Shown: positions 1 to 58,826 of the stretch, piece by piece
Layout of the letters: each line of letters begins with the position of its first letter
Numbering within the stretch: the first letter of the stretch is position 1
Assembly: GCA_016928575.1 (NCBI GenBank)
Contig: JAFGKK010000095.1
Coordinates: 1 to 58,826, forward strand
Length of the DNA: 58,826 nt
DNA from: Anaerolineales bacterium
Lineage (GTDB): Bacteria > Chloroflexota > Anaerolineae > Anaerolineales > RBG-16-64-43
Direction of reading: 5' to 3'
Translations under genes and position numbers: made by a program
Notes under the pieces: generated by a model
What the model was told of the DNA's origin: nothing
The model's database searches: none
The model's input: the letters and a program-made list of their open reading frames with translations, nothing else

Positions 1-539
1 ACAATCTCGTCGCTGATGATGGAGGGTTGGTATGGGGCGGCCGGATTACACCGGAATCGGTGGCCGAATTGACCGGAATTTGCACCCGGCAAGATCTCGA
101 TTCATATGCCGGTTTAAGGTATACTATAGTTGGTACGAGGGGGTTTCCCCTACGACCAAGCGCCGGCCGCCCCCCTCGGCTGGCGCTTTTTTTTCCGTAG
201 AATGCCGCTGGCAACCATGTATCCCTTCCATCCCGTAATTCCCAAAAATGGAACATCGTCAGCCCCTTGTGTGAGGCCGGCTTTCAGGGCAGGGCGGGGG
301 GTAAGGATTCCCCTTATTTTCCGCCTGACGGAGATGACACTCCGACTGCTTCCGGCTGATACCCAGAGGGGCATAAACCTGTTATCATAGCCCGCTGGCG
401 AGACCTCATGGAAAGAAGCTTCCCCTTCTTGGCTGGTAGTTGTCCGCGGGAAGGCCGGGGTTTCCGAAGATTCGGGAATCCTCCCGGCCCTCCCCGGTTT
501 TCTTGAAGAGGTCAATTCCACCCTTTGGGAGAAGAAGGC
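1..539. other. Left edge: possible gene tail, terminator, no complete gene
   Basis: No complete gene is visible. One forward frame (from base 3) stays open until a TAG near 199, but it runs straight through the hairpin at 160-195. It is therefore at best the tail of an upstream gene, or spurious. A TATACT box lies near 118-123. Between it and the hairpin is a second stem-loop with a GGGG/CCCC helix, so a short RNA of about 65 nt is conceivable. A TGTTATCAT sequence near 380 is a possible promoter for the phosphatase gene that follows. Confidence 0.35.
157..195 (+). terminator. Rho-independent terminator
   Basis: The arms AGCGCCGGCCG and CGGCTGGCGCT form an 11-bp stem with one G-U pair, followed directly by a run of eight T. 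This is a classical intrinsic terminator for a transcript entering from the left edge or starting near 125. Confidence 0.75.
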
Positions 540-2321
540 ATGACGATACCCAGTTTTCTGCGTTCCCGTTTTTTCATTGCCGGGTGCCTTTTTGCGGCGG
601 CGGGCTTCCTGGCGATCCTTTGGACGGTAAGGTTGATGGAATCCGTTTATGACTACCGGTCGCCGCTGTCCTCTGCTCCGCCGTTGGTGCAGGAGCCGCT
701 TGGACACGCCGTTTCGGAACGGCTGGTCATCATCCTGGTGGACGGCCTGCGCGAAGATGTCTCGCACGACCCGGACCTGATGCCGTACCTGCAGACCCTG
801 CGCGAGCAGGGCGCTTGGGCTACCATGCACAGCCGGCCGTTTTCCTATTCCCAGCCCGGGTATTCCACCCTGCTAATTGGCGCCTGGCCGGATCTCAACG
901 ACGGCCCCGCGCTCAACATGGACCGAGATGCGATCCGGGTCTGGACTCAGGACAACCTCTTCTCCGCGGTCCACCGCACGGGCGGCGTAACGTTCATCGC
1001 GGCGCACGATCCGTTCGAAAAGATGATTCCCGCCCCGGACATCTCCGAAGGCTTCTTCACCGATCATTGCGATCAGTTCGGGGACAACCTGATTCTCAAC
1101 AAGGCACTGGCGCGGGTCCAATCCGGCGGACAGAATTTGATGCTGATCCATTTCTGCCAGGTGGACGACGCCGGAGACAACCGCGGCGGCCCGAACGGCG
1201 CAGCCTACAAAGACGCCGCCACCCGGGTGGACGCGATGATCCAGATGCTGGCCTCGATGATGGATTTCTCGAAGGATACCTTGATGATCGTCAGCGATCA
1301 CGGCCAGATCGATGCCGGAGGCCATGGCGGTCCGGAGGCGGACAATTTGGTGGAGCCCTTCATCCTGGCCGGGGCGGGCGTTTGGCCGGGGTATTTCGGA
1401 CAGATGCAGATGGTGGACGTGGCGCCCACCGCCGCGGCCCTGCTCGGCGCCGCCATCCCTTCCTCCAGCCAAGGCCAGGTGCTGTGGTGGATGCTCACGC
1501 TGGATCAGGAAGTGCTCGACGCCCTGCCCGCCGCTGCCGGCGTTCAGCAAAAACAATTGTATGAATACTACACAAGGATGATTGGAACCGGAAACACCAC
1601 CTTCACGGCCAAGCTCGATCTCGAGGAGGAAAACCCGGTCGTCAAATATCAGGCCGGCATCGAACGCGCGCGGGGCAACCGCTTGGGCGGAGAAGTGATG
1701 GGCCGCGCCTTTTTGCTGTTCCTGCCCGCGGCTGCGGCAATCTACTTGGGATGGAAATTCTTCAGCCGCAGGCTGTTGGAGCGGGTTTTCCTGTTCCTGC
1801 TCTACGCTCTGGCGTTTTCCGCCGTCTACCTGTTCGCCTTCCAGCAGACCTTCTCGCTGAGCCGGGCGCCGAACCAGACGGTCTTCATCCTGGCGATCGT
1901 CGTATCCTCCGCGGCGGGCTTTCTCGCCGCTTGGCTCGCGGACGTCATCTGGCGCAAGACCCTTTCGGCGGGGATGGAAGAAGCCGCCGGAAACACCCTT
2001 GCCCTGGCGGGCTTGTTCCTGTGCCTTCTATCGTTGTTGGTGGCGGCCCATTTCCTTCTCAACGGGACGGTGGTCCGCTGGACCCTTCCGGAGGTGAACA
2101 GCGCGTTCTTCGGCCTGCTGGCGATGATCCAGATCTTCACTCTGGCGATTCTGGGAGGCGTCCTGGCAGGCGCCGCGGCGCTGGCCAAGCGGCCGGCTGT
2201 CCGGGAAGCCGGGGTAAAATCGCATCCCAAACGTTCCGTATCGGAGGCTGCGCCGAAGCAGCCTGCGGAGCGCGCCGCGACTTCGAGGAGACGAACCGGC
2301 CGCGGCGGCCGCAGACGATAG
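540..2321 (+). CDS. Membrane-anchored alkaline-phosphatase-superfamily phosphodiesterase
   Basis: This protein of 593 residues belongs to the alkaline phosphatase/type I phosphodiesterase superfamily. One N-terminal membrane helix (about 10-30) leads to an extracytoplasmic hydrolase domain. That domain has the metal-binding VDG near residue 68, a nucleophile region PGYST, and the late metal site SDHG followed by GGHGG. The C-terminal third has four or five membrane helices and ends in a basic Arg-rich tail. The layout resembles phosphoethanolamine or phosphoglycerol transferases acting on envelope lipids or glycans; the substrate cannot be read from sequence. ATG 540 is preferred over the in-frame TTG at 525 because GAGAAGAAGG precedes it. 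A terminator follows. Confidence 0.8.
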   Translation: MTIPSFLRSRFFIAGCLFAAAGFLAILWTVRLMESVYDYRSPLSSAPPLVQEPLGHAVSERLVIILVDGLREDVSHDPDLMPYLQTLREQGAWATMHSRPFSYSQPGYSTLLIGAWPDLNDGPALNMDRDAIRVWTQDNLFSAVHRTGGVTFIAAHDPFEKMIPAPDISEGFFTDHCDQFGDNLILNKALARVQSGGQNLMLIHFCQVDDAGDNRGGPNGAAYKDAATRVDAMIQMLASMMDFSKDTLMIVSDHGQIDAGGHGGPEADNLVEPFILAGAGVWPGYFGQMQMVDVAPTAAALLGAAIPSSSQGQVLWWMLTLDQEVLDALPAAAGVQQKQLYEYYTRMIGTGNTTFTAKLDLEEENPVVKYQAGIERARGNRLGGEVMGRAFLLFLPAAAAIYLGWKFFSRRLLERVFLFLLYALAFSAVYLFAFQQTFSLSRAPNQTVFILAIVVSSAAGFLAAWLADVIWRKTLSAGMEEAAGNTLALAGLFLCLLSLLVAAHFLLNGTVVRWTLPEVNSAFFGLLAMIQIFTLAILGGVLAGAAALAKRPAVREAGVKSHPKRSVSEAAPKQPAERAATSRRRTGRGGRRR

Positions 2322-2332
2322 GACAAATGTCT

Positions 2333-2366
2333 GAAAAAACCCCGCCTTCAAAGGCGGTTTTTTTTC
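2333..2366 (+). terminator. Rho-independent terminator after the phosphatase gene
   Basis: Arms AACCCCGCCTT and AAGGCGGTTTTT form a GC stem around a short loop, ending in eight T. It lies 12 bases beyond the stop at 2321. Confidence 0.85.
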
Positions 2367-2439
2367 AACTTAAGCAGACTTTTTCCGATGTTGTGGAGTT
2401 GTCAAGCCGGTCCCGGAGCAATTCCGGTAAAGGTATCCG

Positions 2440-2530
2440 AATCTGTCCCGGAGCGTCTGTCCCGAGCGGAGTGAGGTAAAGCGAAGGAAAGCGACACAGG
2501 GCGCATGAGGGGAAGGCTGAGGAGATACCC
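2440..2530. repeat. Interspersed repeat remnant (GGCTGAGGAGATA family)
   Basis: The 13-mer GGCTGAGGAGATA at 2515-2527 is identical to the right terminal repeat of the element at 55776-55938. A related 13-mer is at 47285-47297. The preceding CTGTCCCGGAGCG also recurs on the minus strand near 51755-51743. It looks like a decayed copy of a small mobile repeat between two convergent genes. Confidence 0.5.
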
Positions 2531-2582
2531 ATATTCTTCTGTTCTTCCCTTGCGGTTCTCCCTCGCGCCCAGCGTGGATGCA

Positions 2583-4085
2583 TTACCGTCCCAGGCCGCG
2601 TTCGACCAACGCGAGTGCCTCCTCGCGTGAGCCGACCTCTCCCGCCGCCTGCGCCTCGCGCAGTGCGTCGAGCAGTTCTCCGATCTGCGGCCCGGGACGC
2701 AGGTCAAACTCGCGCATCAGGTCGTCACCTGAGAGCAGAGGAGCCGGGTGGACGATCTCCTCAGGCCGTTCGAAATATCCCTCGAGGAGGGAATGCACCG
2801 TCTCGACCGCGGACGGCCACGGCTCCGGGGAATCCTCCGCCGGGTGAGAAGCGAGCACATCCGCCAGAAACAGCAGGCAGACCGAAATGCCGCACGGGCC
2901 GGTTCCGCGGAAGAAGCGGAACACTGCCCGCCGGGTGACCGGTCCGCTGGATTGCAGCAGGCGCGGACGCATGTGGTTGCGGACGATCTTGGAAATAAAA
3001 TCCGCCTCATCGTTCGAAAACCGGAGCGCGGCGGAGCGGTATTGGGCCCAATCCGCGCCGAGTTGTTCGTGCCCCAGGTAATGCACCTCGCCGAGGGCGT
3101 TCACGCTGCGGGTTTCCGGCTTGGCGGCGTCGTGGAGGATGGCGGCCAGGAAAAGGAGGCCGCGCACCGGGCGCTCATCGCAGATCGGGCGCGCGAGGTA
3201 TTCGGCCAGGGGTCCGCGGAACCGGTTCAATCGGTCGCGCGCGAAGGCCAGGGCTCCGGCGGCGCGGTCCCCTTCGGATTCTTCCCGCGCCAGTAAATCG
3301 CACGCCATCTCCAGTTTTTCCAGAACCGTCAGGGTGTGCCCCCAAACGCTGTCGCGGCGCGATTCCGCCCGTCCCATCCCGTCCAGGCCTGCGGTTTCCG
3401 GAAGGATCTCCCTTAACAGCCCGAGTGATTTCAGAGAGGCGACGGCTGCGGCGGCCTTTCGTCCGGACAGGATTCGGAAGAACTCGTCGCGGATTCGCTC
3501 GGACGAGGCTCTGCCAAGCACGGCGGCGCCGGCCCGCGCCTGTTCCTTGGTGATTTTTTCGATGCGGAAGCCGAGTTGGGTGGCGAGCCGGACGGCCCGG
3601 ATAGCCCGCACCGGGTCATCGTCGATGGCGTGCGGAGAACAGGCGCGCAGGATTCCGCCGCGCACGTCGGACTCCCCGCGCAGAGGATCGATCAAACCGG
3701 ATTCCGCCGCCAGGGGCAGGGCGATCGCGTTGGACGTGAAATCGCGCAGGGCGAGATCCTCCTCGATCGACGCCGTGCGCAGCGAAGCAAAATCGAGCGT
3801 GTAGCGGATGTTCCCGCGCAAGAGGATCACGCGGCCGATCCCGCGCTCTGCATCCAGCGGATAGCAGGCGGCGCCGAACGCATCGGCCACCATCTTGGCC
3901 GCATGGACGCCGCTTCCGCGCAGGCAGATGTCGATGTCGAAGACCGGCCGGCGGAGAATCGAATCGCGGATGGCGCCGCCGACCAGGAAAGCGTCGCCCT
4001 CGGGAAGGTGGGCGCGAATCTCTTCCACGATCGGGGGCAGGGGGAAGCCAGGCGCTTTTCCTTGGGAGTTCACCGTTTTGCTCAT
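2583..4085 (-). CDS. CCA tRNA nucleotidyltransferase / poly(A) polymerase with HD domain
   Basis: A class II nucleotidyltransferase of 500 residues. It begins with the GGAIRD motif and a DID metal-binding motif (about residues 35-60), continues into the conserved ERIGRV...DFASLR and RAIRA regions, and ends with an HD hydrolase domain (AAILHDAAKPETRS). CCA-adding enzymes and poly(A) polymerases cannot be told apart safely by motif alone, so tRNA 3'-end maturation is the likely but unproven role. The start is ATG 4085, preceded by AAGGAT; an upstream in-frame ATG at 4190 would overlap the hpt stop and add a low-complexity leader. Last gene of a leftward block with tdk and hpt. Confidence 0.88.
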   Translation of the reverse strand: MSKTVNSQGKAPGFPLPPIVEEIRAHLPEGDAFLVGGAIRDSILRRPVFDIDICLRGSGVHAAKMVADAFGAACYPLDAERGIGRVILLRGNIRYTLDFASLRTASIEEDLALRDFTSNAIALPLAAESGLIDPLRGESDVRGGILRACSPHAIDDDPVRAIRAVRLATQLGFRIEKITKEQARAGAAVLGRASSERIRDEFFRILSGRKAAAAVASLKSLGLLREILPETAGLDGMGRAESRRDSVWGHTLTVLEKLEMACDLLAREESEGDRAAGALAFARDRLNRFRGPLAEYLARPICDERPVRGLLFLAAILHDAAKPETRSVNALGEVHYLGHEQLGADWAQYRSAALRFSNDEADFISKIVRNHMRPRLLQSSGPVTRRAVFRFFRGTGPCGISVCLLFLADVLASHPAEDSPEPWPSAVETVHSLLEGYFERPEEIVHPAPLLSGDDLMREFDLRPGPQIGELLDALREAQAAGEVGSREEALALVERGLGR

Positions 4086-4186
4086 CGGATCCTTATTCCG
4101 CTTTCGCGGGATGATGAATGCCCCGCGCCTGGCCTCGCGCCCGCCCACGCGAAGCGGGGGAAGCGGGGGGCTTGCCGCGCGGGGGG

Positions 4187-4747
4187 TCATTTTCCGGAAG
4201 GATTTTCCGCCTCTACCGCGATGTACGGAAGGTTGCGGTTATATTCGTCGATGTCCAGTCCGTACCCGAACACATAGCGGTCGGGGATGGCGAAGCCGCA
4301 GTAGCGCAGGGGGATCTCCACCTTGCGCCGTTCGGTTTTATCGAGCAGGACGCACACCTCGAGCGAGCGGGGGCGCCGCGCGTGCAACAGTTCCAGGACG
4401 GAGGCGAGGGTACGTCCGCTGTCGATGATGTCCTCGACCACCAGCACGTCGCGGCCGGCGATCGCGGATCCCAGGTCGAAGGTGATCCGCACCTGCCCGG
4501 AGGATTGGCGCGCGCTCGGAGCGTAGGACGAGACCGCCATGAAATCCACAACAAGCGGGATGCGCAGCTGGCGCACCAGGTCCGCCAGGAAGATCACGCC
4601 GCCGCGCAGGATGCAGACCAGCATCGGGTTCTTTCCGGCGTAATCGCGGTCGATCGCCTCGGCCAATTCCCGAACCCTGGCCTGGATCCGCTCGGCGGAG
4701 ATCAGCACTTTCTGTCTCTGCGGCGGGGATACCGGTGCGCCGTTCAT
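4187..4747 (-). CDS. hpt: Hypoxanthine phosphoribosyltransferase
   Basis: A type I phosphoribosyltransferase of 186 residues for purine salvage: hypoxanthine (and usually guanine) plus PRPP gives the nucleotide. The PRPP-binding loop VLVVEDIIDSGRT is intact. The ILRGG loop near residue 50 and the C-terminal RYVFGYGLDIDEYNRNLPYI are typical of HPRT. Its ATG overlaps the end of the thymidine kinase gene (bases 4744-4747), so the two are translationally coupled and form a nucleotide-salvage pair. It ends about 100 bases before the CCA-polymerase start. Confidence 0.95.
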   Translation of the reverse strand: MNGAPVSPPQRQKVLISAERIQARVRELAEAIDRDYAGKNPMLVCILRGGVIFLADLVRQLRIPLVVDFMAVSSYAPSARQSSGQVRITFDLGSAIAGRDVLVVEDIIDSGRTLASVLELLHARRPRSLEVCVLLDKTERRKVEIPLRYCGFAIPDRYVFGYGLDIDEYNRNLPYIAVEAENPSGK

Positions 4748-5322
4748 GCCCTCGGCACCTCGTGGTGCGCGCGGCAGCGCGCTTCGTAGAGCTCGCCGGC
4801 ACCCACGACGAGGACCGGTTCGTGGGCGCCGGCCGGCCGGCCGTTGATCAGCCGCTGGGTGCGTGAGGCGGGTTCGCCGCAGACCATGCAGATCGCTTGG
4901 AGCTTGTCGAGCCGCTCGGCTTGGGCCATCAGGGCCGGCATCGGTCCGAAAGGTTCGCCGCGGAAATCGGTGTCGAGGCCGGCGACGATCACCCGCACGC
5001 CCGCGGATGCCAGCTTCTGCGCGACGCGGAGCAGGTCGTCGTCGAAGAAATGGGCATCGTCGATCCCCACCAGGCCGGTCTCGGCTTCCACCGCCGGCAG
5101 GATTTCCTGCGCGGAGCGGACCGGCACGGCGTCGAATTCCGCGCCCGCGTGCGAGGCGACCTTGGCGCAACCGTATCCGGCGTAGCGCGAATCCGCCGCC
5201 GGGAAGAACACCTGAACCTTCTGGCGGGCGATGCGCGCGCGGCGCAGCCGGCGGATGAGTTCGTCGGTCTTCCCGCTGAACATCGGGCCGGTGATCACCT
5301 CGAGCGAGCCGGTGGCGGGCAT
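4744..5322 (-). CDS. tdk: Thymidine kinase (type II)
   Basis: The protein has 192 residues. A P-loop GPMFSGKT lies at residues 12-19, a DDAHFF segment (Walker B-like) follows, and the C-terminal half has the lasso/zinc region with CMVC and a final CRAHH. The enzyme phosphorylates thymidine with ATP for salvage. The start at ATG 5322 is preferred because AGAGGAT precedes it and it fits family length; the longer open frame reaches 5532 without homology. Overlaps hpt by four bases. Confidence 0.95.
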   Translation of the reverse strand: MPATGSLEVITGPMFSGKTDELIRRLRRARIARQKVQVFFPAADSRYAGYGCAKVASHAGAEFDAVPVRSAQEILPAVEAETGLVGIDDAHFFDDDLLRVAQKLASAGVRVIVAGLDTDFRGEPFGPMPALMAQAERLDKLQAICMVCGEPASRTQRLINGRPAGAHEPVLVVGAGELYEARCRAHHEVPRA

Positions 5323-5536
5323 GCGCAATCCTCTTTCCAAAGAACCAAGTTTACCGCAGAAGGGGAAAACCGATTCGGGTCCTCCCCAGCTTTCCCCAAA
5401 CGGCGCTGAGATTCTCCTCATCGAAATCTCTCGAGTTGCCGGATTGGCAAGGGAGAAAAGGGGAGGGAGGTAGGGATCGTGATTGCAGTGCCTTTTTTCG
5501 GCATTCCATCGGGGGGAATAGGGGAGGGGCAAACGA

Positions 5537-5562
5537 ACCGGGCAGTCGATCGACTGCCCGGT
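5537..5562 (-). terminator. Hairpin after rpmE, likely terminator
   Basis: A perfect inverted repeat (ACCGGGCAG arms around GTCGATCGAC) lies 25 bases beyond the rpmE stop. On the minus strand it is followed by TTCGTTTG. The T-run is weak, so termination may be partial, allowing read-through to tdk. Confidence 0.6.
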
Positions 5563-5586
5563 GGGATTTCATGAGCGGGTCCCGGC

Positions 5587-6084
5587 TCAGGCCGCCGGGG
5601 TTTCTACCGCGGCGTCCGGCGCCGGTTCGGCGTCGCCGGGAAGGACGAAGCCGCGCGAGCGCATGCGCTTCTTCATATCGATCAGACTCTTACGTCCAAA
5701 GCCCTCGATCGCGAGCACGGCGTCGTCGCCCAGGGCGAGTTTCTCCAGCGCTTGGCTGATCTTCTCGATGCCGGCCTTCCTCAGCGCACCTTCGACGCGC
5801 TCACCCAGCTCGAGAATCGAGATCGGCTGGTCGGTGGAGGTTTTGGCCTCCTCGCGCGCCTTGGCTTCGGCCACGTACTGCGAGCGGGCTTCCAGCTTCT
5901 TGTAGAAGCGGTCGACTTGGCCTTCGGTGTCGACGATGCGCTGTTCGCCGGTGAAGAGCGGATGGCACTTCGAGCAGATGTCGGTGCGGATCGTCTCCAC
6001 CGTGGATCCGGTGTGCCAGGTGTTACCGCAGGCGCAGATCACGGTGGCGTTCGGGAAATACTTCGGATGAATTTTCACTTTCAT
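5587..6084 (-). CDS. rpmE: Ribosomal protein L31 with C-terminal RNAP alpha-CTD-like extension
   Basis: The protein has 165 residues, more than twice the usual L31 length of 65-90. Residues 1-75 are a zinc-type L31 (C17, C19, C37, C40). After a charged linker, residues about 88-147 read like the C-terminal domain of RNA polymerase alpha: ILELGERV, LRKAGI, then GFGRKSL and a final helix. That is the helix-hairpin-helix fold alpha uses to touch UP-element DNA and activators. A Pro/Ala-rich tail follows. It is the third gene of the rplU-rpmA-rpmE run, 65 bases after rpmA. The L31 assignment is secure; the role of the extension is inference. Confidence 0.92.
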   Translation of the reverse strand: MKVKIHPKYFPNATVICACGNTWHTGSTVETIRTDICSKCHPLFTGEQRIVDTEGQVDRFYKKLEARSQYVAEAKAREEAKTSTDQPISILELGERVEGALRKAGIEKISQALEKLALGDDAVLAIEGFGRKSLIDMKKRMRSRGFVLPGDAEPAPDAAVETPAA

Positions 6085-6149
6085 CGGATGGTCTCTTTCC
6101 GTCCAGAACCCGTAGAGGTACCGGGCCGCTGGGGAATGGAAGGGCCGGG

Positions 6150-6419
6150 TCAGGCGGCCTTGGCTTCCGGCGGCAGGACGTTAACTTTGCGGCGTCCGCC
6201 GCGGGCGAACTCGAATTGCACGACTCCGTCAACCGTGGCGAAGAGCGTGTCGTCGCGGCCCTTGGCGACGTTCTGTCCGGGGCGGATGCGGGTCCCGCGC
6301 TGGCGGATGATGATGGTGCCGGCGTGGATGAACTGGCCGCCGTAACGCTTGACGCCCAGGCGCTGGGACTGGCTGTCGCGGTTGTTCCGGCTGGAGCCGG
6401 CGCCTTTCTTGTGGGCCAT
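6150..6419 (-). CDS. rpmA: 50S ribosomal protein L27
   Basis: The protein has 89 residues and a canonical L27 N terminus ([20 protein letters not shown]), followed by the GVKRYGGQ and [11 protein letters not shown] segments. L27 reaches the peptidyl transferase centre with its N-terminal tail. There is no cleavable N-terminal extension of the Firmicutes type. It starts two bases after the rplU stop and is clearly co-transcribed. Confidence 0.97.
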
Positions 6420-6421
6420 GG

Positions 6422-6757
6422 TTAATCCTCCGATCCTTTCTTGCCGGCGGTGATTTTTTCGACGCGCAGCCGGGTGTACTCCTGGCGGTGGCCCTGGGTC
6501 TTGCGGTAGCGCATTTTGCTTTTGTAGTGGAACACGCGCACCTTGGGCCCGCGGACGTGTTCGAGGACGACGGCTTTGACCTTCGCCCCGGAAACCGTCG
6601 GCGCGCCGACGTTGACTTTTCCGTCGTCGGTGACCATCAAAACTTCCTCGAATTGGTAGGATTTTTCGGGTTCGGCGGCGAGGCGGTCGACTTCGAGGAT
6701 GGAGCCTTCCGAGACGCGGTATTGTTTGCCGCCGCTTTGGACGATGGCGTACTTCAT
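6422..6757 (-). CDS. rplU: 50S ribosomal protein L21
   Basis: The protein has 111 residues, starts [15 protein letters not shown] and ends with the basic [19 protein letters not shown] typical of L21. It is an early-assembling 23S rRNA-binding protein. An AAGGAG Shine-Dalgarno lies about nine bases before the ATG. First gene of the rplU-rpmA-rpmE operon, driven by the near-consensus promoter at 6867-6894. Confidence 0.97.
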
Positions 6758-6866
6758 ATCCGGCTACTCCTTCTTGGACCGGCGGCCACGCCGAATGGGC
6801 CCGGGCGCCGGGGGAGTGGATTCAGGCATTTGCCCCGGAAAGGCCGCCCCGGGGCAACGCGAAGGG

Positions 6867-6894
6867 ATTATACCAGCCCGAGAGCGGATGTCAA
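6867..6894 (-). promoter_or_regulatory. Near-consensus sigma-A promoter of the ribosomal operon
   Basis: Reading leftward, a perfect TTGACA (6894-6889), a 16-base spacer and a perfect TATAAT (6872-6867) occur. The -10 is also extended (TGGTATAAT). The predicted start is near 6860, giving a leader of about 100 nt that contains a GC-rich CCCCGG hairpin. A ribosomal-protein leader RNA is possible but not demonstrated. Confidence 0.85.
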
Positions 6895-6945
6895 CGGCGG
6901 GCTCGAACGGCAGGTTGGCGCCGAGGCGAGGCGGCGAATCCGACT

Positions 6946-6997
6946 CGTTTTCCGCAGACCGACTCGGCCTTAAGGCCGAGTCGGTCTGCGGAAAACG
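6946..6997. repeat. Perfect 52-bp palindrome
   Basis: Each arm is 26 bases, perfectly self-complementary around the centre 6971/6972 with no loop. It starts CGTTTTCCGCAG and ends CTGCGGAAAACG. It sits between the ribosomal-operon promoter and the HEAT-gene terminator, with no coding content. It could extrude as a cruciform, act as a bidirectional transcription block, or be a protein site. Confidence 0.95.
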
Positions 6998-7016
6998 GGA
7001 AAGCCGGAATCGTGCC

Positions 7017-7044
7017 AAAAAAAAGGCGGATCGTACGATCCGCC
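7017..7044 (-). terminator. Rho-independent terminator of the HEAT-repeat gene
   Basis: A perfect 20-bp palindrome GGCGGATCGTACGATCCGCC at 7025-7044 is followed, on the minus strand, by eight T (7024-7017). It lies 28 bases past the stop of the HEAT-repeat gene. Confidence 0.92.
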
Positions 7045-7071
7045 CTGCAACAGCCCCTCACCGACCCCTAA

Positions 7072-10002
7072 TCACTTGCTGCCGATTGGGATCACTGCCA
7101 GGATGCGCTGCTTTACCTCATCGTCGAGCGGCGCATTGTGGGAAAGCGAGATCAGCCCCCAGGCGACGGACTTGCGCACGTCTTTGTCTTCATCCTCGAG
7201 CGCGGCGATCAGCGGCTCGACCGCGCGGGTGTCGCCGATTTTCCCCAGCACCTCGGTGGCGGCTTTGCGCAGCCGCCACTCCCGGTACTGCAGGGCGGTG
7301 ATCAGCGGCTCGACCGAGGGAGCGCCGATCTTGATCAGCGCCTCGGATGCGGCTTCGCGGACTTTGAAGTACTCGTCCTTGAGCACCGGAATCAGCGGCT
7401 CGACCGCGCACGGATCGCCGATTTTTCCCAGCGCCTCGGCCGCCGCCTTGCGGATCATGTACCAGCCGCCGTTTTTCAACGCGGCGATGAGCGGTTCCAC
7501 CGCACGCTTGTCGCCGATTTTCCCCAGCGCTTCGGCCGCGGCCATGCACACCCCGTAATATTCGTCGGAAAGCGCGGCGATCAGCGGCTTCACCGCCGGT
7601 TCGCCGATCTGCCCCAGAGCTTCCACCGCCGCCTTGCAGACCTCTTCGTTCTCATAGCGCAAGGCGGTGATCAGCGGATCGACCGCCGGCTTGCCGATCC
7701 GGCCGAGCGAACGCACCGCCGCCTCGCGCTCCTGCCACTCGCAGCTCGGCACCACTTCCTCGTCCTTGAGCGCCGTGATCAGCGGATCGACCGCCGGGGC
7801 GCCGATCGCCACGCATTCGTCCCATTGCCGCTTGATGATCCAATAATAGGCGCCGGCCTCGTCTTTTTCGGGCTGCCAGTCCAGCTTGACCAGGATCTTG
7901 ATCGCCGCCTTGCGAACTTCCTTGTTTTCGAATTTGAGCGCGTTAACCAACGGATCCACCGAGGGCGGGCCGATCCGCACCAGGCCGATGGCGGCCGCCT
8001 CGCGCACCTCCGCGGAATCGTTTTTCAGCGCGTTGATCAGCGGATCGACCGCGTGCGGATCGCCGATTTTCCCCAGGACCTCGACTGCGGAAATCAGCAC
8101 CTGGCCCCGCTCCTCCTTGAGCACGTCGATCAACGGGGCGACGGCCGGGTCGCCGATCTTGACCAGCGCCTCGGCGGCGGATTCGTGCACGTCCACTTCG
8201 CGGTCCTTGAGCGAATCGATCAGCGGCTCGACGGCGCGGGCGTCGCCGATCCGTCCCAACGCCTCGGCCGCCGCCTCGCGCACGTTGCGCGAGATGTATT
8301 TCAGCGCGGCGATGAGCGAATCCACGGCCCGGGCGTCGCCGATCCGGCCCAGCGCCTTGGCCGCCGCCTCGCGGATGAAGACGTATTTCTCGACCAGCTC
8401 GTCGATGATTTCCTTCTCGGAGCGCGTGTCGGTCAGCTTCTGGCGGGCGAGGGCGGCTTCGAAGAGTTCGTAGTAGTCCCACTCCAGCGCGCGGATCAGC
8501 GGCTCGACGGCGCGGGCGTCGCCGATTCGGCCCAGCGCCTCGGCCGCGAACTTGCGCAGGTCTTCCTGCTCATCGGCCAGGGCTTCGATCAGCGGATCCA
8601 CGGCGTGGAGGCTGCCGATCCGGCCGAGGGCCTCGGCCGCCACTTCGCGCACATGGCCGGCGTCGTCCTTCAGCGCCGCCACCAGCGGCGTCACCACGCG
8701 CTCGTCGCCCAGCCGGCCGAGAGCCTCGGCCGCTGCGTCGCGTACCCTCCAATCCGGATCGTGCAGGGCTTCGAGCAGGGGATCGACCGCCCGCCGGTCG
8801 CCGATCTTGCCGAGGCTTTCGGCGGCCGTCTCGCGCACCGGCGGATGCGTGTCCTTCAACGCCCGCAGCAATGGGTCGAAGGCACGGCCGTCGCCGATCT
8901 TACCCAGGGCGACCACGCAGGCTTTGCGGATGTCGCCGTCGGCGTCCGCCAGCATCGAAACCAGCGGCTCGACGGCCGCCGCCTTGTGGGCCACGCAACG
9001 GTCCCAATTGCATTTGGAGATCCAGAAGTGCACGCCGGCGGCGTCGGCTTTCGGCTGCCAGCCCAGGCGATCCAGCGCTTCGGCCGCCGCCAGGCGCGCG
9101 TGCTTGTCCGGGTCGCGCAATCCGTAGATCAGCGGGTCGACGGCCATCCCGTTGAAGCGGCCGATCGCCTCGACCGCGGCGGAGCGGATGCCCCAATCCT
9201 CGCTGTGCAGGGCTTCGATCAGCGGCGGGATGGCGCGCGGATCGCCGATGGCGCCCAGCGACCGCGCGGCGTACGCGGCGACCGGACTTTCCCGCAAGGC
9301 CAAGATCAGCGATTCGACAGCGGATGCCCCGATCTTTCCAAGCGCTTCGGCCGCCGCCTGGCGAACATTCCCCTCGGCGTCCTTCAAGGCCCGATACAGC
9401 GGTGGAACGGCGCGCGCGTCGCCGATCGCTCCAAGTCCGCGGACGGCGGCCAGGCGGACGTCGGACTCGGGATCTAGAAGGAATTCCAACAGCGGCGCGA
9501 CTCCGTCCGCGCCCATACGGCCGAGGGCTTCGGTCACCTCGTTGCCGATGAATCCCCAGCCGGTTCCGCGCAAGGAGTTGATCAGCGGCGGAATGGCGCG
9601 GGCGTCGCCGATTTGGCCCAGAGCGATCGAGGCAGCCCGGCAATCCGACCAATCCCGGTCGGCCAGGACGCGGATCAACGGAAAGACTGCCGGGGAGCCG
9701 ATCTCGGCGCACGGGGCGATGTTTTTTTTCGAGATCCAATAATAGGCGCTGGCTTCGTTTTTCATCGGCCGCCAGTGGAGCGCGTCCAGGGCGTCGGCGG
9801 CGGCACGGCGCACGTCTTTATCCTCGTCTTTCAGCGCGTTGGTCAGCGGCTCGATGGCGCGGATGTCGTTGAGGCTGCCAAGCGATTCGGCGGCGGCTTT
9901 GCGGACGAACCACGCCTTGCGGTAGCCCAAGGCCCGGGCTAGGCCCCTCACGTTGCGCTTGGCCGTCAGGCGTTCGATGTTCGGCGGTCCGAAAAGGAAC
10001 AT
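7072..10002 (-). CDS. Large HEAT-repeat (PBS-lyase-like) scaffold protein
   Basis: The protein has 976 residues and no signal peptide. It is built almost entirely of about 31-residue HEAT repeats of the consensus ALGKIGDARAVEPLI-AL-D, over 25 copies, forming a right-handed solenoid. Three repeats are interrupted by a related module: W-P, then YYWI or HFWI, then K and C (about residues 77-98, 314-340 and 708-735). The same register break thus recurs through the array. Such solenoids usually bind proteins; E/F-type phycobilin lyases share the repeat, but there is no phycobilisome context. The start ATG 10002 has AAGGAG nine bases upstream. It is flanked by a strong terminator and forms its own transcription unit. 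Confidence 0.85.
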   Translation of the reverse strand: MFLFGPPNIERLTAKRNVRGLARALGYRKAWFVRKAAAESLGSLNDIRAIEPLTNALKDEDKDVRRAAADALDALHWRPMKNEASAYYWISKKNIAPCAEIGSPAVFPLIRVLADRDWSDCRAASIALGQIGDARAIPPLINSLRGTGWGFIGNEVTEALGRMGADGVAPLLEFLLDPESDVRLAAVRGLGAIGDARAVPPLYRALKDAEGNVRQAAAEALGKIGASAVESLILALRESPVAAYAARSLGAIGDPRAIPPLIEALHSEDWGIRSAAVEAIGRFNGMAVDPLIYGLRDPDKHARLAAAEALDRLGWQPKADAAGVHFWISKCNWDRCVAHKAAAVEPLVSMLADADGDIRKACVVALGKIGDGRAFDPLLRALKDTHPPVRETAAESLGKIGDRRAVDPLLEALHDPDWRVRDAAAEALGRLGDERVVTPLVAALKDDAGHVREVAAEALGRIGSLHAVDPLIEALADEQEDLRKFAAEALGRIGDARAVEPLIRALEWDYYELFEAALARQKLTDTRSEKEIIDELVEKYVFIREAAAKALGRIGDARAVDSLIAALKYISRNVREAAAEALGRIGDARAVEPLIDSLKDREVDVHESAAEALVKIGDPAVAPLIDVLKEERGQVLISAVEVLGKIGDPHAVDPLINALKNDSAEVREAAAIGLVRIGPPSVDPLVNALKFENKEVRKAAIKILVKLDWQPEKDEAGAYYWIIKRQWDECVAIGAPAVDPLITALKDEEVVPSCEWQEREAAVRSLGRIGKPAVDPLITALRYENEEVCKAAVEALGQIGEPAVKPLIAALSDEYYGVCMAAAEALGKIGDKRAVEPLIAALKNGGWYMIRKAAAEALGKIGDPCAVEPLIPVLKDEYFKVREAASEALIKIGAPSVEPLITALQYREWRLRKAATEVLGKIGDTRAVEPLIAALEDEDKDVRKSVAWGLISLSHNAPLDDEVKQRILAVIPIGSK

Positions 10003-10859
10003 GGCTTTCTTCTCCTTGCGGTTTCCCTGAACCCTCCCGGCCGGAAGGTCGCCTCCGGCGGTAGGCGAAAACGGAAATCCGCCTCCGAGAAAAGAGGATC
10101 GGATTCGGGCGGGTTGGATTGCGGATAATGAATAATAAAAACGGATGATGCGAATCAGGTGATTGCATGATTACTCTACCATACGGATTGCCCGAGAAAA
10201 CATAGGAGAATAGTAGGTATGACTCCCGGGGCCGCGTTTGCGCCCCGCCCGCGTGCTTGAAAAAGCCGGATCCAGCCGCCGATCGGACCGGCAATCTTTT
10301 CATTATTGAAACGCACGACAGCCGGATGCCGTCTCGCTCCAAGCCAACGATGGCAGGACTAATGGGGTAACGGGCGCATGCGATCCGGCGGCACAACCTT
10401 GGCGGGTTTCGGGGAAGGACGGGCGGCGCCGGACGATCGAACGAAAAGACCGCGGTGCTTTTCCCCGCAAACGCCTCCCCCAACGATCCTTCCTCGCCTT
10501 CTCCCTCCAAACTGCGGATGACGGGGAAGTCAATGCAGGGGTCAATACGCCACCCGCGGTCAGTCGGCCGAAGCGGTGGGTGAGGGAGAAAGTTTGAAGA
10601 GCAGTGGGCATAGGTCCTCGGAAATAAAGCGGTCGAGCAGCCGGTAATCTTCCAGCGGATCGAGACCCCGGATGGGGTACGAGGCAGGCCGTCTCGAGAC
10701 GGCCGCCGAAGGGCGGCGGCCTACTCGACCGGCTTATCCGCCGCGGAGGTTTGATGCGCCCCGCGCAAAGAGCCGCGCGGCGGTGATCGACCAGCCAATC
10801 CGACACGCGTTTTTTTTCGGCCGCCGAAGAACGGCGGCCTACCCCGACCACGCCACGTC
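10003..10859. other. 857-bp intergenic region with palindromic repeats
   Basis: No gene is convincing. The right part carries REP-like hairpins: an 18-bp palindrome at 10687-10704, GCCGCCGAAGGGCGGCGGCC at 10701-10720, and a relative at 10818-10842, each followed by a CCTAC motif. A similar hairpin and motif recur at 15184-15210. A short leftward frame ending at 10560 may be a gene remnant. The AT-rich stretch at 10110-10220 is the most likely place for the HEAT-gene promoter. Confidence 0.5.
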
Positions 10860-11378
10860 TCAGCCGACTCCCGCTTCCCCTGCTTCCCCCGCTTCCCGAG
10901 AGCGGGCGTGAGGGCGGGCGCGGGGCAAATCCGGCTGTTCCTTCTCCCCCTGCAGAGCGGCCCGCAATGATTCGAAGGCCGCGAGTATTGTTTGGCAGTC
11001 TTCGGGGGGCATTTTCTCGAACCGCTTCGAAAAAAGCGCAACCGTTTCCGCGCGGACCCGGTCGACCAGCGCATTTCCGCGAGCAGTTAGACGCAGTTCC
11101 ACCCGCCTTCGGTCGAACTGGGAATCCGGACGCCAGATCAAACCGCGGACGGCCAGGCTGTTGACCATCGCCGAGACGGTCGGCGGCGTGAGGCCGAGGT
11201 GTTCGGCGAGTTCGCGAAGCGCGGAGCCGGGTTTGCGCTGAAGGAAAAGGAGGGTTCGGAACTGCGGAACGGTGAGGTCCGCGCCCCGGCGGCTGCGCAT
11301 TTCATCGCGGATGAGACGCATCGCAAAAGGCGCGACATCCAAAATCTCGCGGGCGACAGCCTCGGCGGTGTTTTTCAT
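10860..11378 (-). CDS. MarR-family transcriptional regulator
   Basis: The protein has 172 residues. The winged helix-turn-helix is clear: LRELAEHLGLTPPTVSAMVNSL as recognition region (about residues 56-77), then the wing with DRRRVELRLTARG. The last 30 residues are Arg/Glu/Gly-rich and run into repeat DNA, so the C terminus may be recently altered. MarR proteins bind palindromes and usually repress themselves and a neighbour in response to small molecules. It is divergent from gyrA with 113 bases between, and a palindrome lies next to its start (11397-11413). Confidence 0.85.
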   Translation of the reverse strand: MKNTAEAVAREILDVAPFAMRLIRDEMRSRRGADLTVPQFRTLLFLQRKPGSALRELAEHLGLTPPTVSAMVNSLAVRGLIWRPDSQFDRRRVELRLTARGNALVDRVRAETVALFSKRFEKMPPEDCQTILAAFESLRAALQGEKEQPDLPRARPHARSREAGEAGEAGVG

Positions 11379-11382
11379 ATGG

Positions 11383-11413
11383 TTAGATATCCAAAAAATT
11401 AGTTTATCTAATT
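11383..11413. promoter_or_regulatory. Candidate MarR operator
   Basis: AATTAG and CTAATT form a perfect 6-bp inverted repeat with a 5-bp spacer (11397-11413), the size usual for MarR sites. A second half-site TTAGATA at 11383 pairs with TATCTAA at 11405. The block lies just upstream of the marR start, consistent with autorepression. Its distance from the gyrA -10 (over 60 bases) makes control of gyrA less likely. Confidence 0.5.
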
Positions 11414-11475
11414 ATAATCGGCATCCCTGACGATGAAAAGGGCCGCCTGGAAAAGGGGAAAAAAGGCCTTTGGAT

Positions 11476-11491
11476 TGGTATAATTCACCCC
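11476..11491 (+). promoter_or_regulatory. Extended -10 promoter of gyrA (leaderless mRNA)
   Basis: TGGTATAAT at 11476-11484 is a perfect extended -10. The gyrA ATG begins at 11492, seven bases after it, so transcription should start at or next to the ATG. No Shine-Dalgarno is present between them. Confidence 0.7.
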
Positions 11492-14026
11492 ATGCCCGAA
11501 AAGAAAGAAAACAAAAACCCCCCTGTTTCCGTGGGAAAAGTCCACGACGTAGACATCGACGAGCAGGTTCGCCGCGCGTACCTCGATTATGCGATGAGCG
11601 TGATCGTTGCCCGGGCCCTTCCCGACGCCCGCGACGGGCTTAAGCCCGTCCACCGGCGGATCCTATTCGGAATGCACGAACTCGGCGTGCGCGCCGGAAG
11701 CGCCTACAAAAAGAGCGCCCGCATCGTCGGCGAAGTGCTGGGCAAATACCACCCCCACGGGGACATGGCGGTCTACGACGCCATGGCCCGGCTGGCGCAG
11801 GATTTTTCGATGCGCTACATGCTGGTCGACGGGCAAGGGAATTTCGGCTCGATCGACGGCGACGCGCCGGCGGCCATGCGCTACACCGAGGCCAGGCTGA
11901 ACAAGCTGGCCGAGGAGATGCTGCTTGACATCGACAAGGACACCGTCGATTTTACGGACAACTTCGACGGCACGCTCAAGGAACCCGTAGTCCTGCCGGC
12001 CCGGCTGCCCAACCTTCTGTTGAACGGCTCCTCCGGCATCGCAGTCGGGATGGCGACCAACATCCCGCCCCATAACCTGCGTGAATTGGCCGCCGCGATC
12101 CGTTACTTGATCGACCGCCATGACGAGATGGACGAAGTGACCGTGGAGGACCTCATGCAGCACATCCACGGCCCGGATTTCCCCACCGGCGGGATCATCG
12201 TCGGGATGGAGGGCATCCTCTCGGCCTACGGCACCGGGAGGGGGCGGATCGTGGTGCGCGGCAAGGCCCACATCGAGGAGATGGCCGGCGGCCGCTACCG
12301 GATCCAGATTACTGAAATCCCTTACCAGGTCAATAAAACCGCGCTGATCGAGCGGATCGCCGAATTGGTGCGCGAAGACCGGATCGACGCGGTCTCGGAC
12401 CTGCGCGACGAGAGCGACCGGCGCGGGATGAGCATCATCATCGAACTCAAGCGCGGCGCCGCGCCCAAGCCCGTCCTCAACCAACTGTACAAATACACCC
12501 CGCTGCAGAGCACCTTCGGCGTGCAGATGCTTGCGCTGGTGGACGGCGAGCCGCGGCTGATCACGCTCAAGCGCGCGTTGCAGATCTACATCGAGCACCG
12601 CCAGGCGGTGATCACCCGGCGGTCGAATTTCGAACTGGCGCGGGCGAAAGCCCGGGCTCACATCCTCGACGGCCTGTTGATCGCGCTCGCCAACCTCGAC
12701 GCGGTGATCAAGACGATCCGCGAATCCAAGGACGCCGATCAAGCCAAAGAGCGGCTGATGAGCCGCTTCAAACTCAGCGAACTTCAAGCCCAGGCGATTC
12801 TCGACATGCAGCTGCGGCGCTTGGCGGCGCTGGAACGCCAGAAAATCGAGGACGAGCACAAGGAAGTGTTGAAAACTATCGCCTTCCTCGAGGACCTGCT
12901 GGCGCATCCGAAGAAAATCCTGACCTTGATTCAGGGCGACCTGGACGACCTGGCGGACAAATACGGAGACGAGCGCCGGACGACGGTCGCCGGAGGCGCC
13001 AGCGAGGAGCTGCGCGAAGAGGACCTGGTGCGCGACGAGGCGGCGCTGGTGAGTATCACCCACCGCGGCTACATCAAGCGCGTGGCCGCGCGTGTCTACC
13101 GCACCCAAGCCCGGGGCGGCAAGGGCGTGACCGGCCATGACCTGCGCGAGGAGGACGAGGTCGAGTTCCTCTTCCCGGCGCGGACCCTGAATACGATCCT
13201 GTTCTTCACCGACAAGGGCAAGGTCTACAGCGAGAAAGCCCATCGCATCCCGCAGGCCGACCGCAACGACCGCGGCAGTCCGGTGGCCAACGTCCTGGCG
13301 GTGGGCGCTGGGGAAACCGTGACCGCCGCGGTGGCGGTGCCGTCCTTCGAGGCGGCCGCCTTCTGCACGATGGTCACCCGGCGCGGGAAAATCAAGCGGG
13401 TATCGCTCAAGGAATTTGAATCGGTCCGCCCGTCGGGGCTGATCGCCATCACGCTCGAGGAAGGCGACAGCTTGGATTGGGTGCGGGCGACGACCGGCGC
13501 TCAGGAAGTCATCTTGGTGACGGAGCGCGGCCAAGCGCTGCGCTTCCCGGAGAGCCAGGTGCGGCCGATGGGCCGGCCGGCGGCCGGGGTGACTGGAATC
13601 CGCCTAAAGCCAGGCGATGCGGTCGCCAGTGCCGAGGTGGTTGATCCCGAAGGAGATCTGCTGGTGGTGACGACCAAGGGGTTCGGCAAACGCACGCCGC
13701 TCGCGGAATACTCGCCCAAGGGGCGCGCGACCGGCGGAATGGCGACCATCGCCCAGAAGGCGATCGACTCGACCGGCCCGATCGCCGCGGCGCGCGTGGT
13801 GCGCGAGGGCGACGACCTGACCGTGATCACCTCCGGCGGCGTGGCTCTGCGCACCGAGGTCAAGGCGATCCGGCGCGCCGGACGGGCGACGATGGGCACC
13901 CACGTGATCCATTTAAAGGAAGGGGACACCGTCGCCTCGATCGCGCGCATCTCGGCCGCGGACTTGAAGGAGGCCGAGATCGAAACGGACGCAAAGGAAA
14001 AAACCCACAACCCAAAGAGCGGGTAA
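11492..14026 (+). CDS. gyrA: DNA gyrase subunit A
   Basis: The protein has 844 residues. It is the breakage-reunion subunit: catalytic tyrosine Y131 in RYTEARL, a coiled-coil tower, and a C-terminal beta-pinwheel of about six blades. The GyrA-box-like QARGGKG (in the first blade) favours gyrase A over ParC. Together with GyrB it introduces negative supercoils; gyrB is not in this window. In the quinolone region the motif is [10 protein letters not shown], so methionine (M92) stands where E. coli has Ser83, while the Asp87 equivalent (D96) is kept. The mRNA appears leaderless. A strong terminator follows. Confidence 0.95.
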
Positions 14027-14047
14027 GCCGGACATCCCGGCCGAAAG

Positions 14048-14092
14048 AAAAAAGGCCCGGCGGATCGAGTAGCCGCCGGGCCTTTTTTACTT
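14048..14092 (+). terminator. Rho-independent terminator (bidirectional)
   Basis: AAAAAAGGCCCGGCGG and CCGCCGGGCCTTTTTT form a strong stem with A and T runs on opposite sides. It can stop both gyrA (rightward) and the convergent lipoprotein gene (leftward). Confidence 0.93.
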
Positions 14093-14101
14093 ACGGTTTT
14101 C

Positions 14102-15013
14102 CTATTTCCCGCAAGCCAGAACCTGCAGGTTGTTGTAAACCTCGCTGCGGTAGATCGGCTGGTTGCTCTTGTCGGTGATTGCGAACTGGTACAGAACGAT
14201 CGACGGGATGAAGGGGAAGGCCTTGCCCTTGGCGACCATGTTGGCGGTCGAGAATTTGAATCCGTAGGCTCCGCTTTCGTACGCTTCAAGGTTCCGCACC
14301 TGCCAAGTCCATTGCTGGCCGGTGCTGGCATCCGTCGGGTTGAAGAAGACCATCACTCCGCCGATGACATTCTTGTCGATTCCGGAGACAGTGACGATCA
14401 CGCTGTTGAATTGCGGTTCGCAGTTGGAGCCGTACTTGTACATTTGGTAGGTGGTGAAGGTATAGTTCAGGGTGATGCCCGAACGGGTCGGCGAAGGGGT
14501 CACATCCGGAATGATGGGCGTTTCGGTCGGAGCCTCCGGCGTGGCGATCACGTCGGTCTCTTCGACGATGGGTTCCGCGGTCGGCGCGTCGTCGGGGGTC
14601 TCTTCGGCCGGCAGGGCGTCGCCCACGGTCATCTCCAGGGAGGCGAAGGAGCCCCAGGTTCCGGCGTTGTTTTTGCCGTGGGCCTGCAGGACGTAGTTGC
14701 CGGGGGCGGAGGGAGTCCAGACGTAGTCCACGATCACCGAATTTTGGGTGGTATCGGGACTGGGCACGGTGGCGACCGGCACCCCGTTGACCAGAATCTC
14801 GACCTCGGCGGTGCCGCGCACGTCCTCGGAAAGGATCATTAATTGGATGGGTCCGAGCGGCAAGGTCGCTCCGGGCTCTGGAGAGGCGAACGACACCTTC
14901 GGGCCCGAATCCTGTTCGGGGGAGGCGGCCGTCTTGGTGGCGGGCTGAGCTGAGCAAGCTGCAAGCAGAATGGAAGCCAGAAGGATCGGGAAAACGCGGG
15001 ATAATCGCTTCAT
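14102..15013 (-). CDS. Lipoprotein with Ig-like domain
   Basis: The protein has 303 residues. It begins with a signal peptide and lipobox LLAAC (Cys about residue 20), so it should be anchored on the outer face of the membrane. Residues about 40-135 look like a bacterial Ig-like fold (VEILVNGVPV, YVLQAHGKNNAG). A Thr/Pro/Glu-rich linker follows, then a C-terminal domain of about 120 residues with a YKYGSNCEP motif, which I do not recognise. The start is ATG 15013 with AGGAG upstream; the much longer open frame to 15772 is antisense to aconitase. It is convergent with gyrA and shares its terminator. Confidence 0.75.
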   Translation of the reverse strand: MKRLSRVFPILLASILLAACSAQPATKTAASPEQDSGPKVSFASPEPGATLPLGPIQLMILSEDVRGTAEVEILVNGVPVATVPSPDTTQNSVIVDYVWTPSAPGNYVLQAHGKNNAGTWGSFASLEMTVGDALPAEETPDDAPTAEPIVEETDVIATPEAPTETPIIPDVTPSPTRSGITLNYTFTTYQMYKYGSNCEPQFNSVIVTVSGIDKNVIGGVMVFFNPTDASTGQQWTWQVRNLEAYESGAYGFKFSTANMVAKGKAFPFIPSIVLYQFAITDKSNQPIYRSEVYNNLQVLACGK

Positions 15014-15221
15014 GAGGAAGTCTCCTTCTTCTCCTATTATATGGGAAGCGCCGGATTTGTCACCTTGACTTTTGTAGGGCAACCGGAAAGAGCGCTTGAG
15101 TCTGCCTGAGTCAGGCGTTCTTCCCGATGCTGATTTGGGACTCCTATGACCGTGCATGTTCGATGCCAGGTATGAAGAACGAAGCGGTCTCCAAGACCGC
15201 CTCGGTCTACCACCGGTGGAT

Positions 15222-15353
15222 GTCATTCCGAGGCCCGCTCGATGGGCCGAGGAATCGGTGACTTCTTGGGATTTGCCGGAAGAAGCGGACGGGCGAGTTT
15301 CGGGAATCACGCGCCGCCGATTCCACGGGCCGCTGCGCGCCCCTCGGAATGAC
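15222..15353. repeat. Inverted-repeat element (GTCATTCCGAGG ends)
   Basis: GTCATTCCGAGG at 15222-15233 is the exact reverse complement of CCTCGGAATGAC at 15342-15353. Inner bases also pair partly (GGCCC...GGGCC). It resembles the short non-coding repeats scattered in many Chloroflexota genomes, and ends 14 bases before the aconitase -10. Confidence 0.7.
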
Positions 15354-15363
15354 GCATCAAGGC

Positions 15364-15372
15364 TGATATAAT
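15364..15372 (+). promoter_or_regulatory. Extended -10 promoter of aconitase
   Basis: TGATATAAT fits the extended -10 consensus TGnTATAAT. The ATG is at 15405, so the leader is about 26 nt and contains TTGGAGCG as Shine-Dalgarno. Confidence 0.65.
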
Positions 15373-15404
15373 CCGCCCGCAGTTCATCCCCTTGGAGCGT
15401 TCCC

Positions 15405-18077
15405 ATGACGGAATCGACACAGCTGGATCCTTTCGGCGCGCGCGCCGAAATCGACCTCGGCGGCGGAGCGGAGACGGTGTTCCGGCTGGCCGCGCTGGAG
15501 GAGGCGCATCTCGCGCCGGTTCTTGCGCGCTTGCCGTATTCGATCCGGATCCTGCTTGAATCCCTGTTGCGCAACTGCGACGGCCAGACGGTCACCGAAG
15601 GGGATGTCGCCAAATTGGCCGCATGGAAACCGAAGGCCGCCGTACGGGAGGAGCTGCCGTTCAAACCGGCGCGGCTGTTGATGCAGGATTTTTCCGGCGT
15701 GCCGTGCGTGGTCGACCTGGCGGCGATGCGCGACGCGGTCAAACGCCTGGGGGGTGATCCCTCCAGGGTCAATCCGCTCCTTCCGGCGGATCTGGTGATC
15801 GATCATTCGATCCAGGTGGATTCGGCCGGATGTGCGGATGCGATGGTAACCAACGTGCGCCGCGAGTTTGAGCGCAACCGGGAGCGCTATCAGTTCCTGC
15901 GTTGGGGAGCGCAAGCCTTCCGCAACCTGCGGGTCATCCCGCCCGCGACGGGGATCATCCACCAGATCAATTTGGAGTATCTGGCGAGCGTGGTGAGCGT
16001 GCGCCCCGGCCCGGACGGCAAACCGGTGGCCCTGCCGGATACGCTGGTGGGGACCGACAGCCACACGACGATGGTCAACGGGTTGGGCGCGCTGGGGTGG
16101 GGCGTGGGCGGGATCGAGGCCGAGGCGGTGATGCTCGGGGCGCCGCTGTATTTCCTCGCCCCGGACGTGGTCGGGGTGAAGCTGATAGGCGCGCTGCGCG
16201 AGGGAGTCACCGCCACCGACGTGGTGCTGACGCTGGTCCAAACCCTGCGCAAGCACGGCGTGGTCGAAAAATTCGTCGAATTCTGCGGGCCGGGGCTGGC
16301 CGCGCTCTCGGCGCCGGACCGGGCGACTCTGGCGAACATGGCGCCGGAGTACGGCGCGACCTGCGGCTACTTCCCGGTCGACGGCGAAACGCTCGCTTTC
16401 CTGCGCCTGACGGGCCGGGCCGAGGCGGACGTCGTGCGCGTCGAGCGCTACTGCAAGGAGCAGGGACTGTTCCGGACGGCGGAATCGCCCGATCCCGACT
16501 TCACTTCGATTGTCGAGTTCGACCTTTCCGCGGTCGAACCCTCGATCGCCGGGCCGCGCCGGCCGCAGGACCGGATCCCGCTGAAGGAATCGCGCCGCGC
16601 GTTCCGGACCGCGCTGAAGGAAATTTTCGGCAAGGATCCCGAAGCCGAATCCCCCGCGCCCGGCGACGGGGCGGTGGTGATCGCCGCGATTACCTCCTGC
16701 ACCAACACCTCGAATCCGTACCTGCTTTTCGCCGCGGGGCTGCTGGCCAAGAAGGCGGCCGCGCGCGGGATGAAGGTGCCCGCACACGTCAAGACCAGTT
16801 TCGCGCCCGGCTCGCGGGCCGCGGCCGAATACCTCCAGGCTGCCGGGTTGACGCCGCACCTTGAGCAGTTGGGATTCCACGTCGTCGGCTTCGGCTGCGC
16901 CACCTGCATCGGGAACTCGGGCCCGCTGGCGGAGGAGGTCGCCCAGGCGATCCGCGAACACAACCTGGTGGCGTGCGCCGTGCTGTCCGGCAACCGCAAC
17001 TTCGAGGGGCGGATACACGCCCTGGTCAAGGCCAACTACATCGCCTCACCGCCGCTGGTGGTGGCCTATGCGCTGGCGGGGAGCATGGAGGTCGATGTCG
17101 CCCAGGATCCGTTGGGGAAAGATGCCGCCGGTAAGGATGTCGCCCTGAAGGAGATCTGGCCGAGCCGCGATGAGATCCGCGCGGCGATGCATGCCATCAA
17201 CCCGGAGATGTTCCGCAAGGTGTACGCCGACATCGGCCGCGGACCCGAAGCCTGGAACGCGATCCCCGTGACCGCGGGCGAATTGTTCGCCTGGGATTCC
17301 GAATCCACGTACATCCTCGAGCCGCCGTTCTTCGAAGGCATGACGACGGAGCCGATCCCGCCCGAACCGATCGTCGGCGCGCGGGCGCTCGGCTTCTTCG
17401 GCGATTCGATCACCACCGACCACATCTCGCCGGCCGGCGCGTTTTCGGAGGAGACCCCCGCCGGGCGCTACCTGCTGGGCAAGGGCGTGGCCCGCGCGGA
17501 TTTCAACTCCTACGGCACGCGGCGCGGCAACCACGAGGTGATGATGCGCGGGACCTTCGCCAACATCCGGCTGAAGAACGAAATGCGGGAAGGCCTCGAA
17601 GGCGGCTGGACTCTGCACCTCCCGGACGGCGCCAAGATGTCGTTCTATGAAGCGGCGATGCAATACCGCAAGGAGGGTACGCCGCTGATCGTCATCGCCG
17701 GCAAGGAATACGGCACCGGCTCCTCGCGCGACTGGGCTGCCAAGGGAGTGCGCCTGCTGGGGGTGCGGGCGGTGCTCGCGCAATCCTTCGAGCGCATCCA
17801 CCGCTCGAATCTGGTGGGGATGGGCGTCCTGCCGCTGCAGTTCAAGGGGGGCCAGAACGCGGAACAGCTCGGCCTGACCGGCGACGAAATCTATTCGATC
17901 CGTGACCTGGGCGCGCACATGAAGCCGCGGATGGAGGTCTCGGTCGAAGCCCTCCACCGCGACGGGTCGAAGATCCGCTTCAACACCGTCGCCCGGCTGG
18001 ATACGCCGGTGGAGGTCGAGTATTACGTCAACGGCGGGATCCTGCCGGCGGTGGCGCGGAAGATCGTGGCCTCTTGA
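15405..18077 (+). CDS. acnA: Aconitate hydratase (AcnA type)
   Basis: The protein has 890 residues, full AcnA/IRP length. It interconverts citrate and isocitrate in the TCA cycle using a [4Fe-4S] cluster. The ligand cysteines are visible in SCTNTSNP (about residue 430) and [14 protein letters not shown] (about 495-508). The swivel domain follows, with [12 protein letters not shown], the [18 protein letters not shown] segment and [16 protein letters not shown]. The N terminus has the expected SLLRNCDG and VDHSIQ-like regions. It has its own extended -10 promoter. An isocitrate/isopropylmalate-dehydrogenase-family gene at the right end may act in the same pathway. Confidence 0.96.
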
Positions 18078-18158
18078 CCCCTCCCGGCCTTCGGCTTACC
18101 TCCACAATCCCGCTTTGTGTCAAGAAGCCGGGTTTTGGAGTGCAGGATTTACTTCCTC

Positions 18159-18232
18159 TTCACCGCAAAGCCACGAAGAGCACAAAGGAAAAGTTAATCA
18201 AGCCTTTGCGTTCTTGGCGCCTTAGCGGTGAA
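18159..18232. repeat. Inverted-repeat element (TTCACCGC ends)
   Basis: TTCACCGCAAAG on the left and CTTTGCG...GCGGTGAA on the right are inverted copies. This kind of element is common between bacterial genes. It sits between the convergent aconitase and glcD genes and may serve both as a transcription end. Confidence 0.65.
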
Positions 18233-18269
18233 AAGGTTTTATCCTTCGACCAAAGAGGATACTGAAGGT

Positions 18270-19652
18270 TTATTCCGGAAAAATTTTCCCCGGATTTAGA
18301 ATATTCAGCGGATCCAGCGCCTGCTTGATCCGCTTCTGGATTTCCGTTGAGACCGGACCGAGTGCTTTTTCCAAATACGCCCGCTTGAGCGCCCCCACGC
18401 CGTGCTCGCCGGAGAGAGTTCCCTCCAGCTCGAGCGCCGCCTCGAATTCCTCCGCCACCATCTTTTCGACCGTCTTCCACTGCTCGGGATCGCGCTTGTC
18501 GAAGAGGATGTTGGGGTGCAGGTTGCCGTCGCCGGCATGCCCGTAGAGCACGATCGGCAGGCCGTACTTTTCGCGGATGGCCTTCACCCGCCGCATGGCT
18601 TCGGGGATCTTCTCGCGCGGGACGGTGATATCCTCGCCCAGCTTGTTGGGCGCCTTGCGGCCCAGCGCCGGAGAGACGGAGCGGCGCGCCTTCCACAGCG
18701 CGGCGCGCTCCGCCTCGTTCGCGGCGACCTTCAACCGCAGCGCGCCCTCGCGGCGGCAGATTTCGGCCGCGGTCTCGATCTCGCGCGCGACGGCCGCCTC
18801 GTCGCCGCCGTCGGTCTCAATCAGCAGAGTCGCCGCCACATCCAGCGGCAGGCCGAGGTGCAGCCCCTCCTCGACGCAGGCGATCGCGGTCTCGTCCATC
18901 AGCTCAAGGGAGGCCGGGACGACCCCCGCCGCGAGGACCGCGTAAACCGCGCGCGCCGCGCCGTCCATCGAATCGAACTCAACCAGCGCCGTGCGGAAGA
19001 ATTTCGGCGTAGCGATCAAACGCAACAGCGCTTCGGTGATGATGCCGAGCGTCCCCTCCGAGCCGGTGAAGAGCGCTTTCAAATCGTAGCCGACCACGTC
19101 CTTGATGCACTTGCTCCCCGTGCGGAGGACCCGCCCGTCGGCCAGGACGGCCGTCAGGCCCAGAACGTAATCCCCGGTGACGCCGTATTTGAGGCAGTGC
19201 GGGCCGCCGGCGTTGCAGGCGACGTTCCCGCCGATCGTCGAGTGCCGCTGGCTGGAGGGGTCGGGCGGATAATACAGCCCGGCCTTTTCCACCGCCGCCT
19301 GCAGGTCCGCGGTGACGACGCCCGCCTCGACCCGGGCGACGGCATTGGCTTGGTCGATCTCCAGAATGCGGTTCATGCGCGTCAGGGTCAGCGCGATCCC
19401 GCCGCGGAAGGGAACCGAACCCGCGGCCAAGCCCGACCCCATCCCGCGCGGGACGACCGGGATGCGCTCGGCCGCGGCGAGCTTAACGATCCGGCTGACA
19501 TCTTCGGTGGAACGGGGCAGGACGACCGCATCCGGCGTCCCTTCCTCGAAGGTGCCGTCGTAGCCGTAGACGACCAGGTCCTCGGGCGAGGAGCAAACGC
19601 CTCCGCGGCCGGTGATGGATTCAAGTTGGGAGAGGATTTTCTTATCCAGCAT
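18270..19652 (-). CDS. glcD: FAD-linked 2-hydroxyacid oxidase subunit, GlcD-like
   Basis: The protein has 460 residues, of the VAO/FAD_binding_4 family. The N-terminal half binds FAD (VVPRGMGSGLAAGSVP; PDPSSQRHSTIGGNVACNAGG). The C-terminal FAD-oxidase domain has YGHAGDGNLHPN and GEHGVGALKRAYL. It oxidises glycolate or D-lactate to the 2-oxoacid; the two cannot be separated by eye. Start ATG 19652 has GAGG six bases before; the frame extends to 19754 but with no homology. It follows glcF at 108 bases in the same direction, and the pair should form one oxidase. Confidence 0.88.
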   Translation of the reverse strand: MLDKKILSQLESITGRGGVCSSPEDLVVYGYDGTFEEGTPDAVVLPRSTEDVSRIVKLAAAERIPVVPRGMGSGLAAGSVPFRGGIALTLTRMNRILEIDQANAVARVEAGVVTADLQAAVEKAGLYYPPDPSSQRHSTIGGNVACNAGGPHCLKYGVTGDYVLGLTAVLADGRVLRTGSKCIKDVVGYDLKALFTGSEGTLGIITEALLRLIATPKFFRTALVEFDSMDGAARAVYAVLAAGVVPASLELMDETAIACVEEGLHLGLPLDVAATLLIETDGGDEAAVAREIETAAEICRREGALRLKVAANEAERAALWKARRSVSPALGRKAPNKLGEDITVPREKIPEAMRRVKAIREKYGLPIVLYGHAGDGNLHPNILFDKRDPEQWKTVEKMVAEEFEAALELEGTLSGEHGVGALKRAYLEKALGPVSTEIQKRIKQALDPLNILNPGKIFPE

Positions 19653-19760
19653 GATTGCCTCGGCAATGTGGTGTAGGGTGGGTTGACGGCCGGCTCCTTC
19701 GACGACTCCACCGCATGATTGCAGGGAGGCTGATGGCTTTTTCCCCGCCGTCAACTCACC

Positions 19761-21038
19761 CTACAGATCACTGTGGTACGCCTCATCCAGCAAAACCACC
19801 GGATGCGTCACCCGCATTGAAAGCCCGGCGCGCGCCAGGCCGGTGGTCAACTGCATTCGGCACACCGGACATCCGGAGGCGACGCAATCGGCTCCGGTCT
19901 TCGCCAGATTGTCTAACTTTCGCATAAGCACCTTGATCGACATCTCGTAATGGGTGATGATCTGGGTGCCGGCCATCCCACAGCACACGTCCGCCTCGGG
20001 CAGTTCGACGAATTCCACTCCGCCGATCATCTTCAGCAGTTCGCGCGGCTGTTTCCAAACGCCCTGGCCGCGGCGTAAGTGGCAAGGGTCATGGTAAGTG
20101 ACGCGCGCCGCGATCCGCTTGGCCGGGTTTTCCATCGGAATCGAAAGCAGGAACTCGCTTACGTCGCGGATTTTGGCGCTGAAGGCCGCGGCGCGTTCCG
20201 CCCAGACCGGATCGTCTCCCAGGAACGCGCCGTAACTCTTCAAGGTCGCGCCGCAGGTGGCGCAGTCCGTGACCACGGTTTCCACGTCCGCCGTTTCGAA
20301 CAATTCGATGTTGCGGCGGGCCTGCGCCCGGGCGTCTTCCATCCGTCCGTAGCTCCGGGCCGGCATTCCGCAGCAAACGACGTCCTTGGGCGTCACAACG
20401 GTCGAACCGTTGCGCGCCAGCACCCGCACGGCGGCGGCGCTTTCGTCGGCGTACATCAGGTTTTGGGCGCAGCCAAGGAAGAAACCCACCCGGCGTTTGC
20501 TTTCGCCGCCGGCCGACGTGACTTCCGGCAGGATTTGGCGCAGCGGACGCCGCGGCGCGCGCGGGAGCATGGCTTCCATATCCCGCAAGCGGCGCGGCAG
20601 GATTTTCTGCAGGCCCAAGGCATGCACCAGGCCGCGAATTCCCAGGCGTTCATACAGCCGGACCGGCAGGGTTGCGGCCTCCAGCCAATCCGGATTCTGA
20701 AGAAAGCGGTTGAAGACTACCTTTTTCCAGAACTGCGGACCCGCTTGCTCCTGCACCCGGCGCATTTCCACCGCCAGGTCCGCCGGGCGGATTCCGACCG
20801 GACAGACTTCGTTGCAGGCCAGGCAGTCGAAGCAGGCGTACATCTGCTCATAGAGGTTCGAGCGGAGATCCAATTCCCCTTGCAGACCCTTGCGGGCCAG
20901 CATCAACCGGCCGCGGGGCGAGGCGATTTCGTGCAGGGATTCGCGATAGGTCGGGCAGACAGCCAGGCACAACCCACACCGGATGCAGTTCAAGTATTCG
21001 GCTTCGGAAGGAAGGGGTGGAAGGTCGGGTATGGGCAC
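19761..21038 (-). CDS. glcF: Iron-sulfur subunit of the glycolate/lactate oxidase, GlcF-like
   Basis: The protein has about 425 residues. Two [4Fe-4S] motifs near the N terminus (CIRCGLCLAVCP and CFDCLACNEVCP) and two CCG domains (CCGMPARS and CCGMAGTQ) make it a GlcF/LldE-type electron-transfer subunit that passes electrons from GlcD to a membrane acceptor. The start is uncertain. A TATAAT lies at 21073-21068 on this strand, and the first plausible start after it is GTG 21038; the ATG at 21098 would be upstream of that promoter. Forms an operon with glcD. Confidence 0.85.
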   Translation of the reverse strand: MPIPDLPPLPSEAEYLNCIRCGLCLAVCPTYRESLHEIASPRGRLMLARKGLQGELDLRSNLYEQMYACFDCLACNEVCPVGIRPADLAVEMRRVQEQAGPQFWKKVVFNRFLQNPDWLEAATLPVRLYERLGIRGLVHALGLQKILPRRLRDMEAMLPRAPRRPLRQILPEVTSAGGESKRRVGFFLGCAQNLMYADESAAAVRVLARNGSTVVTPKDVVCCGMPARSYGRMEDARAQARRNIELFETADVETVVTDCATCGATLKSYGAFLGDDPVWAERAAAFSAKIRDVSEFLLSIPMENPAKRIAARVTYHDPCHLRRGQGVWKQPRELLKMIGGVEFVELPEADVCCGMAGTQIITHYEMSIKVLMRKLDNLAKTGADCVASGCPVCRMQLTTGLARAGLSMRVTHPVVLLDEAYHSDL

Positions 21039-21067
21039 GGAGATCCAGATGTCCGTTCGGGTTCGGG

Positions 21068-21073
21068 GGATTA
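21068..21073 (-). promoter_or_regulatory. -10 box of the glcFD operon
   Basis: TATAAT read leftward, within GGGTATAATCCCCC. It is the only good -10 between glcF and the divergent flavoprotein gene on this strand, and it argues against the upstream ATG at 21098 as the glcF start. Confidence 0.55.
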
Positions 21074-21178
21074 TACCCTCACCCCATGCCTTGCCCAACC
21101 CTGTAGAAATGAATCTGCCGGTAAGAAAGACCGATGCTTCGGATTTGGTGGATTGAGGAGGGGCAGGAAGGGGAAGAC

Positions 21179-21193
21179 TGATAAAATCCCGTC
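21179..21193 (+). promoter_or_regulatory. Extended -10 promoter of the flavoprotein gene (leaderless)
   Basis: TGATAAAAT at 21179-21187 is an extended -10. The ATG at 21194 follows after six bases, so the message should begin at or very near its start codon. Confidence 0.6.
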
Positions 21194-22420
21194 ATGGATA
21201 TTGCCATTATCGGCGGAGGATCCTCGGGCATGGCCGCGGCGCTGGAAGCGGCTTGGCGCGGCGCGGCGGTTACCCTCCTTGAGCGCAACACCGACCTCGG
21301 GCGAAAACTGCTCGTGACCGGCAGCGGACGTTGCAACCTCGCCAATGATGCTGTGGCGACGGAGAAATATGCCTGCGCCGATGCGAAGTGGATCGGGGAG
21401 CTTCTCGGCAGGTTCGGCATTCGGGACTTGATCGAATTCCTTAGAAAGGTCGGGATACCGGTATATAAGACGGACGATGGCTGGTACTACCCGCTTTCCA
21501 ACTCGGCCCAATCGGTGACGGACGGCTTTCGCCAATCGTTGCTGCAAGCAGGGGTCGCCGTCCGAACGAAAAAACGGGTGACGGGGATCCGTCCCGTGGA
21601 GACTGGAATTCTCGTCACCTTCGTCGACGAGAAGGATCACGCGCAAGAGCGGGTTTTTTCGAAAACGGTCGTGGCGGCGGGCGGTGCGGCGCAGCCGAAG
21701 CTCGGCTCGCGCGGTGAGTTGTTCCCCGTTCTGGAAAAATTGGGACATACGGTCATCCCCCTGCGTCCGGCGCTGGCGCCCATCCAGGCCGATCTGCAAT
21801 CGTTGATTCATCTTCAGGGAGTGAAATTGGATCTCGGTGTCGGCCTCCTGGAAGGGGGAAACGACCTTGCGCACACGGCGGGGAGCGTGCTCTTCACCGA
21901 GTGGGGCCTCAACGGACCAGGCGTGATGGATCTCAGCCACCTCGTATCCGCCGATCTGAAGCGCGGGTTCACGCTGTCGCTGAACTTCCTGTACTTCTTC
22001 GAGAAGGAGTTTTCGGATTTTTTGCGGGAGAAACGCACCACGCCGACCCCGGTCCGGATCTTCCTCGAAGCTTTTTTTCCCCCCAAAGCCGCTTCCCTTC
22101 TCCCCCAGCTGGCGCGGATCTCCGCGGACTTGCCGATGAATCAATTGGACGATGAATCGATTGGGCGGTTGGGGGGCACGTTGCGGGATCTCCGTCTGAA
22201 GGTCAAGGGCGTGCGCGGCTTCGAGGTGTGCCAGCTTTCCGTGGGCGGAATCCCGGTGACGGAGGCGGATCCCCGCACGCTCGAATCACGGGTCGTGCCG
22301 GGACTGCACCTGACCGGCGAGACGCTCGACGTCGTCGGCCCATGCGGCGGGTTCAACCTGCACTTCGCCTTCGCCAGCGGCGCGCTGGCCGGCCGGGCGG
22401 CGGCTGATAGTAAAAAATAA
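21194..22420 (+). CDS. BaiN/HI0933-family FAD-dependent oxidoreductase
   Basis: The protein has 408 residues. An N-terminal dinucleotide-binding motif IAIIGGGSSGMAAALEA is followed by GRKLLVTGSGRCNLAN, the signature of the HI0933/BaiN (YhiN) flavoprotein family. The middle insertion domain and the C-terminal GETLDVVGPCGGFNLHFAFASG, which closes the FAD site, are intact. Characterised members act on redox-active small molecules (for example bile-acid enones), but most are unassigned. It is divergent from glcF and convergent with the GNAT gene. Confidence 0.88.
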   Translation: MDIAIIGGGSSGMAAALEAAWRGAAVTLLERNTDLGRKLLVTGSGRCNLANDAVATEKYACADAKWIGELLGRFGIRDLIEFLRKVGIPVYKTDDGWYYPLSNSAQSVTDGFRQSLLQAGVAVRTKKRVTGIRPVETGILVTFVDEKDHAQERVFSKTVVAAGGAAQPKLGSRGELFPVLEKLGHTVIPLRPALAPIQADLQSLIHLQGVKLDLGVGLLEGGNDLAHTAGSVLFTEWGLNGPGVMDLSHLVSADLKRGFTLSLNFLYFFEKEFSDFLREKRTTPTPVRIFLEAFFPPKAASLLPQLARISADLPMNQLDDESIGRLGGTLRDLRLKVKGVRGFEVCQLSVGGIPVTEADPRTLESRVVPGLHLTGETLDVVGPCGGFNLHFAFASGALAGRAAADSKK

Positions 22421-22465
22421 TTCTACAGAAAACGGGCACAAAAGGCATAAAAGATCCTTAAGGAA

Positions 22466-22936
22466 CTACGCATCGGCGGATGGAATCAATTGCTTTTCAT
22501 AGAACCGCGAAAGCGGATCCGGCTGATATTCACCGAAGGCTTCGATCTCACGGTACCCCAGCGATTCGTACAATCCGATTGCGCCGTGCTGCAGGATGCC
22601 CGTTTCCAGCCGCAAGGCAGCTGCGCCGCGAGAAGCGGCGTGCCGTTCCAGATGATTGAGCAGCGCGCGCCCCAGACCGCGCCCGCGGAAAAAAGGCCGC
22701 ATGTACATCCGCTTGAGTTCTGCGTACCCCTCGTAGAATTTCAATCCCCCGCATCCGGCGGCCGCGCCGTCCACGCGCACGATGAAAAAAACCACCTTTT
22801 CGGCGATCAGTTTTTCCACCGGGTATCCGTGATGGCTGGCGGGCGGATAGAGCGGGATGAGATAAGCGTCGAGTTCGGCGATCAGCGCGCGGGCGTCGGC
22901 GCCGTCGGGGCGTTCGGGAAGAATCGAGACGGTCAT
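22466..22936 (-). CDS. GNAT-family N-acetyltransferase
   Basis: The protein has 156 residues. The acetyl-CoA-binding motif is clear (MYMRPFFRGRGLGRALL), preceded by the strand-4 AELKR and followed by LRLETG and the C-terminal IGLYESLGYREIEAFGEY. The substrate is unknown; related enzymes acetylate amino acids or small amines. Start ATG 22936 fits the family; the upstream frame to 23005 has no match. Confidence 0.85.
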   Translation of the reverse strand: MTVSILPERPDGADARALIAELDAYLIPLYPPASHHGYPVEKLIAEKVVFFIVRVDGAAAGCGGLKFYEGYAELKRMYMRPFFRGRGLGRALLNHLERHAASRGAAALRLETGILQHGAIGLYESLGYREIEAFGEYQPDPLSRFYEKQLIPSADA

Positions 22937-23056
22937 GAGGGGCAATGGTACACGGGTTCGCGGATCCCATCCACCCCTCCTTTTCTTCTCCCATTCCGAA
23001 GCCATGATTCCGTGAAAGGGAAAAATCCTTAATTCGGATTTGGGGAGGGGGAGGGA

Positions 23057-24028
23057 TTAGGGCAGGATCTGCGTCCCGGTCAGTTCGATCAACGCGCGCA
23101 GCATATTCCCGGTGTCGGTGATGATCGCCCGTTGGCCGCCGTGCTCCAGAAAATCGAGCGCCGCTTCGATCTTCGGTTGCATGCTTCCTTTGCCGAAATG
23201 CCCCTGGGCCATGTACGCCTTCGCCTCCTCGACGGTCATCCTATCCAGCCAGCGGACGTTCGGCCGGTTGTAATCCAGGGCCACCTTTTCCACGTCGGTC
23301 GAAATCAGGAGCAGGTCCGCGCTTGTTCCGCGGGCCAGCAGGGCGGAGGCGCGGTCCTTGTCGATCACCGCTTCGACCCCGACAAGTTCGCCCTTTTCGT
23401 TTTCCACGACCGGGATGCCGCCGCCGCCCACCCCGATCACGGTGAAGCCGGCTTTGACCAGCGTGAGGATGACATCCTGTTGCACTATCCGGATCGGCGC
23501 CGGCGAAGCCACCACCCGCCGCCAACCCCGGCCGCCGGAATCTTCGGAGATTACCCAGCCGTCGGCGTCGTGGCGCACCTTGGCGGCGCGCACGTCCATG
23601 AAGGATCCGATCGGCTTGGTCGGATTTTCGAAGGCGGGATCATGCTTGTCCACCAGCGTCTCGGTGACGACCGTGGCGGCATGGTTGGGCATTTCGCGCC
23701 GGCGAAACTCGTTGATCAGCGCCAGCTGAAACATGTAGCCAATCGAGCCCTGGGTGTTAGCGCCGCAGTGGTCGAGGGGAATGGTAAACAGCTCATGCTC
23801 GGTCAGCTCCGAGCGTCGCAGGATGATGCCGACCTGTGGCCCGTTGCCGTGAGTGACGATCACGTCCCAACCGGCCTGGATGATCGACGCGATCTGGGCC
23901 ATCGCCGCGCAGGCGGCCGCGTACTGGTCGGTCAGGGATTCTTTCCCCTTTTCCCTAATCAGCGCGTTGCCCCCGACGGCGATGACGGCCAGTTTGCGGT
24001 CCACGGTCTCCTTCCGCCAGAACACCAT
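23057..24028 (-). CDS. arcC: Carbamate kinase
   Basis: The protein has 323 residues (315 if the GTG at 24004 is the start). It is in the amino-acid kinase fold: VGGNALI at the N terminus, TNGNGPQVG-type loop (VTHGNGPQVGIILRR), and VIGVGGGGIPVV with VIDKDRASALLA. It makes ATP and carbamate from carbamoyl phosphate, normally as the last step of arginine or purine/allantoin fermentation. No arginine deiminase or ornithine transcarbamylase gene is nearby. AAGGAG lies only three bases from GTG 24004, so the start stays open. Divergent from polX. Confidence 0.92.
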   Translation of the reverse strand: MVFWRKETVDRKLAVIAVGGNALIREKGKESLTDQYAAACAAMAQIASIIQAGWDVIVTHGNGPQVGIILRRSELTEHELFTIPLDHCGANTQGSIGYMFQLALINEFRRREMPNHAATVVTETLVDKHDPAFENPTKPIGSFMDVRAAKVRHDADGWVISEDSGGRGWRRVVASPAPIRIVQQDVILTLVKAGFTVIGVGGGGIPVVENEKGELVGVEAVIDKDRASALLARGTSADLLLISTDVEKVALDYNRPNVRWLDRMTVEEAKAYMAQGHFGKGSMQPKIEAALDFLEHGGQRAIITDTGNMLRALIELTGTQILP

Positions 24029-24133
24029 CCATCCTATATCAATTCAGCCGGGAACGCCAACCAAGGATTCCGCGGAGGAGCAAGGTTTTCCCTCCCTGGT
24101 CCTCAATGCAATCCGCTGTGAAAAAAACCGTCC

Positions 24134-24146
24134 TATAATGCATGCC
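24134..24146 (+). promoter_or_regulatory. -10 promoter of polX (leaderless)
   Basis: TATAAT at 24134-24139 is followed after seven bases by ATG 24147. This spacing matches gyrA and the flavoprotein gene. An ATG at 24138 overlaps the -10 itself and cannot be the start if this promoter is used. Confidence 0.6.
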
Positions 24147-25868
24147 ATGAACAACCGCGAACTGGCCGAGACCTTCACCCTGATCGCCGACCTGCTGGAA
24201 ATCAAGGGCGAGATCGTCTACAAGACGCTCGCCTACCGCAAGGCGGCGGAAAGCCTTTCCGCGCTGGACCGCGACGCCGGGGATTACTGGAAGGAAGGCA
24301 AACTGCGAGAGATCCCCGGGGTGGGGGAGGCGATCGCCGGGAAGATCGAAGAGGTTCTCAAGACCGGAAAATTAAAATTCCTGACCCAATTGAAAAAGGA
24401 AATACCCCCCGGATTGGCTGAGTGGTTGAAAGTGCCGGGCCTGGGGCCCAAGAAGGCCGGCCTGATCTGGAAGACGTTGAAGATAAAAACGATTCCGCAA
24501 TTGGAGAAGGCAGCGCGGGCCGGAAAGCTGCGGGATCTGCCGGGGATGGGCGCCAAATCGGAGGCGGCAATCCTGGCTGGGATCGAAAGCCTTAAGCGCC
24601 GTTCGGGAAGGATCCCGCTCGGCCGTGCCTACCCGCTGGCGCAGAAAATCGCCGTCTCCCTGCGGGAGATTTCGGGCGTTGCGGCCGTGGAGCCGGCCGG
24701 CAGTCTGCGGCGGATGCGTTCGGACGTCGGCGACATCGACATCCTCGTCGCCTCCACGGATTCCGTGCCGGTGATGGAGGCTTTCACGCGCCTGCCGGGC
24801 GTGGCGCGGGTTCTGAGCAAGGGCGACACCAAATCCAGCGTCGAGTTCGGCGACGGCGTGCGGGCCCAGGTCTGGGTGCATCCGCCGGAGCGGTTCGGCA
24901 CGGCTCTGCAGTACGCCACCGGATCGAAGGACCACAACGTGTCCCTGCGTGAGTTGGCGCTGAAGCGGGGGCTTTCGCTTTCCGAACACGCGCTGACCCG
25001 GACCGGCGGCGGGGGCGAGATCCTCTGCGCGCAGGAGGAAGACGTTTACCGGGCGCTCGGCCTGCCGTGGATCCCGCCCGAACTGCGTGAGGACCGCGGC
25101 GAGGTGCAAGCCGCTCAGGGCGGCATACTTCCGCGGTTGGTTGAAACCGGCGACATCCTCGCCGACCTGCACGTCCACACCCGCTGGAGCGACGGCCGGC
25201 TGAGCGTGATGGAGGTGGCCCGGGCTGCGATGCGGCGGGGGCTGAAGGTCATCGCCATCACCGACCATACCGTCGGATTGGGGATTGCCAACGGCCTCGA
25301 CATGGCCGGGCATTCCGGACAGGCGGAGGAAATCCGCAGGGCGCAGGAAGCACTCGGAGGCGGGATCCGCATCCTGCACGGAGCCGAAGTGGAGATCAAG
25401 GCCGATGGAACTCTCGACTATCCGGACGAATTCCTGGCGGGTTTGGATTTGGTGATCGCCTCGCTGCACGTCGGCCTGCGCCAGAATCGCGCGAAGGTCA
25501 CCGAACGCATGCTCGGCGCCGTCCGCAATCCGCACGTCGACCTCATCGCCCATCCCACCGGACGGATGCTGCCGGACCGCGAGGGGGCCGATCTGGATCT
25601 GGAGGCGGTGTTCGCGGCGGCGGCCGAGGCAGGGACCGCGCTCGAGATCAACGCCCACCCGGTCCGCCTCGATTTGGACGACACCCACGCCCGCCGGGCG
25701 CGCGCGCTGGGCATTCCGTTGGCGGTCAACACCGATGCGCACTCCGAGGAGGATTTCGAAAATTTGTTTTTCGGCGTCGCCGTCGCCCGCCGCGCCGGAT
25801 TGACCAAGGCGGATGTGGTCAACGCCTGGCCGGCGGAAAAGCTGTTGGGTTGGTTGAAGCAGCGGTGA
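24147..25868 (+). CDS. polX: Family X DNA polymerase / 3'-5' exonuclease PolX
   Basis: The protein has 573 residues. The order is an N-terminal 8-kDa HhH domain (IPGVGEAIAGKI), a second HhH (VPGLGPKKAG), a family X nucleotidyltransferase core (AGSLRRMRSDVGDIDILVA with the metal aspartates), and a C-terminal PHP nuclease domain (DLHVHTRWSDG, TDHT, HPTGR, NTDAHS). Bacterial PolX fills gaps in base-excision repair and its PHP domain provides Mn-dependent 3'-5' exonuclease. All PHP metal ligands that can be seen are kept. The start is chosen from promoter position and family alignment (MNNRELAETF). Confidence 0.93.
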   Translation: MNNRELAETFTLIADLLEIKGEIVYKTLAYRKAAESLSALDRDAGDYWKEGKLREIPGVGEAIAGKIEEVLKTGKLKFLTQLKKEIPPGLAEWLKVPGLGPKKAGLIWKTLKIKTIPQLEKAARAGKLRDLPGMGAKSEAAILAGIESLKRRSGRIPLGRAYPLAQKIAVSLREISGVAAVEPAGSLRRMRSDVGDIDILVASTDSVPVMEAFTRLPGVARVLSKGDTKSSVEFGDGVRAQVWVHPPERFGTALQYATGSKDHNVSLRELALKRGLSLSEHALTRTGGGGEILCAQEEDVYRALGLPWIPPELREDRGEVQAAQGGILPRLVETGDILADLHVHTRWSDGRLSVMEVARAAMRRGLKVIAITDHTVGLGIANGLDMAGHSGQAEEIRRAQEALGGGIRILHGAEVEIKADGTLDYPDEFLAGLDLVIASLHVGLRQNRAKVTERMLGAVRNPHVDLIAHPTGRMLPDREGADLDLEAVFAAAAEAGTALEINAHPVRLDLDDTHARRARALGIPLAVNTDAHSEEDFENLFFGVAVARRAGLTKADVVNAWPAEKLLGWLKQR

Positions 25869-25945
25869 CCATTTGTTTCCCCGCCCAAACCGGAATAAAA
25901 AAAGGAAAGACGGTGTTGTTGAGGATTCCTTGCATTCGTTCGATC

Positions 25946-25975
25946 GTCATTCCCGCGTGCGTTCAGCGGGAATCC
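25946..25975. repeat. GTCATTCCCGC-type hairpin repeat
   Basis: GTCATTCCCGC and GCGGGAAT flank a short loop, and a TGACGG about 40 bases on may be the mate of the outer arm. It lies between the convergent polX and uppP genes. Related elements are at 15222-15353 and 51589-51693. Confidence 0.6.
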
Positions 25976-26062
25976 AGGAGTTGAAGAGGCTGGATGTCCA
26001 TTGAGAACACGCAGACATGACGGTTTTTTCCTATGACCCCGTAGGAGGTTGGGCAGGAAAAA

Positions 26063-26932
26063 TCACCCGCGCAGCAGCGCCGCCGCCGCAATCACCGCCG
26101 CCAACCCCCATCGATAGAACACAAACAGGTCGATTTTGTTTTTTTGCAGATACCTCAGCAGGAACCGGATGCAAAAGTAGCCGCTGACGGCCGCGGCGAG
26201 GAAACCGGCCGCAAACAGAAGCATGTCCGAGCCCGAAAGCGCGCCGGTTTTTAGGTCCGAGAAGATGTCGAACGCGCTTTTCAAGCCCGCGCCGGCGATG
26301 ATCGGCGCCGAAAGCAAAAAAGAAAAACGCGCGGCGTCTTCGCGCTTGAAGCCGAGCGCCAAGCCGGCGGCGATCGTCGCGCCCGAGCGCGAAACGCCGG
26401 GGAATACCGCCAGCGCCTGCGCCAGTCCGATCAAGACCGTCTGAAAAAGAGTCAGCTCCTCGAGTTCCCGGATGTGGCGCGCGGCGCGGTCCGCCAGAAG
26501 CAGGATCGCGCCGAAAACGGCGACGATCCCGGCCATGGCCAGCATCGCGGCCGGCGCGATGGGAGCGCCGGGTGTGTGGAACAAATCGTCGATCGCGCCT
26601 TCGAAAAGGTATCCGGCGAGGGCGCCAGGGATCGTCCCCAGAAGAAGCAGCCAGGCCAGACGCCGTCCGGGATCCGGCTGGATCCGGCGTTGCACGGCGC
26701 TTTGAAAAAAAGCGCGGAGCAGGCGGACCCAATCCTTGGCGAAGAAGATCAACACGGCGGCGAGCGTGCCGAGGTGCAATGCGATATCGAATGGAAGGCT
26801 GGTCAGGGCCGGATCGCTCCAGCCGAACAGCCAGGGAACGACGACCAGGTGGGCGGAGCTGGAGACGGGAATGAATTCCGTGGCTCCCTGAATCAGACCC
26901 AGAATTACGGCTTCGACGAAGGTGGACAGCAT
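26063..26932 (-). CDS. uppP: Undecaprenyl-diphosphatase
   Basis: The protein has 289 residues and about eight membrane helices. The two catalytic regions of the BacA/UppP family are present: QGATEFIPVSSSAHL (residues about 15-29) and PGVSRSGATI in the second half. It regenerates undecaprenyl phosphate for cell-wall and glycan synthesis. Start ATG 26932 has a GGAGGAG about ten bases upstream; longer frames have no homology. Confidence 0.95.
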   Translation of the reverse strand: MLSTFVEAVILGLIQGATEFIPVSSSAHLVVVPWLFGWSDPALTSLPFDIALHLGTLAAVLIFFAKDWVRLLRAFFQSAVQRRIQPDPGRRLAWLLLLGTIPGALAGYLFEGAIDDLFHTPGAPIAPAAMLAMAGIVAVFGAILLLADRAARHIRELEELTLFQTVLIGLAQALAVFPGVSRSGATIAAGLALGFKREDAARFSFLLSAPIIAGAGLKSAFDIFSDLKTGALSGSDMLLFAAGFLAAAVSGYFCIRFLLRYLQKNKIDLFVFYRWGLAAVIAAAALLRG

Positions 26933-27268
26933 GGCGGGATACTCCTCCGGCGGGCAATAATACTCGAAATCCGTCCCGGGGGATACGTGGCAAGTACTCC
27001 CATAGAAACCTCCGGCGCCGCCGTTTCCGCACTGCCGACGCAAAGCCGCCCAAGCCGTCCGGCAGGCGGGCGCCTGGAAAAATCCGGCGGAAAGCGCGGC
27101 GCAGGCCATCCGCATGAGGGTGCCGGAGGGTGGATATCCTGGGAAACGCCGATTTAACGGAAAGAATATTGAATTGCCCGGGGCATTCGGTCATTAATGG
27201 GTGATCATCCCTGCCATCCGGGAAAGGCATTGCCGCCGGGGAGACGGCGGGACGTCCGGTTGCCTCCG
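26933..27268. other. 336-bp divergent intergenic region
   Basis: Between uppP and the rightward gene at 27269. Frames stay open on both strands but show no recognisable protein. An AT-rich GAATATTGAATTG near 27160-27175 is the best promoter candidate for the rightward cluster. Confidence 0.4.
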
Positions 27269-27796
27269 ATGAAGGTTCTGATTCTCTTACAAGGCACGGT
27301 TCTGATGCACCGCAGCGGCTTGGGCCGGACCCGGGAGGAACGCGTGCGCCAGGTGATTGAGGCCGATCCGTCGATCTACGATTGGGTTTCCTACGTCCCG
27401 ATCGGCCACGCGGCTGAAAAAATCCGGATCTGGAAGATCCAGGGCGCGGAAATCGGTTACTTGAGCCCGCATCGGACCGCCGCCGACGTCGGCATCGACG
27501 CCGAAGTCCTGCAGGCGCACCGTTTTCCGGCCGGGCAGGTTTTTTCCCGACGGGAAGGGGAAGGCTACCCGGAGGTTATCGAGCGGGTCCGGCCGGATAT
27601 CCTGGTCGAAGACGACCGCGAAAGCATCGGCGGGGAACGGGGGATGGTTTTTCCTCGCGTCCGCCAGGAACTCCGGCGGAGGATAAAATCCATCGTCGTC
27701 AGGGAATTCGGCGGGATCGACCACCTGCCGGACGAGATCGCCACCCTGCTCTTTCTGCCGGATGACTGGGGTTCGGAGAAGCCGTCCGCCGCGTAA
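27269..27796 (+). CDS. HAD-like protein lacking the catalytic aspartates
   Basis: The protein has 175 residues and is soluble. The layout recalls a haloacid dehalogenase fold: a first strand VLILLQGTVLMH where DxDGT would be, a KIRIWKIQGAEIGYLS segment like motif II, and RPDILVEDDRESIGG like the DD motif near the C terminus. The first Asp nucleophile is replaced by Gln, so catalysis of the usual kind is doubtful. The HAD comparison is inference. It is 73 bases upstream of the Tat lipoprotein gene and probably in the same unit. Confidence 0.6.
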   Translation: MKVLILLQGTVLMHRSGLGRTREERVRQVIEADPSIYDWVSYVPIGHAAEKIRIWKIQGAEIGYLSPHRTAADVGIDAEVLQAHRFPAGQVFSRREGEGYPEVIERVRPDILVEDDRESIGGERGMVFPRVRQELRRRIKSIVVREFGGIDHLPDEIATLLFLPDDWGSEKPSAA

Positions 27797-27869
27797 TATG
27801 TGCAATTCCGCACTACGCGGAACATATTCCCGCAATCGGCGTCGTACAGAGGCAGGAGAAGAAACCGCC

Positions 27870-28610
27870 ATGCCCGTCCCACGCCGCGGTTTCATGAAGT
27901 TGTTCGGCGTCTCGCTGGGTTCGCTGCTCCTGACGCGCTGCCAGCGGACCGAAACGCCGGCGCCCACCGAGCTTCCGGTAATCTGCTACGAGCCGACCGG
28001 AATCCGTCCGCCGACGGATACGTCCCCCCCTCAAACCGCATCGCTGCGAACGCTTCTCCGCCTGTGCTGGCTGCGCTTCGGCGAATTGGCGCAGAAGACG
28101 AAGGAAAATTGGAAGGCCGAACCCGGCGAAAACTACGGGAGCCAGTTGGCCGGGAAAATGAACGAGGATCACCGACGCATCCTCGATGACCTGACGGCGG
28201 CCGGCGAAATCACGGCGCCGGTTTCCGACCTGATCCAGGAAGCGTACGAAGCCGCGGTATTCCACATCTGGCGCTTGAACACGATGATGACCTGCTACGA
28301 GATGGTGATGGTCGATTACGCGCCGGCCAGCGCCGCCAACCTTGTGAACCAATCCGGAGCCCTGACCGAGGCGGCCGCCGGAACCCCGATCGCACCGGCA
28401 ACGCTGGAGAAAATCCGCACGGCGCTCGAGCGCGACCTGGCGTTCTATGCGTTGACCGACGCGGAAGTGCAGGCCCTGTATGAAATGCTGCTCAAGGAGT
28501 ATCAGGATGCCGGCGAGACGATCCCCTCGTTCGAGGATCTGGACTTGGCGCTCACCCCGGACGTCAAAGCCGCGGCGCGGTTCCTGGTGGACGTGCTGAC
28601 CGGAAAATAA
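27870..28610 (+). CDS. Tat-exported lipoprotein-like protein, unknown function
   Basis: The protein has 246 residues. The N terminus MPVPRRGFMKLFG is a good twin-arginine motif (RRxFxK), followed by a hydrophobic stretch and a Cys in LLLTRC that could be lipidated. The mature part is largely helical and ends DVLTGK. I see no known enzyme motif. AGGAG lies upstream of ATG 27870. Its TAA shares a base with the ATG of the radical SAM gene that follows, which implies tight co-expression; it may be the substrate or partner of that enzyme. Confidence 0.75.
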   Translation: MPVPRRGFMKLFGVSLGSLLLTRCQRTETPAPTELPVICYEPTGIRPPTDTSPPQTASLRTLLRLCWLRFGELAQKTKENWKAEPGENYGSQLAGKMNEDHRRILDDLTAAGEITAPVSDLIQEAYEAAVFHIWRLNTMMTCYEMVMVDYAPASAANLVNQSGALTEAAAGTPIAPATLEKIRTALERDLAFYALTDAEVQALYEMLLKEYQDAGETIPSFEDLDLALTPDVKAAARFLVDVLTGK

Positions 28611-29686
28611 TGTCTTCCCGCCCGCGCATAGCCTCGTTGATATTTGAAGTCACGCAGCGCTGCAATCACGCCTGCCTGCATTGCTACAACGTGTGGGCCG
28701 GAGAGGACGAGTGCGCGCGGACCTACCCGCCGTACCCGCGCGGCGAGCTGGACACAAAGCGGACGCTGGACCTGCTGGGCAAAGCCCTCGACGAGACCGT
28801 CTGCTCCCATGTGACGCTGACCGGCGGCGAACCGCTGCTGCGCGAGGACCTGCCGGCCATCCTCGAATACCTTCGCGGCCGGAACGTGCGGACCACGGTG
28901 ATCAGCAACGGGCGGCTGTTGGACCAGCGGATGGCGGCGGATTGCCTCGACCGCGGAGCGGCTTTGTTCGAACTCCCGCTGCTCAGCCACAAGCGCGAGG
29001 TGCACGACCGGATGTCCGGCGCACCCGGCGCCTGGGAGGCCGTCCTGGATGCGATGGCCAACCTCCGCCTGCTCCGCGGCCGCTTCATCGCTGTCTTCGT
29101 CGCCACCAAGCTGAACCTTGACGACGTGCGCGGAACGATGAAATTGGCGTTCGCCTTCGGGGCCCAGGGGATGATGTTCAATCGCTTCAACCCGGGCGGC
29201 CGCGGGCGGGCCAATCTGGAAATGCTGCTTCCGTCGCGCGGCGGGATCCGCCGGGCGCTCGAAGAGGCGGCCGCCGCATCGGCCGAGTTCGACCTGCCGG
29301 TCTCCTGCTCGATCCCGATCCAGCCCTGCCTGATCGACATGAGCGCCTTCCCGCGGTTCGGCACCGGATTTTGCGCCGCCGGAACCGACCGGGCTTACTT
29401 CACGCTCGATCCGCTCGGGAACGTGCGGCCGTGCAACCACACCCCGACGATCCTCGGAAACCTGCGGGAGGAATCCTTCGCCGACCTGGCCGCCTCGGCG
29501 CGAATGCGGGCCTTCGCCGAAGCGATGCCGGCTTTTTGCGGACCTTGCAGCCGGCGGATGGAATGCCGGGGCGGGTGCAAAGCGGCGGCGGAAGTGTGCT
29601 ACGGATCGGCGGGCGAGGAAGAGCCCTTCCTGCGGATCAATAAGGAGCATGCTTCCCCTCTCACGCTTGCCGGCGAGAAACCATAG
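28610..29686 (+). CDS. Radical SAM/SPASM-type maturase
   Basis: The protein has 358 residues. The SAM-cluster motif is CNHACLHC (C18, C22, C25), followed by the TGGEPL loop that contacts SAM. The C-terminal third is SPASM-like, with Cys in GTGFCAAG, VRPCNHTP, FCGPCSRRMEC and GGC, enough for one or two auxiliary clusters. Such enzymes modify peptides or proteins or act in cofactor synthesis. It overlaps the Tat lipoprotein gene by one base (TAATG). No short RiPP precursor is seen within the next 300 bases, so the lipoprotein is the obvious partner to test. Confidence 0.85.
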   Translation: MSSRPRIASLIFEVTQRCNHACLHCYNVWAGEDECARTYPPYPRGELDTKRTLDLLGKALDETVCSHVTLTGGEPLLREDLPAILEYLRGRNVRTTVISNGRLLDQRMAADCLDRGAALFELPLLSHKREVHDRMSGAPGAWEAVLDAMANLRLLRGRFIAVFVATKLNLDDVRGTMKLAFAFGAQGMMFNRFNPGGRGRANLEMLLPSRGGIRRALEEAAAASAEFDLPVSCSIPIQPCLIDMSAFPRFGTGFCAAGTDRAYFTLDPLGNVRPCNHTPTILGNLREESFADLAASARMRAFAEAMPAFCGPCSRRMECRGGCKAAAEVCYGSAGEEEPFLRINKEHASPLTLAGEKP

Positions 29687-30030
29687 AAATAACCGTATTG
29701 CAATAATTATCCACCCAACCAATATCTTTGGAGAGGCTAGCGAAACGGAATTCTCCCCGAATTCATTCGGGAATATCTGTCGCAGCAGAAGCAGTGTCTC
29801 ATCCCGTGATCTTCCTTCAAGAATCCATCAATGGCATGGAGATGGTCGCATACGTCTCGGTTTATCTCCGTGCCACTCCGCGTTCACTGTGGATAGGATC
29901 GGGGAAGTGTGGATTGGGATGGAGGGCGGGAATCGGAGTCGGTGCAGGGATATTCAATATTCTCCGAGTTGAAAGGGTGAATTATCGGCGCGGAATTATT
30001 CGAAGAGACCCGGGATTTCCCTTTTTCAAT
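29687..30030. other. 344-bp intergenic region, nothing recognised
   Basis: Between the radical SAM gene and the end of the GH114-like gene. Base composition is lower in GC than neighbouring genes. Frames that cross it have no recognisable protein, and I see no clear hairpin terminator. Confidence 0.4.
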
Positions 30031-30894
30031 TCACGGGCAGGCTTGACGCCAGGCGTCCAACTCGCGGTGTTTGAGGATCGCCTGGATGCCGAGCGCCTTC
30101 GCCTGCGGGCAGAACGTTTCCGGCGTGATCCCGGTATCGGTGTATTCGGCGTCGAACACGGCTTTGCCGTTTTGCAGGAAGGGCAGGGTCAGCCCGCACC
30201 AGCCCTGGTCGAAGCAATCCTCGGTCAGGGCGAAGTCGAAATCCGCCGCAAGTGCCTCGGCCTGCTCCGCGTCGTTCTTCAGACCGATCGCCAGGCCGCG
30301 CGCGTGAGCCTCCCGAGCCAGGAAGCGGTTGAACGCCAGCTGATCCTCGTAGGTAAGCGGAAAGCCCGTTTCGTTAAGGTATCCGTCGACGTTGTCGGGC
30401 TCCACGCCGTCGAACCCCTTGGATTTGCACAGGTCCAGACGCGCCCCGAGGACCGGCGCTAGCAGATCGACGCGGCGGATGTCAAGCCATTTCTCGCCTT
30501 CCCAGCCTTCGTAATCGTTGCCGATGACCTCGGGCGGGAAATCCGCGGCGTCCGGCCGCCAATCCTCCCAACTGCCGGTGCTGATGTAGCAAATCACCCG
30601 CCGCCCGTCCCGATGCAAAGCGGCGACGGTTTCGGCGGCGGTATCGAACGCGTCCAGATCGTAGACGTCCACGTCAAACGAGGTGTCGATCACGTTCCCG
30701 GAAAGCTGCCATTGCCAAGTCGCCGCCGGCACGGGTTTCCACCAGGCGTCGGCGTCCGGCGTCTCGGCCGCGGCGTTGGGCGGCGGACTGTCCGTCGCCG
30801 CCGGGCGCGTGCCTTCCGGCGGTGCGGGGGGAAAGAGAAGCGAACAGCCGAGGGAGGACAGCAGGAAAAGGAGCAGACAGCCGCGGGCTCGCAT
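30031..30894 (-). CDS. GH114-like glycoside hydrolase lipoprotein
   Basis: The protein has 287 residues. A signal peptide with lipobox SSLGC leads to a Pro-rich linker, then a TIM-barrel domain of the GH114/TM1410 family. Its marks are WQWQLSG near the start, VYDLDAFDT, GRRVICYISTGSWEDWRPD, KGFDGVEPDNVDGY and the FALTEDCFD region. Characterised GH114 enzymes are endo-alpha-1,4-polygalactosaminidases. The acidic residues in GVEPDNVD and LTEDC are plausible catalytic groups. The enzyme should act on the cell surface, perhaps on self or competitor biofilm. GGAGG lies nine bases before ATG 30894. Confidence 0.82.
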   Translation of the reverse strand: MRARGCLLLFLLSSLGCSLLFPPAPPEGTRPAATDSPPPNAAAETPDADAWWKPVPAATWQWQLSGNVIDTSFDVDVYDLDAFDTAAETVAALHRDGRRVICYISTGSWEDWRPDAADFPPEVIGNDYEGWEGEKWLDIRRVDLLAPVLGARLDLCKSKGFDGVEPDNVDGYLNETGFPLTYEDQLAFNRFLAREAHARGLAIGLKNDAEQAEALAADFDFALTEDCFDQGWCGLTLPFLQNGKAVFDAEYTDTGITPETFCPQAKALGIQAILKHRELDAWRQACP

Positions 30895-31067
30895 GGGGAT
30901 CGCCTCCGTTTTTATGCCATGCATTGTACATGAGTTGCGGCGCGCGCAAGACCAATCCGGCTGAGACGCTATCGTTTGGTTTTGTTTGTACCCCCTGCTC
31001 ACACTAACCTGGACCAACCCCTCCCTTCGCTCGAATCGGGAACGGGCCCGCCCCGTCTCTGCTTTGG

Positions 31068-31200
31068 CAGGGTGCCGGAAAAGGCTGTAGGAAATTTCAT
31101 TGCGAACGGCCGGAGGGAGCGGAGCAATCTCCTTTTGAGGATGAATAAGGAGATAGCTTTGCCCGCTCCGGGATCCGTCGCGCAGGGCCGGGAGGAAGCG
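31068..31200. repeat. Degraded copy of the 44/47-kb repeat family
   Basis: CAGGGTGCCGGAAAAGGCTG, then TTCATTGCGAACGGCCGG and AGGGAGCGGAGCAATCTCC, follow the same order as the ends of the intact elements at 44021 and 47374 (CAGGGTGTTGAAAAA, TGTCATTGCGA, CAGGGAGCGAAGC). The right end is not recognisable. Confidence 0.5.
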
Positions 31201-31290
31201 TTGGGGGAAAGGAGGAAAAAAAGAATGAAGAAGGGTTAAGGAAACGCGGTTTTCGCCCTGCGGCGGCACGTCAAAGAAGGGGGTTTATCG

Positions 31291-31296
31291 TATAAT
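31291..31296 (+). promoter_or_regulatory. -10 box for the lipoprotein gene
   Basis: TATAAT, about 108 bases before ATG 31405. The predicted leader of about 100 nt contains the 6-bp hairpin at 31306-31321. Confidence 0.45.
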
Positions 31297-31404
31297 TCCT
31301 CCAATCCACTTAAAAAAGTGGCGGGAGAAGAAGTATGCGGATCATGCTGCTGCTTCGACGCGGCGGCATCCCCTCTCATCCGGGAAAAGATGAAAAGGAG
31401 GAAT

Positions 31405-32034
31405 ATGAAGCGCAGGCGGGTTTTGATCGTTCTTTTTTTTGCCGGAATAATCCTTTTGGGATGCGACGTCGGGGGGCTGTTTGCGCCCGCCGCCACCGCC
31501 ACTCCGACCTCCACGCCGACCGCGACGCTGACCCCGACCCCTGCCGCAACGGAGACGCCTTCTCCGACCTGCACGGAACCCCCCACGGCCACGCCGACCG
31601 TCACCGAGACCCCGGTGCCGAACCCCCGGGTGCATTCCAGCAAGGGCGATTTCCTGGTGATGAGCCTGGAGATGAACGACAGTTTTCCGCGCGGGTGCCA
31701 GAAGAGCGATTGGTTCTGCTACCAAGCGACCGAAGGGCGGACGATGCTGTATGTCTGGTTCGAACGCGGGGAGGACACCAAGCACATCGACGGCGAGGAA
31801 TTCGTAAAAATCACCGGGAAGGTGACGGTGAAAAGCGCCAGCGGATACACCACCTCCCCGTTCGCCGGCGGAATCCTCTACGGCGAATACGTCCTCGCCT
31901 TCCGCCAGCCGATCGAGGACCAATACACGCTGTATTGGGGGGACAATCCGCCGATTCCCCTGATCGAACTGCTGAACGCGGACAACCCTGCGGGATCCGG
32001 TTTTTCGGGCGCCGACCTGTGGATCTACGGCTAG
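31405..32034 (+). CDS. Lipoprotein with Thr/Pro linker
   Basis: The protein has 209 residues. A basic signal peptide ends at a lipobox LLGC; a long Thr-Pro-rich linker (TATPTSTPTATLTP pattern) of about 50 residues separates the anchor from a C-terminal domain of about 135 residues. That domain has a CQKSDWFCYQ motif likely to form a disulfide. I do not recognise it; such domains in related genomes are surface proteins. Start ATG 31405 has AGGAGG four bases upstream and is preferred over ATG 31390. The B3/B4 gene follows at 22 bases. Confidence 0.75.
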   Translation: MKRRRVLIVLFFAGIILLGCDVGGLFAPAATATPTSTPTATLTPTPAATETPSPTCTEPPTATPTVTETPVPNPRVHSSKGDFLVMSLEMNDSFPRGCQKSDWFCYQATEGRTMLYVWFERGEDTKHIDGEEFVKITGKVTVKSASGYTTSPFAGGILYGEYVLAFRQPIEDQYTLYWGDNPPIPLIELLNADNPAGSGFSGADLWIYG

Positions 32035-32056
32035 GAGACAGCATCCAGCGGTAACA

Positions 32057-32755
32057 ATGACCCCTCCAAAAGCGATGTTCACCGCCACGCGGGAATGGTC
32101 GTCGGCTCATCCGGATGCGCACGCCGGAGTCCTCATCCTGCGCAACGCCGGCAATCCGCAGAGCCATCCCGGATTGGAGGAACGGAAAGCCGCGCTCGAA
32201 GCGGAATTGCGCGCCCGCTATGCCGGGTTTTCCCGGCAGGCGTTTCTCGACGTGCCGGCGCTCTACTCTTACGATCGGTACTACAGCCGCTTCAAGAAGA
32301 CCTACCACATCCAACTCCAGCTGGAATCGATCGTCCTGCGGGGCAAATCCATTCCCGCCGTGGCCGCGCTGGTCGAGGCGATGTTCATGGCGGAGATGGA
32401 GGATCTGCTGCTGACCGCCGGGCACGATCTGGATGTCGCGGTTCCGCCCTTCATCCTCGATTCGTCCCAGGGGAAGGAATCGTACATGCTCATGCGCGGC
32501 GAAGCGCAGACGCTCAAGCAGGGCGATATGTACATCCGCGACGGAGAAGGCGTGATCTCCAGCGTGATCTACGGGCCGGACCGAAGGACTCAGATCCGCC
32601 CGGAGACGAAAAACGCAGTCTTCACCACCTACGTCCCGGCGGGCGTCCCCGCGGCGGCCGTCAAGGCGCACTTGGAGCACATCCAGCGGAACGTACTGAT
32701 CTTCGCGCCGGACGCCGGCACCGAGCTTTTGGAGGTTTTCTCCGGTGGAGAATAG
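32057..32755 (+). CDS. B3/B4-domain protein (Phe-tRNA-synthetase beta-like)
   Basis: The protein has 232 residues. It matches the stand-alone B3/B4 family related to the editing and tRNA-interaction domain of phenylalanyl-tRNA synthetase beta: a middle YSRFKKTYHIQLQLESI, then IPAVAALVEAMFMAEM and a C-terminal ...KNAVFTTYVPAGVP. Some members bind nucleic acid or edit mischarged tRNA; the role here is unknown. It starts 22 bases after the lipoprotein gene, so the two may share a transcript although their cell locations differ. Confidence 0.75.
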   Translation: MTPPKAMFTATREWSSAHPDAHAGVLILRNAGNPQSHPGLEERKAALEAELRARYAGFSRQAFLDVPALYSYDRYYSRFKKTYHIQLQLESIVLRGKSIPAVAALVEAMFMAEMEDLLLTAGHDLDVAVPPFILDSSQGKESYMLMRGEAQTLKQGDMYIRDGEGVISSVIYGPDRRTQIRPETKNAVFTTYVPAGVPAAAVKAHLEHIQRNVLIFAPDAGTELLEVFSGGE

Positions 32756-32934
32756 GGATCAACCCTTTTTTCGATCCTTCCGCCGTTCCCGGAAGAGGGC
32801 GGGATCCTTCGGCCCAAGGTGTGAAAAAAGCAGGCCTCGGCGTTTTTCTTCTTTCTTATAGCGGGGATGGAAGCTGGAATAGGGCCGCGCAAATCCGTCA
32901 CGGCTCGCATAAGCTGAGGCCGAGGAATTGGACG

Positions 32935-34254
32935 ATGCGCAAAGGTTGGGTTGTGGCGTTCGCCGGAATATGGCTGTCTGGGTTGGGGTGCAATCTTTCC
33001 GCAGGAGCGGGCCCGGATCCAGCCGCGGGTGTTTCGGCGCCGTCTGAATTAACCGGCGAGGCGATCGCCTTCTCCACCGGCGCTTCCATCCAAACGCCGG
33101 CCGCCGATCCCGAACCGCCCGCCGAGACGATCCTCTGCGACGACCAAGCGGCGGGGGTGGCCCTGCTCGTCGACCCTTCGCTGGCCGGAGCGGTCCGCGC
33201 CAACCTCGACCGGTTCGAATCCGACCTGTGCGCCGACGGCTACCGCGTGATCGAACGGCGGATGGATTTCGCCGCGCCGCCCGAGGTGCGGGCCTACCTC
33301 GCGGACCTGTATCAGCGTTCGGGGCAGGCTTTGGAAGGCGCGATCTTCATCGGCGACGCGCCGCTGGCGTATCAAAGCGTGCAGGCCGCGTCCTCCATTC
33401 CGGAGGCGCAACCTCCGCCGCAGGAAGTGATCAGCTTTCAATACTATTCCGACCTGGACGGGGAATTTTCCGCCTCGCCCGGGTACCGCTCGCCCGGCGG
33501 GCGAACGTTTTCCTTTAATCAGCACGCCGGCGAGGTGGATTGGGAGATCTGGACCGCGATCCTGCCTATCTACCATGGAAACCCGGCCCTGACGGCGGAA
33601 GCGGTGAACCGCTACTTCGAAAAAAACCACCGCTTCCGCACCGGCGGATATTCCCTCCCCGAGAGCTTTCTGCTGATTACGGAGCATTACACCGCGAAGA
33701 CGGCGCAGGAGGAATCGGATTATCTGGCCGGCCTGCGCTCGGGGCAATATTCCTGGACGCCGCTGAGCAACGCGCCCGGCGCGCGCCTCTACTTCAGCGG
33801 CCCGACCCTTTCGGTCGCCGATGGGTACGAAGCGCTTTCGGCGGGCGTGGCCGACATCGCCGTCACCGAAACCCACGGCGATCCCGCCCGCAACGGAAGG
33901 ATCGACGTCGCCTGGGTGGAATCGCATCCCGTCCGGACTGCGCTGTTCTGGACCGACGGCTGTTCGGTCGGCAACCTCGATTTCCCGGAGAATTTTCTGA
34001 CCGCCGCAGTATACAGTCCGGCCAGCGAGGTCCTGGCGGCCAAAGGCTCGACCAACGATTCCGGAGGCTTGGGCACTAACCGCGAGGGATACTACGGCCA
34101 CAACATCGCCGTCCGCCTGGCGGCCGGGAGGAATCTCGGGCAGGCGGTACTCGGGCACGTGAATGTCCCGCTGATACCGCCGTGGTCCGAGAGCCGCGAA
34201 TTTCACTTTTCGATGCTGATCATTGTCGGGGATCCGACTCTCCGCTACCGGTAA
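32935..34254 (+). CDS. Secreted lipoprotein with gingipain-like (C25) cysteine-peptidase fold
   Basis: The protein has 439 residues. The signal peptide ends LSGLGC (C19). The body reads like clan CD peptidase family C25: ALEGAIFIGDAPLAY (about 132-146), YYSDLDGEFS (170-179), EIWTAILPIYH, then a candidate His-Cys dyad with H314 in VTETHGDP and C343 in FWTDGCSVGN. A typical propeptide is absent and the C-terminal Ig-like domain of gingipains is missing. Assignment rests on fold-level motifs, so peptidase activity is inference. Alternative: a catalytically dead relative used as an adhesin. Confidence 0.65.
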   Translation: MRKGWVVAFAGIWLSGLGCNLSAGAGPDPAAGVSAPSELTGEAIAFSTGASIQTPAADPEPPAETILCDDQAAGVALLVDPSLAGAVRANLDRFESDLCADGYRVIERRMDFAAPPEVRAYLADLYQRSGQALEGAIFIGDAPLAYQSVQAASSIPEAQPPPQEVISFQYYSDLDGEFSASPGYRSPGGRTFSFNQHAGEVDWEIWTAILPIYHGNPALTAEAVNRYFEKNHRFRTGGYSLPESFLLITEHYTAKTAQEESDYLAGLRSGQYSWTPLSNAPGARLYFSGPTLSVADGYEALSAGVADIAVTETHGDPARNGRIDVAWVESHPVRTALFWTDGCSVGNLDFPENFLTAAVYSPASEVLAAKGSTNDSGGLGTNREGYYGHNIAVRLAAGRNLGQAVLGHVNVPLIPPWSESREFHFSMLIIVGDPTLRYR

Positions 34255-34825
34255 CCCTCCCGTTGGGATACCCCCGGTCTGCAGGCCGGAATTGACTGTT
34301 GGGACGGTGATGGCGTGAGCCAAGTTTTTGCGGAGAATTCTCGTCATCGGTGCCTGATCCAATCTGATCCCCCGCGAGCGCGGTCTTGTTCCTAGCCTGG
34401 GTGTGGCTGTTGCGGCGGTTGGGTATTACGGACAGCCGTTTACTGAATGTGGCTTTCGCGGCGGCTTGAATCCTGATGGGCGTGGTATTCTGAGTGTTGT
34501 GGCCGAAGGATTTGGACGTGTATCTCAATTTGCCGGGTGCGGCAACCGGGGACTGGGTCCCCCGTTCTACCATCCAAGCTCTCGGAGATCCAATAATGGG
34601 ACCAGGATCGTTTCACCATTCCCTGGATCTTCAGAGTTCCACTGGCGTACGCGGTCGTTTCGCCGTGCTGTTTTGCAGGTTTCGGATTGGCGCTGCAATT
34701 CTTGAATAACCGGCCGCGAGGAAGCGGAGGCAGGAATACCGCGGACGAAAAATAAACCCGCCCAAGTAGGAAACCCAGAGGGAGGAACGTCGTTCTTCCC
34801 GGACATCGGAACCAAGGAGATGAAC
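34255..34825. other. 571-bp region without a recognised gene
   Basis: Leftward frames (for example 34220-34573) are open but have biased, basic, low-homology products. I treat the region as intergenic. AAGGAG at 34814-34819 is the Shine-Dalgarno for the Rieske gene. Confidence 0.4.
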
Positions 34826-35299
34826 ATGGCCACAAGAACAAACCAAAAGACAGGCCGGATCCTCCGGCGCCGCGGATTCTTAAAGGTCTGCGCGGTTTCC
34901 GGCGGGGCGGCGGCTTGCGGCCCCCTGCTGGCGGGTTGCGGATCGCCGACCGCAGTCCCCTCCGCGGGCGGCGAAACCGCGGAAATTACTCTCGACTTGG
35001 CTTTGCCGGAGAACCAAAGCCTTGCCGCGGTTGGCGGAACGCTGACGCTTGAAGCGAACGATATCGACCCGAAGGGAATTCTGCTGTACCGGTCCGGTGA
35101 AAGTTCCGTCCTCGCCTTCAGCCGGAATTGCCCGCATCAGGGTTGCGCGGTTGAGGGTTTCCGGGATGGCGTCGCCGCCTGTCCGTGCCACAGGTCGGAG
35201 TTCGACGCCGGCGGCAATGTCCTGCGCGGACCCGCCGACAAGCCGCTGGCGGCGTACGGCGCGAGCCTTTCCGGAACCGTTTTAACCATCCGGAAATGA
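34826..35299 (+). CDS. Tat-exported Rieske [2Fe-2S] lipoprotein
   Basis: The protein has 157 residues. It has a Tat signal with RRRGFLK, then a lipobox LAGC (C38) and a Rieske domain. Cluster ligands are C102 and H104 (in CPHQGC) and C119 and H122 (in CPCH); C107 and C121 form the usual disulfide. It belongs with bc1/alternative-complex or arsenite-oxidase-type small Rieske proteins, but no partner (cytochrome b or molybdopterin subunit) is nearby. The start is ATG 34826, six bases after AAGGAG; ATG 34820 touches the Shine-Dalgarno. Confidence 0.88.
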   Translation: MATRTNQKTGRILRRRGFLKVCAVSGGAAACGPLLAGCGSPTAVPSAGGETAEITLDLALPENQSLAAVGGTLTLEANDIDPKGILLYRSGESSVLAFSRNCPHQGCAVEGFRDGVAACPCHRSEFDAGGNVLRGPADKPLAAYGASLSGTVLTIRK

Positions 35300-35671
35300 A
35301 GGACCTTCGCCGCCGATTCTCAGCCCGTTCTTTCTCCATAAGATATCATGCGCCTATGCCCCTTCATGTCCGATCCCTTTCCCTCTCCTGATCATTGCCA
35401 GGGGAGGGGCAAGGGGGAGGGGAATAGGATTGAGAAAGGAACAAGGGCTGGAAGCTGCAACAGTTGCGGGCTTTCATGGATTTTCACGGGAGGCAAGTTG
35501 AATTGATGCCTTGCGCCAGCCGCTTTTTTTTCGGAGCGGAAAAGCCGGAAACCGGCGGCCGCATGACCGGAGGCCTGCTTCTGACGCCCTCGTCTAAAAT
35601 CCGATCGAGGACCGACGCCGGCATGACTATCCGGGGGATGCTCCTCCGCGCATTGCGGACAGCCGCGACGA
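35300..35671. other. 372-bp intergenic region with a hairpin repeat
   Basis: Around 35385-35430 CCCTCTCCTGATCATTGCC and GGGGAGGGGCAAGGGGG pair as an imperfect hairpin, a relative of the element interrupting the gene at 55.8 kb. No gene is seen. Confidence 0.45.
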
Positions 35672-37057
35672 TCACGTTTCGTGGATTTCGATGTTGGATT
35701 CGTCGATCCGCGTCCGGCGCGCGTTCAATCCGCGGGTAACGCGGTATTTTCCCGGCGACATTCCGGTGTTGCGCTTGAACACGCGGGTGAAATAGCTCTG
35801 ATCCTTGAACCCCGTGCGGGCGCCGATCTCCGCCAGCGGGATTGAGCGGGTCTGCAGCAGGGTTTTGGCTTTTTCAATTCGGATCCGGGTCAGGTAGGCG
35901 ACGAAGCTCTCGCCGGTCGCCTCGTGGAAGATCCGCGAGAAGTGCGACGGGCTGAGGTGGACGAATTCGGCGACTTTCTCCAGCGAGAGGATTCCGGTGT
36001 ATTGGGAGTGGATGAAGTAGATGCTCTTGCGGATCAGGTCGGCGTGTTTGATCGAACGCAGGGTGAAGACGCAATCCACAAAGCGGGAGAGGATGATCGA
36101 GAGGAACGCCGAGAGGTCGTAGACCGACTGGGAATCCCGCACTCGGACCAGGTAGTCGTTGTTCAGGCCGATGATTTCCTCGGTCGACGCCCCGCCGTCG
36201 ATGGCCGCGCGGGAAAGCAGCACGACCAGCTCCTCCACCCGCAGTTTGATGGCTTCCAGGTTGTTGTTGCTGTAGAAGAAGATCAACCCGAGGATCTCGT
36301 TGAGGGTTTTCCGCGATCCGTCCAGATCCCCCTTGGAAATGTAGTGCAGCAGTTCGCGCTCCTTGGCCATCGGGTAGCCATCGTGCGGCGAGGCCGGGAT
36401 GGCGATGCCCCCGGAATGCGGCGCGGCGTCGAAGGCGGCGGTTTTTTCCAGGACGGCCGCGTTGCGGGGGGCGCCCATCTTCCGGCCAAGCAAGGTCGAC
36501 AGCGCTTGGGCGTTGGATTTCAGGATCTCTGAAAGCGAGCGGACCCGGGCCGGATCCACATACGGGATCTCGGAGCAGATTTCTCTCAGTTCCGCGAGTT
36601 GTTCCGGCGGCACCGGATTGCCTTCAAGGATGTCGTCCTGAAGAAATTCCTCCGGATCGATCATCAGGACCGGTCCGCCGATCAGCGAGGCGACGGTGAT
36701 TCCTTCGATCCGGATCGGAGCCGCCCAGTGGGTCATGTTCTTCGGACAGAAGTAGATGTACACCCCGCCGAAGCGCTCCGCCTGGTAGGTCCCGTAGCGG
36801 TGCACACTGGGGCAATCCACGCGGGTGCAGGCGGGCAGGGTGGAGAGGACGGAGCACAAGCGGCAGCGGTGTGCGGGCGGGCGGGGATCGCCCGTAGCCG
36901 AAGGCGCGCCCATCCATTGCCCGTCCGGAGTGATTGCGGCGCACTTTATGCCGGTGGCCGCGTAATAATGCCCGGCCAGTTCGAGGATGGCGGCTTGAAT
37001 ATCGACGGGCGGGAGGGAAACGGTTAACCCTTGCGCGGAACCGATGGGGCCTTCCAT
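35672..37057 (-). CDS. PocR-domain AraC-family regulator
   Basis: The protein has 461 residues. Residues about 10-190 form a PocR sensory domain with the Cys motif CRLCSVLS and PACTRVDCPSVHRYG, thought to sense small C1 or hydrocarbon derivatives. A helical linker follows. The last 100 residues are an AraC-type double helix-turn-helix (LSLEKVAEFVHLSPSHFSRIF; IGARTGFKDQSYFTRVF). The start is ATG 37057, which has an extended -10 (TGGTAGAAT, 37083-37075) 17 bases upstream, giving a leader of only about 10 nt. It is divergent from the corrinoid module and is the likely activator. Confidence 0.85.
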   Translation of the reverse strand: MEGPIGSAQGLTVSLPPVDIQAAILELAGHYYAATGIKCAAITPDGQWMGAPSATGDPRPPAHRCRLCSVLSTLPACTRVDCPSVHRYGTYQAERFGGVYIYFCPKNMTHWAAPIRIEGITVASLIGGPVLMIDPEEFLQDDILEGNPVPPEQLAELREICSEIPYVDPARVRSLSEILKSNAQALSTLLGRKMGAPRNAAVLEKTAAFDAAPHSGGIAIPASPHDGYPMAKERELLHYISKGDLDGSRKTLNEILGLIFFYSNNNLEAIKLRVEELVVLLSRAAIDGGASTEEIIGLNNDYLVRVRDSQSVYDLSAFLSIILSRFVDCVFTLRSIKHADLIRKSIYFIHSQYTGILSLEKVAEFVHLSPSHFSRIFHEATGESFVAYLTRIRIEKAKTLLQTRSIPLAEIGARTGFKDQSYFTRVFKRNTGMSPGKYRVTRGLNARRTRIDESNIEIHET

Positions 37058-37690
37058 ATTCGCGTACCGAAGATATTCTACCAGGGTGTCGAGAAAAGGC
37101 GCAGAGGCTGATGCGCCAGACCCGGGGAAACGGGAGGGGCGGCGGCAAAAAGACCTCCGCACCGCATCAGAACCAGCTCGGCCGCCGCAACTCGGCCTGC
37201 GTCTCGGTGCAATTTCAAAGAACACGAGGCCTGCTCGACCAGCCTGACGGGAAGGACGAAGCAATCGCGGCAGCGGAACGCCCGCCTGGTCGGTTTTTAC
37301 GCATTTTTGGTCTCTGACTACACTCCAAAAAGCAGGTCGTGTCTGCAGACCCCCGATGTAGGAATGGTTTACCGGCCCAAAAAATTGTTAATACTCAGCT
37401 TCTCCCTCATCCGCCCTCTCGTCGGCTTCCCTCGCTTTGCTCAACTCTGTTCGCATTCTTCCAGGTTACTCCCTCTCTACGAGGACGGGCGCCGGGAGAT
37501 GGTAGACGAAAAATCGTCCTTTTTTCGATTTTCCATCAGGGAGAGGACGGTGGTGATCTTAAATGAAGAACGGATCTGGGGATTGAACAAATACTCCAAT
37601 TCACCGCAAAAAAATACAAGACGGGCTGATTCATAGAGAGTACACTCAGAACGCCCCCGGAGGATTTCCCCTGTTTGGGAGGTTTTTGGC
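37058..37690. other. 633-bp divergent control region of the corrinoid module
   Basis: It contains the regulator promoter near 37080, a repeat-like CT-rich stretch (37390-37500), and an inverted repeat GATGG...CCATC with inner AAAATCG/CGATTTT (37497-37540) that could be a regulator site or a hairpin. GGGAGG precedes the corrinoid-protein ATG by nine bases. I see no cobalamin-riboswitch signature. Confidence 0.5.
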
Positions 37691-38332
37691 ATGACTTTGC
37701 TTGAAGATATTTCCGCGGCCCTGCAAAAAGGCCAAGCCAAGGAAGTGAAGGAATTGGTTCAACGGGCCATCCAGGAGCAAATCCCCGTCGAGCGGATTCT
37801 CAACGAGGGTCTGATGGCCGGCATGAACATCATCGGCGGGAAATTCAAGCGCAACGAGGTGTTCGTTCCGGAAGTGCTGATCGCGGCGCGGGCGATGAAC
37901 GCCGGAACGGCTCTGCTCAAGCCTCTGTTCGCCTCGGCCGGAGTCAGCCCGCGGGGCAAAGCCGTCATCGGGACCGTCAAGGGCGACCTGCACGACATCG
38001 GCAAAAACCTGGTGCGGATGATGATCGAGGGCAAAGGGATCGAGGTCCAGGATCTGGGTGTCGACGTTCCCGCCAAGCGGTTCGTCGAAGCGGCGCTGGA
38101 GCAGGAAGCCGATATCGTCTGCCTTTCGGCTCTGCTCACCACCACCATGGGGCAGATGAAAACCGTGGTGGAGGAATTCACGCAAGCCGGCTTGCGCGGC
38201 CGTTTCAAGATCATGATCGGCGGCGCCCCCGTGACCGAGGATTTCCGAATCCAAATCGGAGCCGATGCCTACGCCCCGGATGCCGCCAGCGCGGCCGAGG
38301 CCGCGCTTCGGCTGGTGACGCGCGCGAATTAG
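37691..38332 (+). CDS. Methyltransferase corrinoid protein (MtbC/MtgC-like)
   Basis: The protein has 213 residues, the normal size for a methyltransferase corrinoid carrier. Residues 1-85 are the B12-binding cap helices (ILNEGLMAGMNIIGGKF). The rest is the B12-binding Rossmann domain with TVKGDLHDIGKN; its His, near residue 100, is the lower ligand to cobalt. Later motifs include VPAKRFVEAALE and MIGGAPV. It accepts a methyl group from a substrate-specific methyltransferase and passes it on. First gene of the four-gene module. Confidence 0.93.
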   Translation: MTLLEDISAALQKGQAKEVKELVQRAIQEQIPVERILNEGLMAGMNIIGGKFKRNEVFVPEVLIAARAMNAGTALLKPLFASAGVSPRGKAVIGTVKGDLHDIGKNLVRMMIEGKGIEVQDLGVDVPAKRFVEAALEQEADIVCLSALLTTTMGQMKTVVEEFTQAGLRGRFKIMIGGAPVTEDFRIQIGADAYAPDAASAAEAALRLVTRAN

Positions 38333-38345
38333 AGGCCTTCCATCG

Positions 38346-39083
38346 ATGTCCCGCCGGTTCCAGCTCATCGCCTGCGAAATTAATCAGCGCGAGGTGTGCG
38401 CCGCAATTGCGCGCGCGCCGAACATCATCCAGCCGGTGTTCCTGCCCAAGGGCCTGCACGACGTCGGCCGGGAGCGCATGTCGGCCTTGCTGCAGCAAGC
38501 CGTAGACTCTTCGCCCGGCGAAGGCTGCCAAGCCATCCTGTTGTGGTACGGCCTGTGCAACAACGGCGTGTGCGGCGTACGCGCCCCGCTGCCCCTGATC
38601 CTCCCGCGGGCTCACGATTGCATCACCCTGATGCTCGGATCGCGCGAACGCTATGCCGACTATTTCCATGACAACCCGGGAACGTTCTTCAAATCCCCGG
38701 GTTGGATCGAACGAGATTCCAATCCGAACGACAACCCGGCAAGCGTCACTGCGCGCCTGAACCTCGGCGGCGGATTCGGGCAGCTGTCCGCGCGCTTCGG
38801 CGAGGAGAACGCCGAATACCTCGCCCCGGTAATTTCGGATTGGTTCAAGCACTACCGCAAGCTGGCTTTCATCAACACCGGAGTCGGCGACGTGGAAGCC
38901 TACCGCCGAATTTCACAGACCCTGGCTGCGGAACGGGGATGGACGTACGAGGAAGTACAGGGAGATTCCGGATTGCTGGACCGCATGCTCGCGGGAAATT
39001 GGGACGATTCGGAATTCCTGACCGTTCCCCCCGGCCGGACGGCCAAACCGAGTTACGGGCCGGATATCCTCGCCATCGATTGA
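38346..39083 (+). CDS. DUF1638 protein of corrinoid clusters
   Basis: The protein has 245 residues, soluble. It has the DUF1638 marks: AILLWYGLCNNGVCGV, then LPRAHDCITLMLGS and a C-terminal DSGLLDRMLAGNWD. This family is regularly found beside corrinoid proteins and their methyltransferases but has no established function. The Cys and His residues in GLCNNGVCG and RAHDC are candidates for metal or corrinoid contact. It starts 13 bases after the corrinoid-protein stop and 13 bases before the methyltransferase gene. Confidence 0.85.
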   Translation: MSRRFQLIACEINQREVCAAIARAPNIIQPVFLPKGLHDVGRERMSALLQQAVDSSPGEGCQAILLWYGLCNNGVCGVRAPLPLILPRAHDCITLMLGSRERYADYFHDNPGTFFKSPGWIERDSNPNDNPASVTARLNLGGGFGQLSARFGEENAEYLAPVISDWFKHYRKLAFINTGVGDVEAYRRISQTLAAERGWTYEEVQGDSGLLDRMLAGNWDDSEFLTVPPGRTAKPSYGPDILAID

Positions 39084-39096
39084 TTGCAGGGAGGGC

Positions 39097-40149
39097 ATGG
39101 AACGGCGGTATTACCTCGATCTCGCCGCGCGTGGTGCATGCGTCCCGATCGCCACGGACCTGATTCTTCGCGAACAGCCGGACGCCGAAGTGGTTCTGCG
39201 CGACGGGAAGCGCCTCGCGGCCGTGATGATCGAGACCGCTCGCCGATTCGGACATCCGCTGGCGCTTTCGGCGATGGATCTGACCCTGGAAAAAGAGCTG
39301 CTGCTGGGAGCGCTGGGCGTGCCCCGGGAACGGATGTCGGCCCATCAATTCGAGCGCCCGCTGGAGGAAAGCCGGATCCGGCGGATCCAAGACCGGCTGG
39401 ATCCGTTCGCCCACGATCGGTTCCGCGCCCAATGCGAAGCCCTGGCGCAGGTCGCCGACCGGCCGGAGTGGCTGCCGGTCGGCATGTGCATCGGCCCGTT
39501 CTCGCTGGCCTCCAAACTGGTCCAGGATCCGATCACGCCGGTCTTCCTCTCCGCTGCAGAAGAACTCTCCGCCGAGGTTTCCCTTCTGGAATCCGTTCTG
39601 CGGGCTGCCGAGCACGCGGTCCGTGCCTCCTGTTCGGCGCAGATTCAGGCCGGCGCCAAGGCGATCATGATCTGCGAGCCGGCGGCCAATGCGGTATTTT
39701 TTTCTCCGAACCAGGTCCGCCAGCCCGGCTCAAGGGCGTTTTCGCATTTCGTCATCGAGCCCAACCGGAGGCTAAAGGACGTTTTCGATTCGCTCGGCTG
39801 CGACCTGATCCTCCACGATTGCGGCGAGTTGATCCCGGAGATGATCGAGTCTTTTTCGATACTGGATCCGGCAATCCTCAGCCTGGGAAGTCCGGTAACG
39901 CTGTGGGAAGCGGCGCGCCATGTTCCGAAGACGACCGTTCTGTTGGGCAACCTGCCCACCAAGCGCTTCTATTCCGAGGAGGAGATGCCGGTGAAGAAGG
40001 TCGAGGCCCTGACCCGCCGACTTCTGGAAAGGATGCGCGCCGCCGGGCACCCCTTTATTCCTGCCAGCGAATGCGATATTCTCAGCATGCCGGGATACGA
40101 ATCGGTCATCATGAAGAAGGTGAGCGCCTTCCACGGCCTCGCGGCCTGA
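39097..40149 (+). CDS. URO-D-family corrinoid methyltransferase (MtaA/CmuA-like)
   Basis: The protein has 350 residues, uroporphyrinogen-decarboxylase fold. It keeps the zinc-site motif HDCGE (His and Cys about residues 240-242) and a late Cys in ASECDILSMPG (about 326), the pattern of MtaA/MtbA methyltransferases rather than heme-pathway HemE. It therefore likely moves a methyl group to or from the corrinoid protein, using a thiol or tetrahydrofolate partner or a methylated substrate directly. Thirteen bases from the DUF1638 gene. Confidence 0.85.
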   Translation: MERRYYLDLAARGACVPIATDLILREQPDAEVVLRDGKRLAAVMIETARRFGHPLALSAMDLTLEKELLLGALGVPRERMSAHQFERPLEESRIRRIQDRLDPFAHDRFRAQCEALAQVADRPEWLPVGMCIGPFSLASKLVQDPITPVFLSAAEELSAEVSLLESVLRAAEHAVRASCSAQIQAGAKAIMICEPAANAVFFSPNQVRQPGSRAFSHFVIEPNRRLKDVFDSLGCDLILHDCGELIPEMIESFSILDPAILSLGSPVTLWEAARHVPKTTVLLGNLPTKRFYSEEEMPVKKVEALTRRLLERMRAAGHPFIPASECDILSMPGYESVIMKKVSAFHGLAA

Positions 40150-40314
40150 ACCCGGTGCGGTTCATGCCCGGCATTGCCCCAAGGCGGTGAAGCCCGCTCC
40201 GCAAGCCGGAAGGCGGTGGAGCATACGCTTCGAATTTCCGAGGCGGATCGAAACCGCCGTCACCCTCGGCGGCTGAGCGCGGCCCGTCGAATTTCCACCA
40301 AGGAGTGCGGATCA

Positions 40315-41865
40315 ATGGCGAGGCAGGTGCGGGGAACCAAAGGGCAAACTCTGCTGGATGCCATGCGGGCGGTTTTTCCGAACGCCGAAGCCCCCTGCGG
40401 AGGGTCCGGCCGATGCGGGCGCTGCCGGGTGAGGGTGCGCGCGGATGCCGCGGCGGGCCGTCTCCCGGAAGGATTGCTGTCGCCGCCCGATGAAGAGGAA
40501 AAGCGGCTGCTTGGGACGGAGGAGATCCAAGCCGGCGGGCGGCTTTCCTGCCGGGCTCGTTTCCAACACGACGGCTCCCTGCTTGTGGAACGGCAGGAAC
40601 GCGAATTCTTCCTCCCGAACATCATCCGCATGAAAGCGGCCTCCGCCGCGGAGGGCGGCGAAACCTGCGCGGCGGTCGATCTTGGAACCACCACGGTCGC
40701 CTGCGCCCTGGCGGATGTTGCCGGCGGCGGGATCCTCGCCCGCGCGGCGGAGGCCAACCGCCAGAGGAGCTACGGCCAAGATGTCGTCTCGCGGATCGAG
40801 AACGGGTTGCGTGCGCCGGATCAGGCCGCCGGGATGCGGCGCCTGATCCACGAGCAGGCGCAGGCGATGCTGGATGGGCTCTGCCGCCGGAGCGGGACAA
40901 ACCGTCCGCCGAGGATTCACATTTGCGGGAACACCACGATGCTGCATTTGTGGGAGGGCGCGGACCTCGCCGGCCTGAGCCGGATGCCGTTCGAACCCGC
41001 TTTCCTGGAGAGCCGCGAGACGGCGCTCGACCTAGAAGGGGCGGACGGCGCGGAGTGCCGCCTCCTGCCGATGATCTCCGCCTTCGTGGGCGCGGACATT
41101 TCCGCCGGAATCCTCGCCTGCGGCTTGGCCGACGCCAGGGGGCGGCCCGAACTGCTGGTCGACATCGGCACCAACGGCGAAATCGTACTTTCCGCGGAGG
41201 GCAAGCTGTGGGCCACCGCCACGGCGGCAGGCCCGGCTTTCGAGGGCGCCGAGATCTCATGCGGGATGCCCGCCATGGACGGCGCGGTGGATACGGTCGA
41301 TCAATGCGGCGGAGTCTTCTCGTTCACCGTGCTCGGCCGTCTGCCGCCGGCGGGGATCTGCGGGTCGGGGTTGCTGGATCTGTTGGCCGGCCTGCGGCGC
41401 GCCGGGTTGTTGGATGAAAACGGCGCGCTGAAAGTGGAGGCGGACTCCGCAGGTGAAAAAGCGTTCACCCTGTCGGAGGATCCGCCTTTGCGTATCACCC
41501 AAGCCGACATCCGCCGGCTGCAGCTCGCCAAAGGCGCGATCGCCGCAGGCATCCAAACGCTGTGCCGGAGCGCCGGCGTAAGGTTAGAAGAGGTCGGGAT
41601 GGTGCATTTGGCGGGCGGGTTCGGCAGCAGCCTCTCGCCCGAGTCGGCGCGGATCGTCGGCCTGATCCCACAGGAACTGGGCGGGCGGATCGAGCCGGCC
41701 GGGAACACCGCCCTGGCGGGCACCCTGATGACCGCCCGCGATCCGGCGTTGCTCGAAGGGCTGATCGCGCTTGCTCCCGCGGTGCGGGTGCTGGATCTTT
41801 CAAGGGCGCCCGGCTTTCAGGAGGAGTTCGTGAATGCGATGCGGTTTCCGCACTCGGCCGGATGA
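40315..41865 (+). CDS. RACE-type reductive activator of corrinoid enzymes (ASKHA domain)
   Basis: The protein has 516 residues. An N-terminal plant-type [2Fe-2S] domain has C28, C34, C37 and C79. A linker leads to the ASKHA-ATPase-like region (AAVDLGTTTVACALAD; SAFVGADISAGILA; LLVDIGTNGEI; HLAGGFGSSL). RACE proteins use ATP to reduce Co(II) corrinoid that has been inactivated to Co(I). It is about half the size of RamA-type activators that carry ferredoxin domains. The ATG at 40315 has AAGGAG 11 bases upstream. Last gene of the module. Confidence 0.9.
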   Translation: MARQVRGTKGQTLLDAMRAVFPNAEAPCGGSGRCGRCRVRVRADAAAGRLPEGLLSPPDEEEKRLLGTEEIQAGGRLSCRARFQHDGSLLVERQEREFFLPNIIRMKAASAAEGGETCAAVDLGTTTVACALADVAGGGILARAAEANRQRSYGQDVVSRIENGLRAPDQAAGMRRLIHEQAQAMLDGLCRRSGTNRPPRIHICGNTTMLHLWEGADLAGLSRMPFEPAFLESRETALDLEGADGAECRLLPMISAFVGADISAGILACGLADARGRPELLVDIGTNGEIVLSAEGKLWATATAAGPAFEGAEISCGMPAMDGAVDTVDQCGGVFSFTVLGRLPPAGICGSGLLDLLAGLRRAGLLDENGALKVEADSAGEKAFTLSEDPPLRITQADIRRLQLAKGAIAAGIQTLCRSAGVRLEEVGMVHLAGGFGSSLSPESARIVGLIPQELGGRIEPAGNTALAGTLMTARDPALLEGLIALAPAVRVLDLSRAPGFQEEFVNAMRFPHSAG

Positions 41866-42120
41866 GCGGGCAAGGAGAATGGACACCTTCCCTGATTGCC
41901 GATACTCGCATTCCGTTAAACGGGCGGCTGTTCGGGGAAAATCCATTTGCAGGCCAGCGGCTCGACCGGCGATCGTCGTCCCGGGGTTCGCCCCGGTTAT
42001 GCCGTGTACGACGAGGGCTCCGGGGCGACGAACGGAACCGGGGGAACGCCGGCGGCGCCGTGTTCAGATCATTCCGTTGGAATTGGGCGGTCCGAGGGGC
42101 GCCTTTTCGGGAAATACGCC

Positions 42121-42615
42121 CTATACGGAAGACGCATAGCTTTCTTTTAAAAGTCTGTTCAATTCATTGCGCGCTTGAATGTGGGTGATTTGAAATGCGT
42201 ATCCCCACTCATCAAGCAAATGCGTTATCGATTTCTCCAATAGGGTTTTTTCGCTGTCGTTTATCTTATTCTGGACCTTATAAAAGGATAAATCCCTTAT
42301 CACTTCGCACAACGAATGGATCGAACCGTGATGAATTTTATCTTGAATGAGCGATTTTCTCTCGTGGCGGTCGGAAGAAAACGGCGAATATTTTGATTTA
42401 AGAATTTTAAAGCATTCCTGCAGATCCTTCATGGAGGAAGGCGGCCGCAGTTTGGTTTCCTTGTTTTCCGACGTGGGAACCCAGATCAGCATTTCTTTTG
42501 TTTTCACGACGTAATATTGCCGCGAATCGCCGGAGATCACTTTGTTTTCTATGTTGACGACTTCGGCAAAGCCGAAGGAAGCATGGATCACTTTTTCGCC
42601 GATGTGAAAGGCCAT
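42121..42615 (-). CDS. CarD-like transcription regulator
   Basis: The protein has 164 residues. The N-terminal RNAP-interaction domain of the CarD/CdnL/TRCF family is visible (FHIGEKVIHASFGFAEVVNIENK, YYVVKTKEMLIWVP), followed by a helical C-terminal domain. CarD proteins stabilise the open complex at promoters, including rRNA promoters. The gene is clearly lower in GC than its neighbours (many AAA, AAT, TTT codons), which hints at recent transfer or relaxed composition. AAGGAG lies seven bases before ATG 42615. Its leader contains a terminator-like hairpin (42639-42662). Confidence 0.8.
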   Translation of the reverse strand: MAFHIGEKVIHASFGFAEVVNIENKVISGDSRQYYVVKTKEMLIWVPTSENKETKLRPPSSMKDLQECFKILKSKYSPFSSDRHERKSLIQDKIHHGSIHSLCEVIRDLSFYKVQNKINDSEKTLLEKSITHLLDEWGYAFQITHIQARNELNRLLKESYASSV

Positions 42616-42638
42616 GACACTCTCCTTCGAAAAAAGAA

Positions 42639-42662
42639 ACCAGCCCAAAAAAAAGGACTGGT
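42639..42662 (-). promoter_or_regulatory. Terminator-like hairpin in the carD leader
   Basis: Read leftward, ACCAGTCC and GGGCTGGT form an 8-bp stem (one U-G pair) with an eight-U loop, followed by TTTCTTTTTTCG and then the Shine-Dalgarno. The form is that of an intrinsic terminator or attenuator in the 5' UTR. The transcript should start near 42685. Confidence 0.6.
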
Positions 42663-42691
42663 CCGCATTTTGTCCTTGATTTATCGAACGG

Positions 42692-42700
42692 ATTATAACA
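42692..42700 (-). promoter_or_regulatory. Extended -10 promoter of carD
   Basis: TGTTATAAT read leftward, fitting TGnTATAAT. The predicted start near 42685 gives a 70-nt leader that holds the hairpin at 42639-42662. Confidence 0.65.
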
Positions 42701-42919
42701 GAAAAGCCCTCATTCACCAACCCGGCGACAGAGGAGAACCTTCTCGAACGGGCGCAGGTGCGGGTGTTGCTTGCCAACTGCAATCCAGCCTGGGCGGGAG
42801 TTGGGGCCATCCCGACAATAGGATTGTGATACTATTATTCCCAATTTGCAGCCATCCAACTTTTACAGTTGGGCAATGGTGTCGGGCTCGCGAAAAGATC
42901 GATCGGGCAAAGGAGTGAG

Positions 42920-43747
42920 ATGGGCTACTTCAACGGCAAAACGGCGATAGTGACCGGAGGCGCTTCCGGAATCGGAAGCGCGCTTTGCGAATCCCTCGCA
43001 CAAAGAGGGGCCAAGGTTGTCGCCGCGGATATCGACGCCGAGGGCGCGCGGCGGGTTGCCGCCCGAATTGAGGAGGGCGGCGGAAAGGCATCCGCGGCGG
43101 AGGTGGACGTCTCGCAGGAAGCGGCCGTGGAAAACCTCGTCCGGGAAACGGCGGCAAAGAACGGCCGCCTGGATCTGATGTTCAACAACGCGGGCGCCAC
43201 ACTGTGCGGGGAAGTCCGCGACCTGACTCTCACGGATTGGCGGCGGATGATCGATATCAATCTGTGGGGCGTGATTTACGGAACGGCGGCGGCTTACCGG
43301 GTGATGGTCGCCCAGGGATCCGGACAGATCGTCAACACCGCCTCGTTGGACGGCCTGATGCCCATGCCGATGGCTGCTCCCTATACCGCCGCCAAGCATG
43401 CCGTGGTCGGGCTGTCGACCACCTTGCGGATGGAGGCGGCCGACCTGGGAATCAAGGTGAGCGTTGCTTGCCCCGGGGCCGTAAAAACCAACATCCTCGA
43501 AGGGGCGTCGTTTGTCGGGGTGAAACGCGAAGGGGCGATCGGGGAAATCGGCGCGTTCAAGATGATGGAACCCGGCGACTGCGCCCGCGCCATCCTGCGC
43601 GGCGTTGAGCGCAACCGGGCCGTCATCCTGGACGGCGCAGTTCACAATCGGTTGTTCTGGTGGCTGTATCGTCTGAATCCGGACTTGTACGCCGCGTTGG
43701 TGAAAATGGGGGTGAGTGAAATCCGGAAGCACCGCATCCAAGCCTGA
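42920..43747 (+). CDS. Short-chain dehydrogenase/reductase
   Basis: The protein has 275 residues, classical SDR. The cofactor motif is VTGGASGIGSALCE, with AADID after strand 2 (Asp favours NAD). NNAG, and the catalytic Ser in NTASLDG with Tyr and Lys in APYTAAKHA, are all present. The substrate is unknown. AAGGAG lies five bases before ATG 42920; an upstream in-frame ATG at 42869 is not needed. Divergent from the CarD gene. Confidence 0.88.
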   Translation: MGYFNGKTAIVTGGASGIGSALCESLAQRGAKVVAADIDAEGARRVAARIEEGGGKASAAEVDVSQEAAVENLVRETAAKNGRLDLMFNNAGATLCGEVRDLTLTDWRRMIDINLWGVIYGTAAAYRVMVAQGSGQIVNTASLDGLMPMPMAAPYTAAKHAVVGLSTTLRMEAADLGIKVSVACPGAVKTNILEGASFVGVKREGAIGEIGAFKMMEPGDCARAILRGVERNRAVILDGAVHNRLFWWLYRLNPDLYAALVKMGVSEIRKHRIQA

Positions 43748-44193
43748 GCGGGGGCGAGAAAGGGCGGCGGCCGGGATGGCGGCCGGTTCGGGATCGGGCG
43801 GAGATCACGCGAACCTGATCCCCGGGAACGCTGCCGGTTTCCGCAAGCCGTCCGCAACGACCGCCCACGAAAATACCGAGGCGGATATTCCCCTACGGGC
43901 GTGACCGTGCCGGATTCCGGCGGCGGGGCGTGCATCGAGCGGCAGGCCGCGGCGCCGGGCGATAACCGGCTACGGCTTTGGGCGTATCCACCCGGCGGAG
44001 AGATCCGCGACGGCAGATCTTAACAGGGTGTTGAAGAAGCCCGTAAAGGATGTCATTGCGAACGACCGCAGGGAGCGAAGCCCGTCCCGGCAAGCCCACC
44101 GGGCGGGGCCGGGGCGGGGCTCGCAATGACATCGCTAGGCTTTTTCAACACCCTGCTAATGGAAAAACCACGCTGTTCGCAAAGGAGAACGCC
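43748..44193. other. 446-bp intergenic region with a MITE-like element
   Basis: It contains the inverted-repeat element at 44021-44158 and GC-rich DNA without a gene. AAAGGAG precedes the following ATG. Confidence 0.6.
44021..44158. mobile_element. MITE-like element, copy 1 (internally deleted)
   Basis: Terminal inverted repeats of 21 bases (44021-44041 and 44138-44158) match at 19 positions; they end CAGGGTGTTGAA and TTCAACACCCTG. Inside are inverted TGTCATTGCGA and TCGCAATGACA. Its left end matches the right end of the 47-kb element reversed (GTAAAGGrTGTCATTGCGA then CAGGGAGCGAAGC), and its right end matches the 47-kb left end. It is thus the same element in opposite orientation, with a shorter middle. 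No transposase is encoded. Confidence 0.8.
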
Positions 44194-44748
44194 ATGCTTT
44201 TGGAACTTTCGGACCGCTTGCGCGCCTGGGCCGATGGCCGGCTGATCCTGGCTGTTCTGGCGGCGTTTATCCTGCTGGTCAACCTGCCTTTGTTTGATCC
44301 CGAATTGGTCGCAGCAAGTTTGGACGGCAGGTTCGCCTATACCCCGGAGCAGGCCTTTGCGGCGGTGGCTTCCTACGGCGAGGCGGGCCGCGTTCAAATG
44401 CTCCTGCTTCATCTGGCGGATTTCCTGCTGATTGCCGGATACACCCTGCTGCTGTCCCTCACCGTATCCTGGCTGTTCCGGCGCGGATTTAAACCCGAAA
44501 GCGGATTGCAGAGAGGCAATTTGGTACCGGTCCTGGGCGGCCTCTTCGACTTGATGGAAAACATTTGGATCATGATCCTGATCTGGGCCTTTCCGGCCCG
44601 TCCCGCAATCGTTGCTTGGCTCGCCACGATCTTCACGTCGGGCAAATACCTCATGGGCGTTCCGATCCTTCTCGTGCTGCTGATCGGGTTGGTCAAGGGG
44701 GCCGTCAACAAATTCAAGATTCAGGAAGCCGGACCGGCCGGCGGATGA
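44194..44748 (+). CDS. Four-helix membrane protein, unknown function
   Basis: The protein has 184 residues and about four membrane helices (near 20-38, 72-94, 108-130 and 140-165). A 30-residue extracytoplasmic loop follows helix 1. I recognise no family. The Shine-Dalgarno AAGGAG lies seven bases before ATG 44194, which begins 35 bases after the MITE-like element, so the element may carry or have replaced its promoter. Confidence 0.7.
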   Translation: MLLELSDRLRAWADGRLILAVLAAFILLVNLPLFDPELVAASLDGRFAYTPEQAFAAVASYGEAGRVQMLLLHLADFLLIAGYTLLLSLTVSWLFRRGFKPESGLQRGNLVPVLGGLFDLMENIWIMILIWAFPARPAIVAWLATIFTSGKYLMGVPILLVLLIGLVKGAVNKFKIQEAGPAGG

Positions 44749-44879
44749 ATCATCGGGGGGGCCGGCGATGAGGGGCCTGTTCCGAGGTCAACGATTATAA
44801 GCAACCGGACGGGCGAATTCCGGCCGATCTCGCGCGTGGGATTTCTCCGCCATAATCCGTGATTACACTCATGTATGTG

Positions 44880-44912
44880 CCTGCCCGGCAAAACCGGGCA
44901 TCGCCGGCAGGC
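44880..44912. repeat. Hairpin, possible transcription end
   Basis: Arms GCCTGCC and GGCAGGC enclose a second stem GCCCGG/CCGGGC. It lies between two convergent genes (ending 44748 and 44980). No T-run is present, so termination is uncertain. Confidence 0.4.
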
Positions 44913-44979
44913 TCGGGGCGCCGGTTGGCGCGGCTTCATCGCGGAGATCGGCTGAAACCCGCTGAATCATTCGATGTCC

Positions 44980-45705
44980 CTACTGAAGCACGATCCCTTC
45001 GATGATGAAACCGTTCCGGTTGTCGACAAGGTTGAAGGTAGTCGCTTCCGGCTTCGCGGCCGGGAAGAGTAGCCAGCCGCTGCAATCGGCGAAATCCTCC
45101 CCCGAATAATTCGACCCGCACAGATTCTCTTTTACCGCGGCGCAGCCCCCGGAGTCGATATGGTCGTACCTGTGGTCAAGGTCATCCCGCAGAAAGATAT
45201 CGTGCCGGTCAACGTCCGGGACATGGTCGTAGCACTGAAGACCGGTAATACTGCTCGACCAGTTCAGAATGAACTGCAATGAGTAGTCTCCGTTTACCCG
45301 GACGGCGTTCAGGCATAGCACCTCATAATTGACGAACGGCGGAACGTTGGCGGGAATGTACGCGGCGCATCGATTGTAGTAGTACACTCCGGGGCGGTAT
45401 GCAGGCGTTCTTGTTAAGGCGGCGGTATTCGAAGGCGGGAACAACCTCGTGGGCGCAGATGTCCGCGTCCGGGTTCCGCGGGCGCCGGGGGGTGCCGTGG
45501 CAGGAATTTGCTCCCCTGTTGAAACGGCGATGGGGTTCGGCGCGTGCGCATCCTCTGCGCTGAGTATCGAGGTAAGAAAACTGCAATTGAGGGAAAAAAC
45601 CAACAATCAGAACAGCCAGACCGGCTTTGTGTGCGGCGGACTCATTGGCCGATTATCTGTCCGGCAAGGATCCAACGCCCGGACCGTTTTAAGGGATCGA
45701 TTCAT
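44980..45705 (-). pseudogene. Anchored secreted protein with in-frame TGA in its signal segment
   Basis: Downstream of 45606 the frame codes 208 residues: a Thr/Pro-rich linker and a C-terminal domain with several Cys (LQCYDHVPDVD, CAAVKENLC, DCSGWLLF). A TTG at 45606 could start it, but then the signal helix is cut. Reading further upstream in the same frame gives ATG 45705 or ATG 45645 and the segment KPVWLF-(TGA)-LLVFSLNC. If the TGA (45609-45607) were TGG, a full membrane helix would be present. So this is either a gene broken by one nonsense change, a recoded codon, or a truncated protein from TTG. I favour the first. Confidence 0.55.
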
Positions 45706-45753
45706 GTCAAGCTCACAAAAAAGGACGGTGCAAGGGCGATCGCGGAGTTCCCG

Positions 45754-46887
45754 TCAGCAAGGGTAGTAGATGCCCCGCTCGTCCGGCCAGGTGTGCATAT
45801 CCGGTCTTTTGAACATCCTCCGGGCTGTGACGATATCCAGCCCCCGGACGACGATGTCGTTGAGGCTCTGCGGACCCATTCCCATCCTGCGCGCCCATAC
45901 GAAGGTCGGGATCTCGTCCGGACAATAACCCATCAGATAGGCGCCGATCATGTCCGTCGCTAGGGGATTGGTGCCGGCGACGATCAAGTTCATCGGCACC
46001 AAATCGCCGTTCGTGGGGCCGTTGCCTTCCATGGCCGTGGTAGCGTCGATGATGGTCAGGCCCAGCCGGTTCGCGCGGACCATGTCGATGGTCTCGAAGG
46101 CGACCCCATCCGATCCCGCGTTGTAGGCTTCCTCGTGGACGCTGTAGCGGACGGTGCCGTATTTGGTGCCTGGATACAAGCCGATTAGGTTTTTCATCCC
46201 CAGCGAGACCGACGCCATGTAGTGGGTCTTCATCATCGGAACCGAAACCAGCAGGTCGGTCTGGATCAGTGATTTGTGGATGGTCAGCTTCTTGTAAGCC
46301 AGCCCGTCGGGCAATTCCACGGTCGCCATCGGCCCCGTGTGCAGGTTGATCAGCTCGATCGACAATTCAGCGGCCAGATCTTTGTACCCCAGCCGCTGAA
46401 ACACGTGGTCCTGCAGATCGTTCAGCGTGTCCTCATCGTCCGTGTAGCAGGGGCCTTCCGCGAACACGTTGTATCCAGCCGCCGCCGCCGAACCTTCGCC
46501 GATGGACACCGTCCTTTGCTCTCCTCCCACTCTGCTCTCCCGGATCAGATTGGCCAGCCATCCGACGACTTCCGGATTCGTCGTGGAGTTGCTGGAATCC
46601 GAAACCAGGTTAGGCTTGAGCATGATGTTCTTGGACTTGCCGAACACCCGCTCGGCGCCGCCCAGCAGGCGGATCGCCTCTTCGACCGCCGGCCGGATGC
46701 CGCCGGTGGTTTCCACGACGCTGACGGAGTTTTTTTTCGGCGCGGCCGTCGGGGAAGGCGTGGAAGTGACGGGGATGCAAGTCGGCGTGCAGGCTCCGGC
46801 TGCCAACAGCGCGGAGGTGCCGGCCACCCCGGCTTTAAGGAAGTCGCGGCGCGAAAGGCGTTTATGCGGATGCAGGAGTTTCGGCAT
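45754..46887 (-). CDS. Tat-exported DUF362 protein
   Basis: The protein has 377 residues. A Tat signal (SRRDFLKAG) precedes a small-residue stretch and a Cys-rich ACTPTC, so the mature protein may be lipidated. The body is a DUF362 domain: VVETTGGIRPAVEEA, IMLKPNLVSD, LVSVPMMKTHYMASVSLGMKNLIG. No 4Fe-4S motif is seen at the C terminus. The function of the family is unknown. TATAAT at 46928-46923 and GGAGG just before ATG 46887 give a clear leftward start. Confidence 0.85.
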   Translation of the reverse strand: MPKLLHPHKRLSRRDFLKAGVAGTSALLAAGACTPTCIPVTSTPSPTAAPKKNSVSVVETTGGIRPAVEEAIRLLGGAERVFGKSKNIMLKPNLVSDSSNSTTNPEVVGWLANLIRESRVGGEQRTVSIGEGSAAAAGYNVFAEGPCYTDDEDTLNDLQDHVFQRLGYKDLAAELSIELINLHTGPMATVELPDGLAYKKLTIHKSLIQTDLLVSVPMMKTHYMASVSLGMKNLIGLYPGTKYGTVRYSVHEEAYNAGSDGVAFETIDMVRANRLGLTIIDATTAMEGNGPTNGDLVPMNLIVAGTNPLATDMIGAYLMGYCPDEIPTFVWARRMGMGPQSLNDIVVRGLDIVTARRMFKRPDMHTWPDERGIYYPC

Positions 46888-47373
46888 GGTTCCTCCCGGG
46901 AGATGGGACAGGACTACGCCCCATTATACATAACGCAACCGCCGGGATCGTCAGCCCGATCGCCCGGGCCTGCAGGGCACAGCTCAGCGGCCGAGCGGGG
47001 AATCCGCAAATCCAAGCCGGGATGCTTCGCTCCCCACGACGAAAACCACGCTGAGAAAAAGCGCAAACCGCGGGAGAATGCTTCTGCTGATCCATTACCT
47101 TGCCTCCTATCCTCCTCTTCACAACCCTCCTTCCGCTTTCCCTCGCTCTGCTCGGGACAAGCGCTCAAACCCCGCCATTGCATCCGACGCGCGGGGACGG
47201 GGGACCGGCTGCCCCCTTTCCTGACAAATGCAAGTAGCGGGAAGGGGCTTGGGGGTTGGGAGCGAGGAAAGAGAAAGGACGGAAGGCTAAGGAGGTACCT
47301 AATTTCTTCAAGGTTTCCTTGGAAGTCCAGAAGGGATAATATCGAAATTTTCCTCGATTGGTTTGTAAATTGC
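46888..47373. other. 486-bp intergenic region with a CT-rich repeat
   Basis: It holds the DUF362 promoter (46928-46923) and, at 47096-47297, a repeat that ends GGCTAAGGAGGTA, a relative of the GGCTGAGGAGATA family at 2515 and 55926. No gene is seen. Confidence 0.5.
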
Positions 47374-47580
47374 TAACAGGGTGTTGAAAAAGCCTAGCGA
47401 TGTCATTGCGAGCCCCGCCCCGGCTTCGCCGCGGCGAGGACGGAGGAGCGAAGCGACCCCGGCCCACCCTACGCCGGGGCGGGCGAAGCAATCTCCCTCT
47501 TTTTCCAGCGAAGGAGATAGCTTCGCTCCCTGCGGTCGCTCGCAATGACACCCTTTACGGTTTTTTTCAACACCCTGCTA
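47374..47580. mobile_element. MITE-like element, copy 2
   Basis: The left end TAACAGGGTGTTGAAAAAGC and the right end TTTTTTTCAACACCCTGCTA are inverted repeats. Inside are TGTCATTGCGAG and CTCGCAATGACA, plus GAAGCAATCTCC. The copy is oriented opposite to the one at 44021-44158 and is 69 bases longer. It ends 11 bases before the ATG of the D-lyxose isomerase remnant. No transposase is encoded. Confidence 0.8.
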
Positions 47581-47591
47581 GGGGAAAAAAC

Positions 47592-47820
47592 ATGAAACGC
47601 TCCCAGATCAACACAATCCTGCGCTCCGCGAAAACCTTTCTTCGCTGTAGAAAATTTTCCCTTCCGCCGTTTGCCTACAGGACCTCGGGAGGATTGGGTT
47701 GAAACACGCAGCGCGGCCGGCGATATCACCACCGACCGCCTGGGATGGGACATCACCGATTTCGGGACCGGGGATTCCGAAAAGCGCGGCTTGTTCCTGA
47801 TCTTGAAAACGGGGGCATGA
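47592..47820 (+). pseudogene. D-lyxose/D-mannose isomerase remnant (frameshifted, truncated)
   Basis: The start reads MKRSQINTILRSAK...FSLPPFAY, typical of the D-lyxose ketol-isomerase N terminus. Directly after PPFAY the frame shifts by one base; the other frame continues GPREDWVETR...LGWDITDFGTGD...LFLILKTGA and stops at 47820. Only about 75 of the usual 225 or so residues remain, and the cupin metal site is lost. It points to past use of lyxose or mannose by this locus. It is convergent with gnd. Confidence 0.75.
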
Positions 47821-47836
47821 TCTTCGGCGGGGAAGG

Positions 47837-49300
47837 CTATGCGTTGTAGGCGCTCGAGGTGACCTTTCCGCCGCTTTCCTGCCACTGGGTGTGGAAGAAT
47901 TCGCCGCGCGGCGCGTCGATCCGCTCGTAGGTGTGGGCGCCGAAGTAATCGCGCTGGGCCTGCAACAGGTTGGCCGGCAGCCAGGCCCGGCGGTAGCTGT
48001 CGAAAAACGAAAGCGCGCTGGCCATCGTCGGCACAGGGATGCCCCTCTGCAGCGCCTTGGACGTCACCCGCCGCCACATCGGCTGGGCCGCCTCGATCTG
48101 CCCGCGGAAATACGGATCCAGCAGGAGGTTGGTCAGGTCCGGCCGGCGGTCGAAGGCCTCCTTGATCTTCCCCAGAAAAGCCGAACGGATGATGCAGCCG
48201 CCGCGCCACATCAGCGCGATCCCGCCGTAGTTAAGGTTCCAGCGGTGTTCCTCCGCCGCGTCGCGCATCAGCATGTAGCCCTGGGTGTAGGAAATGATCT
48301 TCGAGGCGTAAACCGCCTCCTGCAAGGCGCGCAGGAAGGACCGGGAGTCGCCGGCGATCCGCGGCTTAGGGCCGCTGAGCACCTTCGATGCCGCGACGCG
48401 TTCCTCCTTCAGGGCCGAGAGCGACCGGCTGAGTACGGCTTCGACGATCATCGTCAGCGGGATGCCCTGGTCCAGCGCGGAGATGCTCGTCCATTTGCCG
48501 GTGCCCTTCTGCCCGGCGGCGTCGAGGATATTATCGACCAGCGGACTGCCGTCGGAATCCTTGTGCGCAAGGATGTCGGCGGTGATCCCGATCAGGTAGG
48601 AATCCAGCTTGCCCTTGTTCCAGCGGGCAAAGACCTTGTGCATCGCGCCGGCTCCCATCCCGAGCCCTTCGCGCATCAAGTGGTAGGCCTCGCAGATCAA
48701 CTGCATGTCGCCGTATTCGATTCCGTTGTGGACCATCTTGACGTAGTGCCCGGCGCCGTTCTCCCCGACCCAATCGCAGCACGGATCCTCGCCGCCGTCC
48801 GGGCGCTTCACCTTGGCGGCGATCGCCTGGAAGATCGGCTTGACGTGCGGCCAGGCGGCCGGCGATCCGCCGGGCATGATCGACGGCCCGCGCCGGGCGC
48901 CTTCCTCGCCGCCCGAAACGCCGGTGCCGATGAACAGCAGCCCCTTGGATTCGATGTAGGCGGCGCGGCGGATGCTGTCGGCGAAATTCGAGTTGCCGCC
49001 GTCGATGATGACGTCGCCCGGCTCGAGGTGCGGCAGCAGCCGCTCGATCATCTCGTCCACCGGCGGACCGGCCTTGATCATCAGCATCACCCGCCGCGGG
49101 CGCTTGAGCGCCGCCGCCAGCTCGGCGATCGAGCGAGTCCCGATCACCCGCGTGCCCTTGGCGCCTTCGGCGAGGAATTTGTCGACCGTCGCCTGCGTGC
49201 GGTTGTAGACGGCCACGGTGAATCCGTGGTCGTCCATGTTCAACACCAGGTTCTGTCCCATCACCGCCAGGCCGATCAAGCCGATGTCTGCGTCGCCCAT
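47837..49300 (-). CDS. gnd: 6-phosphogluconate dehydrogenase, decarboxylating
   Basis: The protein has 487 residues, the long NADP-type length. The Rossmann N terminus is GLAVMGQNLVLNMDDHG with RTQATVD. The substrate loop GVSGGEEGARRGPSIMPGG, and KMVHNGIEYGDMQL with the catalytic Lys and His-Asn, are intact; the C-terminal YFGAHTYERIDAPRGEFFHTQW completes the site. It turns 6-phosphogluconate into ribulose 5-phosphate, CO2 and NADPH. Last gene of the leftward uronate cluster, 88 bases after the larA-like gene. Confidence 0.96.
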   Translation of the reverse strand: MGDADIGLIGLAVMGQNLVLNMDDHGFTVAVYNRTQATVDKFLAEGAKGTRVIGTRSIAELAAALKRPRRVMLMIKAGPPVDEMIERLLPHLEPGDVIIDGGNSNFADSIRRAAYIESKGLLFIGTGVSGGEEGARRGPSIMPGGSPAAWPHVKPIFQAIAAKVKRPDGGEDPCCDWVGENGAGHYVKMVHNGIEYGDMQLICEAYHLMREGLGMGAGAMHKVFARWNKGKLDSYLIGITADILAHKDSDGSPLVDNILDAAGQKGTGKWTSISALDQGIPLTMIVEAVLSRSLSALKEERVAASKVLSGPKPRIAGDSRSFLRALQEAVYASKIISYTQGYMLMRDAAEEHRWNLNYGGIALMWRGGCIIRSAFLGKIKEAFDRRPDLTNLLLDPYFRGQIEAAQPMWRRVTSKALQRGIPVPTMASALSFFDSYRRAWLPANLLQAQRDYFGAHTYERIDAPRGEFFHTQWQESGGKVTSSAYNA

Positions 49301-49388
49301 ATGGATGTCCTTTCATCGTTTGTCGGGCGGGTTGAGGATTGTGTGAGGACGGTTCTCGAAGCACCTCTTCTTCAATCCTCAACAAGCC

Positions 49389-50639
49389 CTACGTGTTAAT
49401 GCGGTACAGCATTTCCCCGGCCTTTGGGACCGCGAGGACTCCCTCCGCCTCGCGCCCTTCCCACTCCCGCCGGTCGACCTCCCGCGGATCGAGATACCCG
49501 AGGTTGATCCGCCGGCAGCGTTCCTCCGGGATCCCGGTGGCGAGCGTCACCCGGATGCGCGGGGTTTCCACGCCCGTCGCCGGATCGTATTCCCCCAATC
49601 CCTTGACGTGGGTCGAATGGGCCAACACGCCGCCCGGGTAGCGCTTGAACTTCTCCCATTGTTTGACGAAATAATCCCGGCAATGATAGCCGATCTCGTC
49701 GATCAGGCGGCCGTGGGTGTGGCTGACCTCGCGGACGTGCGGCGCGTAGATCACCACTTCGCCGCCGTCGGCCATGGCCGGCTCCATCTTGTACATTCCC
49801 TTGGCCGCGGTCCACAGGTCGTCGTACATCTCGGGCATGATCGAAAGCGCGCGCCGCAGGGGCTTTGCGAGGAAGCGGATGTGAACCTGCGCCGAGAGAC
49901 CGGCCGCCGCGCGCCAGGCCTCTTCGGGCGCGCCGGCAAACAGGCCGGCCACGCCCTCCTCGCGCACCACCAGCGCCAGGCAGGTCTTCGGCCGGTCGAT
50001 CATCTCCGCCGCGCGGTCGATCACCGCCCGCACCGGCGTGTAACCGGAGCCGATGATCTTATAGCTGGTCAGCAGCGCCCCCAGCCAATGGGTGAAATCG
50101 ATGATCTCCGGACCGGCGATCCCGGGGAAGAAATATTTGTTGCCGCCGGAAAAGCCGACCACTTCGTGCGGGAACACCGGGCCGCAGATGAGCAGGTGGT
50201 CGTAGGCGAAGATCAGCTTGTTCAGCGAGACGGGGACGTCCTGAGCGAGGAGCCCGCCGGAGATGCGGCGGATCTCGTCGGCGGGGATCGTCCCCACCTT
50301 CGCGAAGGCCGCTTTGTCACCCCATTCGTGGTTGAAAATCCGAGTCGGTCCGGCTCGTCCGTCTGCCACCGCTTTTCCCACCAGCCGGCCGAGTTGTTTG
50401 TCGCTCATCGGCGGATGCGTCCCGAGCGCGACCAGGAAATCCAGCGCGGCGGCGCGCGGGCCCGCTTCCTCGCGCAGCAGATCGAACATCTGCGGCATGG
50501 GCATCGAGCGGGTTCCGTCGGGGATGATCGCCAACACGCGTTTGCCGTCGAGCTTCAGCGCCCCCAGGCTTTCGCGGACGATCGCTTGCAGTTCGGCGTC
50601 GGATAAAATCCGATCGGGATGACCCTGTCCGTGAACCAT
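49389..50639 (-). CDS. Lactate-racemase-family (LarA homologue) 2-hydroxyacid epimerase
   Basis: The protein has 416 residues, LarA/DUF2088 fold. The residues that matter in nickel-pincer LarA enzymes are kept: H75 in ALGTHPP, H158 in VFPHE, the pincer-attachment lysine K168 in GGNKYFFPG and H184 in FTHW. It should therefore be an active 2-hydroxyacid racemase or epimerase that needs the LarBCE-made cofactor (not in this window). Its place between a fructuronate-reductase-like gene and gnd suggests a sugar acid as substrate, possibly mannonate/gluconate; that is inference. Confidence 0.85.
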   Translation of the reverse strand: MVHGQGHPDRILSDAELQAIVRESLGALKLDGKRVLAIIPDGTRSMPMPQMFDLLREEAGPRAAALDFLVALGTHPPMSDKQLGRLVGKAVADGRAGPTRIFNHEWGDKAAFAKVGTIPADEIRRISGGLLAQDVPVSLNKLIFAYDHLLICGPVFPHEVVGFSGGNKYFFPGIAGPEIIDFTHWLGALLTSYKIIGSGYTPVRAVIDRAAEMIDRPKTCLALVVREEGVAGLFAGAPEEAWRAAAGLSAQVHIRFLAKPLRRALSIMPEMYDDLWTAAKGMYKMEPAMADGGEVVIYAPHVREVSHTHGRLIDEIGYHCRDYFVKQWEKFKRYPGGVLAHSTHVKGLGEYDPATGVETPRIRVTLATGIPEERCRRINLGYLDPREVDRREWEGREAEGVLAVPKAGEMLYRINT

Positions 50640-50657
50640 GGCTTCAACTCCCGCTTC

Positions 50658-51488
50658 CTACACTCCGCTGAAGGCCGAAAAGCCGCCGTCGATCGGGAGG
50701 ACAACGCCGGTGACGAAGGCGGCGGCCGGGGAGAGCAGAAAAAGCACGGCTCCAATCAGGTCCTCCGGTTCGCCGAATCGGCTCATCGGCGTATGGGCCA
50801 GGATCGTCTTCCCGCGCGGAGTGAGCTCGCCGCTGGCGGCGTCGGTCAGCAGGAAGCGGTTCTGTTCGGTCAGGAAGAAGCCGGGCGCGATTGCGTTGAC
50901 CCGGATCCGCGGCGAATATTCCTGCGCCAGGTGCACCGCCAGCCACTGCGTGAAATTGCTCACCGCCGCTTTGGCCGCCGAATACGCCGGAATGCGGGTC
51001 AGCGGCCGGAAGGCGTTCATTGAGGAGATGTTGAGGATGCATCCCTCCCCGCGCTCGGCCATCGCCTTGCCGAACACCTGGCTCGGCAGCAGCGCGCCGA
51101 GGAAGTTCAGGTCGGTCACGCCGCGCACGGCTTCGGGCGGGATGTCGAAAAAGGAAAGCTCGGCCGAGGTCGAAGCCTGCTTGCGGTTTCCGCCGGCCCC
51201 GTTGATCAGGATGTCGATCCGTCCGAAATCCGAAAGGATGGAGTCGCATCCTCGCCGGAGGGAAGCAGGATCCAGGACGTCGGCCGCCTGCGCCAGCGCC
51301 TGCCCGCCCGCGGCGCGGATGTCCGCGGCCGTTTTTTCGGCCGCATCCTTCGCCAGGTCCAACACCGCGACCTGTGCGCCGCGGCGGGCAAGCGCGTGGC
51401 ACAACGTCCCGCACAACACGCCCGCGCCGCCGGTGACCACCGCCGTGCGGCCGGAAACGTCAAAGAGGGAATTCGTATTTTCTGTCAT
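50658..51488 (-). CDS. SDR-type fructuronate reductase (D-mannonate oxidoreductase-like)
   Basis: The protein has 276 residues. The NAD motif is VTGGAGVLCGTLCHALARRG and the catalytic set is Ser in NISSMNAF and Tyr/Lys in PAYSAAKAA. The NGAGGNRKQAST segment and FFLTEQNRFLLTD near the end are typical of the SDR mannonate oxidoreductases of the YjmF type. It would reduce fructuronate to D-mannonate. It is 18 bases upstream of the larA-like gene and 340 bases from uxaC. Other 3-oxo-sugar-acid substrates are possible. Confidence 0.8.
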   Translation of the reverse strand: MTENTNSLFDVSGRTAVVTGGAGVLCGTLCHALARRGAQVAVLDLAKDAAEKTAADIRAAGGQALAQAADVLDPASLRRGCDSILSDFGRIDILINGAGGNRKQASTSAELSFFDIPPEAVRGVTDLNFLGALLPSQVFGKAMAERGEGCILNISSMNAFRPLTRIPAYSAAKAAVSNFTQWLAVHLAQEYSPRIRVNAIAPGFFLTEQNRFLLTDAASGELTPRGKTILAHTPMSRFGEPEDLIGAVLFLLSPAAAFVTGVVLPIDGGFSAFSGV

Positions 51489-51588
51489 GGCATCCGCCTC
51501 GTTTTTTTTCCAAGGTGGTCCGGGGTAGGCGCGAAGCGCCGGATCCTTGGGGCTTACCTAAAAAAAAAGGCAACCGCTGTCTATGGAT

Positions 51589-51693
51589 CGTCATGCCCGC
51601 AAGTACGTAGCGGGCATCCGGTCGCAGAAGCCCGGATTCCCGCTAAACCCACCCCCGGCGAAGAACGCGCCGAGAGCCGGCGTGGGAATGACG
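51589..51693. repeat. Inverted-repeat element (CGTCATGCCCGC ends)
   Basis: CGTCATGCCCGC near 51589 and GTGGGAATGACG near 51682 are imperfect inverted copies. The inner GCCCGC/GCGGGC forms a hairpin. Same class as 25946-25975. Confidence 0.6.
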
Positions 51694-51745
51694 ACCAATC
51701 GACCGCAAGGCATCCTGTAGAATGCCGTCCTCCCGCCGCGGCGCT

Positions 51746-51798
51746 CCGGGACAGGCACCGCCACCTTCTCCCAGCGTTAACTGGGAAGCCTGTCCCGG
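51746..51798. repeat. Nested stem-loop, 53 bases
   Basis: CCGGGACAGGC and GCCTGTCCCGG form an 11-bp outer stem. CCCAG and CTGGG inside form a second stem with a CGTTAA loop. It lies 30 bases beyond the uxaC stop on the minus strand. No T-run follows, so it may be a processing or stability element, or a repeat, rather than a terminator. Part of it recurs near 2442. Confidence 0.55.
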
Positions 51799-51828
51799 TG
51801 GTCTTCCGGGAAAGGAAGGGATGAGGGA

Positions 51829-53265
51829 TTAGAACCGGTAGGCCTTCTTGGCCAGCCGGTAGGCGGTATCCCGGATCATTTCCTGCGCGTCTTCGCGGTC
51901 CACGATTCCGCGCACCACCAAACCCGCGATCCAATTGGCGTCCACCCGCCGCGAAAGATCGTGCCGCGCCGGTATCGATGGGAAGGCGCGGGTGTCGTCG
52001 TTGAACCCGGCGGTGTTCCACAACCCGGCGGTCTCGGTGACCCATTCACGGTAGCGGGTCATCCCGTTCAGGCTGTCGTGGAACCACCAAGCCGGCCCGA
52101 GCTTGACCGCCGGGTAGTGGCCGGCGATCGGCGCCAGCTCCCGGGTGTAGGCGGATTCGTCGAGCGTGAACAGGATCAGCGTCAGCCGCGGATCGTTGCC
52201 GTGGCGTTCCAACAGCGGCCTCAGCGCTTCGGTGAACTCGCTGCGGACGGGGATGTCGGCGCCCTTGTCGCGGCCGAAGCGTCCGGCGACGAGCGGGTTG
52301 TGGTTGCGGCAGGCGCCGACGTGGAACTGCATCACCAGCCCGTCCTCGATGCTCATCCGTGCGCTTTCCAGCGCCAGGTGGCCCGCGAAGCGGACCGCGT
52401 CGGCTTCCGTCGCCTCGCCCTTCCAGGCGCGCCGGAAGACCGCCTCGGCCTCGGCGCCGCTCAGCCGTTCGGTGTAGGCGGTCTGCGCGGCCTGGTCGGT
52501 GGCGGTGGCGCCCATCGATTTGAAAAACGCGCGCCTGTCTTCCAGCGCCCGGATCAGGTCGGCGCAGCCGCCGATGTCGAAACCGCAACGCGCGCCGAGC
52601 GCCTCGACGTTCTTCTTCCAGGCCGGCGATCCGATGTGAAGGATATCGTCCGGACGGAAGGTGGGGATGACCCGCCCCGGCCAGCCCGAATCGCGCAGTG
52701 CGCGGTGGTGCTCGAGCGGATCGGCGGCGCCGTCGGTGGTCGCCAGCACTTCGATCCGGAAGCGCTCGAACATCCGCCGCGGGCGGAATTCGGGAGTCGC
52801 CAGCCGGGCGGCGATCTGATCGTACACGGCCTGGGCCGATCCGCCGTTCAGTTTCTCAGGCACGCCGAAGACTTCGGCCAGTTCGTGCTTCAACCACATC
52901 CCGCTCGGAGTTCCGCGGAACAGGTGGAAATTCTCGGCGAAGGTTTGCCAGATCTTGCGGTGATCCTTCTCCACCGGCCCGCCGTCCAGGCGCGGGACCC
53001 CGAGCGATTCGAGCGGGATGCCCTGCGAATAGAGCATGCGGTATACGTAGTGATCGGGAATGATCAGCAGGTCGGCGGGCGTGCCGAAGCTGTAATCCGG
53101 ATCGGCGAACATGCGGGGGTCCACGTGTCCGTGCGGGCAGAGCAGGGAGAGATCGCGGATCTGGACGTACAGCTCCCGGGCGATTCCCTTCTGCGCCGGA
53201 TCCGGCCCGAAATAGCGATCCTCAGGCAAATGTTTTTTTTGGAATTCCTTCGGCGGGGCGGTCAT
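51829..53265 (-). CDS. uxaC: Glucuronate isomerase (uronate isomerase)
   Basis: The protein has 478 residues, UxaC family. The metal-binding CPHGHVDPRMF near residue 45, the DHYVYRMLYSQG segment and the C-terminal SRRVDANWIAGLV are clear. It isomerises D-glucuronate to D-fructuronate (and often galacturonate to tagaturonate). Start ATG 53265 has AAGGA seven bases before; the frame open to 53349 is not needed. It begins ten bases after the URO-D-family gene, so the two are closely coupled. Confidence 0.93.
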   Translation of the reverse strand: MTAPPKEFQKKHLPEDRYFGPDPAQKGIARELYVQIRDLSLLCPHGHVDPRMFADPDYSFGTPADLLIIPDHYVYRMLYSQGIPLESLGVPRLDGGPVEKDHRKIWQTFAENFHLFRGTPSGMWLKHELAEVFGVPEKLNGGSAQAVYDQIAARLATPEFRPRRMFERFRIEVLATTDGAADPLEHHRALRDSGWPGRVIPTFRPDDILHIGSPAWKKNVEALGARCGFDIGGCADLIRALEDRRAFFKSMGATATDQAAQTAYTERLSGAEAEAVFRRAWKGEATEADAVRFAGHLALESARMSIEDGLVMQFHVGACRNHNPLVAGRFGRDKGADIPVRSEFTEALRPLLERHGNDPRLTLILFTLDESAYTRELAPIAGHYPAVKLGPAWWFHDSLNGMTRYREWVTETAGLWNTAGFNDDTRAFPSIPARHDLSRRVDANWIAGLVVRGIVDREDAQEMIRDTAYRLAKKAYRF

Positions 53266-53275
53266 GGCCGTTCCT

Positions 53276-54313
53276 TCAGGGCGCCTTCCAGGCCTTGGCG
53301 GCCAGGACCAGCGCGTCGATGTTTTCCGGGCGGGTCTGGGGCGAAACACCCCCGCCGAAGGAGAGGATGAATCCGCCGCCCGGAGCGGCCCGGTCCATGC
53401 AATCGCGCGCCGCGCGGGCGGTTTCCTCGGGCGTGCCGCGGACTCCCAAATCGAGCGGCGGAACGTTCCCCATCAGCGCCACACGGCGGCCCATTTTCTT
53501 TTTCACCTCGGCCGCATCCACCTCGTGGCTGAAGTTGAACACGTCGAAATTGGCTTCGGCCAGGCTTTCCGCCAGGTGCAGGCAAGAGGTGTCGTTGTGG
53601 TAGATGCGGATCAGCCCGTCGAATTCATCGAAGATCCGCCGCAGGTGCGGATGGATGATCTCTTCATAGTGCTCCTTCGAAACCATCCCCACCACGTCGT
53701 CCAGCAGGAGGATCCCCTCCGGCTGCCGGATCGAATCCAACTGGGCGTGCAGCCAGCGGATGATGGTGGTGGTCACCGTCTTGAGGAGGATCGAGACTTT
53801 TTCGGGGGCGAGCGCGACATCGGTGAGGAGCGGCACCATCCCCGCCAGCCACGAGGCGACCGTCATCGGACCGCGGGCCGCCACCATCCGGATCCCCAGC
53901 CCCTCGGCGGCGAGGCGTTCGTCCATCGCCCGGTATTGGCGCAGGACAAGCGGCATCAGGCCGTCTTCCTGCGGGTCGGCCGGGCGCAGCTCCGACCAGA
54001 AATCAAGATTGTCGGTCAGCGGTTCGATCGCCGGCGGCCGGTCCGCGTAGAAGTGCAGCCGCGTGCCGAAGGCGGAGGGTTCGGCGGCCATTCCGTATTC
54101 CACCCAAAAGCCGGGAATCCAGGCCACGTCGGAGAACCGTTTTAACAGTCCGAGATTGATCTCCAGCCACTTCTCCGGAAAGAGGAAATAATCGCGGGTG
54201 TCGATCCCGGCGTATCCCGGGAGCCAGGGGCTGTCGACGATCAGCGCGACCGGAACGGCATCCGGCGTCTCCAGCCGGGCGGCGGTTTTGAACCGGTCCC
54301 ACGGAGCGCTCAT
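53276..54313 (-). CDS. URO-D-family protein of the uronate operon
   Basis: The protein has 345 residues with the uroporphyrinogen-decarboxylase fold (N-terminal WDRFKTAARLETPDAVPV; C-terminal GGGFILSFGGGVSPQTRPENI). The HxCG zinc motif of MtaA-like methyltransferases is replaced by YHNDTSC, and the arginine-rich heme-enzyme N terminus is absent. So it is neither HemE nor a typical MtaA, and its chemistry is unknown. It lies between lacI and uxaC, ten bases before the latter. Start ATG 54313 (GAGG eight bases upstream); a GTG at 54322 is in frame. Confidence 0.75.
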   Translation of the reverse strand: MSAPWDRFKTAARLETPDAVPVALIVDSPWLPGYAGIDTRDYFLFPEKWLEINLGLLKRFSDVAWIPGFWVEYGMAAEPSAFGTRLHFYADRPPAIEPLTDNLDFWSELRPADPQEDGLMPLVLRQYRAMDERLAAEGLGIRMVAARGPMTVASWLAGMVPLLTDVALAPEKVSILLKTVTTTIIRWLHAQLDSIRQPEGILLLDDVVGMVSKEHYEEIIHPHLRRIFDEFDGLIRIYHNDTSCLHLAESLAEANFDVFNFSHEVDAAEVKKKMGRRVALMGNVPPLDLGVRGTPEETARAARDCMDRAAPGGGFILSFGGGVSPQTRPENIDALVLAAKAWKAP

Positions 54314-54375
54314 CGGTTCCACCTCTCCACCGCCGGCGCTTCCTCCGGCGGATTTTTCCTGCCGCGCGGCGGCCT

Positions 54376-55386
54376 TCAGGGCGCGCTGGCGCGGACGACG
54401 AGTTGCGGCTGAAGGATCGTTTCCGGAGCGGCGGATTTTTCGCCGCGGATCCTTCCAAGCAGTTGGCGCACGGCTTCCGCCCCGAGCTCGTAGCGGGGGG
54501 TGCGGCAGGTGGTCAGCGGCGGGGTGACCAGCGCCGCCAGCGGGATGTCGTCGTACCCGGCGACGGCCAAATCCCGGGGGACCTTGCGCCCCAGCTCGGC
54601 GCAGGCTTGCAGTGCGCCGACCGCGACCAGGTCGTTGAAGCAGAACAGCGCGGTCAATTCGGGCTTTGCGAGCAGCAGCGCGCGGGCGGCGGCCTGCCCG
54701 CCATCGACCGTCGGGGGGCAGGGATGCTCCCAGGCGGGATCCCGCGGCATTCCGGCGGAGGCCAAAGCCTCGCGGTATCCGATAACCCGGTTGCGCGCGC
54801 TGTGGGAAGCCGCGGGCCCGGAAAGAAATCCGATCGCCCGGCGACCGCTTTCAAGCAGGTGGTGGGTGACCAGGCGGCCGCCCAGCACGTCGTCGAGGCG
54901 GACCGATCCGACCGAGGTTTTCTTCGTGTTGCGCGGCGCCAGGCGGTTGATCAGCACGACCGCGGTTTGGTGGTCCACGGCGGCCGACAAGGATTTGGGT
55001 TCCAAGCGGCTGAACAGCACCAGACCGTCCACCCGCTTTTCCTCAAGCGAGGCGATCACCGAAAGCTCGCGTTCGGGATCCTCCGCGGTGTGGCACAGGT
55101 AGACGTTGTAGCCTTCGGCGCAGGCCACGTGCTCCGCGCCGAGGGCGACGTCGGCGAAAAACGGGTTGGAGACGTCGGGAATCACCAGGCCGATGGTTCC
55201 GGATTGGCGGGTGACCAGGCTGCGGGCGATCCCGCTCGGGCGGTAGTTCAGGCGGGTGATGATCTGCTCGACGCGCCGGCGCGTGGCCGGGCTGACGTCG
55301 CCCTTGTGGTTGACCACCCGGGAGACGGTCATGATCGAGACGCCCGCCTTGCGGGCGATGTCGGCGGCGGTGGCTTTGCGCGCCAT
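54376..55386 (-). CDS. LacI-family transcription regulator
   Basis: The protein has 336 residues. The N-terminal LacI helix-turn-helix and hinge are TAADIARKAGVSIMTVSRVVN and RPSGIARSLVT. The rest is a periplasmic-binding-like sugar sensor (IGLVIPDVSNPFF, AVAGYDDIPLA). It is first in a leftward unit with the URO-D gene (62 bases on) and uxaC, and its own promoter overlaps a strong palindrome (55396-55427). It likely represses the cluster until a uronate or related sugar appears. Confidence 0.9.
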   Translation of the reverse strand: MARKATAADIARKAGVSIMTVSRVVNHKGDVSPATRRRVEQIITRLNYRPSGIARSLVTRQSGTIGLVIPDVSNPFFADVALGAEHVACAEGYNVYLCHTAEDPERELSVIASLEEKRVDGLVLFSRLEPKSLSAAVDHQTAVVLINRLAPRNTKKTSVGSVRLDDVLGGRLVTHHLLESGRRAIGFLSGPAASHSARNRVIGYREALASAGMPRDPAWEHPCPPTVDGGQAAARALLLAKPELTALFCFNDLVAVGALQACAELGRKVPRDLAVAGYDDIPLAALVTPPLTTCRTPRYELGAEAVRQLLGRIRGEKSAAPETILQPQLVVRASAP

Positions 55387-55395
55387 GCGGGATTG

Positions 55396-55427
55396 TTCCG
55401 TTAGCGTTACCGTTAACGCTAACGGAA
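55396..55427 (-). promoter_or_regulatory. LacI operator: 14-bp arms, perfect palindrome
   Basis: TTCCGTTAGCGTTA and TAACGCTAACGGAA are exact inverted copies around a 4-base centre. The lacI -10 (TATAAT, 55432-55427) abuts it, so bound repressor would block RNA polymerase. The core TTAGCG/CGCTAA fits LacI-type sites. Confidence 0.85.
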
Positions 55428-55432
55428 TTATA
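55427..55432 (-). promoter_or_regulatory. -10 box of the lacI operon
   Basis: TATAAT read leftward, directly next to the operator. The leader to ATG 55386 is about 34 nt and consists mainly of operator sequence. Confidence 0.7.
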
Positions 55433-55696
55433 GCCGGAATCGACGCCGCGTCAATTGCGGCTGGCGGCGCGGGCCGGATGCGGCAAGGAGTTCCGGAAGA
55501 GACAGAAAGCGAAACGGACGCCGGAGATACCGGGCGTGGCGCCGCCCGGATGCGGCGGTGGGTTTTTCCGGAGTAGGCCGGGAGGGCGAGAATGGCTTTG
55601 GGGGGAAAACGATTGTTGCATATATAATGTGGGTCCCGTGAAGGCGGACCGCCGGAAGGAAAAAACCGAATTGGGGACGCCGGCGAAAGGGGAGGC

Positions 55697-55795
55697 ATGG
55701 AAAAGATTTCCGAAATCACCTATGTCGGTGCGGGAAAGCTGATTGCGGATGCGCTTAAATTCTATAAAAATAATATATCTACTAAGCCTCAGTAA
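55697..55795 (+). pseudogene. N-terminal fragment of a split membrane protein
   Basis: ATG 55697 (GGGGAGG just before) gives MEKISEITYVGAGKLIADAL...FYKNN, then runs into the repeat element and stops at 55795. The first 26 residues look like the soluble start of a multi-helix membrane protein. The body resumes after the element at about 55944 (YFLKIISIILLP...). Joining KNN to YFLK restores one open frame. Confidence 0.7.
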
Positions 55796-55938
55796 TATTG
55801 AAATGAAATCCTGCTCTTTTCCATCCCCACCCCTATCCCCTGGCCCCTTTCCCCTCTCCTGACATAAATCAGGAGAGGGGAAAGGGGTTGTGGGGGTTGG
55901 GGGTGAGGAAAGGGCAGGGACGGGGGGCTGAGGAGATA
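55776..55938. mobile_element. Small inverted-repeat element interrupting a gene
   Basis: The ends TATCTACTAAGCC (55776-55788) and GGCTGAGGAGATA (55926-55938) are inverted repeats matching at 11 of 13 positions. Inside is a strong hairpin: CCCCTTTCCCCTCTCCTGA and TCAGGAGAGGGGAAAGGGG. An AAT on each side may be the target duplication, but the flanks are AT-rich so its length is unclear. The right end is identical to 2515-2527. Confidence 0.75.
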
Positions 55939-55979
55939 CAAATTATTTTTTAAAAATTATCTCCATAATTCTGCTCCCC

Positions 55980-56654
55980 ATGGCGCTGCACGCGGGCATC
56001 ACCGCATTGGCCGTGCCCCGGGTTCCCGAAGCCGGGAGGGTATTGGCGATCTCGTTGTTCGTCCTGGAAGTGCCGGTGGAATTGATGATCATCCAATATA
56101 TGCTGGCGGGCGATTCCGGGATTTCCATCGCCGCCCTGTTTGCCAAAAGCAACCCCTTTTTTCTACGCGCCTTTGCGATGTCCGTCTTTATCCTGATCCC
56201 GGCGACTCCGTTTGTCTTTATCATGCTGCTGGGCAACGCCGCGAGGGGAATTATTTGCCTCGCCGTCGTCGCCTTCGTATTCTTGCTCTGGTATCTGAGC
56301 CTGCAGTTGTTCATCGTCTTTCCGGCGTTGGTGGACCGCAATCGGAACGCTTGGGATACCCTCCGGTATTCGTGGAAGAAAACAAGAGGAAAGGTTTGGG
56401 AAGTATTTTCGATCGTGTTCATCGCCAACCTGGTGCTTATCCTCGTGGAATTTCCCGTCATGGCTTTTGCCGGTTATCTCGAAGTGTTCCATGAAAGCAA
56501 CGCCGCAGCGCAATGCGCCGGGCGCATGCTTTCCGATGCGGTTTCGTTGCTGGTTCTGCCCTACAGCGTCTTTATCGCGATGGTCATCTATCATTACTTG
56601 TCGTCGCCGCCGAAAAATACCGATTCCGAAGAAGAAATCCAGCTTGTAGAATAA
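55980..56654 (+). CDS. Membrane protein, C-terminal part of the split gene
   Basis: The protein has 224 residues from this ATG, with about five membrane helices and an acidic tail. The segment FPALVDRNRNAWDTLRYSWKKTRGKVW resembles the GPDPase-membrane-domain/DUF975 type, where a conserved amphipathic helix follows a VDR motif. In the same frame the sequence continues upstream to 55941 (YFLKIISIILLP), a full first helix that this ATG would cut in half. It is the remainder of the gene starting at 55697. If translated from 55980, no good Shine-Dalgarno is present. Confidence 0.65.
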   Translation: MALHAGITALAVPRVPEAGRVLAISLFVLEVPVELMIIQYMLAGDSGISIAALFAKSNPFFLRAFAMSVFILIPATPFVFIMLLGNAARGIICLAVVAFVFLLWYLSLQLFIVFPALVDRNRNAWDTLRYSWKKTRGKVWEVFSIVFIANLVLILVEFPVMAFAGYLEVFHESNAAAQCAGRMLSDAVSLLVLPYSVFIAMVIYHYLSSPPKNTDSEEEIQLVE

Positions 56655-56869
56655 GGAACGCGGAAACAACACGGGACGGAAAAATCGGGAAGGTGTAATC
56701 CGCGGGCGGACGGCCTCCGCCGTTGCGGATCCGGCAAAACCGGCCCGGTCTGCGAAGGCAAGGCGGTTGGGCGGAAAAAATGCTTATAATGTGGGGTGGC
56801 GGGCGCGGACGGCGACCGTTCATCGGAAATCGAAGGGGTTGAAATAACGTCTGCCGGGAGGATGGAATT

Positions 56870-57232
56870 GTGAGCAAGAAATCGAGAGCGTTAAAGGCGA
56901 ACAACCGCAACATCCGCATCGTGACGGGGATTGTTTTCGGAATCGTGGTCCTGATCATGGCGTGGATCATCGTCCGGCCTGGAATATTCGTCATGCCGCC
57001 CAACGCCGAGTACCGCGACGGCGTGGTCATCGTGTATCACTCGCGCGGGAACGACATGGGTTTCATCGCCTCGCCGGACAGCGTCTGCGTGAGCTTGCAG
57101 GGAACCTCGTCCCAGGCCTGCCGGGATTTGGTCCTTTCGGAATTCGATGCGGTGTTGAACAGGATGGTCCTGAGCCTGCCGTACAACGAATGGCTGTATC
57201 TGCGGTCCACCGGAGGCGTGACGTACGAGTAA
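56870..57232 (+). CDS. Small single-pass membrane protein, unknown
   Basis: The protein has 120 residues. A basic N terminus (SKKSRALKANNRN) leads to one helix (about 17-38), then an extracytoplasmic domain of 80 residues with two Cys (SVCVSL, QACRDL) likely to form a disulfide. No family is recognised. The start is GTG 56870, with GGGAGG nine bases upstream; a TATAAT at 56785-56790 is a plausible promoter. Confidence 0.65.
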   Translation: MSKKSRALKANNRNIRIVTGIVFGIVVLIMAWIIVRPGIFVMPPNAEYRDGVVIVYHSRGNDMGFIASPDSVCVSLQGTSSQACRDLVLSEFDAVLNRMVLSLPYNEWLYLRSTGGVTYE

Positions 57233-57726
57233 GAAATGCTGCCCTGCGCGGGGGGAAAGGCACTCCCGCAGCGGAACGCCTGATCGAAGAGTCGCCCCGG
57301 CGCGGAATGGAAACGGCCGATCCCGGGGGCGCAAGGAAATCTTCGCCTTCAATTTGGATTTATTCCACCCATTTATCCTTCGGATCGTTTATAATTGCGC
57401 AGTCCCCACCCCCCCTTTCCGAACCAATAAAAATTGGCACGGGAGCGACTCCCATTAACGCAGAGTGCTGAAAAGCACTTCGGTTGTGTCATTGCAAGCC
57501 CCGCCCGGGCTCCCGCTTCGCGAGGGCAGGCTATTGCCGTGGCGAGGCCGGGGGAGCGACGCCCTGGCTCCGCATGGCGGAGTCAGGGCGGGGCCATCTC
57601 CTTCTTTGTACTGTGATGGAGATTGCTTTATACCCTGACTCTTCCCTGAATGGAACGGAGGGGTCACTCACAACGATATTGTTTCGCCTTTTCAACACCA
57701 AAAGACCGAAATTCGGAGGATTGGTC
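57233..57726. other. 494-bp intergenic region with a decayed repeat
   Basis: Besides the decayed element at 57466-57699, I see no gene. GGAGG precedes the next ATG by seven bases. Confidence 0.5.
57466..57699. repeat. Degraded copy of the 44/47-kb element
   Basis: TGTCATTGCAAGCCCCGCCC near the left matches the 47-kb copy (TGTCATTGCGAGCCCCGCC), and CCATCTCC...GGAGATTGC and CCTTTTCAACACC toward the right keep the order. The ends are no longer good inverted repeats. Confidence 0.5.
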
Positions 57727-58764
57727 ATGACGCCCAGGACCGTCGTCGTTTTGGAAGGAGACCAGACCGGGCAGGAATTGCTGGAGGAAGCCCTGCGCGT
57801 GCTGGATCCCAAAGAAACCGGAGTGGAGACGCGGTTTGAAAGCTTCGACCTCTCGCTGGAAAACCGCCGGCGGACGAAAAACGCGGTCGTGTTCGAAGCC
57901 GCCGCCGCGGTCAGACGGGCCGGGCTGGGCTTGAAAGCCGCCACCGTCACGCCGGAAATCAAGGACGACGTCGGATCGCCCAACGCCATTTTGCGCGAAG
58001 CGATCGACGGAAAGGTCATCCTGCGGACCGGGCGGCGGATTCCCGGCGTGCGGCCGATGGCAGGCGTCTACGCGCCGATCGCGGTAGTGCGCATGGCGGT
58101 GGAGGACGCCTACGGCGCAAAGGAGTGGCGCGAATCCGCGGGCCTCGAGGAGACCGCCTTCCGCACGCAAAAGCTTTCCCGGTCCACCTGCCGCGCGGTG
58201 GCCGAGTTCTCCTTTCAATACGCGGAGCGGACCGGCAGCAAGGTGTTCGGCGGCCCCAAGTACACCGTCTCCCCGGTCTATGAGGGGATGTTCAAAGAGG
58301 AGCTGGACGCCGCCCACGCCCGCCATCCGGATGTGCGCTACGAACCGCACCTGATCGACGCCACGCTAGCCCTGCTGCTCACCTCCGCCGGCGAGGGGAT
58401 GGTGATCCCCACCCTTAACCGCGATGGGGACCTGCTTTCCGATTTGGTACTGCAGATGTTCGGCAGCCTGGCCGGTTCGGAATCGCTCGTGCTCGGGTTC
58501 GATAAGAGCGCGACCGAGGTGGCGGCGGTGCTGGCGGAGGCGCCGCACGGTACCGCCCCGACCTTGCAGGGCAAGAACATCGCCAACCCGATGGCGATGA
58601 TCCTGGCCGGCGCGGCCCTGCTCGCGTACTTCAATCTTCCGGAGGCGGACCGCGTTTCGCGCGCGATCTACGAATCGGTGTTCGAGGCGGTGTACGAAGG
58701 CGTGCGCACGGCCGACCTGGGCGGCGACGCCTCGACCAGCGTTAGTGTAACCTTCTTTCTGTAA
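57727..58764 (+). CDS. Isocitrate/isopropylmalate dehydrogenase-family enzyme
   Basis: The protein has 345 residues, beta-decarboxylating dehydrogenase family. The N-terminal VVLEGDQTGQELLEEAL, GGPKYTVSPVYEGMF, the metal-site NRDGDLLSDLVLQMFGSLAG and the NAD(P) region EAPHGTAPTLQGKNIANPMAMIL are all present. The substrate could be isocitrate, 3-isopropylmalate or a relative; no leu genes are near, and an aconitase is in the same window, so isocitrate is somewhat favoured. Start ATG 57727 has GGAGG seven bases before. It is complete. Confidence 0.85.
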   Translation: MTPRTVVVLEGDQTGQELLEEALRVLDPKETGVETRFESFDLSLENRRRTKNAVVFEAAAAVRRAGLGLKAATVTPEIKDDVGSPNAILREAIDGKVILRTGRRIPGVRPMAGVYAPIAVVRMAVEDAYGAKEWRESAGLEETAFRTQKLSRSTCRAVAEFSFQYAERTGSKVFGGPKYTVSPVYEGMFKEELDAAHARHPDVRYEPHLIDATLALLLTSAGEGMVIPTLNRDGDLLSDLVLQMFGSLAGSESLVLGFDKSATEVAAVLAEAPHGTAPTLQGKNIANPMAMILAGAALLAYFNLPEADRVSRAIYESVFEAVYEGVRTADLGGDASTSVSVTFFL

Positions 58765-58826
58765 AAACACTCAGATACAAAAATGGTAGGTCTGGTGTAT
58801 TCTTTCGGGTGACGAAACCAACGAAA

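Follow-up and report, generated by a model that had tools for sequence, protein, structure and literature searches.

A radical SAM/SPASM enzyme family paired with Cys-Tyr-bearing membrane proteins: a predicted two-gene maturation system in Chloroflexota and other phyla

The window, i.e., the whole stretch of 58,826 nucleotides from an Anaerolineales bacterium that was analysed here, contains two adjacent open reading frames that encode a protein with a Tat signal and a radical SAM/SPASM enzyme (Table 1). The two frames are joined by a TAATG overlap in which the A is the single common base, and this arrangement, which a sequence-only reading of the locus had already described, was borne out by the sequence. 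The same tight coupling of enzyme and partner genes was seen again in relatives from other phyla. A fixed stoichiometry of the two products had also been derived from the overlap, but an overlap is uninformative on stoichiometry and one enzyme is often accompanied by two or three tandem substrate proteins, so this claim was dropped. Elsewhere in the window (23853-25868, plus strand), a PolX-like protein with DNA polymerase beta thumb/palm, helix-hairpin-helix and PHP domains (Pfam) is encoded.

Table 1 Features of the gene pair in the window
Feature	Position	Strand	Basis
Tat-signal protein (246 aa), candidate substrate	27870..28610	+	ORF, translation
Radical SAM/SPASM enzyme (358 aa), predicted maturase of CY tags	28610..29686	+	Pfam, relatives, AlphaFold
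TAATG stop/start overlap	28608..28612	+	sequence; similar -4 or -1 overlaps in many relatives
Linker Cys-Tyr tag C39-Y40 (VICYEPTG)	27984..27989	+	linker CY in 13/24 Chloroflexota homologs
Domain Cys-Tyr site C142-Y143 (MMTCYEMV)	28293..28298	+	24/24 homologs
CY-hairpin module, residues 138-196: CY loop and two helices	28281..28457	+	segment common to several phyla

The N-terminus of the Tat protein (MPVPRRGFMKLFGVSLGSLLLTRC) consists of the Tat signal (residues 1-24) and then a linker with the first Cys-Tyr (CY) tag; C-terminal to the linker lies a helical domain carrying the conserved CY site. When 24 homologs were aligned, R5, R6, W67, H132, R135, C142, Y143, Q161 and D189 were invariant, and C142-Y143 was the most striking invariant feature of the family. 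The third marker residue of the Tat motif, F8, was kept in at least 90% of the homologs, and TatC is encoded in the genome with a score over the cut-off. With a twin-arginine signal and TatC in the same genome, the protein is a predicted Tat substrate, and the Tat signal recognized in the sequence-only reading could be retained. The label 'lipoprotein' could not. C24 is nearly invariant and signal peptidase II is present in the genome, but the residue before C24 is Arg in 17 of the 24 homologs, including the window protein, and the classical lipobox pattern (Ala/Gly/Ser before Cys) fits only 4 of them, so lipidation is uncertain. The AlphaFold model is a helical bundle (mean pLDDT 82), in which C142-Y143 sits in the loop that connects helix 116-137 to helix 150-169. 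The protein matched no Pfam family, its fold gave no significant PDB match in a structure comparison, and no credible match was returned when PDB sequences were searched with its profile. Its homologs are 29-55% identical and thus diverge faster than the enzyme (52-68% within Chloroflexota).

The enzyme carries the domains PF04055 (Radical_SAM, E=3.8e-20) and PF13186 (SPASM, E=1.8e-7), and its CxxxCxxC cluster motif is formed by C18, C22 and C25. Further downstream, C240, C255, C275, C310, C313, C319 and C323 are invariant among 55 family members and C330 is nearly so. Compared with the seven-cysteine pattern of SPASM domains (C-x9-15-G-x4-C ... C-x2-C-x5-C-x3-C ... C), the enzyme reads C255-x14-G270-x4-C275, followed by C310-x2-C313-x5-C319-x3-C323 and C330. 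From the domains and the cysteine pattern, the earlier assignment to the radical SAM superfamily with a SPASM domain is upheld, and the cysteine set is of the three-cluster SPASM type. The C-terminus is a conserved CYG, the Cys of which is a SPASM cluster cysteine and is not evidence for CY tagging. In the AlphaFold model (pLDDT 93.7), the top PDB folds were SkfB, PqqE, anSME, ChlB and SuiB, so that SPASM enzymes acting on peptides or proteins prevail among its nearest solved structures. Because the radical SAM core starts almost at residue 1, with the first cluster Cys at position 18, the enzyme has no fused leader-binding domain.

Several named identities were considered for the enzyme and rejected. 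The best NCBIfam scores were those of AhbD (TIGR04545) and NirJ2 (TIGR04055), at 97 and 102 bits against cut-offs of 500, which led us to reject a heme-pathway identity; a menaquinone enzyme was also rejected on NCBIfam family scores. A grouping with such non-protein-modifying families, which the sequence-only reading had named as the outcome that would count against it, was not seen. PqqE, MftC and GeoRSP reached 81, 77 and 87 bits against cut-offs of 381, 265 and 400. The enzyme seems to belong to no named family, as it falls far below all the named cut-offs listed. A virus-borne origin was also rejected, since a viral scan gave remote radical SAM proteins only (best 28% identity over most of the length). 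A plasmid search gave no match at E<=1e-40.

Conservation of the pair was counted in 298 genomes of the class Anaerolineae, with thresholds of E<1e-14 for the Tat protein and E<1e-40 for the enzyme. Both genes were present and adjacent in 11 genomes, the enzyme alone in one and the Tat protein alone in none (Fisher p=3.5e-19 for co-occurrence, kinship ignored). The expectation that the pair is conserved in other Anaerolineae was thus confirmed, and the 11 genomes are spread over eight families of the class. The distribution is patchy: the pair is absent from the nearest same-family relative searched (G289), and a draw of 350 genomes from the whole phylum contained it in the window's genome and G307 only. 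The lone enzyme-only genome (G276) has an enzyme of 45% identity, directly upstream of which two small membrane proteins with 5 and 2 CY repeats are encoded. The same design was found in G307 with proteins of 4 and 3 CY repeats, and in both genomes the partners are Pro/Thr-rich stalks anchored in the membrane, which bear 2-5 CY repeats and have a hairpin at the C-terminus. In another genome (G285:C133; locus L025, 5411-6097), a second, orphan CY Tat protein has no adjacent enzyme gene and the pair lies elsewhere in the genome, which suggests that substrates may be acted on in trans. At locus L055 (3415-6000), three tandem Tat CY proteins precede the enzyme, the last of which is apparently frameshifted right after CY.

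A scan of 84,980 genomes gave 65 relatives of the enzyme from about 14 named phyla, all of them in assemblies titled as metagenome-assembled genomes (MAGs). In a quick tree of the ingroup only, Chloroflexota formed one clade and the other phyla were placed on many deep branches. The scaffolds of the partners vary, including Tat proteins, transmembrane proteins, Pro/Thr-rich stalks and lipoprotein-like proteins, yet nearly all carry Cys-Tyr, either singly, repeated up to five times, or at the head of a helical hairpin of about 55 residues. Transmembrane proteins with one to four CY are the partners in Lentisphaerota and Planctomycetota, CY is located on short C-terminal tails in Verrucomicrobiota, and lipoprotein-like partners occur in WOR-3 lineages, three in a row at L101. 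The partners at L092 and L094 are Trp/Ser/Pro-repeat proteins with a terminal CY hairpin, and the Bacillota locus L079 encodes five CY (CYAPMK repeats) in a protein of 150 aa as well as a second copy of the enzyme gene. Two or three tandem substrate proteins per enzyme are common in the family (L046, L052, L055, L059 and L101; L043 and L120). In 36 of 57 partners, the first CY is preceded by a strongly hydrophobic segment, often at a distance of no more than about 20 residues; the remainder are mainly Tat proteins, the signals of which are less hydrophobic. No Pfam or NCBIfam model covers any of the ten other partners that were tested. About eight relatives (L073, L083, L095, L098, L104, L105, L106 and L108) have no convincing adjacent CY partner, and in several of them the enzyme match itself is broken or partial; L070 and L099 lie at contig ends. 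At L095 (4016-5284), in an Armatimonadota MAG without recognisable CY partner, a different radical SAM gene is located upstream of the family member.

The CY consensus over 100 motifs was [VIA]-[T/M/L/S]-C-Y-x-[P/M]. With genes called heuristically, CY was present in 49 of the 60 immediate upstream genes. Genes of matched length, drawn 2000 times from the same loci, had CY in 10.8 cases on average and in 23 at most. For some of the 11 misses, the cause is a wrong gene call, a broken gene, a contig end, or a partner that lies one gene further or downstream (L049, L054, L055, L064, L070, L081 and L084). Measured by residue, Cys precedes Tyr in 82 of 232 cases (35%) in the upstream genes and in 104 of 2269 (4.6%) in 535 other genes; the binomial value of about 1e-49 ignores kinship, and kinship inflates both this p-value and that of the pairing. 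Several partner groups without mutual BLAST similarity all carry CY; together with the deep branches of the enzyme tree, they are the basis for treating the CY evidence as independent. The comparison gives good support to a conserved pairing in which CY is the common feature of otherwise dissimilar partners.

An HMM built from Chloroflexota residues 138-196 alone also found partners in Planctomycetota, Lentisphaerota, Myxococcota, Acidobacteriota and Verrucomicrobiota, and its significant alignments started at CY; in this small set, the best E for a whole sequence was 7.6e-13. As a model made only from Chloroflexota aligns to the partners of other phyla at CY, CY and the two-helix hairpin form a portable module; further CY tags occur bare. 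At L079, L043 and L120, the hairpin and the CY repeats are apart from each other, which suggests that the hairpin may be a docking site and CY the target. For further CY substrates in the window genome, the DNA pattern of T-C-Y-x-P, which does not cover the window's own two CY sites, gave three matches, fewer than the reversed control and none of them partner-like.

Neighbouring genes were compared all-against-all within 4.5 kb and inspected by eye. The families that recurred were the CY partners together with frames overlapping the enzyme or partner genes; the remaining recurrent neighbours, as far as inspected, resemble shadow frames of the same genes. Neither a transporter nor a protease nor a second tailoring enzyme was found to be conserved within this distance, and the search for further partner genes proposed in the sequence-only reading yielded none besides the CY partners.

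These observations are best explained, in our estimate with a probability of about 0.74, by a maturation system of two genes: CY tags on membrane proteins would be modified oxidatively by the enzyme before the proteins are exported. In the cytoplasm, the SPASM enzyme would first bind the partner, with the helical hairpin beside the CY site as the probable recognition element, and then act on the CY motif. The modified protein would be exported afterwards, by Tat in Chloroflexota and presumably by Sec elsewhere, and its CY sites would come to lie either next to the membrane on its outer face or as part of an extracellular stalk or domain. Since both residues are invariant and adjacent, our first guess for the reaction, and the most likely one, is a thioether or other intramolecular crosslink of Cys and the adjacent Tyr. 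Cytoplasmic modification by a SPASM enzyme before export had been proposed in the sequence-only reading; the pairing and the invariant CY site fit this part, while the modification itself is a prediction. As for the Tat-exported lipoprotein system envisaged there, Tat stands for the Chloroflexota branch but is specific to it, and lipidation is doubtful.

Other roles of the enzyme and of CY have to be weighed against this maturation system. Formylglycine or another carbonyl could be made from the CY Cys, providing an aldehyde for attachment or catalysis, with Tyr used for recognition only. One of the closest solved folds is that of anSME, which likewise lacks a leader-binding domain; its two auxiliary clusters are fully ligated, and the eight conserved cysteines of the SPASM region would allow the same in the window enzyme. 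We nevertheless consider this reaction unlikely: the motif is C-Y-x-[P/M] instead of the sulfatase motif C-x-[P/A]-x-R, Tyr is invariant although formylglycine formation does not need it, and the tested partners contain no sulfatase domain. For the enzyme itself, membership of the anSME family was rejected, because the candidate substrate motif C-Y-x-P/M differs from C/S-x-P/A-x-R and the tested partners had no Pfam domain. Still less probable is a RiPP pathway, in which the partner would be a precursor and its CY core would be excised and released as a small bioactive peptide. The repeated cores with a separate hairpin at L079, L043 and L120 do resemble multi-core precursors. Of the parts of a RiPP cluster, which are a precursor, a modifying enzyme and usually a protease and/or transporter, the pair offers a candidate substrate and an enzyme. 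Speaking against the pathway, no protease, transporter or other tailoring gene recurs beside the pair, and most partners are large and membrane-anchored with CY inside a folded domain.

An enzyme acting on a small molecule such as a tetrapyrrole or quinone, with the CY protein as its carrier or chaperone, would agree with NirJ2 and AhbD being the top-scoring NCBIfam families, but these scores are far under the cut-offs and are nearly matched by PqqE, GeoRSP and MftC, and a carrier fold would hardly account for bare CY repeats in Pro/Thr-rich stalks; we hold this role to be very improbable. CY could instead be a binding or structural motif and not the modified site. If CY served to ligate a metal or the enzyme's own cluster, and the enzyme acted as a structural or regulatory protein, the two would be paired without modification; this would be consistent with the modification being a prediction so far, but the full radical SAM and SPASM cysteine set is kept, which is unexpected in a non-catalytic partner, and we give this form the lowest odds of all.

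Compared with PqqE, SkfB, SuiB, anSME and ChlB, the window enzyme has the same radical SAM core and SPASM domain, and PqqE (E=1.1e-27), SkfB and anSME were also its top profile matches. It differs from them in an identity of 13-20%, in the missing leader-binding domain before the core, and in that its candidate substrate is a membrane-targeted CY-tagged protein and not a short peptide or sulfatase. The model TIGR04133 ('rSAM_w_lipo'), whose name alone implies that a SPASM enzyme and an envelope protein are paired in a similar way, was matched by all 55 family members (best E=6e-25), but the score is in the generic SPASM range and the window Tat protein matches no NCBIfam family. AhbD, NirJ and NirJ2 share generic radical SAM/SPASM similarity (68-102 bits) far under their family cut-offs, unlike the window enzyme with its conserved partner as a candidate protein substrate. 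For most known SPASM enzymes, the substrate is a short peptide that is released by cleavage, or a single class of proteins. Short motifs repeated in a partner next to a SPASM enzyme were described for His-Xaa-Ser (Hxs) systems and Asp-Cys repeat peptides (cluster 59) (PMC9062424); in the CY system the motif is Cys-Tyr and the partners are membrane-anchored on many scaffolds, and HxsC matched the window enzyme weakly (51 bits against a cut-off of 268). The main-text section of that survey on SPASM enzymes and RiPPs describes no Cys-Tyr class (PMC9062424), and no description of such a CY system was found in the open-access papers searched. SPASM maturation is known, and what we rate as new is the substrate motif, Cys-Tyr, and the substrate class.

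One enzyme family appears dedicated to a dipeptide tag that several dissimilar membrane proteins carry, each with one to five copies; the phyla concerned, about 14, are represented here by metagenomes only. If the tag is modified, the pair would represent a new post-translational modification of the bacterial envelope and a compact two-gene test system with a predicted site, and the natural multi-site substrates would make mass-spectrometric detection easy. A pan-bacterial surface modification, with an undescribed Cys-Tyr crosslink or new residue as a portable and repeatable tag, possibly lined up in rows of redox-active or metal-binding sites on the outer side of the membrane, is a tentative extension that we find possible but doubtful.

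Two partner types have additional sequence features. The three tandem WOR-3 proteins at L101 (4221-5979) each contain one CY and a hydrophobic stretch; their conserved N-terminal segment, LFRFLSRxEDKGVxP, is similar to the hairpin found in other partners. At L092 (2855-3643) and L094 (4153-4941), long Ser-Pro-Trp repeats (SPWSSPWNSPW), unusual for their Trp-rich character, precede the C-terminal CY hairpin.
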